Shown here piece by piece: positions 1-64,000 of a stretch of DNA of 64,000 nt (positions are counted from its first letter, which is position 1; every line of letters begins with the position of its first letter). Origin of the DNA: Halothece sp. PCC 7418 (GTDB taxonomy: Bacteria > Cyanobacteriota > Cyanobacteriia > Cyanobacteriales > Rubidibacteraceae). The notes under the pieces were generated by a model. It searched no databases, was not told where the DNA came from, and saw nothing but the letters and a program-made list of their open reading frames with translations. The stretch spans positions 868,001 to 932,000 of the forward strand of contig NC_019779.1 in assembly GCF_000317635.1 (NCBI RefSeq). The letters are read 5' to 3'. A program made the position numbers and the translations under genes.

Positions 1-72
1 ACTCGACGATCTCTCAAACCGCAACTTACTGAAAAAGTTCTAAAAGAAGCAATTTATGTCACGGAGTCTTAA
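1..72 (+). CDS. mntA: MntA-type nucleotidyltransferase antitoxin, C-terminal fragment
   Basis: An open frame runs from the window edge to a TAA at 70-72 and encodes the last 23 residues of a protein, including SLKPQLTEKVLKEAIYV. This tail is typical of the minimal nucleotidyltransferases (MNT) paired with HepT toxins. Known members AMPylate the partner HepT and so neutralise it. The frame overlaps the start of the HepT gene by 17 nt, which is the usual coupled layout. The catalytic GSxxxG...DxD part lies outside the window, so the call rests on the tail and the neighbour. Confidence 0.7.
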   Translation, partial: TRRSLKPQLTEKVLKEAIYVTES

Positions 73-418
73 ACTTTATTTAGAAGATATACTTAACAGT
101 ATTCGTAAGATAAAAAGCTATACGAACCAAATGACTCAAGCTGAGTTATCAGAAGATGAACTTAAGTTTGATGCAGTTGTTTATAACCTACAAATTATTG
201 GAGAAGCAACAAAAAATATTCCAGAAGATATCAGAGATCGACAAATACATATCGAATGGAAAAAGATAATTGCGCTACGGAATATTATCACTCATGCTTA
301 TTTCTCTATCGATGATGAAATTGTCTGGGATATCATTCAAACAAAACTCGATCCTCTCAAAACTTGTATAGAATTGATTCTTAAAACTGAAAATTTGGAA
401 GATAATAATGAGTTGTAG
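56..418 (+). CDS. hepT: HepT-like HEPN ribonuclease toxin (DUF86)
   Basis: This 120-residue protein has the size and all-helical character of HepT/DUF86 toxins. The HEPN catalytic motif Rx4HxY is present as R75-NIIT-H80-A-Y82. HEPN toxins of this family cleave RNA and are silenced by AMPylation of the tyrosine by the partner MNT. The gene starts inside the 3' end of the upstream mntA, so the two are translationally coupled. The composition is AT-richer than the housekeeping genes further right, as is common for mobile toxin-antitoxin modules. Confidence 0.87.
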   Translation: MSRSLKLYLEDILNSIRKIKSYTNQMTQAELSEDELKFDAVVYNLQIIGEATKNIPEDIRDRQIHIEWKKIIALRNIITHAYFSIDDEIVWDIIQTKLDPLKTCIELILKTENLEDNNEL

Positions 419-509
419 CGCGCTAGCAAAGACGGAATCTGATCGCGCACTATAAATAAATTCCAATCGTACTCAAAAATTAATAAATGCTCCCTTCAGC
501 AAATGAATA

Positions 510-1649
510 TTAATTTTCTGTTGTTCTATTTTCAAGAAATTCAGTTACATATTCTATCGCATTAGTTCCCTCTCCGGTTTGAGCATCTAAAGATTCAGGT
601 GTAAAATTTTGTTGTGGCCAGTGAAGTTCAATTATAAGTTCAAAAAGATTAAGGTTATCGAGTTTTTTAAAGAACCGTTTTTCTTTTTTTAGAGTATTTT
701 TGCTCTTGTTGGATTTTTTATTGATACCCTCTATATAGTTACTTGCCCAAAAGGAGATACAACCCGCCATAATATCTGCAAGTTGAATTCTAGGATCAAC
801 CTTAGAATTTTCAAATTTAATTTTGCGAGCTTTTAATGGGAACATGTAGCTACGTGTATCATATCCAATTAGAGTTGTTTGTGTATCTGGCTCCATCATC
901 ATTTCTAAAATATCTTGTGTTGCAGAGATTGGTTTTGAATCATCATGTATTAAATTGAATGGGCGATTTAATTCTTCACCCCATCGAACACAGTGTAAAT
1001 AAAAAGATGGGATAGCTGGATCTAAAGATAGATGATCATTTCCTAATAAAATTTCTTCTATATAGTCATAGGATTTAAGTATGATACTCAGTAAACCTTG
1101 AAAATATTCAACCTCTTGATTATCACCTAAATTTAGCATTGTTTCTACAATCGAATAAAATGCTTCTATAGAAGAAACTGTTTGATAGCGAATCATTGCG
1201 ACAAAATTATGAAGTAGTTGCTTAAAAGCAGATTCACCATAAAACGCGGGGAAACAAAAATAACATAGATTAGATAAAGCTATATTATAACCATATTTAT
1301 ATATATCAATATCATCTTGATGAGCACATTTTTCTAAAAGAATATCGATGATTTTGCCTATAGCTAAATATTTTTTGTGATAAATACTTACTTTTATTTT
1401 TTCGTGATTTGCTTGCGATGATGAAAGAAATCGAACTAGGTTATTTTCTCTTGATTTATTTCCTTTAATATCATCAGCAAATTTAGGATCGCTTACATGA
1501 TTACCAGAAAAAATAGAATTAATAATTGAATTGGCTTCTGATTTAGAATAATTAACAGATGCTAAGGTAAATATTGGTTGTTGAAAATCTACAAGATTCG
1601 CACCAGTATTACCAGATTCATCAAATGCGATTAGAGGATTTTCTGCCAT
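510..1649 (-). CDS. DUF3800 domain protein
   Basis: The 379-residue product opens with an acidic strand FDESGNTG (D10, E11), the signature of DUF3800, and near the C-terminus has IQLADIMAGCISFW, the second conserved block of that family. The D-E...D arrangement suggests an RNase H-like metal site, but no activity is established for most members. These proteins are common in accessory regions near toxin-antitoxin and restriction genes, as here next to MntA/HepT. The gene is AT-rich and has no clear Shine-Dalgarno before the ATG at 1649. Function unknown. Confidence 0.8.
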   Translation of the reverse strand: MAENPLIAFDESGNTGANLVDFQQPIFTLASVNYSKSEANSIINSIFSGNHVSDPKFADDIKGNKSRENNLVRFLSSSQANHEKIKVSIYHKKYLAIGKIIDILLEKCAHQDDIDIYKYGYNIALSNLCYFCFPAFYGESAFKQLLHNFVAMIRYQTVSSIEAFYSIVETMLNLGDNQEVEYFQGLLSIILKSYDYIEEILLGNDHLSLDPAIPSFYLHCVRWGEELNRPFNLIHDDSKPISATQDILEMMMEPDTQTTLIGYDTRSYMFPLKARKIKFENSKVDPRIQLADIMAGCISFWASNYIEGINKKSNKSKNTLKKEKRFFKKLDNLNLFELIIELHWPQQNFTPESLDAQTGEGTNAIEYVTEFLENRTTEN

Positions 1650-1777
1650 ATTAAAATTAAGGTTTGTTTTTACTTCTAATATAGCAGTCAGAAATTATGT
1701 ATGAGCTTTAACCGTCCCTAGATTCTAGTGTTAGGGGAAATCAATTATTAGTTTTTAAGTTAATACTGATCTATAAA

Positions 1778-4700
1778 TTAATTATCCGCAACCAATTGTT
1801 TCTCATTCACCGATTTAGATTCCTGCTTCCCATTAGATCGCTGATTGCCATAATACATCAAAGGAATAATAAACAGCGTCAATGCAGAAGAGGTTAACAT
1901 CCCTGTTAATAATGTCCAGGCTAACCCAGACCACACGGGATCGCTGAGAATGGTTAACGTTCCTAACATGGTGGTGACACTGGTGAGGAGAATCGGGCGA
2001 AAGCGCACCGCACCCGCTTCGATGATGGCTTCTTTTAGTTCAATGCCTTCTTTGCGTCTGTCTCCGACAAATTCCAAGAGGACGATCGCGTTACGAACAA
2101 CAATCCCCGCTAATGCAATCACTCCAATCATCCCTGTGGCGCTGAAATAAACACCGTTGAGAGAGAAGCCCACTAAAATTCCGATTAAGGCGAGGGGAAT
2201 CGATCCCAACATGATTAAGGGAATCTTGAAACTGCGGAACTGTCCGACAAGGATAATATAAATGAGGATGACCGCCACCAGCATCGCTAAGCCTAAATCG
2301 CGGAAGACTTCGAGAGTGAGTTGCCATTCCCCTTCCCATTTAATATAGTAGCCATCAGGTAAGGGGTTACGGAAGAAGTAAATCAGTTGTTCCATCACTG
2401 CATAAACCGACGATCGCGCATCCATTTCCCCAAAGACATAGGTGACAGGAACTTGATTTCTGTGGAAGATGGGCTGATCCACCGTTGTGGAAGTAAAGGT
2501 CACTAACTCAGTTAAGGGGACTAAATTTCCCTCTGGAGTGGGCATTTGAATCCGACGCAGATCATCAATGCTTTGACGGTTGGCTTCGGCAAAACGGACT
2601 TGAATTTGCACCGGCGTTAATTCACCGGGAACTTGCAACGTGGAAGCATCGACCCCGCGAATTGCCATGTTGATGGTTTGGGCGATGTCTTGGGTACTTA
2701 ATCCCGCTTGGTTGGCTTTTTGCCGATCCACTTCCAGCTTCATCTGCGGGATTTGGTTTTTGACAGAATCATCCACGTCCACCACTTCGCCGGTATTGCG
2801 GAAGACATCAGCCACTTGTTTGGCAAGTTCACGCTGGCGTTCGTAGTCGGGTCCATAAATTTCCGCTAGCATCGTCGAACGCACCGGTGGACCCGGTGGA
2901 TCTTCAATTAACTTGACGATCGCGTTATTCTGTTGGGCAATATCCGTTAACTTGGGACGTAAGCGAAAGACAATATCTTCAGAACTGACAGACCGCGCAC
3001 TCTCATTAGTTAGGTGAACTCGAATATCGGCTAAATGTTCCCCACTGCGATGGGTATTCCCCCGCAATAAGCCGTTAAAATCAATGGGTGCAGCGATTCC
3101 CACATAGCTTTCAAACTGGACAACTTGCGGGTCTTCTTTCAGTACCGTTTCCATTTCCCGGACAATGCGGTCTGTTTCGACTAATTCCGTTCCCAACGGC
3201 GCATCCACTTGCACTAAGAAGCGGTCTTCATCCGCTTTCGGTAACATTCGGAATTTCACCGCTTGCGTCAGGGGAAGGGCGAAACTCGCTAGGAGTAAGC
3301 CCACCACAAAGAAGATTAAAAACCGTCGTCGGGTCGCCGAATCAATTAACGGTTCCATGATCCGCCGATACAGGTTATAAATGCGGTTGGGGACTTCTTC
3401 GGAAGATTGACCATCCTGATCGCCGTTATTATTTTGGGAACGTCCCTGCACTTTAATCACTCGTACCGCCAGATAGGGCGTGACAATAATCGCCAGCGAG
3501 GTACTAATAATCATCGCCACCGGAACATTAAAGGGAATCGGTCCCATGTAAGGTCCCATCATTCCCGTCACAAAGCCCATAGGGATAAAGGCGAGAATAA
3601 CCGTTACGGTAGAGAGAAGAATGGGAACGCCTAATTCAGCAACCGCAAGGGTTGCCGTTCGTACCTTCTGGGAAAAGGACTGATCGGGCATTTCTTCAAA
3701 GCGACGGTGGATGTTTTCTGTTACCGCGATCGCGTCATCCACTAAAATCCCTAACGATAAAATCAGCGCAAACAGGGTAATTCGGTTAATGGTTTGTCCC
3801 GCGATCCAACCCACTAACAACGTTCCCGCAAGGGTTAAGGGAATGGCTAAAGCCACAATTAACGCATCGCGCCATCCCAAAAACGCAATCAGTAAAACAA
3901 CAACAATCGCGATCGCCTGAAATAAACTAGAATACAAGTCGCCAACCGCTCGCGCTGCGGTGCGTCCAGCATTCCGACTGACGGCAATTTCTACGCCCGT
4001 GGGCATCTCGTCTTGTAATTCTTCAACACGATTAAAAATTTCTTTGGCGACAACCACCGCGTTTGTCCCTTTTTTCTTCGCAATCCCAATCGTCATCGCC
4101 GGACGTTCTGCAAAGTCTTGTTCCGGCTTTAATTTCGGATCAGGATAGGGTTCGGTGACATCCCAGTCTTGGCGGTTAAAGAGACGAGAATAAGTTGCGC
4201 GATCGTCATAGCCATCACTAACCGTGGCGACATCTTCTAAATAAATGGGCGATCCATCTTCCCCTTGTCCAACAACAATCGCTTTGAGTTCATCAGCCGT
4301 TTCAACAAGGTTTCCCCCTTCAATAAAAATCCGTCGATTCCCAACTGACACATCCCCTGCTTGCACTTGGGTATTCGCAGCTTGGATGCGTTGCGAAATC
4401 ACCGCCGGAGAAATCTGATAACTTGCCAACTGTTCGGGATCTAAATCCACGCGCATCACTCGCGGTTGTCCCCCCGTAATGGTTAAATTCCCCGTATTGG
4501 GAATTTGCCTTAACTCTCGCAGTAACCGTTCCCCAACGCGACGCAACTGGTTATCACTATAGTCTTCTCCCGTTACCGTCAGTGTCACAATCGGAACATT
4601 ATCCACAATCAAGGGATCAACCTGATAATTGACCCCTTGCGGTAACTCATCTCGGGAGTTAAACAGATGATTTTGCAGGCGAAATAAGGAATTTTCCCAG

Positions 4701-5038
4701 TCTTCCCCCACAAAAAACTGGGCAGTGATGCGGGCTTGACCGGTTTGCGAGGTAGAATAAATATCATCAATCCCCGGCAATTCCCGCAGTTTCGCCTCAA
4801 TGGGCAACGTCACGGTTTCTTCCACCACTTCTGCTGGCGCACCCGGATAATGGAAATAAATATCCGCACCCGGAACGGTAATTTGCGGATTTTCTTCTTT
4901 GGGGGTAAACAACGCAGCAGCCAACCCAAAGATCACTAGGGCAACAATGATCAACAGGGTCACTTGCGAATTAACAAAATAGGCGGTGATGCGACCGACG
5001 ATATTTAGGGGGCGTTGTTGTTCAGGAGTATTAGTCAT
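1778..5038 (-). CDS. RND-family efflux permease (AcrB/HAE1-like)
   Basis: The 1086-residue protein has the RND inner-membrane pump layout: an N-terminal helix (about residues 18-42), a large periplasmic loop, a block of helices with the family motif LVDDAIAVTENIHRRFE, a second periplasmic loop, and a final helix bundle. Such pumps use the proton gradient to expel lipophilic compounds or metal complexes with a periplasmic adaptor and an outer-membrane channel. No adaptor adjoins it, but an adaptor gene sits 4.2 kb away in the sqr operon. The start codon lies inside a heptamer repeat array and has no Shine-Dalgarno. The substrate cannot be told from sequence; it looks closer to the multidrug HAE1 class than to the heavy-metal CusA class. 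Confidence 0.92.
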   Translation of the reverse strand: MTNTPEQQRPLNIVGRITAYFVNSQVTLLIIVALVIFGLAAALFTPKEENPQITVPGADIYFHYPGAPAEVVEETVTLPIEAKLRELPGIDDIYSTSQTGQARITAQFFVGEDWENSLFRLQNHLFNSRDELPQGVNYQVDPLIVDNVPIVTLTVTGEDYSDNQLRRVGERLLRELRQIPNTGNLTITGGQPRVMRVDLDPEQLASYQISPAVISQRIQAANTQVQAGDVSVGNRRIFIEGGNLVETADELKAIVVGQGEDGSPIYLEDVATVSDGYDDRATYSRLFNRQDWDVTEPYPDPKLKPEQDFAERPAMTIGIAKKKGTNAVVVAKEIFNRVEELQDEMPTGVEIAVSRNAGRTAARAVGDLYSSLFQAIAIVVVLLIAFLGWRDALIVALAIPLTLAGTLLVGWIAGQTINRITLFALILSLGILVDDAIAVTENIHRRFEEMPDQSFSQKVRTATLAVAELGVPILLSTVTVILAFIPMGFVTGMMGPYMGPIPFNVPVAMIISTSLAIIVTPYLAVRVIKVQGRSQNNNGDQDGQSSEEVPNRIYNLYRRIMEPLIDSATRRRFLIFFVVGLLLASFALPLTQAVKFRMLPKADEDRFLVQVDAPLGTELVETDRIVREMETVLKEDPQVVQFESYVGIAAPIDFNGLLRGNTHRSGEHLADIRVHLTNESARSVSSEDIVFRLRPKLTDIAQQNNAIVKLIEDPPGPPVRSTMLAEIYGPDYERQRELAKQVADVFRNTGEVVDVDDSVKNQIPQMKLEVDRQKANQAGLSTQDIAQTINMAIRGVDASTLQVPGELTPVQIQVRFAEANRQSIDDLRRIQMPTPEGNLVPLTELVTFTSTTVDQPIFHRNQVPVTYVFGEMDARSSVYAVMEQLIYFFRNPLPDGYYIKWEGEWQLTLEVFRDLGLAMLVAVILIYIILVGQFRSFKIPLIMLGSIPLALIGILVGFSLNGVYFSATGMIGVIALAGIVVRNAIVLLEFVGDRRKEGIELKEAIIEAGAVRFRPILLTSVTTMLGTLTILSDPVWSGLAWTLLTGMLTSSALTLFIIPLMYYGNQRSNGKQESKSVNEKQLVADN

Positions 5039-5097
5039 TAGTCATTAGTCATTGGTCATTAGTCATTAGTCATTAGTCATTAGTCACTCGTCATTGG
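5031..5097. repeat. Heptamer tandem repeat (TTAGTCA), STRR type
   Basis: The unit TTAGTCA (with variants TTGGTCA and CTCGTCA) repeats about nine times and includes the ATG of the RND gene at 5036-5038. Short tandem repeats of 7 nt are a known feature of cyanobacterial intergenic DNA. The same unit recurs at about 6850-6890 and 38079-38113. The array occupies the place where the RND gene's Shine-Dalgarno should be. Confidence 0.9.
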
Positions 5098-5100
5098 TAG

Positions 5101-5264
5101 GTTGGGTTAGCGAGGCGTAACCCAACGTATTAGTCACTTGTTATTAGTTATTCGCTGTTGATTATTTGTTATTGGAAATTCTAGCGAAAAACAAATGACG
5201 AAGGACAAATTGTTGGGTTTCGTGACTCAACCCAACCTACATTTTCCCCCCTTGCAAAGGGGGG
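5101..5264. repeat. Cluster of short palindromic repeats
   Basis: Three hairpins follow each other: GTTGGGTTA/TAACCCAAC at 5101-5126, GTTGGGTT/AACCCAAC at 5212-5236, and a C6/G6 hairpin CCCCCCTTGCAAAGGGGGG at 5246-5264. Related palindromes recur at 5783-5807, 22216-22234, 25914-25943 and 62861-62935. They look like dispersed cyanobacterial palindromic repeats; the last one ends 15 nt from the stop codon of the SCP2 gene and could also terminate transcription. Confidence 0.75.
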
Positions 5265-5278
5265 TAGGGGGGATTACT

Positions 5279-5692
5279 CTAGCCGACGACAGCAGCGTGA
5301 ACTTGTCCCATCACAGAGAAACTCTTCAGGAAAGGATTGACCATGCGAGGATCTTTGATCATTGCGCCATAGTCACCAACGACAAATTTTAACTTGCCTT
5401 GCATATACGCACCACTTAATCCCATCATATTCAATCCTTTCTGGAACCATTTTTCCCAATCTTCAGGCTGAGCACGCAAATCCCAACTGAGGGTTTGTCC
5501 GTTGTAAGCCCCAGCGTCAACAGCTTTGCCATCTTTAACCACTAAGACACCTCTGGGTTGATCTTCGCCTTTGAAACCATAGCCAATCACCGAGTCAAAG
5601 TTAATTTTTGCTAAAGCATCAGAAAGATCGGGTTCTGCGTTCCATTTTTCTTGGTATTGTGCCATCCATTCGGGAGAAAATAAATCTGCCAT
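5279..5692 (-). CDS. SCP2 sterol-carrier-fold protein
   Basis: The 137-residue cytosolic protein matches the SCP2/sterol-binding fold in length and pattern: a strand with GVLVVKDGKAV, an alternating stretch ending LSWDLRAQPEDWEKWF, and the terminal amphipathic block GKLKFVVGDYGAMIKDPRMVNPFLKSF. Bacterial SCP2 proteins bind hydrophobic ligands; the ligand here is unknown. It lies downstream of the CxxC flavoprotein in the same direction, but a 129-nt gap with a palindrome separates them, so co-transcription is uncertain. Its place in the sulfide island suggests a role with lipid-soluble sulfur species or quinone, which is inference. Confidence 0.75.
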   Translation of the reverse strand: MADLFSPEWMAQYQEKWNAEPDLSDALAKINFDSVIGYGFKGEDQPRGVLVVKDGKAVDAGAYNGQTLSWDLRAQPEDWEKWFQKGLNMMGLSGAYMQGKLKFVVGDYGAMIKDPRMVNPFLKSFSVMGQVHAAVVG

Positions 5693-5782
5693 TTTTCTTG
5701 ATCCTTTTTATTCTAAACTACATGATTAACTGGTTGATAAAATCAGTAAAAAAAGTTATGGCTAATTATTACTGATTCTGAT

Positions 5783-5807
5783 GTTGGGTTTCATACTTTC
5801 ACCCAAC
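5783..5807. repeat. GTTGGGT palindrome
   Basis: GTTGGGT and ACCCAAC flank an 11-nt loop between the SCP2 and flavoprotein genes. It belongs to the same dispersed palindrome family as the copies at 5101-5236 and might act as a weak terminator. Confidence 0.6.
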
Positions 5808-5821
5808 CTACAAGTCTGAAG

Positions 5822-6829
5822 TTAAGCCGAAGCTGTGGTGAGAAGATTTTCTTCCCAGCGACGGGGGGGCGTTGCATTGCGGATATCGCGCCAAATTTGG
5901 GTTGCAGCTAAAGCCCCATCACCCGCAGCAACAACGACTTGGTTTAAGCCCACTTTGAGATCGCCAATGGCGAAAATTCTAGGGTGAGAGGTGCGTCCCA
6001 TTTTATCCGTAATTAAGTTATTGCCTTTATAGTCAAGGTCAAACCGAGTGAGATAATCATGGTGATACTTCGATCCCATTGAGATTAACCCCGTTTCTAA
6101 CTCAATCACGGAACCATCGGTTAATTCCACACCTGTCATTTGATGGTTTTCCCCAAGGAACTGTTTAATTGGGGTTTCTACGATACGATAGCCATGATCT
6201 TCCAGTTGCTGACGCAGTTCTGGTCGAATCTCAAACATCCCATGGGTAAAGATGGTGATGTAAGGGGTGAACCAGCTTAAATTAAAGACCATTTCTTCAA
6301 TACTGGCTTCACTTCCCGCGAAGAAACCGCATTGTTTATCAGTCATTTCATAGCCATCACAGACCATGCAAACGTGCAGATTATAACCTGCATATTCATA
6401 AACGTTTTGCATATCGTCTAAAGGCGGAAGCTGATCGATAATGCCACTAGCAGCAATAATATATTTTGCTCGTAAGACGGGATAGATACTATTATCATTG
6501 CGTCCCACTTTTGTGGTTACGGCGAAGGTTTCTCCTTCATCAACGATATCTTCTACAAAGCCGTTGAGAAAGTCTCCCTCTAAAGATAAATAATGATCTT
6601 TTCCGCGTTTGAGGAGTTCCCGTCCTGGGGTATCTGGGGGTAAACCGAGATAGTTGTGTAACTCCTGCATCCAAAACGATCGCGCTTTGCCTTTGTCGAT
6701 GATCAGGCTAGAGAGATTATACCGTTGCAAGTAAATCCCTGCGGATAATCCCCCTGCCCCACCACCGACAACAATCGTATCGTAAATCTGATCTTGTCGC
6801 TGATCGAGGTTTTTGCGACTAATCTGCAT
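5822..6829 (-). CDS. Thioredoxin-reductase-like FAD/NAD(P) oxidoreductase with CxxC
   Basis: The 335-residue protein begins with an FAD-binding Rossmann motif (VVGGGAGGLSAG, residues about 20-31), has a mid-protein redox pair C154-MV-C157 where thioredoxin reductases carry CATC, and ends with the second FAD motif IFAIGDLKVG. The redox pair is followed by DGYE, as in thioredoxin-reductase relatives. Known members pass electrons from NAD(P)H or ferredoxin to a disulfide or persulfide partner. The central NAD(P) loop is degenerate (FFAGSEASIEE instead of GxGxxA), so the electron donor may not be NADPH. It sits between the SCP2 and rhodanese genes on the same strand, 89 nt after the rhodanese stop. 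Partner unknown. Confidence 0.82.
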   Translation of the reverse strand: MQISRKNLDQRQDQIYDTIVVGGGAGGLSAGIYLQRYNLSSLIIDKGKARSFWMQELHNYLGLPPDTPGRELLKRGKDHYLSLEGDFLNGFVEDIVDEGETFAVTTKVGRNDNSIYPVLRAKYIIAASGIIDQLPPLDDMQNVYEYAGYNLHVCMVCDGYEMTDKQCGFFAGSEASIEEMVFNLSWFTPYITIFTHGMFEIRPELRQQLEDHGYRIVETPIKQFLGENHQMTGVELTDGSVIELETGLISMGSKYHHDYLTRFDLDYKGNNLITDKMGRTSHPRIFAIGDLKVGLNQVVVAAGDGALAATQIWRDIRNATPPRRWEENLLTTASA

Positions 6830-6918
6830 AATTAATCTCCAAATGCTTTGGTCATTAGTCCTTAGTCATTAGTCATTCGTTATCAGATAACAATGACGTA
6901 AGGATAAAAAATAAGTAA

Positions 6919-7287
6919 TCACTTACTTGTGGGAAGTCCTTTCTGTTGCCACTCCATCATTCCGCCAGAAATGTTATACACTTTTTGAAAGCCAGCCTTG
7001 AGGAGTTGCTTGGCTGCGATCGGGCTACGATGAGAGGTTAAGCAGATGACAGCAACCGGCTGATCTTTTGGTAGTTCCCGAAACCACTTTGGTAGTAACA
7101 ACCGTCTTAAAACAGGAATCATGCCAAAGGAAAGGCGAAAGAGACTCAAGTTCACCGCTTGCGGTGCATGACCCGTCTTATATTCAAAACCCGTCCGCAC
7201 ATCGATTAATTTCGGAGGACGCGCCATTTGTTGATACTGCTTCGGTGAAATTTGTCGCACGGTTGGTTGTGCCGATGCTGTAACCAT
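6919..7287 (-). CDS. Rhodanese-domain sulfurtransferase
   Basis: The start is the ATG at 7287, preceded by a good AGGAG; an upstream alternative in frame would overlap the neighbouring gene. The 122-residue product is a single rhodanese domain with the DVRTGFEYKTGHAPQAVNL entry block and the active loop C82-LTSH-R87 (CX4R). Rhodaneses move sulfane sulfur from persulfides or thiosulfate to acceptors. The gene follows DUF2892 by 32 nt and precedes the CxxC flavoprotein, forming a leftward operon divergent from sqr. A hydrophobic insert (FGMIPVLRRLLLPKWF) may dock it to the membrane, which is inference. Confidence 0.88.
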   Translation of the reverse strand: MVTASAQPTVRQISPKQYQQMARPPKLIDVRTGFEYKTGHAPQAVNLSLFRLSFGMIPVLRRLLLPKWFRELPKDQPVAVICLTSHRSPIAAKQLLKAGFQKVYNISGGMMEWQQKGLPTSK

Positions 7288-7319
7288 ATAATTTTCTCCT
7301 AAAGAACAAACGAAGGGAT

Positions 7320-7523
7320 TTATTGCGTCCGACAAGTCTTCCAACCGAAAATGCTATAAATCGGACAAGTGCCAACAAGTGCGGTTAATGTTGGAACGGT
7401 TGCTGCAACGCTTAGAATAATGCCAGTTGTCGTTCCGCTATAAGTGCTCATTCCCAGAAATAATAAGACTCCAGCTAAACCTAAGCGTAGAATTCGGTCT
7501 AGGAAACCAACATTATGAGACAT
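7320..7523 (-). CDS. DUF2892 small inner-membrane protein
   Basis: This 67-residue protein matches the DUF2892/YgaP-C-terminal family: a short N-terminus SHNVGFLDRILRLGLAG, two membrane helices (about residues 12-28 and 33-50), and a conserved end TCPIYSIFGWKTC. In E. coli YgaP this segment is the membrane anchor of a rhodanese. Here anchor and rhodanese are adjacent separate genes, 32 nt apart and in the same order of transcription. It is the first gene of the leftward operon and lies directly beside the divergent control region. Confidence 0.88.
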   Translation of the reverse strand: MSHNVGFLDRILRLGLAGVLLFLGMSTYSGTTTGIILSVAATVPTLTALVGTCPIYSIFGWKTCRTQ

Positions 7524-7562
7524 CGTGATTGATCCTTCGTTGTTTGTTTCACTTCATTTACA

Positions 7563-7591
7563 AATATATAACCAATTAGTAATTTAGTCAA
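7563..7591 (-). promoter_or_regulatory. Leftward promoter with AATATATRAC box on the -10
   Basis: Reading leftward there is TTGACT (7591-7586), a 17-bp spacer and TATATT (7568-7563), about 40 bp before the DUF2892 start codon. The decamer AATATATAAC (7563-7572 on the plus strand) covers the -10 element. The same decamer with one change occurs in the sqr promoter. This is the arrangement expected for a repressor site shared by divergent operons, most simply for the ArsR-type regulator encoded after sqr. Confidence 0.55.
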
Positions 7592-7619
7592 CCCTTGAAT
7601 CCGAAATCAGTTTGTGTTA

Positions 7620-7647
7620 TTGTGAATATATGACTAAATAGTAGTAT
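7620..7647 (+). promoter_or_regulatory. sqr promoter with AATATATRAC box in the spacer
   Basis: TTGTGA (7620-7625), a 16-bp spacer and TAGTAT (7642-7647) lie just upstream of sqr. The decamer AATATATGAC (7625-7634) fills the spacer, where a bound repressor would block RNA polymerase. It is a direct repeat of the box at 7563-7572, 62 bp away. The promoter elements are by-eye matches. Confidence 0.5.
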
Positions 7648-7668
7648 AAAAATAAGGATTTATAAAAT

Positions 7669-8982
7669 ATGGCACATATCGTAATTGTTGGCGGTGGATT
7701 TGGCGGACTGTCTGCAGCTTATGAACTTAAGCATCTTCTGCACGGAAAGCACAAAATTACTCTCATTTCCGATGAAACGACCTTTACCTTTATTCCCTCT
7801 TTACCGTGGGTTGCCTTTAATCTTAGACGCTTAGAAGATGTTCAACTGCCCCTAGCCCCCTTATTAGCTAGACAAGGCATTAATTGGCAACACGGGAGGG
7901 TCACTGGTCTTGATCCCAACCAGAAACGAGTGAGTGTGGGCGAGGATATCACCTTCGATTATGATTATCTCGTAATTACAACGGGGGCTTCTTTGGCGTA
8001 TCATTTGATGTCGGGGTTGGGACCAGAAGAGGGCTATACGCAATCCGTGTGTAATGCTCATCATGCGGAAATGGCGCGAGACGCCTGGGATGAGTTCTTA
8101 GAAAATCCGGGTCCCTTGCTGGTGGGGGCGGTTCCGGGGGCAAGTTGTATGGGACCTGCTTATGAATTTGCCCTATTAGCCGATTATGCCTTGCGCCAAG
8201 AAGGCAAGCGCGATCAAGTTCCCATTACCTTTATCAGCCCTGAACCCTATCTCGGACATTTAGGAATTGGGGGGATGGCAAACTCCGGGAAGTTAGTCAC
8301 CGAACTAATGAAGCAGCGGAATATTGATTGGGTCGAAAACGCTGAAATTGCGGAAATCAAAGAAGATCATGTCAAATTAACTGATGGTCGTGAGTTTCCA
8401 TTTAACTATTCCATGTTTTTACCGCCATTCCGAGGCGCACAATTCTTAAAAGAGGTTCCTGGCTTAACTGATGAAAAGGGCTTTTTACCGGTTCTCGATA
8501 CTTATCAACATCCTGACTATCCCTCCATTTATAGCGCAGGCGTGATTACCCAATTAGCAGCACCTGAAGAAACTGAAGTTCCCCTTGGTGCCCCAAAAAC
8601 GGGTCAAATGACGGAATCCATGGCAATGGCAGTTGCCCACAATATCGCAAGGGAATTGGGGGAAATCAACGCCCGTCCTGTGAAACCCAGTCTAGAAGCG
8701 ATTTGTATGGCAGATTTTGGCGATACCGGCATCATCTTTATTGCTGCACCGGTTGTTCCTGATCCTAGTGTGGGGCATCGTCGTCATGCGACTGCGCTGA
8801 GAGGGCTTTGGGTGAATTGGGCGAAAAATGCTTTTGAGTGGTACTTCTTAGCAAAAATGCGCTGGGGAACTGCGGTGCCTTGGTTTGAAAAGCTAGGACT
8901 GTATTTATTGCGGTTAACTTTGGTAACTCCCATTTCCGAAACGCCTACTCAGCAGAAGGATTTAACGAGTATAAAAGGATAA
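7669..8982 (+). CDS. sqr: Sulfide:quinone oxidoreductase
   Basis: The 437-residue flavoprotein starts with the FAD motif IVIVGGGFGGLSAAYEL and has three cysteines at 128, 160 and 346, matching the three redox cysteines of classical SQR (127, 156, 353 in Rhodobacter capsulatus). The C-terminal third is rich in amphipathic aromatic segments (NWAKNAFEWYFLAKMRWG) that in SQR anchor the enzyme in the membrane near the quinone. SQR oxidises sulfide to sulfane sulfur and passes electrons to plastoquinone; in some cyanobacteria it supports sulfide-driven anoxygenic photosynthesis. It heads an operon with arsR (3-nt gap) and an RND adaptor. A flavocytochrome-c-like relative is possible but the three cysteines favour SQR. 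Confidence 0.9.
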   Translation: MAHIVIVGGGFGGLSAAYELKHLLHGKHKITLISDETTFTFIPSLPWVAFNLRRLEDVQLPLAPLLARQGINWQHGRVTGLDPNQKRVSVGEDITFDYDYLVITTGASLAYHLMSGLGPEEGYTQSVCNAHHAEMARDAWDEFLENPGPLLVGAVPGASCMGPAYEFALLADYALRQEGKRDQVPITFISPEPYLGHLGIGGMANSGKLVTELMKQRNIDWVENAEIAEIKEDHVKLTDGREFPFNYSMFLPPFRGAQFLKEVPGLTDEKGFLPVLDTYQHPDYPSIYSAGVITQLAAPEETEVPLGAPKTGQMTESMAMAVAHNIARELGEINARPVKPSLEAICMADFGDTGIIFIAAPVVPDPSVGHRRHATALRGLWVNWAKNAFEWYFLAKMRWGTAVPWFEKLGLYLLRLTLVTPISETPTQQKDLTSIKG

Positions 8983-8985
8983 ATT

Positions 8986-9261
8986 ATGAGTGACATTGCA
9001 ACGGTGGATCGCTATGAATTTTTAGCCAGTCGGTTTAAGTTATTGAGCGAACCCACCCGATTACGAATTTTAGAAGTCATTTGCGGTGAGGAACGTAAAG
9101 TCAGTGACATTTGCGAACGCACGGGTTTACAACAAGCCAATGTGTCCAAACAGTTGCAGTTATTAAGGACTGCAGGGGTTGTCGCTTGTCGGCGGGTGGG
9201 GACTTGTCGTTACTATCGCGTGACTGACCAAGAGTTATTGAAGCTGTGCGATCGCGCTTAG
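8986..9261 (+). CDS. ArsR-family repressor, likely sulfide/persulfide sensor
   Basis: The 91-residue protein is a compact winged helix of the ArsR/SmtB class: helix with LSEPTRLRILEVICGEERKVSDIC, recognition helix QQANVSKQLQLLRTAG, and wing CRRVGTCRYYRV. It has five cysteines (33, 43, 68, 74, 88), many for its size. Persulfide sensors of this superfamily (SqrR, BigR) use a cysteine pair and control sqr operons. It follows sqr by 3 nt and precedes the adaptor gene by 28 nt, so it probably autoregulates the operon. Metal sensing is the alternative; an ELCVCD metal-binding motif of ArsR/SmtB type is absent (the matching place reads VICGEE). Confidence 0.88.
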   Translation: MSDIATVDRYEFLASRFKLLSEPTRLRILEVICGEERKVSDICERTGLQQANVSKQLQLLRTAGVVACRRVGTCRYYRVTDQELLKLCDRA

Positions 9262-9289
9262 TTTGCAAGGAGAAAACAGAGGAATCAAT

Positions 9290-10639
9290 ATGACCAATAC
9301 ATTATTTATTAATCAACTATCACAGAAAAAACGCTTACTGGGAGTGACGAGTTTAATGATTCTCCTCGCGGGGGGAGGGATTTGGGGTTTAAATGCGGTT
9401 GTCAAACCCAATTTTGCGGTGTCCCAAACCACTGAAGAAACGGAAACGGCGAAAGTTGCTGTAGAAACGACAACTGTCGGCTATGAAACCACACGGCGCG
9501 ATCGCGTGATGACGGGAACGGTTACGGCGCAAAAATCAGCAACCCTCACCACTCGTGTCAATGGCATTATTGAACAAATTTTAGTGGAAGAAGGCGATCG
9601 CGTGGCAAAAGGCGACCTCATTGCCAAAATTGATGTCCGCGATATCCAAGCCCAAACCAATCAAGCCCAAGCAAGTTTGTCACAAGCGCAATCAGCAGTC
9701 AATTCCGCGCGATCGGCTTACTTGACGGCGCAATCCCAAGAAAACCAAGCCCAAGCTGCTGTAGAAGAAGCAAGAGGAGAATTACGGGAAGAAGAAGCGG
9801 AATTAAAAGATGCACGGTTGCACCAACAACGGATGTCGATGCTGTATAAAAATGGCGCAGTGAGTAAATCGCGTTTAGATGAAGCAAATGCCCGCTTAGC
9901 AAGCAGTGAAGCCCGAATGGAGCAAATTAAAGCCAATATCCAACAAGCCCAAAGCCGAGTGGAACAAGCGCGATCGCAGATGGATCAAGCGCAAAGCAGC
10001 ATCGAACAAGCCCAAGCTGGGGTTGCCCAAGCCAAAGCCAATTTAGACCAAAGTAGTGCGAATCTCGACTATGGTAACCTCAGAGCACCCTTTGATGGTG
10101 TAATTACCAAAAAACAAGCCCATGAAGGGGCAATGGCAGGGGCAATGGCTGGATTTGGACAACCGATTGTCACGGTGGAAACAGTGGATAATCTGGAATT
10201 TAAAGTGCCCGTTCCGGAATCACTCCTCGGACAAGTTTCCGTTGGGGAAAGAATTGGCGTTAAAATTGACGCAATTGGACGAGAAGTGGGCGGTGAAATT
10301 AAACAAATTGTTCCTAGTGCTGATCCCAAATCCCGTAACTTTATAGTGAAAATTGTTCTGGATGAAGACAAACAAGTCATTCCAGGGATGTTTGGTCGCA
10401 TTAGCCTTTCCACCCGCGAAGAAGGCACATTAACCATTCCTGAATCCGCCGTCATTGAACGCTTTGGCATTACGGGTGTTTATCGCGTTGTCAATGATCA
10501 AGCCCAATTTACAACAGTGACACTTGGTAGTCAGCAAGGGGATCAAATTCAAATTCATTCGGGACTCGAAGCAGGAGACACCATTATCTTAAATCCGTCT
10601 GCCGAAGTGAAAGATGGCGCGATCATTGCCAAAAAGTGA
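9290..10639 (+). CDS. RND efflux periplasmic adaptor (HlyD/AcrA family)
   Basis: I chose the ATG at 9290 because a GAGG lies 8 nt upstream; an in-frame TTG at 9263 lacks this. The 449-residue protein has a membrane anchor (about residues 17-36), a lipoyl-like half (ILVEEGDRVAKGDLIAKID), a long Gln/Ala-rich coiled coil (about 115-265), the returning half-lipoyl LRAPFDGVITKK, and beta-barrel and proximal domains. Adaptors of this kind bridge an RND pump to an outer-membrane channel. The likely partner is the RND permease at 1778-5038. It is the third gene of the sqr-arsR operon, so its expression should follow sulfide. The last 85 bp overlap the convergent hicA. Confidence 0.92.
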   Translation: MTNTLFINQLSQKKRLLGVTSLMILLAGGGIWGLNAVVKPNFAVSQTTEETETAKVAVETTTVGYETTRRDRVMTGTVTAQKSATLTTRVNGIIEQILVEEGDRVAKGDLIAKIDVRDIQAQTNQAQASLSQAQSAVNSARSAYLTAQSQENQAQAAVEEARGELREEEAELKDARLHQQRMSMLYKNGAVSKSRLDEANARLASSEARMEQIKANIQQAQSRVEQARSQMDQAQSSIEQAQAGVAQAKANLDQSSANLDYGNLRAPFDGVITKKQAHEGAMAGAMAGFGQPIVTVETVDNLEFKVPVPESLLGQVSVGERIGVKIDAIGREVGGEIKQIVPSADPKSRNFIVKIVLDEDKQVIPGMFGRISLSTREEGTLTIPESAVIERFGITGVYRVVNDQAQFTTVTLGSQQGDQIQIHSGLEAGDTIILNPSAEVKDGAIIAKK

Positions 10640-10839
10640 AGCGCGATGGCAAGTGAATCTTCTTCGAGATTGAGTTGTTTCCGAATTAAACGGCACAAAC
10701 TATCTTTAATTTCATTGTGATGTGGGATTGGCACTTTACTTCCCGTCACTGGGTTACGGTAAATGTCATGTTTTGAGCGATGCCGATGCAATATACAACC
10801 CGCTTTTTCCAGTTCACGAACAAGTTGTTTACGCTTCAT
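10555..10839 (-). CDS. hicA: HicA-type mRNA interferase toxin with extended C-terminus
   Basis: The first 60 residues match HicA: KQLVRELEKAGC, the catalytic-His region RSKHDIYRNP (H24) and VPIPHHNEIKDSLCRLIRKQLN. HicA proteins are usually about 60-80 residues; this frame reads on to 94, and the last 28 codons are antisense to the 3' end of the RND adaptor gene. The tail therefore looks like read-through into a neighbour rather than a family domain. The start codon overlaps the hicB stop by 4 nt (ATGA). Confidence 0.82.
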   Translation of the reverse strand: MKRKQLVRELEKAGCILHRHRSKHDIYRNPVTGSKVPIPHHNEIKDSLCRLIRKQLNLEEDSLAIALHFLAMIAPSFTSADGFKIMVSPASSPE

Positions 10840-11039
10840 ACATCAAGGACAAGTTCCTTGGTTTTGACCTCGGCTGGGGCAGGTTCTTCGTCTATTATCA
10901 TTAGTTTATAGGCATCTTGTATGTTTTCTTCTAATTCTTCAAGCGTTTCCCCTTGGCTAAACACACCAGGAATACCTCTTAAACGCCCAACGAACCAACC
11001 ATCATCATGCCAATATTCCAATGTAAATGACTGTGGCAT
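10836..11039 (-). CDS. hicB: HicB-type antitoxin
   Basis: The ATG at 11039 follows a GGAGG and gives a 67-residue protein. It has the HicB-like fold signature YWHDDGWFVGRLRGIPGVFSQGETLEELEENIQDAYKLMI. HicB binds and neutralises HicA and usually represses its own promoter; this short form ends soon after the partial RNase H-like domain and shows no obvious separate DNA-binding domain. It is encoded directly upstream of hicA with a 4-nt overlap, the antitoxin-first order. Confidence 0.85.
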   Translation of the reverse strand: MPQSFTLEYWHDDGWFVGRLRGIPGVFSQGETLEELEENIQDAYKLMIIDEEPAPAEVKTKELVLDV

Positions 11040-11235
11040 ACGTCCTCCAGACTTTAAGGTGTGGTTATATTCTATCGAGAAGATCCCAAACGTTTCAGAT
11101 TTTGGCAATCAGCGCAAAACCCTGACTTTATAAAAGGTTAGAAAACCTCATCCTCACTATAGATGATTTTTTTCTATTCCCCATGTCCTAATATGAACAT
11201 ATTCAATCTTGTCGAATATAACCAATAAGTTAAAA

Positions 11236-11823
11236 ATGATTAAATTTCTCTCCCAACTCATCCTTTCTTTGTTATTAGCCTTCAGCCTCATTTTGCTTCC
11301 CCTTCAACCCGCTTATGCACAACCTCAGGCGGAACAGTTAGCTGATGCTGTACAGGAAATAGAATTCTTAGATTCCATGAGATCGAGCTTAGCTTCCACC
11401 TTAGAAGGAACGGATGAAAAACCCACTCTAGAAACCTTCAAAGAAGTGTGTAAACCGGTAGGAATGCGAGCGAAACAACTCAGTCAAGAAAAGCCTTGGG
11501 ATGTGAAACAAGTTGCAGAAAAATATCGAAATCCTGCTCACGCACCAACTACACGAGAAGCCCTTGCGCTAGAAAAGTTTGCCAATAATCCTGACTTATT
11601 TGGTTTCTGGGAAACAACACCAGAAGAAACCTTTTATTATCGACGCATTAATGTCGAAGCAACTTGCTTAAAATGTCATGGTGCAAAAGCGGAACGTCCT
11701 GATTTTGTGAAACAACGTTATCCCGAAGATAAAGCCTATGATTTTGAAGTAGGAGACTTACGGGGAATGTATCGCGTTGTACTTCCTGAAATACAACAAC
11801 AAATTCAAGCTGCTTTACAGTAA
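11236..11823 (+). CDS. Exported DUF3365 (Tll0287-like) haem protein
   Basis: Starting at the ATG at 11236 gives 195 residues with a clean signal peptide (helix about residues 7-25, cleavage near AYA-QPQ). The mature part contains TCLKCHG (a CxxCH c-type haem site) preceded by YYRRINVEA and followed by VGDLRGMYRVVLP, the layout of the DUF3365/Tll0287 family. Tll0287 from Thermosynechococcus is a c-type haem protein suggested to sense redox state. An upstream in-frame TTG would spoil the signal peptide. It stands alone, with an IS remnant downstream. Confidence 0.83.
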   Translation: MIKFLSQLILSLLLAFSLILLPLQPAYAQPQAEQLADAVQEIEFLDSMRSSLASTLEGTDEKPTLETFKEVCKPVGMRAKQLSQEKPWDVKQVAEKYRNPAHAPTTREALALEKFANNPDLFGFWETTPEETFYYRRINVEATCLKCHGAKAERPDFVKQRYPEDKAYDFEVGDLRGMYRVVLPEIQQQIQAALQ

Positions 11824-11993
11824 CCAGTGACCAGTTATCAGTGGATAGTGGATAGTCAAGAAGAAGAAAAACTACAGTAAAACAGTCAGAGAGCCATCGG
11901 TTTGAAACCGATGGACGGGGCTTACAAGCGTCGTCACCCTCGTTCCGACGACAGCCCCTCATGAATGGCGAATGAGGACTTTAGTCCTCTGTA

Positions 11994-12121
11994 TCATTTT
12001 CCTCTTTGATTCTCAATATACATCTTAATTGTTTCTGAACTGACATTTCCTGCTGTACTTACAAAATAACTGGGACTCCATAAAGTGGGAAGTTTTTTCA
12101 ATTCGGGAAACTCCCTCCTCA
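11994..12121 (-). pseudogene. tnpA: IS200-type transposase tnpA, C-terminal remnant
   Basis: The leftward frame reads FPELKKLPTLWSPSYFVSTA then GNVSSETIKMYIENQRGK and stops at 11994-11996. This is the conserved C-terminal end of IS200/IS605 Y1 transposases. The HuH motif and N-terminal part are missing. A small GAGGACT/AGTCCTC stem lies just after the stop. Confidence 0.85.
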
Positions 12122-12469
12122 AATTCAGTAGGAATTCAATTTACCGAAACCGAGGAAAGTTACACCTCCCGTAGCTCGTACTTGGATAATGATTACTTAC
12201 CAGTGTTCGGCGGTGAAAAACCTGCCAACTGGAAAGCATCAGGAAAGAGAGTGAAAAGAGGTTTGTATCAAGCTCGTAACGGTAAGTTAATTAATGCTGA
12301 CTGTAATGGCGCAGCGAACATCTTAAGAAAGGTAAGTACACAGTTAGGCTTAGGTCTAACCGAGGTATGTCGGGAATGTTTGAGTGTTCCCAAGCGTTAT
12401 GATATTTTCAGTTCGATGAAGAAATCATATCGTAAACGTGGAGAAACGTATTTACAATGCGTTTCGTAA
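12122..12469 (+). pseudogene. tnpB: TnpB (OrfB) nuclease, C-terminal remnant
   Basis: The rightward frame encodes GIQFTETEESYTSRSSYLDN, then SGKRVKRGLYQARNG and INADCNGAANILRKV, the end of the RuvC domain of TnpB, with the third catalytic Asp in NADCNGA. The N-terminal two thirds with the first catalytic Asp and the Glu are absent. It resembles the C-terminus of the intact TnpB at 35940-37151 (same RVKRGL and NADxNGA blocks), so the two elements belong to related lineages. Confidence 0.85.
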
Positions 12470-12556
12470 CAACGTTTGGAATCCATGTTTTTCAAAACAT
12501 GGAGAACTCAACTATATCCACTACCCACTAACTAATGACCAAACAACAAAGAACAA

Positions 12557-13069
12557 ATGATGAAAATTATCTCAAATTGGAAACAACTTTTTTTACTGAC
12601 TTTCACAGCTATTCTTGCAGTGTTCCTTTTCCTTCCGAATAGTGCAGAAGCCTCCGTCCGCAAAACTGAAGAAGCAGATGGACAAATTCTCTATCAATCT
12701 CGCCATCAACTACAAGATAATCAACAACAATCTTGGCAAGTGGTTTTATTCAAAAGAGAAAAAGGAGAAACTGAAACTGATGTCAAGCTCAGATTAGTTG
12801 GTTTTCCTGGAAAAGTTGAAGTGACTCATCCCGAACCTTTAGTCATCGAAACCGATCGCGCTGCTTGGCAAGCCGAAGATCTATTTGCTGAAAAATCTCC
12901 AGCCCCAAATGTGGGACAATATAACCTCAATAATATTATTCCTGAACTTTCCCCACAAGATAGTCTGGTGCTAAAAATACCAGCAAATGACTATAAAAAT
13001 CTAACGCTAAAGGTTCCAGGAGTAATCATTTTAGAGTGGAAAATTGTCGCTGGCAATAATGAATCATAG
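12557..13069 (+). CDS. DUF3122 exported protein, copy 1
   Basis: The 170-residue protein has a signal peptide (helix about residues 10-28, cut near AEA-SVRK) and the DUF3122 pattern: ILYQSRHQLQDNQQQSWQVV, KLRLVGFPGKVEVTHPEPL, APNVGQYNLNNIIPEL. The family is largely cyanobacterial and of unknown function. A paralogue lies 1.3 kb downstream (14375-14896) with the same blocks. It begins 55 nt after the IS605 remnant. Confidence 0.85.
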   Translation: MMKIISNWKQLFLLTFTAILAVFLFLPNSAEASVRKTEEADGQILYQSRHQLQDNQQQSWQVVLFKREKGETETDVKLRLVGFPGKVEVTHPEPLVIETDRAAWQAEDLFAEKSPAPNVGQYNLNNIIPELSPQDSLVLKIPANDYKNLTLKVPGVIILEWKIVAGNNES

Positions 13070-13122
13070 CTGGCATATAGCGTTTCCTAGTTGGTTGAGG
13101 TACGTAATGCGAGTCGGTGGAT

Positions 13123-13220
13123 GTTCATGGTTCATGGTTCATGGTTCATGGTTCATTGATTAACAATCAACAAAGAACAAAGAACAAAGAACAAAGAACA
13201 ACCAACAAAGAACAAAGAAC
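13123..13220. repeat. Two heptamer tandem arrays
   Basis: A GTTCATG array (about 13123-13156) is followed by a CAAAGAA array (about 13170-13220). Both are 7-nt units, like the TTAGTCA arrays elsewhere in the window. They lie upstream of the gene at 13288 and can be read as protein only by chance. Confidence 0.85.
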
Positions 13221-13287
13221 CAATAACGCTTTAAAGCACTATAGTTTATATAATGGAGATATAGAGAGCGTTTGCAAGGTGTCAATC

Positions 13288-13794
13288 ATGGTTAAATATG
13301 CCGTTGCAGTGATCAATGGAACTCAAGCCCGTTTCTTCACCTTAGATTCAACTCAATTATTAGCCTTTGAATCCAGTCCCAAGTTAATCGAACAAGAAGG
13401 CTTATCTGATTCAACTAAAGAACTTCAAGGTCAAGAACTTTGGGCAAACGTCAAAACTGGGCGTAATATCGGTTCAAATGGTCAAGCCCATAGCTACGAT
13501 GACCATCGCGACAATCATCAAATTGAATTTGGGAAAAAATTTGCCAATAAAATTCGCAACGCTTTGTTAAATCTTATTAAATCTTATAAAGCTCAAAAAT
13601 TAGTTTTAGTTGCCGAACCCCAAATTTTAGGATTAATGCGAGAAGTAATGACTGATAATTTGTGGAATCAATTAACTATTACGGAAGTAGCAAAAGATAT
13701 CTGCTATTTTAATATTAATGAAATTCATGATTATCTAGCAAAAAAAGAACTGTTACCACCCTGCAAAAAAGTTTATCCTCGATCAAATTTTTGA
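13288..13794 (+). CDS. Host-attachment-like protein (baeRF family)
   Basis: I start the gene at the ATG at 13288, after AAGG; the frame continues upstream through the heptamer repeats, which is not coding. The 168-residue product matches the host attachment protein/baeRF group: AVAVINGTQARFFTLDS, HRDNHQIEFGKKFANKIRNAL, KLVLVAEPQILGLMREVM. These are small archaeal-release-factor-1-like domains of uncertain function; the historic name comes from plant-attachment mutants of Agrobacterium. It is followed 20 nt later by a membrane PH-fold gene, possibly an operon. Confidence 0.78.
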   Translation: MVKYAVAVINGTQARFFTLDSTQLLAFESSPKLIEQEGLSDSTKELQGQELWANVKTGRNIGSNGQAHSYDDHRDNHQIEFGKKFANKIRNALLNLIKSYKAQKLVLVAEPQILGLMREVMTDNLWNQLTITEVAKDICYFNINEIHDYLAKKELLPPCKKVYPRSNF

Positions 13795-13814
13795 AATAAT
13801 TGCAGTAATGATCA

Positions 13815-14246
13815 ATGTATCAACATACTCAATTGGGAATACTCACAATTGTTGCTCTCTCTAGTGGCATTATTTTTTCTCTCTGGTTTGCCATCAAGAC
13901 GCAATGGAGTATCGTCGCTAATGGGGTTTTCGGGATCTTAATTATTTTCCTCTTCTTATTTTATAATTTGACAGTGACAGTCACTTCAGAGACAGTTCAT
14001 TGTTCATTTGGGATTGGTTTAATTTCAAGAACCATTCCCATCGACCATATTCAACAGGCGGATCCAGTGCGAAATCCTTGGTATTTTGGCTGGGGGATTC
14101 GCGTGATTCCTGGAGGATGGATGTTTAATGTTTCAGGGTTAGATGCAGTTGAACTGAAACTGAAATTAAATGGTAAATTTAGAATCGGAACTGACGACCC
14201 AGTTGGCTTACTCTCTGCGCTTCAACAAGCCAAGCAACAAACCTGA
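13815..14246 (+). CDS. Small membrane protein with PH-like domain
   Basis: The 143-residue protein has two close membrane helices (about residues 7-26 and 33-52) and a soluble C-terminal part, TVTVTSETVHCSFGIGLISR followed by IPIDHIQQADPVRNPWYFGWGIRVIPGGWMF. The repeated strands and the IRVIPGGW segment resemble bacterial PH (bPH) membrane proteins. No function is established. It follows the host-attachment-like gene by 20 nt. Confidence 0.65.
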   Translation: MYQHTQLGILTIVALSSGIIFSLWFAIKTQWSIVANGVFGILIIFLFLFYNLTVTVTSETVHCSFGIGLISRTIPIDHIQQADPVRNPWYFGWGIRVIPGGWMFNVSGLDAVELKLKLNGKFRIGTDDPVGLLSALQQAKQQT

Positions 14247-14374
14247 GCATTTTTCAGCATCAATCGCAAGGAAGGAATCAATACTGTGTTTTAACATCAC
14301 CTGCGAGGGATTAAAGATAACTGTATGATTATTAATTTATTAATGGAGTTGTCAGAATATAAACTTAGTTAATT

Positions 14375-14896
14375 ATGAATTATCTTGTCCGTCGATTGGT
14401 TTTTAGCTTGACCCTAATCGCAGTTATTCTCGGATTAAATGGTATAGTTTCACAACCGGCTAATGCTGAAATTAGCAAGCTGCAAGAAGATGAAAATCAG
14501 GTCGTTTATCAATCTCGTCAGAAATTATTTGATCGCTATGATCAGACATGGCAAGCGATCGCGTTTAAGCGGATTGAAGGAGAGAGTGCCAATCACTTTA
14601 AAATCCGTCTCTCTGGATTTCCAGGTGCAACAGAAATTGTCCATCCTCACCCCTTAATGATTACCACGCCGACTGGAGAAACCTTCCAAGCAGAAGATGT
14701 TTCCGAAGAAGCCTTTGTTGATGAAGCACCAGCAGGAAATATCGGTCAATATGATTTTGAATCCATTATTTCTGAGTTACCAACAAAATTAGAAGTGATC
14801 TTTTCTCTTCCCACTGCAGATGAGAAAGAAATCCAGTTAGCGGTTTCTCCTCTCTCCATTCAAGAATGGAAGAAACTTGCTGCTAAAGAATCATAA
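14375..14896 (+). CDS. DUF3122 exported protein, copy 2
   Basis: The 173-residue protein has a signal peptide (helix about 9-24, cut near ANA-EIS) and the same three DUF3122 blocks as copy 1: VVYQSRQKLFDRYDQTWQAI, IRLSGFPGATEIVHPHPLM, PAGNIGQYDFESIISELP. The paralogues are clearly diverged, so the duplication is old. A terminator follows immediately. Confidence 0.86.
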   Translation: MNYLVRRLVFSLTLIAVILGLNGIVSQPANAEISKLQEDENQVVYQSRQKLFDRYDQTWQAIAFKRIEGESANHFKIRLSGFPGATEIVHPHPLMITTPTGETFQAEDVSEEAFVDEAPAGNIGQYDFESIISELPTKLEVIFSLPTADEKEIQLAVSPLSIQEWKKLAAKES

Positions 14897-14911
14897 TTGA
14901 CCAACGGTTAG

Positions 14912-14962
14912 AGCAGGATAAAATTGCCATGAATCACGGTGGTTTTATCTTGCTTTTTGATT
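14912..14962 (+). terminator. Rho-independent terminator after DUF3122 copy 2
   Basis: AGCAGGATAAAA pairs with TTTTATCTTGCT (one G-T) around a 19-nt loop and is followed by TTTTTGATTTT. Confidence 0.8.
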
Positions 14963-14979
14963 TTGAATCCCGAGAGCAA

Positions 14980-15447
14980 TTACTTTACAGAAGAGGAGAG
15001 AGCAAACTGTTGTCTTAACTCCCTGACGGAATAGTCTTGTAAATGAGAAAAGTCAATCTGATTCAAGTTTTTAACCTCTAGCTGACGACCATCAGCAACG
15101 CCACGATCAAACTCTTCTCGATCAGACCAACGCAAACGATATTTTTCTGGGTAAATCAATAAGGCAAAAATCTTAAAAATCCACAAATGAATCCGCCGAC
15201 AGTTGATGTCATTCCCCATCGTAAAGCCAATCACATAGGCTTCACTTTCGGGAGCGCGATCGCGCCCTAGTAAAATATGTAAGCAATCATGATTAAATAA
15301 GCTAATATGTCCTGGCAATGCAAGGGGACTCTGGGAATTTTCGAGTAAGCGGACAATCCAAGGAATGGAATTAGCAGAATCGACACTAAAACTTGTCACT
15401 TGATCACGCAAACGCTCTGAATGATTGAAGATCATAACTTGTGGCAT
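14980..15447 (-). CDS. Coq4-like putative metal protein
   Basis: The 155-residue protein contains H53-D-C-L-H57 followed eleven residues later by E69, an exact match to the HDxxHx11E metal motif of the Coq4 ubiquinone-biosynthesis family. Downstream it has FTMGND and an arginine-rich helix ending KYRLRWSDREEFDRGVADGR, also reminiscent of Coq4-type proteins. Cyanobacteria make plastoquinone, not ubiquinone, so the role may differ. It is convergent with the DUF3122 gene and stands alone. Confidence 0.6.
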   Translation of the reverse strand: MPQVMIFNHSERLRDQVTSFSVDSANSIPWIVRLLENSQSPLALPGHISLFNHDCLHILLGRDRAPESEAYVIGFTMGNDINCRRIHLWIFKIFALLIYPEKYRLRWSDREEFDRGVADGRQLEVKNLNQIDFSHLQDYSVRELRQQFALSSSVK

Positions 15448-15726
15448 TAGACTTCCTTCTTTTTTCCAAACGAGCAGAAATTCAGCAAGTTTTCTTAACC
15501 ACCAACTTATCTAAGTTTTGATCTGGTTTACGGTAAAAAAAGATACCGACTGATAGATTTCTGCATTCACTTACTCAAAAATTGAGTGATGGTTCACAGG
15601 AATTTCACATTTTGAGATTAATGAGATTCAGATCTAGTCATATCTTCAATGTCATTTTTGGGAACTTAACTTTTTAAGTATGAGTCTTTAAAATCTGAGT
15701 TCTTACTAACTGGAATATCGAACACA

Positions 15727-16017
15727 ATGTTAAACATCATTTATCTTTTGATGAGTGTTACTCTTTTGACGTTAGGAGTGACTTCTCTCTCTGTTAAGGC
15801 TCAAACCATACAAGAAGCCAGTCAAAATACTGTTATTGAAGGTAACGAAAACCAAGTCAATCAAGTCATTAACCAATATTACTTTAAAAATCCAGGCAAA
15901 GGCGCAATCAGAAGACAAAATTCCCCTTCTGCCGAAATCAATCAGAGAACAAATAATAGAAATAATCGTGAATGGGGTCACAGTCAAGGTGCATCGCAAA
16001 AGAAGCCTAAAAAGTAA
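15727..16017 (+). CDS. Small secreted protein 1 of a four-gene cluster
   Basis: The 96-residue product has a signal peptide (about residues 1-25, cut near VKA-QT) and a low-complexity mature part rich in Asn, Gln and Arg. It holds SQNTVIEGNENQVNQVINQ, whose S-x5-x4-N spacing is close to a single curlin repeat. The C-terminus is basic. I do not recognise a named family. The next gene, with a similar design, starts 88 nt downstream. Confidence 0.65.
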   Translation: MLNIIYLLMSVTLLTLGVTSLSVKAQTIQEASQNTVIEGNENQVNQVINQYYFKNPGKGAIRRQNSPSAEINQRTNNRNNREWGHSQGASQKKPKK

Positions 16018-16105
16018 TAAAAATTTTGTTTTTCTGTTGGGAACTATTCAGGAAACAAAGACATCTATTATGATTAACTCACTCCAACAATAAGGATGCA
16101 AAGTC

Positions 16106-16459
16106 ATGCTAATGAACCGAAAAAATGTAGCAAGAACAACTAAAAACTTTCTTCTAAGTTTACTTGCTTTTTCAGCTTTGGGCGTGGTTTCTTTACCCGC
16201 TAAAGCAGATGACGCTATCATCCAAGATTCTTATCAAGAAACGATTCAGACGGGAGATGGAAATGTTTCGATTCAAGAGTCTTATCAAGAAAGTCACATT
16301 AATCGTCATAAGAACCGACATCAATCTGAAGTAGATACAGGCGTTGTACAAAGCAATCGCCAATCCTGTGACCAATATGGTGTCAGCAATCTCTGTGCCC
16401 AAACGACCGATCAACGGAGCAATATACGTCATAATGTTCGTCATCGAGGACGTTATTAA
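16106..16459 (+). CDS. Small secreted protein 2 of a four-gene cluster
   Basis: The ATG follows AAGGA. The 117-residue protein has a signal peptide (helix about 15-32, cut near AKA-DD), then SYQETIQTGDGNVSIQESYQ, which matches the curlin spacing S-x5-Q-x4-N, then a His/Arg-rich part with two cysteines (SCDQYGVSNLC) that could form a disulfide. No named family recognised. Confidence 0.7.
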   Translation: MLMNRKNVARTTKNFLLSLLAFSALGVVSLPAKADDAIIQDSYQETIQTGDGNVSIQESYQESHINRHKNRHQSEVDTGVVQSNRQSCDQYGVSNLCAQTTDQRSNIRHNVRHRGRY

Positions 16460-16479
16460 TCCTTCCATTTAGTTAGTTA

Positions 16480-16516
16480 TTGAGTCCTATTTGATGAAAA
16501 ATTCAATAGGGCTCAA
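16480..16516 (+). terminator. Hairpin between small secreted genes 2 and 3
   Basis: TTGAGTCCTATTTGA pairs with TTCAATAGGGCTCAA around a short A-rich loop. A T-run is not immediate, so it may be an attenuator or mRNA-stability element within the cluster rather than a full stop. Confidence 0.5.
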
Positions 16517-16561
16517 GACTAGCAATTTTGTCTTGAAAAAATTAAATTGAGGCTTTAACTC

Positions 16562-16888
16562 ATGAAACTTAAACCGCTAATTTTTTGGCTGGTTATGTTA
16601 ATGGTCTGGATGCCAACCACAGCACAGGGTAATGAAGTGAATGTACAAGCGGGAAATGTCCAGGTCAGAACTGATGCCAATGGCACAATTATTGTTGATA
16701 CGGGTCGCAATCGAATTCAACTCCAAGGAGATCGATATCGTAAGAATCCTTGGTGGTATTCTGCGCCTAATCATCATTCTCGTAACTACAGGAATTGTAC
16801 AAGTCACACCTACCAACGCTCAACACAAACCACTCGGGTAAATGGAAAGGTAGAAACCAGTCATATTTCTACTAGCAGTTGTCGTTAA
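16562..16888 (+). CDS. Small secreted protein 3 of a four-gene cluster
   Basis: A GAGG lies 9 nt before the ATG. The 108-residue protein has a signal peptide (about 1-23, cut near AQG-NE), an alternating hydrophobic stretch (VNVQAGNVQVRTDANGTIIV) that looks like beta strands with Asn/Gly turns, and a Ser/Thr/His-rich end with cysteines (NCTSHTY, SSCR). No named family recognised. Its last codons lie 26 nt before the next start. Confidence 0.68.
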   Translation: MKLKPLIFWLVMLMVWMPTTAQGNEVNVQAGNVQVRTDANGTIIVDTGRNRIQLQGDRYRKNPWWYSAPNHHSRNYRNCTSHTYQRSTQTTRVNGKVETSHISTSSCR

Positions 16889-16914
16889 TCAATCATTTTC
16901 TTCGGAGGTATCTC

Positions 16915-17289
16915 ATGAACATCAGAGGAGTGCTTGCAGGCGGGTTATCTTTGACCAGCTTGGTATTTTTAGTTTCTTCTGACACTCAGTTCGCGCAAGG
17001 ACAATGTGTACAAGCAGATATCGCTGTTCAATACAATATTAGTGGCTCAAAGCAACCAACAGAACGCAGTAATGACGTTGAGATGCAAAGTAATGGCTCT
17101 TGTCGAGGCAATGCTAGCATCACAACAGGAGTGCAAGGGCATCGAGGCGGTCGTGATTCTGTACGCCAAAATCGAACCGTTCGCCATCGTTTTCAAGGGG
17201 ATGATAGCGAGGGTTATAGTCGTGAACCAACAGTTCAAATTCAAAGTAATCCCCAAATTGATGTGTTTAATCCCGCAGATGACCGATAA
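16915..17289 (+). CDS. Small secreted protein 4 of a four-gene cluster
   Basis: I start at the ATG at 16915, which has GGAGG 6 nt upstream; the frame extends further up but would overlap gene 3. The 124-residue product has a signal peptide (helix about 5-20, cut near AQG-QC) and a mature part with two cysteines (QCVQAD, GSCRGN), Asn/Gln-rich stretches and an Arg-rich segment (RQNRTVRHRFQG). No named family recognised. A terminator follows. Confidence 0.7.
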   Translation: MNIRGVLAGGLSLTSLVFLVSSDTQFAQGQCVQADIAVQYNISGSKQPTERSNDVEMQSNGSCRGNASITTGVQGHRGGRDSVRQNRTVRHRFQGDDSEGYSREPTVQIQSNPQIDVFNPADDR

Positions 17290-17307
17290 GTTCAACAAAC
17301 CGCAGAA

Positions 17308-17336
17308 AAAGTGAGTCTGGATTTTTGGCTCACTTT
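17308..17336 (+). terminator. Terminator closing the small secreted cluster
   Basis: AAAGTGAG pairs with CTCACTTT around a 13-nt T-rich loop 18 nt after the last stop codon. The following T-run is weak. Confidence 0.65.
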
Positions 17337-17518
17337 CTGGCTTCTTCGATACCAATGTTGATATGACTTCGGGAGGAGCAAATATAACTATATGTTTATT
17401 AAGTTAGAAGTTAGCAAGTTTGATGAGTAACCATCTTGATGTCGTATTGTTTTGCGACAGAAAGGTCTTATTGATCAAGCTGAATGATGAACTGAATTCA
17501 AGATAACAACCACAGCCA

Positions 17519-17992
17519 ATGTTAAAACGTTTAGCTATCCTCTGTTTAACCTGTCTTCTCGGGTTGGGAATGGGAAGTTCCTTGCTTCCCCACCCTCTTC
17601 CTCAAAATAACGCGATTGCAGCAACGGTTTCTTCGGAAGTCGAAACAGCAGTTGATGAGTTTTTAAGTAATATTCCGAGGGGGTATTATGCAGTGAAAGA
17701 AGTGGATGAACTGGAAAAAATGGTTCAGAAACAAGATGCACAATTAATTGATGTCCGTGAACCTCTAGAATATGCAAGGGGACACATCCTCAATGCAATT
17801 AATATTCCGCTTCGAGATTTAGCGAAACGACAAGATAAGATTGCTACCGACCGACCCGTCATCGTCTATTGTACGGTTGGCTATCGCACCGCGATCGCGC
17901 TGGCTACCTTACATTTACTCGGATATGACAATGTTTTAGGCTATCCCGCCAGTGTTAAAGGTTGGAAAGCAGCTGGAAAATCTCTAGAATAA
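17519..17992 (+). CDS. Exported rhodanese-domain protein
   Basis: The 157-residue protein has a signal peptide (helix about 4-20, cut near AIA-AT) and one rhodanese domain: LIDVREPLEYARGHILNAINIPL and active loop C118-TVGY-R. It should act in the periplasm or thylakoid lumen, unlike the cytosolic rhodanese at 6919. A linker with NIPRGYYAVKEVDELEKMV precedes the domain, as in several cyanobacterial rhodaneses. Substrate unknown. A terminator follows. Confidence 0.88.
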   Translation: MLKRLAILCLTCLLGLGMGSSLLPHPLPQNNAIAATVSSEVETAVDEFLSNIPRGYYAVKEVDELEKMVQKQDAQLIDVREPLEYARGHILNAINIPLRDLAKRQDKIATDRPVIVYCTVGYRTAIALATLHLLGYDNVLGYPASVKGWKAAGKSLE

Positions 17993-18000
17993 GCTGATTG

Positions 18001-18036
18001 GAGGCAAGTGGGTTTTGTTCCGTCTTGCCTCTGTTT
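18001..18036 (+). terminator. Bidirectional-type terminator between rhodanese and petP
   Basis: GAGGCAAG (18001-18008) pairs with CTTGCCTC (18024-18031) and is followed by TGTTTTCT. It lies between two convergent genes. Confidence 0.8.
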
Positions 18037-18038
18037 TC

Positions 18039-18884
18039 TCAAGAGTGATGCCAAGGCATAGTAATCAAAGGGGTTAATGACCAAACCAGTTCTCGCCCTA
18101 AAAGAACGAGGGGAGGACTGACCACTTCTTCTTCATTGATTAAGGCTTCAATCCGTTCTTCAAGACGACTTTTGTTAGCGGTACAACTGAGGGCTGCACA
18201 ACCCACCTCGGGATAACGAACCGTAAACTTCGCTACAGTAACCAACGATTCTGCCAAGAGAATCGGATCGACAGTTTGCGCTGCTTTCCAGTCTGCACGG
18301 AGTTCTCGCAATAGGAGTAATTCTTCCCACAGTTGCCTGCTGTTGGGTAACCAAGCTGTCATTTGATAAATCCAGCCCAGCCAGAAAAACCAGAATGTAT
18401 CTCGATAGTGGAGATGGGCTTGTTCGTGGGCAATGACCGCTTCGAGTTGTTCTTGATCCAGAAGCGAGAGTAATCCTTCACTGATGACCAGTTTTGAGTG
18501 CCACCACCCCATTTGAGCACTGTAAGGAACAGTAAGCGGGAGAATATAGGCTTGATCACCAGACAGGGTGCTTTGTGGATTCTGGGGCAAGTTTTGGCGC
18601 GATCGCGCTCCCTTATAACCTTGCCAGAGTAAAGTGAAGAAGGCAAAACCGACAAATAACACCGTTAACCCATAACTGAGATGACTATTTTCTAGCCCTA
18701 ACATTTTGCCATGTTGTCCCATCCCTAACACCGCAATGGCAGTCATTAGCAGTAATAAGGGAGGAAAGAGAAAATAAAAGAGGGTTCGTTGCCAGCGTTG
18801 GGTATAGTTGAGGAGATCTGGCGACCACAGCCAACGGATGATGATTGCACCGCCTAAAGCCATGAGAATCATAATCGTGTGCAT
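18039..18884 (-). CDS. petP: BlaR1/M56-type membrane protease, PetP-like
   Basis: The 281-residue protein has N-terminal membrane helices (about 2-14, 32-55, 72-92) and the zinc-protease motif H153-EQAH157 followed by LHYRDTFWFFWLGW, as in M56/BlaR1 proteases. It lacks the penicillin-sensor domain of BlaR1. It overlaps the stop of the BlaI-type regulator by one nt (TAATG). In Synechocystis a pair of this make-up (petR-petP) controls the copper switch between plastocyanin and cytochrome c6, PetP degrading PetR when copper is present. Orthology to PetP is inferred from the pair; petE and petJ are not in the window. Confidence 0.75.
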   Translation of the reverse strand: MHTIMILMALGGAIIIRWLWSPDLLNYTQRWQRTLFYFLFPPLLLLMTAIAVLGMGQHGKMLGLENSHLSYGLTVLFVGFAFFTLLWQGYKGARSRQNLPQNPQSTLSGDQAYILPLTVPYSAQMGWWHSKLVISEGLLSLLDQEQLEAVIAHEQAHLHYRDTFWFFWLGWIYQMTAWLPNSRQLWEELLLLRELRADWKAAQTVDPILLAESLVTVAKFTVRYPEVGCAALSCTANKSRLEERIEALINEEEVVSPPLVLLGRELVWSLTPLITMPWHHS

Positions 18885-19306
18885 TAGTCTTGTTCCTCCC
18901 GTTGTTGGCGAATGGATCTTAACCGCAGCGCGATCGCGTCAAGTTGTTCTAAACTCTCGAGATCCAACCGATCCGCAAATGAGGCGACTAACTCAGGATC
19001 ACTCACGGCTAAAAACTGGTTTAACTGTTCGTAAGCCTTGAGCGCTTGCGCTTCTTCCCGAGAAAACTTTGCTTCCCAGTAAAACACCCGTCCTTTTTTA
19101 TGACATTTGAGCCAACCTTTCTGATTAAGTCGTTGTAAGACAGTGGTTACTGAAGTATAAGCGAGTTCTCGGTCGGGATCGCTCAAAATCCGCTCATGAA
19201 TTGCCTTCACACTAGTGCAACCTAACTCCCAAACAATCTCTAAAATTTCTTGTTCTAACCATCCGAGAGATAATTTTTTCGGACGTTCGTGAGGTAAAGA
19301 AGCCAT
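18884..19306 (-). CDS. petR: BlaI/CopY-family repressor, PetR-like
   Basis: Starting at the ATG at 19306 gives 140 residues, the usual family length; longer frames begin at a TTG without ribosome site. The winged helix reads LGWLEQEILEIVWELGCTSVKAIHERIL...AYTSVTTVLQRLNQKGWLKCHKKGRVFYWEAKFSREEAQ, the BlaI/MecI pattern, followed by a dimerisation helix. It is coupled to the M56 protease by TAATG, which supports a protease-cleaved repressor. Assignment to PetR is by this organisation. Confidence 0.78.
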   Translation of the reverse strand: MASLPHERPKKLSLGWLEQEILEIVWELGCTSVKAIHERILSDPDRELAYTSVTTVLQRLNQKGWLKCHKKGRVFYWEAKFSREEAQALKAYEQLNQFLAVSDPELVASFADRLDLESLEQLDAIALRLRSIRQQREEQD

Positions 19307-19521
19307 GAGGTTTAACTGAATTTTTGAAAGAGAATGATGCTTTTTTCTTCTAGCATTTTCATGAACTACGCGCAAGCCGACTTACGTCTGAGCTTACGGT
19401 TTATGACGCTTCATCGCTTCCACCTCAACTCCTGAGCGCGATCGCGCAACCCGAAAAGCAATATCAAAAACGCTGGGGATTCGATATACTGTGGAATGAA
19501 AATTTCATTGGGAGGATATCG

Positions 19522-19731
19522 ATGGAAATCGGACAAAAGGTTAAAGTATTTCGCTTGCGCGATCGCGTTTCTAATGACATTGTTGGTAAACTCGGCAAGG
19601 TGGGAACCATTCAAGACTTTAAAATGACTGATGGTAGCGGTGTCGGCGCAGTTGTTGTCTTTGATGATCATTCCACAAGTTGGTTCTTTGAAGATGAACT
19701 CAAACCTGTGGAAGAAGCTGTGAAGAGCTAA
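19522..19731 (+). CDS. DUF2862 protein
   Basis: The 69-residue protein matches the cyanobacterial DUF2862 family: IGQKVKVFRLRDRVSNDIVGKLGKVG, then VVVFDDHSTSWFFEDEL near the end. It is likely a small SH3-like beta barrel. GGAGG lies 6 nt before the ATG. The ArsA-like gene starts 6 nt after its stop, so they form an operon. Function unknown. Confidence 0.85.
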   Translation: MEIGQKVKVFRLRDRVSNDIVGKLGKVGTIQDFKMTDGSGVGAVVVFDDHSTSWFFEDELKPVEEAVKS

Positions 19732-19737
19732 TTGCAA

Positions 19738-20838
19738 ATGATTTTAACGTTTCTTGGCAAAGGGGGCAGCGGTCGAAGCGCGATCGCGATCGCTGCTGCT
19801 TATCAACTTTCCCAAAGTGGAAAGCGAGTGCTTTTAGCCACTCAAGACCCGACAACGGAGCTTTTTTTAGAAACTCCCCTCAGTAGCACACCCACCCGTA
19901 TAGCGAGCCAATTTTGGGCAGTTAATTTGGGGGCGACACTGCTCTTGGAAAAAAGCTGGGAAGAGGTGAAGAATGTGGAAGCGCAATATCTGCGTTCTCC
20001 CTTGCTGAAAGAGGTTTATGGGCAAGAACTTGCGGTTCTCCCTGGCATGGAACAAGCCCTCGCCCTCAATGCCCTCCGGGAATATTACGAAAGTGGGGAC
20101 TATGATGTCATCATCTTTGATGGTGCTGGCGATTTAAGTACCCTGCGGATGTTTGCCATTCCCGAACATCTCAGTTGGTATGTGCGCCGTTTTCGAGATT
20201 TATTTCTCAACTCGGATCTCGGCAAAGCCATCTCTCCCTTTATTCAACCTCTGAGTAGTGCCATCTTAAATGTCACTTGGACAGCCGAGGATTTAACAGA
20301 TAATCCTGATGCCAACCAAGCCAATCAAATGCTGGAACGAGGGAAAAACGCTCTCAGGGAAGGGAAGGTTGCGGGGTATCTGGTCACCGCAGATCATCCC
20401 TATAGTTTGAAAAGCGCGAAATTCCTTTGGGGAAGTGCTCAACAAAGTGGACTGATGATTGCTGGGGCCTTACTGAATCAGGAAACAGAAGTCCGACAAG
20501 TAGTACAGTCGGAATTTTCTCCTTTACCCGTCACTCCTTTACCATCCGTCGAACCTGGACAATGGGAAGTCTTAGGGAAGGCTTTACCCGACTTACTCGG
20601 TGCTGTCAGCCAAGCTCCACCCACAGTTGAGATTGATCGCACTCAACGCAGTGTTAAAGTGTTTTTGCCAGGGTTCAGCAAAGAACAGATTAAACTCACG
20701 CAACCCCAAACTCAACAGGAAATCACCATTGATGCAGGTGACCAACGTCGAAATATCCAACTTCCTCCCCCCTTAAAAGGGCAACCAGTAAAAGGGGCAA
20801 AGTTTTTGGATGACGGTCATCTTTTGGTTTCCTTTTAG
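19738..20838 (+). CDS. ArsA/Get3-family ATPase
   Basis: I start at the ATG at 19738; an in-frame TTG lies two codons upstream. The 366-residue protein begins with a deviant Walker A, FLGKGGSGRSAIAIAAA, and has a switch-like block VIIFDGAGDLSTLRMF. The C-terminal 75 residues form a small beta domain (VFLPGFSKEQIKLTQPQTQQ...) seen in ArsA-like proteins of phototrophs, with an alpha-crystallin-like look. Family members include arsenite pumps and tail-anchored-protein targeting factors; the cyanobacterial form has no assigned substrate. Arsenite-binding cysteines are absent, which argues against an arsenic pump. Confidence 0.8.
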   Translation: MILTFLGKGGSGRSAIAIAAAYQLSQSGKRVLLATQDPTTELFLETPLSSTPTRIASQFWAVNLGATLLLEKSWEEVKNVEAQYLRSPLLKEVYGQELAVLPGMEQALALNALREYYESGDYDVIIFDGAGDLSTLRMFAIPEHLSWYVRRFRDLFLNSDLGKAISPFIQPLSSAILNVTWTAEDLTDNPDANQANQMLERGKNALREGKVAGYLVTADHPYSLKSAKFLWGSAQQSGLMIAGALLNQETEVRQVVQSEFSPLPVTPLPSVEPGQWEVLGKALPDLLGAVSQAPPTVEIDRTQRSVKVFLPGFSKEQIKLTQPQTQQEITIDAGDQRRNIQLPPPLKGQPVKGAKFLDDGHLLVSF

Positions 20839-20942
20839 TGCTTTTGCGAACTAGGCTCAGTGGTCAGTGATCAATGTTATATTCAGGGATGAGGGAACTG
20901 GTGTTTTTTCCCTTGTCCCCCTTAATTGATCGTAGTGACCAG

Positions 20943-22094
20943 TTACTCTCCCTCACCGTTAAGAGTCCCTCCTGAGCCTCCATTTGGAAAGGAAGACATT
21001 ACTCTCTCCAAATAACAGTGACAATTGGGCTTTTCTAGGAGAGAGGCTGCGAGTCGATTCAGGGCAACTGCTGCGAGTAACCCCCCACCCAGAGCGCTTT
21101 CACTGGTCAGATAGGGAATTGGTAGCTGCATCAGTCGTCGTTTCGCTGCTGGGGCATGACTAAAGCCAATGGGCAGTCCAATCACTAGGGCAGGTTGACA
21201 ATTGTGCGTTTCTACCCATTCACAGAGTTTGAGCAACACAGAGGGCGCGTAACCAATTACCCATAAGTTCCCTTCAACTTGTTCGGCGAGATGTTGTTGC
21301 CAATTTTGATTTTGCCAAAACTCTGTTTCTGCATCAGCAGCACTATCCAGGTGAGGATCGTCCATTAAAGAAACCCATTCACAGCCCAAATGAGTCAAGC
21401 GAGTCTGATCGAGGGTATTGAGAACGGCAGGAACATCCGTAACAATTTTACAGCCAGCGCTGAGGCTTTCTCTGGCTGCTTTAATCAGATCGGGGCTGAG
21501 ACGAATAAAGGCAGCTAAACTGACATCTCCGCAAGCTAAGACTAAATGAGATAAAATATCGACTTCGATTTCCGAGCGCTGAGATAGATCAGGTAACAAA
21601 TACTGCAAAGCCTGCTGAAAATTCTCAGGATGGTCATAAACCGTTGCATCTAAGTTTTCCCAAAGGGCTTCGCTTAACGATCGCGCGGTTTCTGTTTCTG
21701 CTTGCAAGCGTCGCAGTTGGGCTAGAGCTTCTCCCTGGTGCGATTGACAAGCGGTATCTCTCCCTAATAATCCCTCCAGCGCGATCGCGGTTTTGCGCCA
21801 TTTCACCAGTTGCTGTAAAACCGTCTGATATTGTTGCTGTAACTTTTGCAATAGAGAATCTGAGTCTGGATTAGCATCTTCTTCCAAAATCTGTTTAATG
21901 TGAGAAAGTTGGAATCCCTGTTCTTTCAGGGCAATAATGCGTTGCAACCGTTGCACATCCGCTTCTGTGTAGAGGCGATAGTTGCTTTCCGAACGCTGCG
22001 GAGGGGGCATTAAACCAATTTGGTGATAGTGGCGAACCATACGTGGAGTCGCGCGATCGCCCACGGCTGCAGTGAGTTGTTTAATGGTCAGCAT
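20943..22094 (-). CDS. coaR: Cobalt-sensing MerR regulator with precorrin isomerase domain
   Basis: The ATG at 22094 follows AAGGA and gives 383 residues. Residues 1-70 are a MerR DNA-binding domain (TIKQLTAAVGDRATPRMVRHYHQIGL). Residues about 170-360 resemble precorrin-8X methylmutase (EIEVDILSHLVLACGDVSLA, VIGLPIGFSHAPAAKRRLM). The C-terminus carries Cys-His-Cys (358-360), the motif needed for cobalt response in Synechocystis CoaR. It is divergent from a CoaT-type ATPase, and a MerR-style promoter lies between them. CoaR activates coaT on cobalt excess and responds to the tetrapyrrole pathway in Synechocystis. Confidence 0.93.
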   Translation of the reverse strand: MLTIKQLTAAVGDRATPRMVRHYHQIGLMPPPQRSESNYRLYTEADVQRLQRIIALKEQGFQLSHIKQILEEDANPDSDSLLQKLQQQYQTVLQQLVKWRKTAIALEGLLGRDTACQSHQGEALAQLRRLQAETETARSLSEALWENLDATVYDHPENFQQALQYLLPDLSQRSEIEVDILSHLVLACGDVSLAAFIRLSPDLIKAARESLSAGCKIVTDVPAVLNTLDQTRLTHLGCEWVSLMDDPHLDSAADAETEFWQNQNWQQHLAEQVEGNLWVIGYAPSVLLKLCEWVETHNCQPALVIGLPIGFSHAPAAKRRLMQLPIPYLTSESALGGGLLAAVALNRLAASLLEKPNCHCYLERVMSSFPNGGSGGTLNGEGE

Positions 22095-22101
22095 TAATTC
22101 C

Positions 22102-22133
22102 TTGACCTTCACATCAATGTCAAAGTTTATCAT
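22102..22133 (+). promoter_or_regulatory. coaT promoter with 20-bp spacer and CoaR dyad
   Basis: TTGACC (22102-22107) and TATCAT (22128-22133) are 20 bp apart, the over-long spacing typical of promoters activated by MerR-family DNA distortion. A dyad TTGAC (22102-22106) / GTCAA (22119-22123) lies inside. It starts 8 bp from the coaR start codon, so CoaR bound here would also affect its own gene. Confidence 0.8.
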
Positions 22134-22215
22134 AAATAAGCTAATGAAGACTGACTTTTAAAATGGTTCGTGATATGAAACACAATAAATCCTGCCACAC
22201 ACCGATTCACTTATT

Positions 22216-22246
22216 CCCCCCTTTCAAAGGGGGGGTTAGGGGGGAT
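22216..22246. repeat. C6/G6 palindromic repeat
   Basis: CCCCCCTTTCAAAGGGGGG is followed by GTTAGGGGGGATT. The same module occurs at 5246-5275 and, in reverse, 25914-25943. It sits in the coaT leader between promoter and start codon and could fold in the mRNA. Confidence 0.8.
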
Positions 22247-22305
22247 TCCTATGCAGCAGACTTGTTGGCATTTCCTATGAAAAATGGTTAGTGAGTGATT
22301 AAACA

Positions 22306-24258
22306 ATGGTTAGTGAGTTAATAGAAGCAAGAAAACTCCCAAATTGGATTAAAAATTATCCCGAAGCTATCCCACCTGTGGCTTGTGCTGTCTTGACGTT
22401 CCTCGGTTGGCTGGCTTTCAGTGGCAATCTCCTCGGATTAGGGGTTTGGTTATTGGTAGCAGCGTATATTATCGGCGGTTACGAAAACGCCCGTGAAGGA
22501 GTCACAACCCTTTGGCAAGAACAGGAACTAGATGTGGACTTGCTGATGATTATTGCTGCTTTAGGGGCTGCCATTTTGGGGCTGTGGCAAGAGGATTATT
22601 ATCTTTTAGTGGATGGGGCGGTTCTCATTTTAATTTTTGCCACCAGTGGCGCTTTAGAAGACATCGCCATGCAGCGCACTGAGCGTAATATTCGCAGTTT
22701 GATGGAACTCACCCCTGATACCGCCAGACTGTTCAAGGAAGGACGGGAAATGATTGTTCCCACTGAACAGTTGCAAATCGGCGATCGCGTTTTAGTCAAA
22801 CCCGGGGAAATGTTCCCCACTGATGGCATTATTCAACAAGGGTTTAGTACAGTGAACCAAGCGCCAATTACAGGAGAATCGATTCCTGTGGAAAAGCAAG
22901 TCGCGGATGAAGTCTTCGCGGGAACAATTAATGGCAATGGGGCGCTAACCATTGAACTGCATAAACCCCCCGAAAGCAGTCTGATTCAGCGTGTGATTCA
23001 ATTAGTGGAAGAAGCAAAAACCTCTCAGCCTCCTTCCCAGCAGTTTCTGGAACAATTTGAGCGTCGTTATGCCCGAGTCATTGTTTTTGTGGGTGTGGGT
23101 TTGGCAACGCTTCCGCCTTTGGTTTTCGCTTGGGATTGGGAAACAACTATTTATCGGGCGTTAGTGTTTCTGGTGGTTGCTTCCCCCTGTGCGTTGATGG
23201 CTGCAATTATGCCCACTTTACTCTCTGGGATTGCTCGTGGGGCAAGAGATGGCATTTTATTCAAAGATGGCGCACAATTAGAAACGATCGGCAAAATCAG
23301 CGCGATCGCGTTTGATAAGACAGGAACGCTCACCACAGGTCAATTGCAACTGAAACAGGTCATTCCTTCCTCAAATACGACTAAAGCAGAACTCTTACAA
23401 ATTGCTGCTTCCTTAGAAGCCTACTCAGAACATCCCATTGGCGATGCAATTTTACAAGCTGCTGAAGCTGAGAATTTGTCTTTACTGGGCGCGATCGAGG
23501 TTCAGGCAAAAGTAGGACAAGGAATTATCGGGCAGATTGCGGGGAAATCAGTCACAGTGGGCAAAAAACAATTTGTCTTGACCGAAGAAATTGAGGTCGA
23601 TCGCGCGAGGCAAGAAGGGCGGTCGCTTCGCGACATCGAGGCAAAAAGTGAACAGTTAGCCGATCAAGGTTGTAGTATCGTTTGGGTCGTTCAAGAACAT
23701 CAACTCTTGGGCATCTTAGCCGTTGCCGATCAAATTCATCCCCAAGCGCAACAGTTACTAACAAAGCTCAAAGAGATGGGGATTAAGGAAACAATTATGC
23801 TCACTGGCGATCAAAGCACCACTGCACAAACTGTTGCTGCTAGTCTTTGCCTCGATCGAGTCTATGCGAATCTTCTGCCAGAAGATAAAGTTGAGATAGT
23901 CAAGGAATTACAACCCCATTACACCGTTGCGATGGTGGGTGATGGGATTAACGATGCCCCCGCCTTAGCGCAAGCAGATGTAGGCATTGCCATGGGCGGA
24001 ATCGGCAGTGATGTTGCTCTCGAAACCGCCGATATTGTGCTGATGGCGGATCGATTAGGAAAATTAGAGCAAGCGATTCGCATTGGAAAAAAATCACAGC
24101 GTATCACCACGCAAAATATTACCCTTGCTTTAACCTCGATCGGTTTATTAATGATTGCCAACTTTCTCGGAGAATTAACCCTTCCTGCTGGCGTTTTTGG
24201 ACATGAAGGTTCAACCTTGCTGGTGACGCTGAATGGCTTACGCCTCCTGAAAAATTAA
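22306..24258 (+). CDS. coaT: Cobalt-exporting P1B-4-type ATPase
   Basis: The 650-residue P-type ATPase has TGES (189-192), the membrane metal motif S293-P-C295, the phosphorylated D337 in DKTGTLT, the P1B His-Pro pair in SEHPIG, and GDGIND. Near the end H633-EGST precedes LLVTLNGLRLL, the P1B-4 signature (HEGGT in most members). No N-terminal metal-binding domain is seen, as expected for this subgroup. With coaR divergent, export of cobalt is the likely role; zinc or iron export is known for other P1B-4 pumps. Confidence 0.93.
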   Translation: MVSELIEARKLPNWIKNYPEAIPPVACAVLTFLGWLAFSGNLLGLGVWLLVAAYIIGGYENAREGVTTLWQEQELDVDLLMIIAALGAAILGLWQEDYYLLVDGAVLILIFATSGALEDIAMQRTERNIRSLMELTPDTARLFKEGREMIVPTEQLQIGDRVLVKPGEMFPTDGIIQQGFSTVNQAPITGESIPVEKQVADEVFAGTINGNGALTIELHKPPESSLIQRVIQLVEEAKTSQPPSQQFLEQFERRYARVIVFVGVGLATLPPLVFAWDWETTIYRALVFLVVASPCALMAAIMPTLLSGIARGARDGILFKDGAQLETIGKISAIAFDKTGTLTTGQLQLKQVIPSSNTTKAELLQIAASLEAYSEHPIGDAILQAAEAENLSLLGAIEVQAKVGQGIIGQIAGKSVTVGKKQFVLTEEIEVDRARQEGRSLRDIEAKSEQLADQGCSIVWVVQEHQLLGILAVADQIHPQAQQLLTKLKEMGIKETIMLTGDQSTTAQTVAASLCLDRVYANLLPEDKVEIVKELQPHYTVAMVGDGINDAPALAQADVGIAMGGIGSDVALETADIVLMADRLGKLEQAIRIGKKSQRITTQNITLALTSIGLLMIANFLGELTLPAGVFGHEGSTLLVTLNGLRLLKN

Positions 24259-24272
24259 ATGACTAATAAATG

Positions 24273-24836
24273 CTACAATTTCAACCAGCCAAAGAGATCG
24301 CCGACACTTAAACTTAAATCAGCCACTAAATCAGGAACTGGCAATATCTCTTTTGGGTCTTCGAGTATTTGGGGCTGTCCCCCTTGCGGGAAAATGAGAA
24401 TCGATCGCGCCTTGGGATCAATCAACCAACCCATTTGAGCGCCATAGTTCAGACAGTGTAAAATGATTCCCGTTACGCGAGTTGAACTTTGGTCTGGAGA
24501 AAGGATTTCAACAATCCAATCTGGGGGAAGCGGAAAGACATTGGCAATATCGCCACTCTCATCAACGGGAATGCGTTCCCAAGCAAAAACCGTAACATCA
24601 GGGACAACGGAACTTCCGCCAAAAGTACAGCGTAACTCAGGAAAAGCGTGAGCAATGCGTTGTTTTTTGACAAATGCATTAATGGTATTTACCAACTCAC
24701 ATTGAAGAATACTATGTTTTCCCTGTGGCATGGGCTTTTGAATAATCTGTCCGTTAATGTATTCACTAGCTGGTTTAGTTTCTGGTTGTTTTAGAAACTC
24801 CTCCAATGTGATTGTTTTTTCTGGGACTTGCACCAT
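24273..24836 (-). CDS. Uma2-family (DUF820) PD-(D/E)xK protein
   Basis: The ATG at 24836 gives 187 residues; a longer frame would use a TTG. The family pattern is clear: ITLEEFLKQPETKPASEYINGQIIQKP, FGGSSVVPDVTVFAWER, PPDWIVEILSPDQSSTRV, and LNYGAQMGWLIDPKARSILIF. The fold is that of a restriction-type nuclease and such genes are highly multiplied in cyanobacteria; no cellular role is established. It is convergent with coaT, 14 nt apart. Confidence 0.87.
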   Translation of the reverse strand: MVQVPEKTITLEEFLKQPETKPASEYINGQIIQKPMPQGKHSILQCELVNTINAFVKKQRIAHAFPELRCTFGGSSVVPDVTVFAWERIPVDESGDIANVFPLPPDWIVEILSPDQSSTRVTGIILHCLNYGAQMGWLIDPKARSILIFPQGGQPQILEDPKEILPVPDLVADLSLSVGDLFGWLKL

Positions 24837-24861
24837 AACTCTATATCCTGTTTCTCCGCCC

Positions 24862-25203
24862 TTGACCAACGGTCAAAGCAGGCGCCTTCCGTTTTCCGAA
24901 GGCGTAATCTTTGACTATTAACAGGGAGAGCAATTTTTATTAGATCGATTTTACCCGATTTGAATCGGCTCTTGACTGACTCAGTTGGGTTTTGATGCCT
25001 GCTTTGATCAGTCTATCGATCGCGCAACTCACTACTCAGACAACTGTTTCACAAACCCCGAATGTTGCGACGAGTTTAATCCTTCCTGCGACGATCACCA
25101 TTTTCAAGGGGGGGAAGGCTTGTCTTTTCTTCTAGAGGATGGATGTGCATAAGCGCGAAGGTGAGTCGGGAATTGTTTATGGGCAGTGCAGCATTTCTAG
25201 TGG
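24862..25203. repeat. Intergenic region with two palindromes
   Basis: TTGACCAACGGTCAA (24862-24876) and CGCCTTC/GAAGGCG (24883-24904) lie side by side. A degraded relative of the second, with the same following GCGTAATCT, is at about 40130-40160. The rest of the gap holds only a 46-codon frame (24995-25135) without ribosome site or recognisable similarity; I see no supported gene. Confidence 0.6.
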
Positions 25204-25773
25204 CTAATTAGAAACGGGTTGAGACACTTGATGATCTTGCTGGATGGTGTTGATAATACTCATTAAACGCAGTCCTAACTCCCACTCGGAAAGCCCTTGA
25301 TTGTTGTAATTAATGGCAATAGAAGCAGCAGGGCGATTAACTCGCACTTTACTGACATATTCGTCTGCATCTAAAGCGGATTGCAAGGCTTGGGCAAACT
25401 CGGCATCAATGGCAAGCTGAGGCATCCGTAACCGCACTCGTCCAGGTACAGCGTGCGCGATCGCGTAACCTTGTAAATTGATTTCTCCATCAGTTGTTTG
25501 TTCTTTCTGGGCAGTCGCTTCTGTTTCCGCAGTCAGTTGGGGCGCTTGTTCTTTCAGTTGCGTAAACACTTGGCGCACGACACTGGCAACTAACAAATTT
25601 ACTAATAACGCATTTGCCCCGCGCAGTTGAAAGCGACTGGTGACAAATAATCCAATCACGACGGGAAGAATTGTTTCCACTTCCCCATGTTCTCTTAAGA
25701 ATGAGCCGACTTGAGAAGCAGCATCTTCTGGAGAAACCGTATTTAACTCATTATTGGCTGTAGTTGTGGTCAT
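25204..25773 (-). CDS. HMA2-domain protein
   Basis: The 189-residue protein has an N-terminal amphipathic/membrane part (TILPVVIGLFVTSRFQLRGANALLVNLLVASVVRQ) and a C-terminal domain IAHAVPGRVRLRMPQLAIDA...YVSKVRVNRPAASIAINYN, the heavy-metal-associated-like fold called HMA2, in which the metal cysteines are replaced. Such proteins are often near P-type ATPases and iron genes. It lies between coaT and the feo genes. A direct metal role is not shown by residues. Confidence 0.75.
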   Translation of the reverse strand: MTTTTANNELNTVSPEDAASQVGSFLREHGEVETILPVVIGLFVTSRFQLRGANALLVNLLVASVVRQVFTQLKEQAPQLTAETEATAQKEQTTDGEINLQGYAIAHAVPGRVRLRMPQLAIDAEFAQALQSALDADEYVSKVRVNRPAASIAINYNNQGLSEWELGLRLMSIINTIQQDHQVSQPVSN

Positions 25774-25883
25774 TGCTCAAGTAATCTCCTTTTTTCACTA
25801 ATCACAATTTGGGTTGAAATGATCAAAATTTAATGATTTTTTTGACAATCGTGTACAATTATTCCATATTTACTTCTCGCTTA

Positions 25884-25984
25884 TATAGCAATCCCAAATG
25901 AATTGTAAATTAATCCCCCCTAGCCCCCCTTAGAAAAGGGGGAACGGTTAATCAACTTGTTACAAATGATTTAGGATCGCTATA
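25884..25984. repeat. MITE-like element with TATAGCAATCC inverted ends
   Basis: The ends TATAGCAATCCCAAATGA and AAATGATTTAGGATCGCTATA are imperfect inverted repeats about 100 bp apart. Between them is the C6/G6 palindromic module. A shorter element with the same ends is at 35722-35783, and single ends occur near 33590 and 61990. No coding capacity. The rest of the gap 25774-26096 shows nothing further. Confidence 0.7.
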
Positions 25985-26096
25985 GCAGTTTCTACTATTA
26001 TGAGATACATTCTTGATTTTTGTTATCTGTTCTGTGGTCTTTAGGATACCAGTTGCAGTCACTAACAATGAATTATAAAAGATCCATCAATAATGT

Positions 26097-26399
26097 TCAT
26101 TGCTTCACATGACGTACCTCAGTAGAACAAGAAAAGCTATCGTTCGTCAGTTGAGAAGCATTGGAAAGTTGCTCTTGTTCTTCATCAATCCATTCATAGA
26201 ATTCAATTGCCTTAAGATTGCAGAAAGTACAGCCATCACACTTCTCAGCCATTGGTAACTGGCGGACTCTTCTTTTTTGGATTAATTTCTTCAACATTTG
26301 TCGGAGTGCATCTGCATCGATATGAAAATGTAACTCCAGTTCTGCTAAAGAAACACGATGATGTTTGAGGACAAAGTTTTGTAGTTCCTTTAAAATCAT
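26097..26399 (-). CDS. feoC: FeoC-like regulator
   Basis: The 100-residue protein has an N-terminal winged helix (MILKELQNFVLKHHRVSLAELELHFHIDADALRQMLKKLIQKRRV) and a cysteine loop CDGCTFC, the FeoC layout. In enterobacteria FeoC binds an Fe-S cluster or stabilises FeoB. It is divergent from the ferritin-like gene and about 560 bp from the end of feoB, so it belongs to the same iron locus. The cluster has three cysteines here rather than the usual four. Confidence 0.8.
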   Translation of the reverse strand: MILKELQNFVLKHHRVSLAELELHFHIDADALRQMLKKLIQKRRVRQLPMAEKCDGCTFCNLKAIEFYEWIDEEQEQLSNASQLTNDSFSCSTEVRHVKQ

Positions 26400-26449
26400 T
26401 AGTATAACCTACTCTAAATTAGCAACAATTTGTGCATGAGGTTGGTCTG

Positions 26450-26935
26450 ATGTTAGAAAAATTAAAACAAGCTCTGGAAGAAGCGCTTGATGATGAATAT
26501 AAAGCACGAGCAACTTATCAGCTAGTGCTGCAGAAGTTTGGTGAAATTCGACCGTTTGTCAATATTATTCAATCAGAGGAACGACATATTCAAGCCTTAT
26601 TTTCTTTATTTCAAAAGTATCAAATTCCGATTCCCATAGATACTTGGAAAGACCGAGTGGAAATGCCCGATTCGGTCTTGTCAGCCTGTGAAGCTGGGGT
26701 ACAAGCAGAAATTGAAAATGGGGAAATGTATGAGCGATTGCTGGCGATGACAGAAGAATATCCAGATGTGCAGCGAGTTTTTTTGAATTTACAACGCGCC
26801 TCCCAACAAAATCATTTACGGGCTTTTCAACGGTGTGTGCAGCAATCTCGCGATCCTGAATTTCCGATTAGAGGAAGAAGAGGGAGAAGACAACATCGCG
26901 GGGGGCGAGGTTGCAGAAGACAGCACTGCTGTTAA
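26450..26935 (+). CDS. Ferritin-like protein with Arg/Cys-rich tail
   Basis: The ATG at 26450 has GAGG 8 nt upstream. The 161-residue protein has paired iron-type motifs (LDDEYKARATYQLV...QSEERHIQALFSLFQ and CEAGVQAEIENGEMYERLL), the four-helix ferritin-like pattern of the DUF2202 group. The final 20 residues (RGRRGRRQHRGGRGCRRQHC) are very basic and end in two cysteines, unlike the rest of the family as I know it. It is convergent with feoB and divergent from feoC, so an iron role is likely. Confidence 0.78.
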   Translation: MLEKLKQALEEALDDEYKARATYQLVLQKFGEIRPFVNIIQSEERHIQALFSLFQKYQIPIPIDTWKDRVEMPDSVLSACEAGVQAEIENGEMYERLLAMTEEYPDVQRVFLNLQRASQQNHLRAFQRCVQQSRDPEFPIRGRRGRRQHRGGRGCRRQHCC

Positions 26936-26959
26936 ACGGTTCTCCCATGTTCCAGCCAC

Positions 26960-29317
26960 TTAAGCACCAGTGGTGGTTTGAGTGTGTTGTTGAGAACGCG
27001 ATCGCGCTACGCGAGAATTTCGCGAGAGTTTGAGCAAGAAAATGGTTCCTGCCATGACAATCACACCGCCGACAATCCAAGCGATCGAAAAACCAGAATG
27101 CTGAGAAAAGGTAGCAATTTGATAGAACATACTCGCCACCCAATAGCCTAAACCTGTTGTCCAACCCGCAGCTAACAGAGTCCAACCGAGATTTGTTTCA
27201 CGGTAGATTGCACCCGTTGCAGCCACACAAGGGAAGTACATGAGCACAAACAGTAAATAAGCAAAGGCAGCAGGGGTATTATTAAAACGTTGTGACATTT
27301 GTCCAAAAGTTCCCACTGCGATTCCTTGTTCAGCAGCAGCCGTGGTGGGATCTTGAACTTCACCGACACTTAAGCCCAAGGGATCGAGCAATTGATTACC
27401 CAAATCCGCTAAATTAGCGGGAATACTGGCAAAAGCTGCACCAATACCAGCCCAGAAGCGAAAAGGTTCTTCTGCTTCTACTGATTGTGATGCTGCTGCC
27501 TCTTCTTGCGCCAACTGACTGTAGAGGGAATCAAGAGAACCGACCATGGCTTCTTTCGCAAACACTCCTGTAAAAATGCCAACCGTTGCGGGCCAATTTT
27601 CTTGAGTCACACCCATAGGAGAAAAGATCGGGGTGACCGCTTGGCTTGTAGCGGAAAGGACAGAATCTTTACTATCTTGTTGACCAAAAGAGCCATCGGT
27701 ACCAACGGAATTTAAGAAACTCAACACCAGCACCATCAGTACAATCACTTTACCCGCTCTGACTAAAAATCCTTTTAATCTGTCCCAAGCGCGAATCATC
27801 ACGCCTTTCGGTTTTGGAATGTGATAAGGGGGTAATTCCATGACAAAGGGGGCAGCTTCCCCTTGCATGATGGTATTTTTCATCACTAGCCCAGTAAAGA
27901 CCGCTGCTGCAATCCCAATGAGATAAAGACCAAACACCAAGTTTTGTCCGTTACGGGGGAAAAACGCAGCAGCAAAGAGCGCGTAAACCGGCAGTCTTGC
28001 CCCACAAGACATAAATGGGTTCATCATGATGGTCATCAACCGATCGCGCTTATTTTCTAGGGTTCGTGTTGCCATAATCGCCGGCACATTACAGCCAAAT
28101 CCCACCAGCATCGGCACAAACGCTTTCCCCGGTAAACCAATCAAGCGCATCACCTTATCCATGACAAAGGCTGCTCTTGCCATATAACCCGAGTCTTCCA
28201 AAATGGACAGAATGACAAAAAGTAAGGCAATTTGCGGGATAAACGTCGCCACCGTTTGCACACCACCGCCGAAAGCAGTAACAAAGCCAATGAGCAAACC
28301 AGGCGCACCGATTCCTTCTAACCAGGCTTGTGGGGCATCGACAAAGACAGTTCCCACGGAAATATCAAAGAAATCAATAAACACTCCTCCGATATTAATG
28401 GCAATGAAAAACATTAAATACATCACCCCTAAAAACAGAGGAATGCCAATCCAACGGTTAAGCACAAATTGGTCAATTTGATCCGATTTAGTGTGACTCA
28501 CCTGACGCTTCTGTTTAACCGCATTTTGAATTAAGCTGCGAATAAAGCCATAGCGACTATCGGCAACAATAATATCAATGTCTTCGTGTAAGAGTCGGTG
28601 GATCTTGCGTCGATTTTCAACGACAATTTGATCCAATTCTTTGCCTTTCAGTTCTGGGGCAACTCGGTCTTCATATTCTAAAAGATTCAGGGCAACCCAG
28701 CGCGTGGAAATCTTACGATTTTTTCCTTTTGCCTGCACTAACGGCTCAAGTTGATTGAGAGTATCTTCAATCACCGCTGGGTAAGCGATCACAGTGGGTA
28801 AGTTCCCAGGATTATCAACAAATTCATTAATCCGACTTCTGAGGAGATTAATGCCTTCTCCTAAAAATGCACTGATGGGAATGACAAAACACCCTAAGTG
28901 TTGGGAAAGAATGTCTGCATCAATATCAAGTGCGCGATCGCGCGCCACATCCATCATATTGAGAGCGGTCACCATCGGCACCCGCATTTCCATAATCTGT
29001 GTGGTGAGATAAAGGTTGCGTTCCAAGTTCGACGCATCAACAATATTAATCACCAGATCCGCTTCTCCAGACATGAGATAATCTCGGGCGATAATCTCAT
29101 CGAGTCCAGAGCCTTCCTCTTCGCCATCAAGGGAATACACCCCTGGTAAATCAATTACAGTGACTTCCGTGTCATCGTATTGATATTTCCCTTCTTTGCG
29201 GTCAACGGTCACCCCAGGCCAATTCCCTGTCCGCTGGTTCGTACCCGTGAGATCATTAAAGAGAGTAGTTTTGCCACAATTGGGATTGCCAATTAAGGCA
29301 ATGGTCTGTTTTTTCAT
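26960..29317 (-). CDS. feoB: Ferrous iron transporter FeoB
   Basis: The 785-residue protein starts with a G-protein domain: GNPNCGKTTLFN, the switch region TGNWPGVTVDRKEG, DLPGVYSL, NMMD. A helical spacer and then two Gate blocks follow in the membrane part (PMLVGFGCNVPAIMATRTLE with the conserved GCNVPAI, and MVGSLDSLYSQLA). It imports Fe2+ across the inner membrane. The FeoA gene is upstream on the same strand with a 78-nt gap. Length and order are standard. Confidence 0.96.
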   Translation of the reverse strand: MKKQTIALIGNPNCGKTTLFNDLTGTNQRTGNWPGVTVDRKEGKYQYDDTEVTVIDLPGVYSLDGEEEGSGLDEIIARDYLMSGEADLVINIVDASNLERNLYLTTQIMEMRVPMVTALNMMDVARDRALDIDADILSQHLGCFVIPISAFLGEGINLLRSRINEFVDNPGNLPTVIAYPAVIEDTLNQLEPLVQAKGKNRKISTRWVALNLLEYEDRVAPELKGKELDQIVVENRRKIHRLLHEDIDIIVADSRYGFIRSLIQNAVKQKRQVSHTKSDQIDQFVLNRWIGIPLFLGVMYLMFFIAINIGGVFIDFFDISVGTVFVDAPQAWLEGIGAPGLLIGFVTAFGGGVQTVATFIPQIALLFVILSILEDSGYMARAAFVMDKVMRLIGLPGKAFVPMLVGFGCNVPAIMATRTLENKRDRLMTIMMNPFMSCGARLPVYALFAAAFFPRNGQNLVFGLYLIGIAAAVFTGLVMKNTIMQGEAAPFVMELPPYHIPKPKGVMIRAWDRLKGFLVRAGKVIVLMVLVLSFLNSVGTDGSFGQQDSKDSVLSATSQAVTPIFSPMGVTQENWPATVGIFTGVFAKEAMVGSLDSLYSQLAQEEAAASQSVEAEEPFRFWAGIGAAFASIPANLADLGNQLLDPLGLSVGEVQDPTTAAAEQGIAVGTFGQMSQRFNNTPAAFAYLLFVLMYFPCVAATGAIYRETNLGWTLLAAGWTTGLGYWVASMFYQIATFSQHSGFSIAWIVGGVIVMAGTIFLLKLSRNSRVARSRSQQHTQTTTGA

Positions 29318-29395
29318 GTTATTTCTTCCTTAGTCATTGAGTAAAGAATTCAGTAAAGACCTTCCATGGAACATCTGTCTATTAGTCAGGTGCTG

Positions 29396-29995
29396 CTATC
29401 TGGTCTCAGAGAGTTCTTCAACCACCAGCGCTGCTGCTTCCTCCTTCCGCAGACTCAACTTGAAGCCTCGCACCAGAATTTCAACGGGATCACCAAGAGG
29501 CGCAACACGAGTCACAGTGAACTCTGTGCCTGGAGTAAGCCCCATTGCTAATAATTTCTTTTTGTAGGCTTTCTTGATGGCATCATCCATTTGGTCAAAG
29601 CGAGCCACTTTTCCTTGCTGATCAACTTCGAGATCTTTCAATGTTGTTTTTTGCGACTGCATATCATTTACCTCTTGTACTTCCACAAGGTAATCAAAAG
29701 GTTGATCTGAGACGAGAATCCGCTTTGCCATGCCACCATCAATGCCAATTCGGGTCTCTCCAACCCCGACCACAATATTTCCCGCAAGATTCTGCAGGAC
29801 TTTAATTTTCATCCCCGGCGCTAATCCCATCCCCACCAACCGATTGACACCATCTTTGCTTTCATAGCCTGCAATCCAAACCTGGTCATCGACTTGAGCT
29901 TTTGCCAGTGGCATAATCGCGCGATCGTGATGGTGGTTTTGCTTTCCGCCGTGATGACGATGTCGTCGTTGTCCATGGTGCGGTTGGTCAGGCAT
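29396..29995 (-). CDS. feoA: FeoA protein with two tandem FeoA domains and His-rich N-terminus
   Basis: The 199-residue protein contains two SH3-like FeoA domains (about 28-105: VNRLVGMGLAPGMKIKVLQ; about 115-195: AYKKKLLAMGLTPGTEFTVTR). Most FeoA proteins have one domain of about 75-80 residues. The first 25 residues are His-rich (ten His in MPDQPHHGQRRHRHHGGKQN plus HHHDR), a possible metal-binding extension. FeoA is needed for FeoB activity. It is co-directional with feoB. Confidence 0.92.
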   Translation of the reverse strand: MPDQPHHGQRRHRHHGGKQNHHHDRAIMPLAKAQVDDQVWIAGYESKDGVNRLVGMGLAPGMKIKVLQNLAGNIVVGVGETRIGIDGGMAKRILVSDQPFDYLVEVQEVNDMQSQKTTLKDLEVDQQGKVARFDQMDDAIKKAYKKKLLAMGLTPGTEFTVTRVAPLGDPVEILVRGFKLSLRKEEAAALVVEELSETR

Positions 29996-30293
29996 GATTT
30001 ACGTTTCCTTTTCCTTCAAGATGCTGAACTGGCTTGGTGTGAGTGCGCCAGGCATTAAGATGAGTCAATGGGAAAGAACGTCTTAGTAATTGAAAGTCAT
30101 TCTTATTTATTGACCTAACTTAGTGATACCACAGCCCGCTTTATTAATTAACATGAATTAAGGAACATTTAACTTTTTGCAAAATCTTTCCCGACGCAGC
30201 TATCAATCATCAGCATTGTCGTCATCAAGTCAGCCAAGTGACAATTGCTGCGCTTATACATCAACTCAGTCTAAAAATCAAGATCTCTCACTA
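29996..30293. other. Intergenic gap between feoA and the type IIG gene
   Basis: No gene, RNA or strong hairpin is seen. It should hold the feo promoter; I find no convincing Fur-type palindrome by eye. Confidence 0.4.
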
Positions 30294-33200
30294 CTATTGA
30301 AAGCGATCTGCGGTGTAGGCTTTGATCGGTCTTGTCCTTACGGTGTCCCAAGGATAGCGAGGTTGGAGTTGATTGAGTGGAAAGTTAGAGAGTCGATAGT
30401 TAATATGGGCTTTTTCCGCATCACTTAAGCCGAACATCTCATAAACAGCGTTGTCGATTTTATCGAGTACAGCTAAAAAGTCAGATTCCACTTGCTGAAA
30501 GTTAGCAATGCGCTGTCGGTATTCTTCCATTAATGCAGAGTAGTCTAGAGGAATCAGCAGTTTTTGGATCGTTTTCTTGCCAATTTTTGTTTCCTCATCA
30601 CCGATTAAAGTCAGTAACTTATAAACGAGTGCTGCGAGATCAGAATCTACTAATGCAAATGAAAACAAATCTGCTTGAATGAAATTATCATTCACTGTTA
30701 GTTCCTGAACTGTAACATCATTGGTTGTCCAATTTGAGAAGTTTAAACCTAAAGCGCGATCGGAGAGTTTATAAGGCTTTTGCTGGTCAATTCTAGTTTC
30801 TACTTCTGACAGTAGCCATTCATCAGGATTATTTTTGGCGACAGTGGCTAATCGGGCTAACTCATTGTAGTTATCAGTCAGTTGCTGTTCAATTTCAGGA
30901 TCAAGATGTTTCACCCAAGGAAGGGCTTCTAAGGTTCGGGGATAAATATGAGCACCTCCTCCAGGAAGAACACCACTTCGTAAGCGAATCAACCAGTAAT
31001 AACGAACCAACTTACTATTTAAATAAGCGGTCACTGCTTCTGCTGTAGGGGAATTAGACTTTGGTAATGCTACTACAACTGAATTGATTGCAGCGTAATG
31101 ATTTCCTTGAACAAGAGATGCAAAAGGAGCTTGACCTAATTCTGAAATTGCAATAAAACAATGATGAGTTTGCTCGCCCCATAAACTTAACTTTCCATAA
31201 GGTCTTTCTCTGACTGTATCAAGATTAACCCATCCATCTCCTTCTCCTGACCAACCGACAGCGATACTGCGTCCCCCAATCACTTGGACACAATTATCGC
31301 CTGTGGGTTCAGAAGTCACTTCTGCACCTCCGCGCTGAATTCCATAGGTAAACCAAAAAGGGCGATTGTTACGACTAATTTGCTGAGAAACGGCTTCTTT
31401 CAGTTCAACAATATTGCTCTCTTGTCCATTATTGCCATTGGGATATAGTTTTTTCAAAATCGGTATATCTTTTTGATCGAGTAGGGGTAAAAGATAGTTT
31501 CCCCATAAACCTTCTCTGGTATTGCTCGGGTCAATTTTAGTTACTCTGGGATTAATTTTGGCATCGAAAAAGTCTTTATATTGAACAGTTGCTGGTTGTT
31601 CATCACTGGGCCAAGTAGAGGGGATATATAATTCTATTTCATCATTATCTTGTGCAGGAGTCCGTTCGATTACCAGTAACATCGGAATAACACTAGCATC
31701 CCAAAGTTGACCTGCAAACTCTAACCAAACCAATTTTCTCAGAGCAGCAGTTCCGTGTGGATAAAGCAATTTCCAGACTTTAGCAGCAGCTTCGGAATTG
31801 GCATATCCGCCACTAACTACCATTCCTAAAAAACCGCCTGATTCTAGAGACTCGGTTAAAGCGCGATAGAGAAAAACTAACCCAGTGTCAGCATTTTGTC
31901 CCCAAATTTGATGCCATAGCCCCTTCATTTCTTCATTGTATTTAACTCGCTCAGCGCGAATATAGGGCGGATTACCAACGATATATTTCCATTGTTGAGT
32001 ATCTCGTTCAATTGAACCAGGGGATAAGTATTCTTCACCCAGTAAAGGCACTAAATCAGCATCACGGAGAAGGCTATTTAAGTTATACACTTGAATAGTA
32101 GGCGGTTTTTTAGTGGGCTGAAAACGAAGAAATGCCCAAAGGATTTGAAAATGACTAATAAAGGCAGCAAATGGGTTGAGATCAAAGCCCCAAACCATTT
32201 CTTGTAACTCTTGCAAAACTACGTCTTGATCTAATCCTCTGCTTCTAGCATCTTCTAAGCAACGATGGACATAACGCACCAAGAATGACCCACTCCCACA
32301 AGCAGGATCAAGTAATTTACCTGGTTCATGACTGAATACTGTCTGATCTAAAAGCCAGTTGACGATGGAAGCAGGGGTATAAAATTCTCCCAACCGTTTC
32401 CGTTTCGCAGGGGGTAGAAAAGACTGATAGATATCGCCTAAAATTTCTTCCGACAAGCCTGAAAAATCATAAGCATTCAATCGTAAAATTAAACGTTGCA
32501 ATGCTTCATCAAGCATTCCATTGGCATGATATAACCAGTCAAATAAATTATTCTCAAGGGGGTCTTGATAAATTCGTCCCACATCTTCGGCAACGAGGCG
32601 CACCAAAGCGCGAGCATCTCCAGTTAACTGCTCCACAAATTTTGCCCAATCTTGTGGTCCCCCATTGGATAAGCGCCGTTTTTTTGCTAATTCTAAGTCT
32701 TCAATTAAGCGGAGAAATAAAACTCGGGCAACTAATACAGCAACGGAATCAGCAATAAAGGCTTCACGGATTCTTTGTTGGGTTTCCTTATGATTTTTGG
32801 CACTAACTTCTCGTCCATACTGGTCTTCAAATTGAGGAAGAATTTCATTAAAGAGATAACGTTCAAAGTTAAACTGACTTTTGATGCGGTTTAAAGCCCG
32901 ACGCTGTGCATCTCCTGTATCAACTAAATTACGATTTATTTCCTGTTCCTTAGTTTGATATTCTTTATATTGTTCGAGTAAATTTATAATTGCATTATTG
33001 CCAGCTTCAGTTAATTCAGAAAAACTGGTTTGTAACTCTTTTTGTAATTGATTTTGAGTATTAGAATCATCTAGCTTTAAGTAAGCAAAAGGGAGTTGAC
33101 CTGCAATAAAAGTTTCCCATTGCTGTGAGTGTTGGGCTTTTTCATAGGATAAAAATTGCAGTTTTGCTTTCAGGTCATCGAGATTAAATTCCGATAAATT

Positions 33201-33578
33201 TAGGGGGGTTTCTAATTCTGGAATTGCTTCCCCTGTTGGCAAAATGACCCAAAGATAATTAGCGGTTAAAAACAAAACATAGCGAGTTAAGCCATCAATA
33301 TATTTACGCTTCTGATTCCATAGATTTCTCCGTCCTCTTTCTGTGGTTAATTCTGTGTCGTCTTTCTTTAAATCGCCAACCACCCAAGCTATTTTTTCAG
33401 GGGTTAGAAGTTTTAGATCAGGATAACCGCCACCTGCTTTATCTTCAGTAACAACCTTATCTTTGGGATAATCCAATAATTTTGCTAAAAAGTCTCTAAC
33501 ATCTGGATTATAAGATCGTTCGGGTTGATCCCAACTGAGATTAAGCCATTTATTTAAAGGATTGGATTGAGTTACCAT
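30294..33578 (-). CDS. Type IIG-like restriction-methyltransferase fusion
   Basis: The 1094-residue protein joins an N-terminal PD-(D/E)xK-type nuclease (P53-D54 ... D69-L-K71) to an N6-adenine methylase with SAM motif DPACGSGSFL (D424) and catalytic N536-PPY, then a C-terminal target-recognition region. This is the Eco57I/type IIG plan, where one polypeptide both cuts and methylates one strand. No separate methylase or specificity subunit adjoins it. Ribokinase ends 4 nt from its start region, so its own promoter is not obvious. PglX-type BREX methylases are an alternative, but no BREX genes are nearby. Confidence 0.87.
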   Translation of the reverse strand: MVTQSNPLNKWLNLSWDQPERSYNPDVRDFLAKLLDYPKDKVVTEDKAGGGYPDLKLLTPEKIAWVVGDLKKDDTELTTERGRRNLWNQKRKYIDGLTRYVLFLTANYLWVILPTGEAIPELETPLNLSEFNLDDLKAKLQFLSYEKAQHSQQWETFIAGQLPFAYLKLDDSNTQNQLQKELQTSFSELTEAGNNAIINLLEQYKEYQTKEQEINRNLVDTGDAQRRALNRIKSQFNFERYLFNEILPQFEDQYGREVSAKNHKETQQRIREAFIADSVAVLVARVLFLRLIEDLELAKKRRLSNGGPQDWAKFVEQLTGDARALVRLVAEDVGRIYQDPLENNLFDWLYHANGMLDEALQRLILRLNAYDFSGLSEEILGDIYQSFLPPAKRKRLGEFYTPASIVNWLLDQTVFSHEPGKLLDPACGSGSFLVRYVHRCLEDARSRGLDQDVVLQELQEMVWGFDLNPFAAFISHFQILWAFLRFQPTKKPPTIQVYNLNSLLRDADLVPLLGEEYLSPGSIERDTQQWKYIVGNPPYIRAERVKYNEEMKGLWHQIWGQNADTGLVFLYRALTESLESGGFLGMVVSGGYANSEAAAKVWKLLYPHGTAALRKLVWLEFAGQLWDASVIPMLLVIERTPAQDNDEIELYIPSTWPSDEQPATVQYKDFFDAKINPRVTKIDPSNTREGLWGNYLLPLLDQKDIPILKKLYPNGNNGQESNIVELKEAVSQQISRNNRPFWFTYGIQRGGAEVTSEPTGDNCVQVIGGRSIAVGWSGEGDGWVNLDTVRERPYGKLSLWGEQTHHCFIAISELGQAPFASLVQGNHYAAINSVVVALPKSNSPTAEAVTAYLNSKLVRYYWLIRLRSGVLPGGGAHIYPRTLEALPWVKHLDPEIEQQLTDNYNELARLATVAKNNPDEWLLSEVETRIDQQKPYKLSDRALGLNFSNWTTNDVTVQELTVNDNFIQADLFSFALVDSDLAALVYKLLTLIGDEETKIGKKTIQKLLIPLDYSALMEEYRQRIANFQQVESDFLAVLDKIDNAVYEMFGLSDAEKAHINYRLSNFPLNQLQPRYPWDTVRTRPIKAYTADRFQ

Positions 33579-33582
33579 GCTT

Positions 33583-34539
33583 CTATAGCAGTTCTAAATC
33601 TGGTTTCCAGCCGACACGCTCCCCTAAAAATTTATATAATCTTTCATAATTGGGTAATGCCGATTGCGCCCCTGCTTTCGTTACGGTTAAAGCCCCCGCA
33701 GCCGAACCGCAAATAATTGATCGTTGGAGATTCATTCCACCACATAAGGCGACCGCTAAACCGCCATTAAACGCATCCCCAGCAGCAACAGTGTCAATAA
33801 TCGGTTCGATATCAAAGGCGGGAACAAAAAAGCTCTCTTCTCCGTGAGCGCAATATACTCCTTGTTTCCCCAAGGTAATCATGACTGTGTTAACGCCTTG
33901 ACTTTGTAATTGAGTTGCAGCTTGTTGGGCGGAGTCGGTATCGGTAACAGGAAAACCCACTAGTATTTCTGCTTCTAGGGCGTTGGGGGTAATAATATCA
34001 ATATTGCTATACAGGGGGAAGGGCAATTCTTGAGCAGGGGCGGGATCTAAAATCACTTTAATACCCAGCGATCGCGCTAACTCTGCAGCAGCCCCAACTA
34101 CCGCAATGGGAATTTCTAACTGCATTAATAAAAATTGGGCTCCTTCTAAGTGCGGGCGCAACCGTTCCACATCCGATTCATCTAAGTTTCCATTCGCTTC
34201 TGGAATGACAATAATTTGATTTTCTCCCTGCTCATTGACTGTAATCATCGCAACGCCAGTGTGAGCGGATTCTTCAACTAAAACCCCTGTCGTATCAACG
34301 TCATTGTCTTGTAAGGATTGAAGGAGCGTTTCACCAAAGCTATCTTTTCCCACACGCCCCACCATCCGACACGGAATCCCTAAGCGAGACACCGCGATCG
34401 CCTGATTTGCCCCTTTTCCCCCTGGAATCATCTGAAACTTGTCTCCAGTAATCGTTTCTCCTGCTAAAGGTAAACGGGAGGTTTTAGCTAAGAGATCCAT
34501 ATTCAGACTACCGAAGACAACAATATGAGACTGGTTCAT
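33583..34539 (-). CDS. rbsK: Ribokinase
   Basis: The 318-residue PfkB-family kinase has FGSLNMDL, the GGKGANQA substrate motif, and the C-terminal signature DTVAAGDAFNGGLAVAL with catalytic D255. It phosphorylates ribose to ribose 5-phosphate. It overlaps the upstream hypothetical gene by 4 nt (ATGA) and precedes the type IIG gene by 4 nt. No ribose transporter is nearby, so it probably salvages internally produced ribose. Confidence 0.93.
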   Translation of the reverse strand: MNQSHIVVFGSLNMDLLAKTSRLPLAGETITGDKFQMIPGGKGANQAIAVSRLGIPCRMVGRVGKDSFGETLLQSLQDNDVDTTGVLVEESAHTGVAMITVNEQGENQIIVIPEANGNLDESDVERLRPHLEGAQFLLMQLEIPIAVVGAAAELARSLGIKVILDPAPAQELPFPLYSNIDIITPNALEAEILVGFPVTDTDSAQQAATQLQSQGVNTVMITLGKQGVYCAHGEESFFVPAFDIEPIIDTVAAGDAFNGGLAVALCGGMNLQRSIICGSAAGALTVTKAGAQSALPNYERLYKFLGERVGWKPDLELL

Positions 34540-35066
34540 TGTTCCATGTAATTTTCTTGATAAGAATAATCTGTTTCTGAGGAGTTTGGTTTCGGGAAGT
34601 TGGGAGAATGTTGTTGAGTTCTTTCTAGACAGGTGCGAATCTGATCAAGGTGATCAGTATTGAGAACCCGATTAGAAATTCCATGTAAATGTTGTTGGTT
34701 ATTGACGGGAAGGTGAGGTTGCGGTAAGTCATCGTTGGGCCAATTTTCTAAATCCACACAAGGACAGGGCCCCGTTTTTACCCCTGAGTTTTTAAGCGGG
34801 ATCGGCATTTGACAACGGGCGCAGGGTTCAAGATCCCAATCGGAACTGAGTAATTCTTCCACAGTTTGATCTGTTCCTTGTAAGTAACAATGACCACTTT
34901 CAGGGGCAAGAATTTCTTGCCAACACTGTTCAAATTCCGAGGAAAACCGATCGCGCTCGATGACCAATTCGGGTTTTCTCACTGCTTGACCATTATGAAT
35001 ATAAACGACTTTTCCCACCAAAAACCAATAGGCGAGATATTGTTTAACTTGTTCTTGCGATGCCAT
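34536..35066 (-). CDS. Hypothetical protein with cysteine motifs
   Basis: The 176-residue protein is not one I can name. It has CARCQMPIPLKNSGVKTGPCPC, four to five cysteines that could bind zinc, and a disordered, Asn/Pro-rich C-terminus. It is coupled to rbsK by a 4-nt overlap and preceded by cobU by 27 nt, so cobU, this gene and rbsK form a leftward operon. Confidence 0.7.
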   Translation of the reverse strand: MASQEQVKQYLAYWFLVGKVVYIHNGQAVRKPELVIERDRFSSEFEQCWQEILAPESGHCYLQGTDQTVEELLSSDWDLEPCARCQMPIPLKNSGVKTGPCPCVDLENWPNDDLPQPHLPVNNQQHLHGISNRVLNTDHLDQIRTCLERTQQHSPNFPKPNSSETDYSYQENYMEQ

Positions 35067-35093
35067 GTTTAAGACTCCAAATTTGGACTGACG

Positions 35094-35657
35094 TTAGATT
35101 GAGTTAAGGGGTTGACCGATTTGATTCAAGGGTAAAGCATAACCGCCCGTCACCAAGTAAACTTCTGTTGCGATTTCACCCACGCGACGGGTTAAATTTC
35201 CCAATCGATCGCGAAACATTCGTCCACTTTTATACGCTGGAATCACCCCCCATCCCGTTTCTTCTCCCACTAAAATCACCTCAGCCGATGTATTTTTAAG
35301 ACTCTCTAAAAACTCAGTTACGGTTTTTTCCCACACTAGATCATCCGCATCCAAACGATTCGCAACCCACGTTCCGAGAGAATCAATTAATAAGCAATTC
35401 TGACCAGTTTCTTGGTTCAGATAGTCGGCTAAGGCGGTGGGAATTTCTGCGGTTGACCAAGACGGCGGACGACGGGAAGCGTGTTTTTGGATTTTTTCTT
35501 GCCATGCTGGATCATCAGCCTGCGCGATCGCGGTGGCAATATAGGTAACAGGCTTTGCTGAGGCTTTTGCCAATTTTTCCGCCCATTCACTTTTACCAGA
35601 ACTCGCGGGTCCGACAACGAGAATCACACTTCCTTGCTTATCTTTTTGAGTTTCCAC
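35094..35657 (-). CDS. cobU: Adenosylcobinamide kinase/guanylyltransferase
   Basis: I start at the GTG at 35657 because AGGA lies 8 nt upstream; a TTG further up has no such site. The 187-residue protein has the P-loop GPASSGKSEWAEKLA and the CobU blocks VTYIATA, KHASRRPPSW and VGEETGWGVIPAYKSGRMFRDRLG. It carries out the two steps that activate cobinamide in cobalamin nucleotide-loop assembly. Operon with the two genes downstream. Confidence 0.94.
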   Translation of the reverse strand: METQKDKQGSVILVVGPASSGKSEWAEKLAKASAKPVTYIATAIAQADDPAWQEKIQKHASRRPPSWSTAEIPTALADYLNQETGQNCLLIDSLGTWVANRLDADDLVWEKTVTEFLESLKNTSAEVILVGEETGWGVIPAYKSGRMFRDRLGNLTRRVGEIATEVYLVTGGYALPLNQIGQPLNSI

Positions 35658-35721
35658 TTTTTCTATCCTAACTGTTTTGATCACACATCTCAAAATCTAA
35701 AATATAGTAATTAGTTCTGCA

Positions 35722-35783
35722 TATAGCAGTTCTAATTTAGGTTTCCAACGGGGGCAAAGGAGGGACAATTTAGGATTGCTATA
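35722..35783. repeat. MITE-like element, short copy
   Basis: TATAGCAGTTCTAATTTAGG and AATTTAGGATTGCTATA form inverted ends 62 bp apart. The ends match the longer element at 25884-25984. It lies just outside the IS607 element. Confidence 0.65.
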
Positions 35784-35939
35784 CTGTACAGCAGTTCTAA
35801 TTCATTCGTAAAAACTTGATTAATCGATCTTTAGATTGGAACTCTTCGAGGCTGGGACGCTGAAGGAAAAATCAAGTCAATCCCTAGTTAGTCGTTAGTA
35901 CCATTCACCCATAGTTACCAATTTTGTAGACAAATCTAC

Positions 35940-37151
35940 TCAGGCTTTGTAAGGCTTAAACCTTACTGGGCTAACTACAAGCCTCTCTATTGGTTTTCCA
36001 TCAAAGACGGAGTCACCAACTACTTTTCTCATTATGTTTAATGCGCCGTTGAGATCGGCGTTAATCTTTTTACCAAGTGAGGACTTAAATAATCCTCTTT
36101 TAACTCTCCGTCCCTTATAGCTAGAATGTTTTTTTATTGGCTCTAAGTCTAAAAAGCTACATTTTGAAGTGTAACTTTCTTCTGTTATAGTGACTTTAAT
36201 TCCAACTAGTTTTGCTTTATAAGTTAGTTGGTCGATCAATCTAGCATGAGGTACTTGAGTAAAATTTTGGTTATTGCGTTTTCCAATTCCTATTGACTGT
36301 TTCCAATTCTCATTTTTCCCAATTATTAAGTGAGTAACACCACGCTCTAGTAGTTTATCGATAATAAATCTACTAGCTGTATGGAGGTAATAATCCATTT
36401 TATTATTGCGCTTTTGTGTTAATCCCTCTATTTGATTAGAAGTGAATTGGTTTTCTGTTAATAGAGATTGAAGTTTTGCTCTTCTCTTGTTGTAATATTG
36501 ATTACATGATTTGATAGCTTTTCCATCAACAATAAAAGGTTTAAAGTCAAAGTCATTACTCGCAACTGTTGCTAAGTTATCAAGACCAATATCTATTGAC
36601 GCTATCTTTCCTTGACATTGTTGTTCTGGCAGAATATCTACTGTATAGATTGCTTCAACAGCATAACAATTTCCTTTAGGAATAATCCTTACTTCCTCAA
36701 CCTTTCTTAAGTTAGTAGGAACTTTTAATGATAGTCCACTTGGTTTTAAGTAACCCTTTTGCAACCATTTTCTAGAGAACGCTTGACAATTATATGTTAA
36801 AACATTTCTGCCATCAATTTTTTTCTTATATTTTGGTAACTTTGGCTTACTAAAGAATTTACTAGGGTCAATATTGTAAGCTTTTATTGCTTCAAAGTAC
36901 GAATCAAAGCATCTTATAACTTGCTTTATTACTAACTGAGCAACTTTAGAAGGTAAAGCTTTGTAGTCTTTTCCAGCTTTTAATTTGTGGTCTAGCTGAT
37001 TGTAACTAGGAACAGGCTGATTACTGAAGAAAGCCTGACGACAAATATAAACAGCACTATTAAAAAGATTTTTAGAAGCGAAAGAAGCTTCATCAATTTC
37101 CTTAAATTTTCTATGCGTCTTTTTAATTAGATGTTTTTGAACTTGTCTCAT
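35940..37151 (-). CDS. tnpB: TnpB RNA-guided nuclease (IS607-associated)
   Basis: I chose the ATG at 37151; a GTG two codons upstream is possible. The 403-residue protein has the split RuvC site: Asp in IASIDIGLDNL, Glu in IIGKNENW, Asp in INADLNGALNIM. The second zinc-ribbon CxxC pair common in TnpB is missing; one cysteine remains in TSKCSFLD, as in the subgroup represented by the remnant at 12122. TnpB uses an omega-RNA made from the element's right end to cut DNA and favour element retention. All catalytic residues are present. Confidence 0.92.
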   Translation of the reverse strand: MRQVQKHLIKKTHRKFKEIDEASFASKNLFNSAVYICRQAFFSNQPVPSYNQLDHKLKAGKDYKALPSKVAQLVIKQVIRCFDSYFEAIKAYNIDPSKFFSKPKLPKYKKKIDGRNVLTYNCQAFSRKWLQKGYLKPSGLSLKVPTNLRKVEEVRIIPKGNCYAVEAIYTVDILPEQQCQGKIASIDIGLDNLATVASNDFDFKPFIVDGKAIKSCNQYYNKRRAKLQSLLTENQFTSNQIEGLTQKRNNKMDYYLHTASRFIIDKLLERGVTHLIIGKNENWKQSIGIGKRNNQNFTQVPHARLIDQLTYKAKLVGIKVTITEESYTSKCSFLDLEPIKKHSSYKGRRVKRGLFKSSLGKKINADLNGALNIMRKVVGDSVFDGKPIERLVVSPVRFKPYKA

Positions 37152-37707
37152 TCTCACTCAAACATTTGACTATGCACTCCGTTTTTCTTTTTCGCATTCT
37201 TAATCCGTATATTCGAGCGCAAAAAGAAGTAATAATGCTTATCAAGTCTTGCCTTATATCTTCTGTTTCTTCTTCGCAAAGATTTACTACTTCTATGAAC
37301 TTTCCTTGTTTATTGAGTAAAGTTTCTAAGTAATTAAATCCTACTCTTGTTAATCTATCTTTATGTTCAACAACAATTAAATGATAGTCATCTTGGTTTA
37401 ATAATTTCGATAACTTCCTGCGTTTGTCGTTGACACCACTTCCTATCTCCTTTACTACCTTGTTGACTTGATATCCTTTTGCTTCACAATAATGGACGAG
37501 TCTTTTTGCCTGAGATTCTAGATTATCTTTATTTTCAGCGCTAGAGACCCGAGCATAGATGACAACTCCTTTAGTTGGAGAAGGGGAGTTTTCTAGGATT
37601 ATTGTCCCAGTTGACAACTGATAGCCTTGCAACTCTCCTCTTTTCCACATTCGGTGAGCAGTTCGATAACTTATCCCTTTTTCTTTTGCATATGTTGAAA
37701 GTTTCAT
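37123..37707 (-). CDS. tnpA: IS607-type serine recombinase TnpA
   Basis: The 194-residue protein has an N-terminal MerR-like helix-turn-helix (LSTYAKEKGISYRTAHRMWK) followed by a serine-recombinase catalytic domain with YARVSS (S55), NLESQAKRL and a VVEHKDRLTRVGFNYLETLL block. This order, DNA-binding domain first, is specific to IS607 recombinases. Its 3' end overlaps the start of tnpB by 29 nt. Confidence 0.94.
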   Translation of the reverse strand: MKLSTYAKEKGISYRTAHRMWKRGELQGYQLSTGTIILENSPSPTKGVVIYARVSSAENKDNLESQAKRLVHYCEAKGYQVNKVVKEIGSGVNDKRRKLSKLLNQDDYHLIVVEHKDRLTRVGFNYLETLLNKQGKFIEVVNLCEEETEDIRQDLISIITSFCARIYGLRMRKRKTECIVKCLSENETSSKTSN

Positions 37708-37839
37708 CTGTCTATTATAGACTATGAATGTCTATATTTGCAACGAAGTTAAATCATACCAAGAATTTCAGCTTTAGTGTTGGCAAAATCAAAAAACCGT
37801 GTTAGATTGATGCAAGGTTGTTAATCAAATAACCGTTTA

Positions 37840-38070
37840 GGGAGAAAGGAGGTGATGCCCATGATTGAAAGTAGTAAACGCATGGGTCACCTGATTGGAG
37901 TATGCCGGCTGTGTGCCGGGGCTGTTCTCTAATAGTCAGTTCCCTCCTCCCTTGAGAGGAGAAATTGGCTGTACGAGTTCCTCTCGGCAGTCAGGTTTCA
38001 ATCAGATGTGACCCGCTACACCGCTCTTGCCACTGAGTGTTCATTCACTCCCCAGCAAGAGCGGATAGTT
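37840..38070 (+). ncRNA. Structured RNA with switch-like helices and terminator
   Basis: A 14-bp stem with a 2-nt bulge joins 37884-37897 to 37999-38014 (GGGTCAC/GTGACCC and CTGATTG/CAATCAG). Inside are CTCCTC/GAGGAG (37944-37961 region) on top of a helix AGTCAGTT/AATTGGCT, and TGCCG/CGGCA. The 5' arm of the closing stem can alternatively pair with 37851-37863 (GGTGATGCCCATG/CATGGGTCACC), so two folds exclude each other. A strong terminator follows. The rod-with-bubble shape recalls 6S RNA, but I cannot match a known family by sequence; a cis-regulatory leader for the photolyase gene is the other option. Confidence 0.55.
37861..37932 (+). CDS. 23-residue micro-ORF with perfect Shine-Dalgarno
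   Basis: AAGGAGGTGAT (37846-37856) is complementary over 11 nt to the 3' end of the 16S rRNA encoded in this window, and lies at an ideal distance from the ATG. The frame encodes MIESSKRMGHLIGVCRLCAG then AVL and stop. It contains a CRLC pair. Its codons overlap the 5' arms of the RNA helices, as in leader peptides. Not recognised in any family. Confidence 0.5.
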   Translation: MIESSKRMGHLIGVCRLCAGAVL

Positions 38071-38074
38071 TTTT
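38021..38074 (+). terminator. Strong rho-independent terminator
   Basis: CCGCTCTTGC (38021-38030) pairs perfectly with GCAAGAGCGG (38055-38064), with an inner GAGTG/CACTC helix, and is followed by ATAGTTTTTT. It ends the structured RNA. Confidence 0.92.
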
Positions 38075-38078
38075 AAAA

Positions 38079-38113
38079 GTCATTAGTCATTAGTCATTAG
38101 TCATTAGTCATTT
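38079..38113. repeat. Heptamer tandem repeat (GTCATTA)
   Basis: Four to five copies of the same unit found at 5031-5097, between the RNA terminator and the photolyase gene. Confidence 0.85.
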
Positions 38114-38193
38114 GTTCGTTGTTCATGGTTATTTGGTAACTGGTGACTGATAACTAATTACTCGTATCCCTCAACGATTAAGAAACGCTATAA

Positions 38194-47274: not shown

Positions 47275-47910
47275 TTAAAATAGCTTTTCAAACTGACGTA
47301 AAGCGACACTTGATCCCTCATTCCATCCTAATTCAACATATTTCGGTAAAACTTTTGGAACATCAATTTCAGGAAATAAACCACTGACAGCACTCTCGTG
47401 ATAACTTTCCCCTTCTAACAGATAAACTGTTAAGATTCCTTGACGATAAATCCATAATTCAGGTACTTTGAGCATCTCATAAGCTCCTAAGTCAGTGATT
47501 GAGGTAAGATCAACTTCAATCGCTAAATCAGGGGGTGGATCAACAGTTAGATTAATTTTTTCTTTTCCTAAAATAGCTTGCCGATTTTCGATATAAAAAC
47601 AGGCATCAGGTTCTACTCCTACCTGCAGTGGTATTTTTAAGGTTATCGGGTCAAAAGATTGCCAGTCCTGCTTGTTTTGACGTAAAAGTGCTTTGACTAA
47701 ATCTCTGAGGGTATCAATGCGGTTTCCATGACTTGGTAAAGGAGACATCAGACGAATTTCTTGGGTTTTTGAATTAAACGATAGTTTAGGGATTAATTTT
47801 TCTTGACGTAGTTGCAGTAAGTGTTCATAATCTTGCCAAGTCTGATCCAAGAAAATCACCGCATCACCTGATGATAAAGTTAAAGTATTTTCACTAATGG
47901 TAATGAACAT
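47275..47910 (-). CDS. Uma2-family (DUF820) protein
   Basis: The 211-residue protein has PSHGNRIDTLRDLVKALLRQ, GVEPDACFYIEN, PPPDLAIEVDLTSITDLG and KVPELWIYRQGILTVYLL, the Uma2 nuclease-fold blocks with Asp and Glu candidates for a PD-(D/E)xK site. It lies between the two 203-bp repeats and is not closely similar to its neighbours, so it was not made by the same duplication. Confidence 0.88.
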   Translation of the reverse strand: MFITISENTLTLSSGDAVIFLDQTWQDYEHLLQLRQEKLIPKLSFNSKTQEIRLMSPLPSHGNRIDTLRDLVKALLRQNKQDWQSFDPITLKIPLQVGVEPDACFYIENRQAILGKEKINLTVDPPPDLAIEVDLTSITDLGAYEMLKVPELWIYRQGILTVYLLEGESYHESAVSGLFPEIDVPKVLPKYVELGWNEGSSVALRQFEKLF

Positions 47911-48025
47911 AAGCCAAATTAAAGAATGTTCTTTGTCTTTCCTTATTTGTCCTTCATTTTAGTAACTAATAACTAATTATTAATTATAGAATTTGGGCGA
48001 AGCAAACCCTACGAACTCTAAAAAT

Positions 48026-48673
48026 TCAAGAGTTTCTAATAACTTCTTTTACCCAATCTCGAAACTGTTTCATGGTCGCTACTTTTCCTTGATTTTGACC
48101 TGCTGCTAAATACTGAGGAATTACTTGTTTTAAAGGAAGCTGAGGAAACTGCAAACTTTCGTCGGATAAGAGATATTGTCCAGATCTTAAGATATTAATT
48201 TCTAAATTTGTTCCATCATATCGCCATAATTCGGGAACGCCTAAAAGTTGATAATTATTAAAGCGAGTCCGATTGGTAATATCAATTTCAATCACCAGAT
48301 CAGGGGGAGGCATCAAATTTAATTCAATCCGTTTTTCCCCGCGAACAATAGCTTCATTTTGAATATAAAAACATTCATCGGGTTCAACAGCTTGACCCAT
48401 ATCTTCTCGTTTGAATGTGGTTGATCCTAAGTTCCAATACTCTTGTTCTAATTCTTCTAAAATAATTCTGATAAAATCACTAATGAATGCTTTACTGTAT
48501 TCATGTTCGGGAAGAGGAGTCATAATTTCTAAAATACCATTACTATAAGAAATACGGCGCGATCGCGCTTCCCCTAATTCCTCTAAAATCTCCTCTAACT
48601 CCGACCAAGAAACATTTTTAATTAAAGCCTGATGTCCTGGGGGAATTTCCCAACGGTTTAATTCGAGTAGCAT
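48026..48673 (-). CDS. Uma2-family (DUF820) protein
   Basis: The ATG at 48673 gives 215 residues; an upstream GTG in frame lies in heptamer repeats. Blocks: SWSELEEILEELGEARSRRI, AVEPDECFYIQN, PPPDLVIEIDITNRTRFNNY, GVPELWRYDG. It is the full-length parent of the truncated copy at 46899-47138. Role unknown. Confidence 0.88.
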   Translation of the reverse strand: MLLELNRWEIPPGHQALIKNVSWSELEEILEELGEARSRRISYSNGILEIMTPLPEHEYSKAFISDFIRIILEELEQEYWNLGSTTFKREDMGQAVEPDECFYIQNEAIVRGEKRIELNLMPPPDLVIEIDITNRTRFNNYQLLGVPELWRYDGTNLEINILRSGQYLLSDESLQFPQLPLKQVIPQYLAAGQNQGKVATMKQFRDWVKEVIRNS

Positions 48674-48715
48674 GATTTGTTCTTTGTTCTTCGTTCTTTG
48701 GGATACCAGTTGCAC
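48513..48715. repeat. 203-bp direct repeat, copy B
   Basis: Second copy of the repeat at 46978-47180, forming the 5' end of the full-length Uma2 gene. Recombination between A and B would delete the Uma2 gene between them. Confidence 0.85.
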
Positions 48716-48737
48716 CGATCAACCAAGAAAGGCTATA

Positions 48738-49178
48738 CTAACTATTCTGATTGCGAATTATCTCCAATGGTAAGCCATCGGCATCGGCAATAAACGCCAC
48801 TTCATAGACGGTTTCCCCAATCATCTGTTGTTGGGGTTCAAATAATACTTTTAAGGGAGAAAATTGGTCTGGGTTCTGTTCTGAGGCTTGTTGAAAGCGC
48901 GATCGCGCATTATTTAACCATTCTGGCAAACTTTTCGCATATTCTGTCACATCAAAGGATAAATGATAATATCCCACATAATGTTCATCATGAAACGCAT
49001 CAGGGGCGGGTTTCGGTTGCGGGATTTGGATTAGTTCCAGACGAGAGTTCCAACCTTTTAACCAACAAGCGAGGGTATAGCCTGTGGTAAAGCGCTCTTG
49101 AATTGTAAAACCTAATAATTCGTAAAACGCGATCGCGCGATGAATATCTCCCGTGCGAATAGAAACGTGGTGCATCAT
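48738..49178 (-). CDS. VOC-family (glyoxalase-fold) protein
   Basis: The 146-residue protein has MHHVSIRTGDIHRAIAFYELLGFTIQERF, GYYHLSFDVTEY and YEVAFIADADGLPLEIIRN, the paired beta-alpha-beta-beta-beta units of the vicinal-oxygen-chelate fold. Likely metal ligands are His3 or His4, His in YHLSFD and the Glu in LEIIRN. It resembles glyoxalase I-type domains but the reaction cannot be assigned. Confidence 0.88.
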   Translation of the reverse strand: MMHHVSIRTGDIHRAIAFYELLGFTIQERFTTGYTLACWLKGWNSRLELIQIPQPKPAPDAFHDEHYVGYYHLSFDVTEYAKSLPEWLNNARSRFQQASEQNPDQFSPLKVLFEPQQQMIGETVYEVAFIADADGLPLEIIRNQNS

Positions 49179-49274
49179 TTCTTTAATTAATTATGAATAA
49201 TTGTTGCGGATTCAGGGGTCATTGCACAAAAAACAACGTGGATACGTTTCCTAGAACGTCTCCCATCAAACGAC

Positions 49275-49781
49275 CTATTCAAATAAGCGGAAATAAGGAT
49301 AACGAACGGGAACACCAGGTTCTTTTTCTAAATCGAAGTTAATCACGCCCCAACGAGGGTCTTCCACTTCGTCAGGGCTAAAAGCAATTGGTAAACCGTA
49401 TAATCTTAACTGGTTTTCGGTGCTATCTCCCCAGCGCGATCGATGTTTCTCCAGATAAGAACTCACTAATTCTTGATATCGCTTAGCAATAATCACCCGT
49501 GTTGCACGATATCCTTGAGTATATAGCCGATCCAGTGCTTCGTGAATTTCAAAACGAATCCCATCTGGGTGAGTGTGTTGGCGATACCATTGACCTTCCC
49601 ACATCCGCCAGCATCGTCCAGACTGCAAATGAACCAACTCTTCCGTCTTCGGATCTGCTTCAAACGCCCCATGACGCGAACATAAATACGTATCGGTTAA
49701 CGTCAGCGCGGGAATCGTTTGACGACAGTGGGGACATTTAATTTCCGCCCCAAAAATTGGGTATTGCAAAGCTGGATCCAT
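49275..49781 (-). CDS. TIGR02652 conserved cyanobacterial protein
   Basis: The 168-residue protein matches the cyanobacterial TIGR02652 family: FGAEIKCPHCRQTIPALTLTDTYLC with a zinc-type CxxC, CWRMWEGQWYRQH, and the end FDLEKEPGVPVRYPYFRLFE. The function is not known; the cysteines suggest a zinc ribbon. Confidence 0.83.
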   Translation of the reverse strand: MDPALQYPIFGAEIKCPHCRQTIPALTLTDTYLCSRHGAFEADPKTEELVHLQSGRCWRMWEGQWYRQHTHPDGIRFEIHEALDRLYTQGYRATRVIIAKRYQELVSSYLEKHRSRWGDSTENQLRLYGLPIAFSPDEVEDPRWGVINFDLEKEPGVPVRYPYFRLFE

Positions 49782-49926
49782 ACTTTTATATTTTAGTTAA
49801 GTGCTACGCCCTCAGCGTTTCTATTATATCGAACCAGAAAGCAACACTCATTGATTCTTACCGCTTGTTAACCCTTTAGCATTCTCGGGGCATCATGAGA
49901 TTATTCCACTCCGAAACTTTAAAGAT

Positions 49927-50946
49927 ATGCGTTTCATCAATTTTACCCTCGCAGGAGTCACCTTTTTTTTCTTAGCAGCAGGAGAAGTCGCCAGCGCGAT
50001 CGTTGTTTCAGGTGATCCTAGCGAAGGAGAGAGTACCTTGGGGTCTAGTTTTGACCCCGATGACCCTTACTATGTTGTTCAACCTGGAGAGACTGATCCA
50101 ATTTCTGGAATTAGCCTTGATGGGGTTGCTGATTTGAGTATTAGCACTAATTCAGGAGGCTTTCGCTGTACTGGTTCGAGGATTGGTAGTAATTTAGTGT
50201 TAACTGCTGCTCACTGTGTTACTGATGGTAGCGGAAAGTTAGACGCGAACAGTGTAACAGCTACGTGGGAACTGAGCGGTGGTGATGTTAGTGCAACCTC
50301 TCAAAACATTACCTTTCATCCCAATTGGGATGGTAATGTAGGAAACGGATATGATGTGGCTGTCATTGAGACGGCGAACGAGATTGTTAATTCCGTTCCC
50401 ACCTATGATCTATTTCTAGGGAATAACGAAGGTGGTGTTCATACAAAAGTCGGTTATGGTCGTTCGGGAAATGGTAATGATGGTAGTACCATTGGTTCTG
50501 GGACAAAGCGACAAGGACAAAATGTTTACGAGGCTTTTTTGAACGATAGTGATGAAAACCCTGGGATTTTACTCTTTGATTTTGATGACGGAACTGACAT
50601 CAGAAATAATGATGATTTTTTTGGTAATAGTGGTCTTGGGGTTGGAGTTGCAGAAATCAACTCAGCCCCAGGAGACTCAGGAGGACCGACTTTTGTTGAT
50701 GGTTTAATTGCTGGGATTACTTCTTTTGGTAGCCGTTTCCATAGCCCTCCCGATATTGACGAAACAGTTAACAGTACCTTTGGTGAAATTTCTGGAGATG
50801 CGAGGGTTTCACAATATAGCGATTTTATTTTGAGTTTTGATGATCCGACCCCTGTTCCGTTTGGTATTAATCAATCATTGGGTATCCTATTTTTAGGTGG
50901 AATGCTTGCGGGTCGCCAATTACGGAAACATTATAAAAAACAATAA
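49927..50946 (+). CDS. Trypsin-like serine protease with exosortase-type C-terminal signal
   Basis: The 339-residue protein has a signal peptide (about 1-24), a chymotrypsin-fold domain with triad H96 (TAAHC), D143 (YDVAVIE) and S251 (GDSGGP), and a C-terminal sorting tail: VPFGINQSLGILFLGGMLAG followed by basic RQLRKHYKKQ. The tail resembles the PFE-CTERM/PEP-CTERM group processed by cyanoexosortases. So it should be an exported, surface- or matrix-attached protease. An exosortase accessory gene lies at the right edge of this window. Confidence 0.88.
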   Translation: MRFINFTLAGVTFFFLAAGEVASAIVVSGDPSEGESTLGSSFDPDDPYYVVQPGETDPISGISLDGVADLSISTNSGGFRCTGSRIGSNLVLTAAHCVTDGSGKLDANSVTATWELSGGDVSATSQNITFHPNWDGNVGNGYDVAVIETANEIVNSVPTYDLFLGNNEGGVHTKVGYGRSGNGNDGSTIGSGTKRQGQNVYEAFLNDSDENPGILLFDFDDGTDIRNNDDFFGNSGLGVGVAEINSAPGDSGGPTFVDGLIAGITSFGSRFHSPPDIDETVNSTFGEISGDARVSQYSDFILSFDDPTPVPFGINQSLGILFLGGMLAGRQLRKHYKKQ

Positions 50947-50950
50947 CCCC

Positions 50951-52132
50951 CTAAATGGTCACAGGTGAATCAACATAAACGGTGGGTTCGGTACAAGTAA
51001 ATTCAATTCCATAGCCGATTAGTTTTTCGGTAATGGTGTCATTAGCCAGTTCTAATAATCGCTTACGAAGTTGGAAAGAGTTTTCGTTAGAACCCAAGAT
51101 AAAAAAGGTAACACGGGCGCGAGTACCTGGTTTATTTTCAGGTTGAAAAAGGGTGATTCGGGTACTCCCTGGATCAATTCCAAATAAAGCATTCGTACTT
51201 TGTTTCACTACTTGTTCTACTAATGCTTCTTCTTCACCTTTTAAGGGTCTCATAAAGTCGAGATAAAGTAACGCCATCACTTTTTTACTACGGGTAATAT
51301 TTTCTACCACATCTAGGTTCGCCATGACAGAATTGGGAACAATAATTAATGTCCCTTTTGCCACAATCCGAATCTTAGTTGAACGTAAACCAATGGATTC
51401 TACATTTCCTAGTGCGCCATCAGGAAAAGCGGGCCAACTCCACATCCGAATATATTCACCTGGAATAAAAGGGCGATCCAGATATAATACAAGTGTTCCT
51501 AATAACTGTTCTAGAGTTTTTTGAGCAGCAAATGCAATCGCTAACCCGCCAATTCCCACACTGGCTAATAGTCCAACTAGATTAATTTGTTGACTTTGTG
51601 CAAACGCGATCGCGGCAATAAAGCCAATAAAAATATTGATTAATGTTTCAAAAACCAGTAATAATTCATCAACTTCTCGCCCTAATTTCCGAATAATTTC
51701 TAACCCATAAACTCGCATCACTTGTCGCACTAAGCGAGAGGCTAACCAAGCTAAGCTCAATACTAAAGCTAAGTCATTAAAGAAGCGCAAAAAATCATAG
51801 AACGCTTGATAATTCTCTAACACATTTAAAGAAAGTGCAAGTAAAATAAATGTTCCTGCAATTTGAAACAAGCCTTCAATTGGAGAAATTAATTTATCGT
51901 AAATTACGCCAAACTGCTGGGGTGCAAGACGAGTGATGACTAAACGAATCACTCGCAGTGAAGCATAACGTGCAATCATCAAGGATAAGAAAACTAAGAC
52001 TAAGAAAATGGCAAAGGTCTTAGAAAACTCAATCAAAAAAGTTTGAGTTTGCTGATTAAATAACTCACTTTGTAAACTCCTCAATAGATTTTGAAAAAAA
52101 CTAAAAATTATTTCCATTTGCTCACTCCTCAC
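50951..52132 (-). CDS. MscS-family mechanosensitive channel 2
   Basis: The 393-residue protein has four to five membrane helices, the pore helix with VGLLASVGIGGLAIAFAAQKTLEQLLG and the beta domain FIPGEYIRMWSWPAFPDGALGNVESIGLRSTKIRIVAKGTLIIVPNS. It opens on membrane tension to release solutes after osmotic downshift. It overlaps the upstream paralogue by 4 nt (ATGA). An insert WSWPAFPDG in the beta domain is absent from the paralogue. Confidence 0.92.
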   Translation of the reverse strand: MRSEQMEIIFSFFQNLLRSLQSELFNQQTQTFLIEFSKTFAIFLVLVFLSLMIARYASLRVIRLVITRLAPQQFGVIYDKLISPIEGLFQIAGTFILLALSLNVLENYQAFYDFLRFFNDLALVLSLAWLASRLVRQVMRVYGLEIIRKLGREVDELLLVFETLINIFIGFIAAIAFAQSQQINLVGLLASVGIGGLAIAFAAQKTLEQLLGTLVLYLDRPFIPGEYIRMWSWPAFPDGALGNVESIGLRSTKIRIVAKGTLIIVPNSVMANLDVVENITRSKKVMALLYLDFMRPLKGEEEALVEQVVKQSTNALFGIDPGSTRITLFQPENKPGTRARVTFFILGSNENSFQLRKRLLELANDTITEKLIGYGIEFTCTEPTVYVDSPVTI

Positions 52133-53244
52133 AGGGTAATCGGTGCATCAACATTGATCGTCCGTTCTTCTAAATCAAAACTAATTCCAAACTCTTGCAA
52201 CTCACGATTAATATTTTGTCGCGCTGCATCTAAAAGCTGGCGACGTAAGTCCATAGACACTTCTCCCGATCCTAAAATAAAAAAGCTAACTTGGGCTTGA
52301 GTAATTTGCATTCCCTCTCTTTCCATAGGTTTAAATGTAATTTCAGTGCTTCGCGGATCAATGCCAAAAATTTCTTTGGTACTATTGATAATCACTTGTC
52401 GAATAAAGGCTTTTTCTGTATCGGAAATTGGCTGGGAGAAATTAATATAAATCATCGAGATCACTTTTTTCGCCCCCGTAAAGTTCTCAATATTAGTTTG
52501 GGTCAGAAAGTTATTGGGAACGACCATTAATGTTCCTTTTCCTGAGACGCGAATCCGAGTTGAACGTAACCCAATTGATTCTACTCGTCCAAATGTTCCA
52601 TCAGGTAAACCAATATAATCATCGGCAACAAACGGGCGATCAACATATAAAACAATCCCCCCCAAGAGTTGTTCTAAACTTTTTTGAGCAGCAAATGCAA
52701 CTGCTAAACCACCTACCCCTAAACTTGCAATTAAACCAAATAAATTAACCTCATGGGTTTGAGCGAAAACAACAATAACGACTAAAATTATACCAGCATT
52801 AACAAGGATTTTTCCCAAAAGTAATAGTTCGCTATTGATTTTCCTTTTGCTTTGAATCGCAGCATCTAATAAGTAAATATCAAAATAGCGACTGAAAATG
52901 CTAGCTCCAACCCAAGACACTAAAATGGCAACTCCTAAAGCAAGAGGAACTTCTAGCAAATGAATCCAACTCGCTTTTACAAAATACTTTAATCCTAGAT
53001 CTAACACCCCTAATAAAAAAGTAAGAAATAACCAGCTTTGGAACGGTGCAAATGTTTTTTTATAAACGGTACTTGCTTGCTCAGAAAAAAGACGCTGCGT
53101 GAGAGCACTTGCAACTTTGGGAATTAGGAGTAAAACGCCCAACAGTGCAGAAATCATTAAAAATAAAACAAGACCCGCAATAATTCTTGTATCAATTTCT
53201 GTCGTTTTGGGTAAATTGCTTAAAAAGTTGGATATACTTTCCAT
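52129..53244 (-). CDS. MscS-family mechanosensitive channel 1
   Basis: The 371-residue protein has the same build: helices, pore segment LFGLIASLGVGGLAVAFAAQKSLEQLLG and beta domain FVADDYIGLPDGTFGRVESIGLRSTRIRVSGKGTLMVVPNN. It is the first gene of a coupled two-gene operon of paralogues, which might assemble as mixed heptamers (inference). Confidence 0.92.
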   Translation of the reverse strand: MESISNFLSNLPKTTEIDTRIIAGLVLFLMISALLGVLLLIPKVASALTQRLFSEQASTVYKKTFAPFQSWLFLTFLLGVLDLGLKYFVKASWIHLLEVPLALGVAILVSWVGASIFSRYFDIYLLDAAIQSKRKINSELLLLGKILVNAGIILVVIVVFAQTHEVNLFGLIASLGVGGLAVAFAAQKSLEQLLGGIVLYVDRPFVADDYIGLPDGTFGRVESIGLRSTRIRVSGKGTLMVVPNNFLTQTNIENFTGAKKVISMIYINFSQPISDTEKAFIRQVIINSTKEIFGIDPRSTEITFKPMEREGMQITQAQVSFFILGSGEVSMDLRRQLLDAARQNINRELQEFGISFDLEERTINVDAPITL

Positions 53245-53401
53245 AATTAATTAGATCAAACTCAGAGGAAACAATTACTTTTCTCTAGATTAGATTGGGC
53301 TTGGTTTTGAACCTCAATGGTAATTGTTAAGTATCAGTTCTCAATTGTCAATTGCTTGCTGAGGATTTTCCTTGCTAGTTTAAAGAAAAAAGGATCAGAT
53401 C

Positions 53402-54769
53402 ATGCAAGGAGATACGATCGCTGCTATTGCTACGCCAGTGGTTCCTCAACAAGGAAGCGTCGGGATTGTTCGTTTATCGGGAGAACAAGCCCTTTCTATT
53501 GCTAAAACATTATTTCAAGCTCCCGGAAAACAAGCATGGGACTCTCATCAGATCCTTTACGGTTATGTCCGTCACCCTGAAACCGAAAAAGTGGTTGATG
53601 AAGCGTTACTGCTGATTATGAAATCTCCCCGATCCTATACCCGCGAAGATGTGGTGGAGTTTCACTGTCATGGCGGAATGATTCCTGTGCAGCAAGTGTT
53701 ACAGTTATGTTTAGAACAAGGGGCAAGATTAGCACAAGCAGGAGAATTTACCTTACGGGCGTTTCTCAACGGACGCATTGATTTAACCCAAGCCGAAAGT
53801 ATAGCGGAGTTAGTCGGGGCAAAATCACCCCAAGCTGGAGAAATGGCTCTAGCTGGCTTACAGGGGAAATTAGCGCAGCCGATTCGGGATTTACGGAGTA
53901 CCTGTTTAGATATTTTGGCAGAAGTAGAAGCGCGAGTGGATTTTGCAGATGAGTTACCGCCCCTTCCTGAAGAAGAGATTCAACAACAAGTGAAAGAAGT
54001 TTTAGAAAAAGTCGAATATTTCCTCGCTACTGCGGATCAAGGGGAGTTACTGCGGACAGGGGTAAAAGTTGCCATTGTCGGACGACCTAATGTTGGCAAA
54101 TCCAGTTTATTGAATGCTTGGAGTCGCAGCGATCGCGCGATTGTGACCGATTTACCTGGAACAACACGGGATGTGGTGGAATCTAATTTAGTGGTTAGCG
54201 GGATTCCTGTGGAGGTGTTAGATACCGCAGGGATTCGCGAAACCGAAGATCAGGTAGAAAAAATTGGTGTCGCGCGATCGCGCAATGCAGCGCAAAAAGC
54301 GGATTTAATTCTCCACACCATTGATGCCCAACTGGGATGGACAAAAGAAGATGACTTAATTTACGAACAAGTCAAACATCGTCCTCTGATTCTGGTGATT
54401 AATAAAACTGATCTCACCCCAGCAAGTACAGTCCAATACCCAGAAACGATTCAAGTCACAGTAGCGACTGCCGTCGCGCGATCGCAAGGGATTGAAAACT
54501 TAGAAAGGGCAATTCTCAACTTAGTGCAAACGGGTAATCTCAATGCTGCTAACAGCGACTTTGCGATTAATCAACGGCAAGCAGCAGCCTTAACTCGGGC
54601 AAAAACATCACTACAGCACGTTCTCGAAACGATTGACCAACAACTTCCCTTTGACTTTTGGACAATTGATTTACGCAGCGCCATCCAAGCCTTAGGAGAA
54701 ATTACAGGAGAAGAAGTAACAGAATCTATGCTTGATCGGATTTTTAGTCGCTTTTGTATTGGTAAATAG
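53402..54769 (+). CDS. mnmE: tRNA modification GTPase MnmE
   Basis: The 455-residue protein has the N-terminal folate domain ([25 protein letters not shown]), the G domain [31 protein letters not shown] with DTAG and NKTD, and the C-terminal FCIGK with the conserved Cys. With MnmG it modifies U34 of several tRNAs. Standard length. Confidence 0.97.
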
Positions 54770-54848
54770 AAAGTAAAAAATAATGGAAATAAAATTATGA
54801 TGAACTAAATCTTGTTAAAATTAAAGTAGTGAATTGATGAGGTAAAAG

Positions 54849-55148
54849 ATGAGTTTTAATAGTTGGAAAAATTATCAAACTTCAGCTTTTTGGGATTATA
54901 TTATTTCTGAACATAATGAACTAGAAGAAGAATTTTATCGTAAATTAGCAGGAGAATGTAACAATGACATCAATCAACTAGCGCGATTAATCGAAGCAGA
55001 TCTTAAGAAGAATAAGCCCGATGTTTCTGGGTTTTATTCTGAAATCATCGATGTCGCGATTGAAGAAATTGATTTTGATCAAATTGCGGAAGCGATTGTT
55101 GAAGATGTCAAAGATTATCTAGAAGAAGATCAGCTACTCGGTACTTAA
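54849..55148 (+). CDS. Small acidic hypothetical protein
   Basis: The 99-residue protein is helical and acidic (EEEFYRKLAGECNNDINQLA, EDVKDYLEEDQLLG). I do not recognise it. It follows mnmE by 79 nt and precedes the rRNA operon terminator. No signal peptide or membrane helix. Confidence 0.62.
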   Translation: MSFNSWKNYQTSAFWDYIISEHNELEEEFYRKLAGECNNDINQLARLIEADLKKNKPDVSGFYSEIIDVAIEEIDFDQIAEAIVEDVKDYLEEDQLLGT

Positions 55149-55229
55149 AGCAGAATCCGTAGATTCCAAAAGTCATAAATCGAGGCAAGACTTCGAGACT
55201 GTGATATGAGTGTAGCGATAGTTTCTACA

Positions 55230-55266
55230 AAAACAAAAATCCCCTTCTCATGAGAAGAAGGGGATT
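55230..55266 (-). terminator. rRNA operon terminator
   Basis: On the minus strand AATCCCCTTCT pairs with AGAAGGGGATT around a 7-nt loop, followed by TTTGTTTTT. It lies 14 nt beyond the 5S 3' end. Confidence 0.93.
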
Positions 55267-55279
55267 AGGGAATCATGAA

Positions 55280-55395
55280 CCTGGCACCGAGCTATTTTCC
55301 CAGACAGTGACCCGTCAAGTATCTTCGCCGCTGCAGCGTTTCACCACCGAGTTCGGGATGGGTCGGGGTGGTTCCACCGCGCCTTGAGCACCAGG
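55280..55395 (-). rRNA. rrf: 5S ribosomal RNA
   Basis: The minus strand reads CCTGGTGCTCAAGGCGCGGT through CCCGAACTCGGTGGTGAAAC to CTCGGTGCCAGG; the terminal helix CCTGGTGC/GCCAGG closes. About 116 nt, standard. Confidence 0.93.
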
Positions 55396-55458
55396 AAAGC
55401 CTTTCAGTTCTGATTGTCCCGTCAGGGCAGAACCCTCAAGACTGCAAGTCACCAAAGT

Positions 55459-58290
<2,832 letters not shown>

Positions 58291-58415
58291 CTTTGACTTT
58301 CTTTGGTGACTATGCAGTTTTCAAGGTTCTGGTCTGGACTAAGAGTCCAGCAGTCGTTAGGGGCTCTAACGGTGCTGATTCTTAGTTTTCTCTGGGCTTT
58401 CTCCTCTTCTGGAGA

Positions 58416-58489
58416 TGGAGGTAAGCGGACCTCGAACCGCTGACTCCCTGCGTGCAAGGCAGGTGCTCTACCAACTGAGCTATACCCCC
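58416..58489 (-). tRNA. tRNA-Ala(TGC)
   Basis: The minus strand folds as a cloverleaf: GGGGGTA acceptor, D arm GCTC/GAGC, anticodon arm CCTGC-CTTGCAC-GCAGG (anticodon TGC), variable loop GAGTC, T arm AGCGG/CCGCT. The T loop reads TTCGAGGT, eight nt instead of seven, so the gene is 74 nt rather than 73. No CCA encoded. Confidence 0.93.
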
Positions 58490-58493
58490 CTGA

Positions 58494-58567
<74 letters not shown>

Positions 58568-58678
58568 AGGTTCCCCAAACCTAGGTGGAAAAGCCTTCTC
58601 TCCCACGACCGACCTTGGGAGTTGGTTCTTTCACTCTTACTTCTGTTTCAGAGCTTCGTCCCTTTTGGTCTCCCGATT

Positions 58679-60166
<1,488 letters not shown>

Positions 60167-60263
60167 GAGAGCCTGTGGCTCTAAGTTTTGACAATTGCTT
60201 GGCGTTTTTAGCCTTGCTTTCGTCTTTTCCTTCGTTTCTTTAAGAATTCATTGACGTGGAAGC

Positions 60264-60283
60264 GTTAACGTTATAATGTTAAC
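60264..60283. promoter_or_regulatory. Palindrome in the rRNA leader
   Basis: GTTAACGTTATAATGTTAAC is a near-perfect palindrome about 100 nt upstream of the 16S 5' end, probably part of the leader helix used for processing or antitermination. It has no other obvious partner. Confidence 0.45.
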
Positions 60284-60372
60284 TTTAGGCTTTTCCAACT
60301 ATTAAGTTTTTCTAGGTTCAGAGTGCGCTGTCTGGGGCGTTTGTGGTCGCCTCCGTTTCGAGCGCATTAACC

Positions 60373-60401
60373 AATATAGGGCTTATTTCTCTAAGTGTCA
60401 A
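60373..60401 (-). promoter_or_regulatory. rRNA operon promoter
   Basis: Reading leftward, TTGACA (60401-60396), a 17-bp spacer and TATATT (60378-60373) form a near-consensus sigma-70 promoter about 210 bp before the mature 16S. The stretch between holds the leader with the GTTAAC palindrome and no gene. Confidence 0.8.
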
Positions 60402-60508
60402 CCCTTTTTCCAAAAAAAATTTCTACTTTTTTTCTTTCCCTTGCTGGGGGCGGGTTGTGGCACAATGGGAATCGCTAACTGAGCAAGAATTTTGAAAACA
60501 ATCAGGAT

Positions 60509-61408
60509 ATGTCTGCAAAAGATTTCCAGTCTGTGATCGCGACGCTTAATCAATTTTGGCGCGATCGCGCTTGTTTAATTGCCCAACCCTACGATACCGA
60601 AAAAGGTGCCGGAACCATGAGTCCTCATACTTTTTTACGCGCAATTGGTCCCGAACCTTGGTCAGTGGCTTATATTGAACCCTGTCGTCGCCCAACAGAT
60701 GGACGGTATGGTGAAAACCCAAATCGGTTTCAACACTATTATCAATATCAAGTTCTGATTAAACCTTCTCCTCCCAATATTCAAGATCTGTTCTTAGATT
60801 CTTTACGGGCTTTGGGGATTCAGCCTGAGGATCATGATGTGCGCTTTGTGGAGGATAACTGGGAATCTCCCACATTAGGGGCGTGGGGAGTCGGCTGGGA
60901 AGTTTGGCTAGATGGAATGGAAATTACTCAGTTTACTTACTTCCAACAATGTGGCGGACTCGATTGTCATCCTGTTTCGATTGAAATCACCTATGGCTTA
61001 GAGCGCATTGCAATGTATCTACAAGAGGTTGATGCACTTCCTAAAATCCAGTGGAATGATGAATTGAACTATGGCGATGTCCACTTACAAGGGGAGATTG
61101 AACAGTGTACTTATAACTTTGAAGCCTCTAATCCTGAGTTACTATTTCAACTATTTACCCTTTACGAACAAGAAGCCAATCAATTGACCGAGAAAGGGTT
61201 GGTTTTACCAAGTTTGGATTACGTTCTCAAGTGTTCTCATACGTTTAACTTGCTAGAAGCCAGAGGAGTGATTTCAGTAACGGAACGAACCCGCTATATT
61301 GGGCGCATTCGTACTTTGGCTCGGAAAACGGCTCAACGGTATTATGAACAACGAGAACAGCTTGGATTTCCTTTGCTGAAGTCAAGTCACTCTTATGCGA
61401 CGGTTTAA
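60509..61408 (+). CDS. glyQ: Glycyl-tRNA synthetase alpha subunit
   Basis: The 299-residue protein has the class II motifs [61 protein letters not shown] (here YIEPCRR) and [16 protein letters not shown]. It forms the catalytic half of the alpha2beta2 enzyme; glyS is not in the window, as the subunits are often unlinked in cyanobacteria. Standard length. Confidence 0.98.
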
Positions 61409-61475
61409 GACGGATTGAAAACAGAGACACAGGTAATATTTAATATTTTTTTGAGCAATGTGAGGAGAGCAATTG

Positions 61476-61952
61476 ATGAATCTAACAGAGTTATTAGAAC
61501 CCATCGCGCAGTTTTTTCGTTCCCTGAATCTCCCTGAACCGATTACCCACTGGGGACATCCCGCGATGATGGGAGTTGTAATTTTTGTCATGGGAACATT
61601 TGTGGGAATTACAGGCTGGAAAGGACGTTTAGTTCAGGATCAAGGAGTCGCACTCGAAAATAAAAGTAATCATCGTAAGTTAGCGCCTTGGATGTTTACG
61701 TTTATGGCGTTGGGTTATACAGGGGGAGTATTATCGTTGGTGATGCAAGAAAAGCCGATTTTGGAAAGTCCTCATTTTCTAACTGGGACAGTTGTTTTAG
61801 GATTACTGGCGGTGAATGGCTTGATTTCTTTGACTGGCTTTGGTGGAGATAATAAACAGTTAAGAACGGCTCATGCCATTCTAGGAAGTATCGCTTTAGC
61901 CATTATGGTCATTCATGCTTTATTGGGTTTGCAGTTGGGTTTAGCCATTTAA
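61476..61952 (+). CDS. DUF4079 membrane protein
   Basis: The ATG at 61476 follows GAGGAG. The 158-residue protein has four membrane helices (about 28-45, 67-84, 98-115, 128-150) with histidines near membrane faces (THWGHPAMMGVV, RTAHAILGS, VIHALLG), in the style of cytochrome b561-like DUF4079 proteins. Haem binding is plausible but unproven. It follows glyQ by 67 nt. Confidence 0.85.
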   Translation: MNLTELLEPIAQFFRSLNLPEPITHWGHPAMMGVVIFVMGTFVGITGWKGRLVQDQGVALENKSNHRKLAPWMFTFMALGYTGGVLSLVMQEKPILESPHFLTGTVVLGLLAVNGLISLTGFGGDNKQLRTAHAILGSIALAIMVIHALLGLQLGLAI

Positions 61953-62017
61953 GGAGACCGCCGAGAAGTCCCCATCCACAATTGATAAAGTCATTTGGGA
62001 TTGCTGTCTGGAGTTGC

Positions 62018-62782
62018 TCAAAGCACTAAGTTGTATCGTTGCAGCATCGCTTCCAAAGTTTGGGGAAGGGTCGCTTTTAAATCGGTTTCTCCTCGAAATG
62101 AAAGCTGTTGTGGGTTTGGGAGATCAAAGGGATAACCTCCTTCCCAGCGTTCCATTTTGGTCAGTAAAATTTGCTCCCGTTGTTTGCATTGTAACGCATA
62201 CCCTAATTCTAAACTGACCGTTGGACTGGGAAGCAGTATCGCTGTTTTTTCATTAGGAATGTGCGCTAGGGGAGTTCCATCTGCGATAAAAATCAAACTT
62301 TTCCGAATTTTTCGTAATTGACTGTTACTTAAGCGAATCGGGTCATCTTTGGGACGCACTGAAAACTCTAGACTGACGGGAACTCGGGCTTGTTGATTAA
62401 ATGTTTCTATTGTTTCTTGTAAGGCTTCTGCTAAAACCTCATAAGCAGCAGCATACTCTTGCTGATAGGAAAAATAAATGATGGGATCAAGTAACGCGCT
62501 GACATCTTGCTTAATAAAGTAAATTTCCTGAGAAATCAGATCGATGTTGGCAATTTGATAACCGCCACTCCCTTCAATGTAGAATTCCACGGTTTCCCCA
62601 CTGAGATACCGTTGAAACCATTCTGCTGACTCTACTGTTTCGCGTTCATCTAAAAAATCGGCTCTCAGTCCAGATTTCAACAAACTGCTTTTACTCAGTC
62701 GCAAATCATGAGGGCGTTGCATTACCTCTCGCAGCGGTTCGTATTCTTGTAAATACCACGCTCTCAGCGCAATAATTGCCAT
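62018..62782 (-). CDS. Protein with ELGYA-type motif, deoxyribosyltransferase/TIR-like fold suspected
   Basis: The ATG at 62782 follows GGGAG. The 254-residue protein has no clear named family. Its C-terminal part reads LIFIADGTPLAHIPNEKTAILLPSPTVSLELGYALQCKQREQILL: the IADxT...ELGYAL pairing resembles nucleoside deoxyribosyltransferase- and TIR-like folds, where the Glu is catalytic. The N-terminal half is helical and acidic. The first 30 codons and upstream DNA are duplicated at 62945-63094. Function unknown. Confidence 0.6.
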   Translation of the reverse strand: MAIIALRAWYLQEYEPLREVMQRPHDLRLSKSSLLKSGLRADFLDERETVESAEWFQRYLSGETVEFYIEGSGGYQIANIDLISQEIYFIKQDVSALLDPIIYFSYQQEYAAAYEVLAEALQETIETFNQQARVPVSLEFSVRPKDDPIRLSNSQLRKIRKSLIFIADGTPLAHIPNEKTAILLPSPTVSLELGYALQCKQREQILLTKMERWEGGYPFDLPNPQQLSFRGETDLKATLPQTLEAMLQRYNLVL

Positions 62783-62843
62783 ATTTCTCTCCCAATCAAC
62801 ACGCATCAGGCATGATAGCAATTATTTTTTAGTTTTGGGGAAT
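62694..62843. repeat. 150-bp direct repeat, copy 1
   Basis: Covers the first 30 codons and about 60 bp upstream of the gene at 62018-62782. It matches 62945-63094 with two differences seen (62698 and in the GCAGCGG/GCAGTGG word). Confidence 0.88.
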
Positions 62844-62860
62844 GGCTTTGATCGTAGGTT

Positions 62861-62935
62861 GAGTTAGTGACAGCGTAACCCAACTCAACTTGGTCAGTGT
62901 TGAGTTGCACAGGATTCAACCCAACCTAAGTTTTG
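62861..62935. repeat. GTTGAGTT palindrome cluster
   Basis: GTAGGTTGAGTT...AACCCAACTCAA and GTTGAGTTGCACAGGATTCAACCCAACC lie between the two 150-bp repeats and belong to the dispersed palindromes seen at 5101-5236. Confidence 0.7.
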
Positions 62936-62944
62936 CTGCTTGTG

Positions 62945-63094
62945 CTCAATCGCAAATCATGAGGGCGTTGCATTACCTCTCGCAGTGGTTCGTATTCTTG
63001 TAAATACCACGCTCTCAGCGCAATAATTGCCATATTTCTCTCCCAATCAACACGCATCAGGCATGATAGCAATTATTTTTTAGTTTTGGGGAAT
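62945..63094. repeat. 150-bp direct repeat, copy 2 (orphan 5' end)
   Basis: Second copy; its reading frame for the ELGYA protein's N-terminus (about 28 codons from the same ATG) runs into the palindrome cluster and is not a gene. It includes the GGGAG ribosome site and upstream DNA, so a promoter may have been copied too. Confidence 0.85.
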
Positions 63095-63096
63095 TA

Positions 63097-64000
63097 CTAA
63101 AATAGTGCTTGCCATTTTGGATATCCTTCCTGAAACACTGCTTCTAAACGCTGATAACTGGCTTCAGGGGAGTTCTCTTGTAAGGGAGTCGATAAATGAA
63201 CCCACAGACAATTTCGCTCGCGCAAACTGCGAGTTCCGATGACACCAGACCAAAGACGAGAATTAGCCTTTAAAAGATTACGATTCATTTTGTAAACAAA
63301 ATCCCCAATATTCGTGGTACTTTCTCCCTGAGAGGTAATGCAAGTGCTTAAATAAGCATAGCTTTCATCATGATAAAGTTGGTATGCTCCCAAGTTCGGG
63401 AGGGTCTTGGAACGTTTATCTGACTCTACCTTTCCCCGCTTGAGATAGCGACTGGCAAAACCGCCAACATTGCCAAATGTTCCGCCAATATGCCTTAATT
63501 CAACAGTGACTGCCTGATTTTGTTGACGATAGAGATATTGTTGTCCAGAGCGAAATTGTTGAACATAGTCGTTTATGGAATCGGTTTCGTCTGTCAGGGG
63601 AACACTACTTTCTCTTGTCCAACCTTTCAGACTGAGTTGAGAGGGAAAGTTTAAGGGGGGAACTTGTCTGCGTCCAACTTCAGGGAAAAAGAAGGTGAAG
63701 AGAGTCACTACAGAAATCATCAAACCGAGTCCTGATAAAAAACGGAGACGGGAAGGATTAGATTCAGGAGGGCTGGTTGATTCTCCTTCAGAAGAAGCAG
63801 TTTCAGGTTTAGAATTTTCTGTTGTTTCTTCTGCTTGCTTGACTTTTAATTGATTTTCATAATGTTCATAAATAAAGTGGGCACTGACAATCCAAATGCT
63901 AAACGCAGCTAAGGAAAAAATTTGGCTGCCTTCACTACCATGCCAATACTCAAACGCAGTCGGATCGGAAACGACAACCGCTAATAGCGCCACTCGTACG
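63097..64000 (-). CDS. Cyanoexosortase-associated protein, 5' end outside window
   Basis: The frame stays open to the window edge, so the gene probably begins beyond 64000; the first visible start-like codon is a GTG at 63993. The visible 298 residues have membrane helices (about 24-43 and 86-102) around a charged linker, then a domain SLKGWTRESSVPLTD...QAVTVELRHIGGTFGNVGGFASRYL...CLWVHLSTPL, in the style of EpsI-like proteins encoded beside cyanoexosortase A. They assist membrane sorting of PEP-CTERM-type proteins. The exosortase itself would be expected upstream, outside the window. Confidence 0.68.
   Translation of the reverse strand, partial: VRVALLAVVVSDPTAFEYWHGSEGSQIFSLAAFSIWIVSAHFIYEHYENQLKVKQAEETTENSKPETASSEGESTSPPESNPSRLRFLSGLGLMISVVTLFTFFFPEVGRRQVPPLNFPSQLSLKGWTRESSVPLTDETDSINDYVQQFRSGQQYLYRQQNQAVTVELRHIGGTFGNVGGFASRYLKRGKVESDKRSKTLPNLGAYQLYHDESYAYLSTCITSQGESTTNIGDFVYKMNRNLLKANSRLWSGVIGTRSLRERNCLWVHLSTPLQENSPEASYQRLEAVFQEGYPKWQALF

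Follow-up and report, generated by a model that had tools for sequence, protein, structure and literature searches.

A shared dyad upstream of sulfide oxidation and alternative photosynthesis genes suggests an ArsR/SuoR-type regulon in Halothece sp. PCC 7418 and other cyanobacteria

Which protein controls the divergent sulfide oxidation operons of Halothece sp. PCC 7418, through which site in the DNA between them, and does that site govern other genes as well? The strain is connected with the sqr work on Aphanothece halophytica. Coordinates refer to the window, the 64,000-nucleotide stretch of DNA analyzed here. The operons diverge from a 145-bp gap (7524-7668). On the plus strand are a type I-like sulfide:quinone oxidoreductase gene (sqr, 7669..8982; PDB 3hyv, E 4e-99), for which 3hyv and the 3kpk/3sz0 group are the nearest solved structures, and, directly downstream, the gene of a 91-aa ArsR-family repressor (8986..9261; PF01022, NF033788) that we propose as the reader of the site, followed by that of an RND periplasmic adaptor (9263..10639; TIGR01730). 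The minus strand encodes a DUF2892/YgaP-like transmembrane protein (7320..7523; PF11127), a rhodanese (6919..7287; PF00581), a thioredoxin-reductase-like flavoprotein (5822..6829; PF07992, with TIGR01292 below its cut-off), a small protein without a Pfam match that appears SCP2-like by eye (5279..5692) and an RND efflux permease (1778..5038; PF00873). The two halves of one RND pump seem to be split between the operons, since the adaptor gene lies in the rightward operon and the permease gene in the leftward one. In Pseudanabaena sp. ABRG5-3, genes of the DUF2892, sqr, arsR, DUF3122, SCP-2, rhodanese, adaptor and permease kinds are all codirectional.

Putative operator dyads in the sqr gap

A preliminary description of this DNA, made from the sequence, had noted two decamers, AATATATAAC (7563-7572) and AATATATGAC (7625-7634), as the only words of the form AATATATRAC in the gap; they are in fact the only exact ones in the entire 64 kb. 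Shuffled versions of the gap held a mean of 0.009 such words, and none of 2000 shuffles reached two. With one mismatch allowed, however, the window contains 7 decamers against 7.96 expected, which is the chance level. The preliminary description had also called for a search upstream of sqr in related genomes, and there conservation of the decamer failed: within 150 bp of sqr the exact word occurs twice in the window genome and once in congener G004, and is absent from congeners G002 and G001. The decamer was rejected as the operator unit on these two grounds, its chance-level frequency with one mismatch and its absence from two of three congeners in which dyad-like sites persist.

The decamers lie in a 24-nt direct repeat (7563-7586 and 7625-7648; 79% identity, copies 62 nt apart), each copy of which is an imperfect dyad with a 2-bp center. 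Each decamer is the left half of one longer dyad with the consensus TATAACTA-NN-TAGTTATA, and we take the putative operator to be this dyad of 18-22 bp rather than the decamer. Dyad 1, TATAACCA-AT-TAGTAATT (7567..7584), and dyad 2, TATGACTA-AA-TAGTAGTA (7629..7646), each differ from the cross-genome consensus at 3 positions, and 3000 shuffles of the gap never yielded a pair within 3 mismatches. A pair of dyad-like sites precedes sqr in every one of the four sqr-bearing members of the genus, at 1-4 mismatches (3 and 4 in G004, 4 and 4 in G002, 1 and 4 in G001), although both sites are within 3 mismatches in the window gap only. Dyad 2 aligns in all four members, and by eye no other part of the gap alignment is as well conserved as the dyad-like sites.

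Both dyads overlap probable promoters. The leftward promoter, TTGACT-17-TATATT (7563..7591, minus strand), matches 10 of 12 positions in a promoter scan that found sites at the chance rate (3 promoter-like sites vs. 3.9 in shuffles); the first decamer covers its -10 element, as had been described, and dyad 1 occupies its -35/-10 spacer. A rightward promoter beneath the second decamer, also claimed earlier, can be read by eye as TTGTGA (7620-7625)-16-TAGTAT (7642-7647; plus strand, 8 of 12 positions) but falls below the scan cut-off. Dyad 2 lies between these two elements (by eye), in the spacer and -10 region.

The dyad and ArsR proteins at other sqr loci

The comparison covered 43 sqr loci, comprising that of the window, those of three congeners, 30 from further cyanobacterial genomes and nine from named records. 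Of the 39 loci outside the genus, 23 carry a dyad no more than 350 bp before sqr (200 shuffles: mean 0.22, maximum 2) and 16 lack one, while a site at ≤3 mismatches falls within the sqr gene body in 2 of 39; the matches listed include a 1-mismatch dyad within sqr itself in G118. Because the consensus was taken by eye from sqr upstream regions, there is some circularity in the sqr count; the psbA, petC and own-genome counts below are free of it. The P values in this work are overstated because the genomes are related. In Synechocystis PCC 6803, TATAACTACATAGTTGTA, with a single mismatch, lies 52 bp before suoS in the suoC-suoS gap.

The window ArsR scores 45.9 bits against PF01022 (HTH_5; cut-off 22) and 80.6 bits against NF033788 (cut-off 55). 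By eye, 27 ArsR proteins encoded near sqr fall into three sequence groups: A, the window type (13), B, the SuoR type (5), and C, encoded by separate genes (9). C88 is retained in all 27, and C33, C43 and C68 in all 13 A-type proteins. In the recognition helix, Q50, N52, S54, K55 and L57 do not vary among 16 of the 27 proteins, drawn from all three groups, and a 13-member set agrees. In a structural model of the window protein (pLDDT 87.6), residues 50-62 form one helix, C33 lies just past helix 23-32 and C88 is within helix 82-90. SqrR and BigR are described as sensing with cysteines of helix 2 together with helix 5 or a C-terminal extension (PMC8960804), which makes a dithiol persulfide switch plausible for the modeled window ArsR.

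For 18 of 43 sqr loci the retrieved flanks contain no ArsR gene, some of these flanks being short (L045, L058, L059, L084). G001 has kept its sites, yet it shows neither an ArsR gene within 5 kb nor one at E≤1e-14. Of nine arsR genes located apart from sqr, three have a dyad close to the start of the gene (one of the nine ends at the locus edge), and the matches listed include a 2-mismatch dyad about 340 bp before an ArsR gene in both G041 and G053.

Dyads at psbA, petC and other genes

Across the 4,179,170 bases of the Halothece genome there are 16 dyads at ≤3 mismatches, four of which (window 7567, 7629, 11217 and 17383) lie within 9.8 kb (chance ~6e-6). A purely local reading of the operator was given up on this result; the preliminary description had overlooked the further dyads, both in the window and across the genome. 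A position weight matrix (PWM) trained on 23 sqr sites from outside the genus ranked the same four highest in the window (7629, 20.3 bits; 7567, 17.0; 17383, 14.8; 11217, 13.9), the next site scoring 12.3. The third dyad, TATAACCAATAAGTTAAA (11217..11234), directly precedes a gene for a Tll0287-like (DUF3365) protein (11236..11823, plus strand; PF11845, scanned from 11239); it is the weakest of the four and oddly placed, ending one base short of the ATG (11236). A DUF3122 protein gene follows (12557..13069, plus strand; PF11320), and in Synechocystis too a DUF3122 gene comes after a DUF3365 gene. The fourth dyad, TATAACTATATGTTTATT (17383..17400), lies 119 bp 5' of a second rhodanese gene (17519..17992, plus strand; PF00581) whose product has a signal-like N-terminus by eye. 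The gene directly after sqr in G001 is a relative of the window's Tll0287-like gene (81% identical), and further along, past a DUF3122-like gene (by eye), comes a relative of this rhodanese gene (70%). That the genes downstream of dyads 3 and 4 sit in the G001 sqr run is independent support for placing both dyads in the same regulon. Between the adaptor and Tll0287-like genes, two small leftward ORFs (10555-11108) resemble a HicA/HicB toxin-antitoxin pair by eye.

Elsewhere in the genome, strong sites precede a DUF2892-petC2-NifX-like operon (22.2 bits), the gene for an NMO-family enzyme (20.1), a psbA gene of the D1' type (19.7) and a gene with a BLH-phosphatase domain (16.1). The dyads of psbA and petC2 are likewise flanked, by eye, by -35 and -10 elements (TTGCAT-17-TATAGT and TTGTCA-18-TATATT). 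The remaining eight sites (C1:1356051, 274281, 665518, 965174, 1005188, 1527881, 3024238 and 3327409) are in reading frames or beside genes that look unlinked by eye; we regard them as chance occurrences, their PWM scores (9.5-13.1) having no sharp border with those of the eight strong sites (13.9-22.2).

The association with psbA and petC is selective among paralogs. Our psbA set comprised 99 genes from a search of 36 genomes, 34 of them with type I sqr (11 further rows were left out: 4 with short upstream sequence, 6 without the N-terminus, 1 duplicate). A dyad lies upstream of 17 of 29 D1' psbA genes, none of 65 standard psbA genes and one of five genes of neither type (D1' vs. standard, Fisher 2.5e-11 with kinship ignored; shuffle means 0.13 and 0.28), leaving 12 of 29 D1' genes without one. 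The distance to the ATG is 74-95 bp in 12 of the 17 and 191-223 bp in the other 5. In Halothece, one psbA of five has the dyad, namely the copy bearing A80, L158 and A286, residues that we take to mark the D1' type. The fifth psbA (L148, G000:C1:788582-789640; 76% identical, with L130, A80 and A286) has no dyad and presumably encodes a rogue-type D1. The D1' psbA of G001 (L283, G001:C1:809800-814500) has a 3-mismatch dyad, and the match to the gene is split into two pieces some 1.2 kb apart, of which the second contains stop codons.

Of 20 genes for the second Rieske paralog (petC2, at least 66% identical to the Halothece petC2), 16 have a dyad within 600 bp; of 36 ordinary petC genes from the same genomes, none does. 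The petC2 set omits L271, a copy of L126 whose upstream sequence is missing; two of the ordinary petC upstream regions are ended by a contig, and the Halothece copy was matched from residue 41 only. At six of the 20 petC2 genes the dyad is shared with a divergently oriented sqr; a dyad is found at 10 of the remaining 14. Halothece has it at one petC of two. The occurrence of petC2 is linked to that of sqr: over 386 genomes, each is found in 33 and both in 18. A dyad also lies within 600 bp of petC2 in 5 of the 15 petC2 genomes lacking type I sqr (4/13 and 1/2), which means that sqr bearers are not alone in having the operator.

Other genomes have dyads at further genes, among the matches listed and with some genomes represented by their best locus alone. 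A perfect dyad precedes a Tll0287-like gene in G291; in G332 a dyad accompanies genes for a glyoxalase/persulfide-dioxygenase-like enzyme and a rhodanese, divergent from D1' psbA; G175 has one at a TauE gene; and G002 has dyads at genes for DoxX and a cytochrome c6-like protein, at a plastocyanin gene and, as in Halothece, before the NMO gene. Behind a 1-mismatch dyad in L277 (G116) and L279 (G027), which belong to two families, are HdrC- and HdrB-like genes, suggesting that a heterodisulfide-reductase-like unit may be under the same control. Sites at ≤2 mismatches without clear sense were recorded on contigs C59 and C53 of G085 and in L102/L103 (DUF2358), L109, L114-L116, L119, L123, L128-L130, L155, L161 and L281; L113 has a perfect dyad, also without clear sense, between a SulP-like gene and another gene. 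In G085, near-identical dyads with 1-2 mismatches lie near both ends of the two contigs (L111, L278, L282), possibly as part of a phage or plasmid repeat with no tie to sulfide.

Could these sites reflect promoter composition, or a different regulator? The dyads are AT-rich and lie between -35 and -10 elements, as would spacer or curvature sequences of AT-rich promoters recognized by no specific protein; we consider this highly improbable, given that dinucleotide-preserving shuffles fail to yield dyads, that 65 standard psbA promoters have none and that 4.18 Mb contain only 16. An ArsR that senses arsenite or a metal, and governs sqr and the RND pump together as a metal-resistance unit, would be in keeping with the protein family and with the RND adaptor and permease within the two operons, and Grim and Dick (PMC5061849) describe sqr and arsR as expressed while Synechocystis oxidizes arsenite. 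The cysteines allow either chemistry, persulfide or arsenite/metal, because C33, C43, C68 and C88 are retained in all 13 A-type proteins. Against a metal-resistance unit, the genes behind the eight strong Halothece dyads include no arsenic gene, and we think this explanation quite improbable.

It is also unlikely, though a somewhat better candidate, that ArsR reads the local sqr/DUF2892 gap only and that the psbA and petC2 dyads answer to a low-oxygen regulator such as the MarR activator ChlR. ChlR D35H is reported to bind the psbA1 (D1') promoter of Synechocystis (PMC4500134, section 14), and dyads of the form ATAACT-N4-AGYTAT occur at chlAII-like genes in 7 of 30 chlA loci (30 of 48 rows read, one with short upstream sequence; the chlAII set is 12 of the 30, chosen partly by eye). 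The center of the chlAII dyads differs, however, being mostly TGAT, TTAT or CTAT. In a center-neutral search, A stood at position 8 in 23 of 29 sqr, 16 of 21 D1' psbA and 17 of 19 petC2 sites but in only 3 of 18 chlAII sites; the psbA and petC2 sites thus look like sqr sites in that this A prevails in all three. None of the 16 Halothece dyads is near either chlA copy of that genome. The ChlR motif given in a review (PMC13421787), TTMCC-N3/4-GGWAA, is found at ≤1 mismatch in 3 of 18 dyad-bearing and 10 of 65 standard psbA promoters, a weak comparison because it is also absent from all 19 chlA promoters tested. At several loci (L328-L333, L336, L357) boxes like ATAACTTGATAGCTAT lie upstream of chlAII-like genes, around positions -47 and -210, and five loci of family f6 have the two together. 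These boxes have the half-sites of the sulfide dyad with another center, and are perhaps the real low-oxygen box of those lineages. ArsR and ChlR may engage in crosstalk at shared half-sites.

A proposed sulfide regulon and its known relatives

The most likely reading of these patterns is a conserved ArsR/SuoR-type regulon that would induce sulfide oxidation together with alternative photosystem parts. We infer how ArsR binds and represses, which sulfur signal it perceives and how its cysteines react. On this account the gap 7524-7668 would hold two ArsR-type operators, one within each divergent promoter. A dimeric ArsR from the sqr operon would occupy both dyads and block RNA polymerase, keeping the sqr-arsR-adaptor and DUF2892-rhodanese-flavoprotein-RND operons silent without sulfide. 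Sulfide or its oxidized sulfane-sulfur products would modify ArsR cysteines, probably C33 (end of helix 2) and C88 (helix 5), and the released protein would leave both operons on, arsR included. The same operator would act at D1' psbA, the DUF2892-petC2-NifX-like operon and the NMO enzyme, BLH-phosphatase-like, Tll0287-like and second rhodanese genes. Because it marks both sulfide and photosynthesis genes, sulfide oxidation and alternative parts of photosystem II and cytochrome b6f would be switched on jointly. We judge this account as a whole (two ArsR operators, co-repression, release by sulfide, a regulon shared with D1' psbA and petC2) to be probable on the sequence evidence.

What is new is the regulon: in many cyanobacteria a single operator would place alternative photosynthetic subunits under the same control as sulfide oxidation. 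Grim and Dick (PMC5061849) found sqr near low-oxygen psbA genes and suggested linked regulation, and section 18 of their paper names no site; such a regulon was not found described in the literature searched, the scope of which excluded most subscription journals. We give even chances to a wider reading, that TATAACTA-NN-TAGTTATA is one operator language used by three related ArsR subtypes, defining a cyanobacterial sulfide regulon that swaps D1 for D1' and PetC for PetC2, in some genomes also swaps in cytochrome c6-like, plastocyanin-like and HdrBC-like proteins, and turns on persulfide dioxygenase-like enzymes, rhodaneses and TauE alongside sqr. If true, the regulon would supply the genetic switch that has been missing between oxygenic and sulfide-dependent photosynthesis. 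With the dyad come a concrete site to mutate, a candidate protein and a prediction of the psbA and petC copies that should respond to sulfide: in Halothece, one psbA of five and one petC of two.

Published expression data bear on this proposal in both directions. In Synechococcus PCC 7002, polysulfide increased psbA up to 8.6-fold and petC up to 5.6-fold, while sqr fell (PMC12466478). On the plasmid of that strain, a 3-mismatch dyad is found 107 bp upstream of a DUF2892-Rieske gene pair, and sqr has none. This fits the regulon, though the relevant passages leave unstated which of the petC and psbA copies were assayed, and the D1' psbA genes of its relatives G065 and G090 have no dyad; the fall in sqr, at a locus without a dyad, counts against the proposal. 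Deletion of sqr in PCC 7002 is reported to raise psbA1-3 and petC 1.5-2-fold (PMC7042703), which opposes a simple sulfane-sulfur switch because loss of sqr should lower sulfane sulfur.

Several characterized regulators share features with the proposed system. RexT of Nostoc PCC 7120 is likewise a cyanobacterial ArsR-family protein, and a thiol sensor, but its vicinal C40-C41 pair is not in the window ArsR sequence, and the site ATTCG-N15-CGAAT to which it is reported to bind (PMC8960804) is absent from the gap. ChlR is of the MarR family, unlike the window ArsR; what it has in common with the proposed system is D1' psbA, whose psbA1 promoter it is reported to bind (PMC4500134). SqrR and BigR are, like the window protein, ArsR-family members at sulfide oxidation genes, and C33, just past its predicted helix, and C88 may be the counterparts of their cysteine pair. 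The NCBIfam BigR model (NF040642) gives the window protein 44.8 bits, below the cut-off of 155. The SqrR operator, in the form ATTC-N8-GAAT quoted in the preliminary description, is indeed absent from the gap, where the best match has 3 of 8 fixed bases wrong. That description had raised the prospect of a different sensor-operator pair; the dyad and the ArsR proposed as its reader are instead of the SuoR kind and not wholly new.

SuoR is the closest precedent. According to a review (PMC4307280), this ArsR-type protein binds the suoC-suoS gap of Synechocystis and silences both operons. The suoS-suoR/suoC-suoT locus, on plasmid pSYSM of Synechocystis sp. PCC 6803, differs from the window in its divergent partner, a DUF302 gene and a chrA-type transporter gene in place of DUF2892-rhodanese-RND; no arsenic-transport partner of the suoC-suoT type occurs in the divergent operon of the window (DUF2892, rhodanese, flavoprotein, small protein, RND). 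One dyad was found in the suo gap and two in that of the window, SuoR and the window ArsR are 47.6% identical, and the review's passage on SuoR mentions no psbA/petC regulon, unlike the dyad set described here. The likenesses are an arsR-type gene downstream of type I sqr, a gap shared with a divergent operon, DUF3365 and DUF3122 genes nearby and the same dyad at one mismatch. The earlier proposal of a shared operator under both promoters, read by ArsR, gains from dyad conservation and from SuoR, with the dyad replacing the decamer as its unit. Co-repression of both operons is very likely right in kind by analogy with SuoR, because the dyads are conserved and the Synechocystis gap that SuoR is reported to bind itself carries one.
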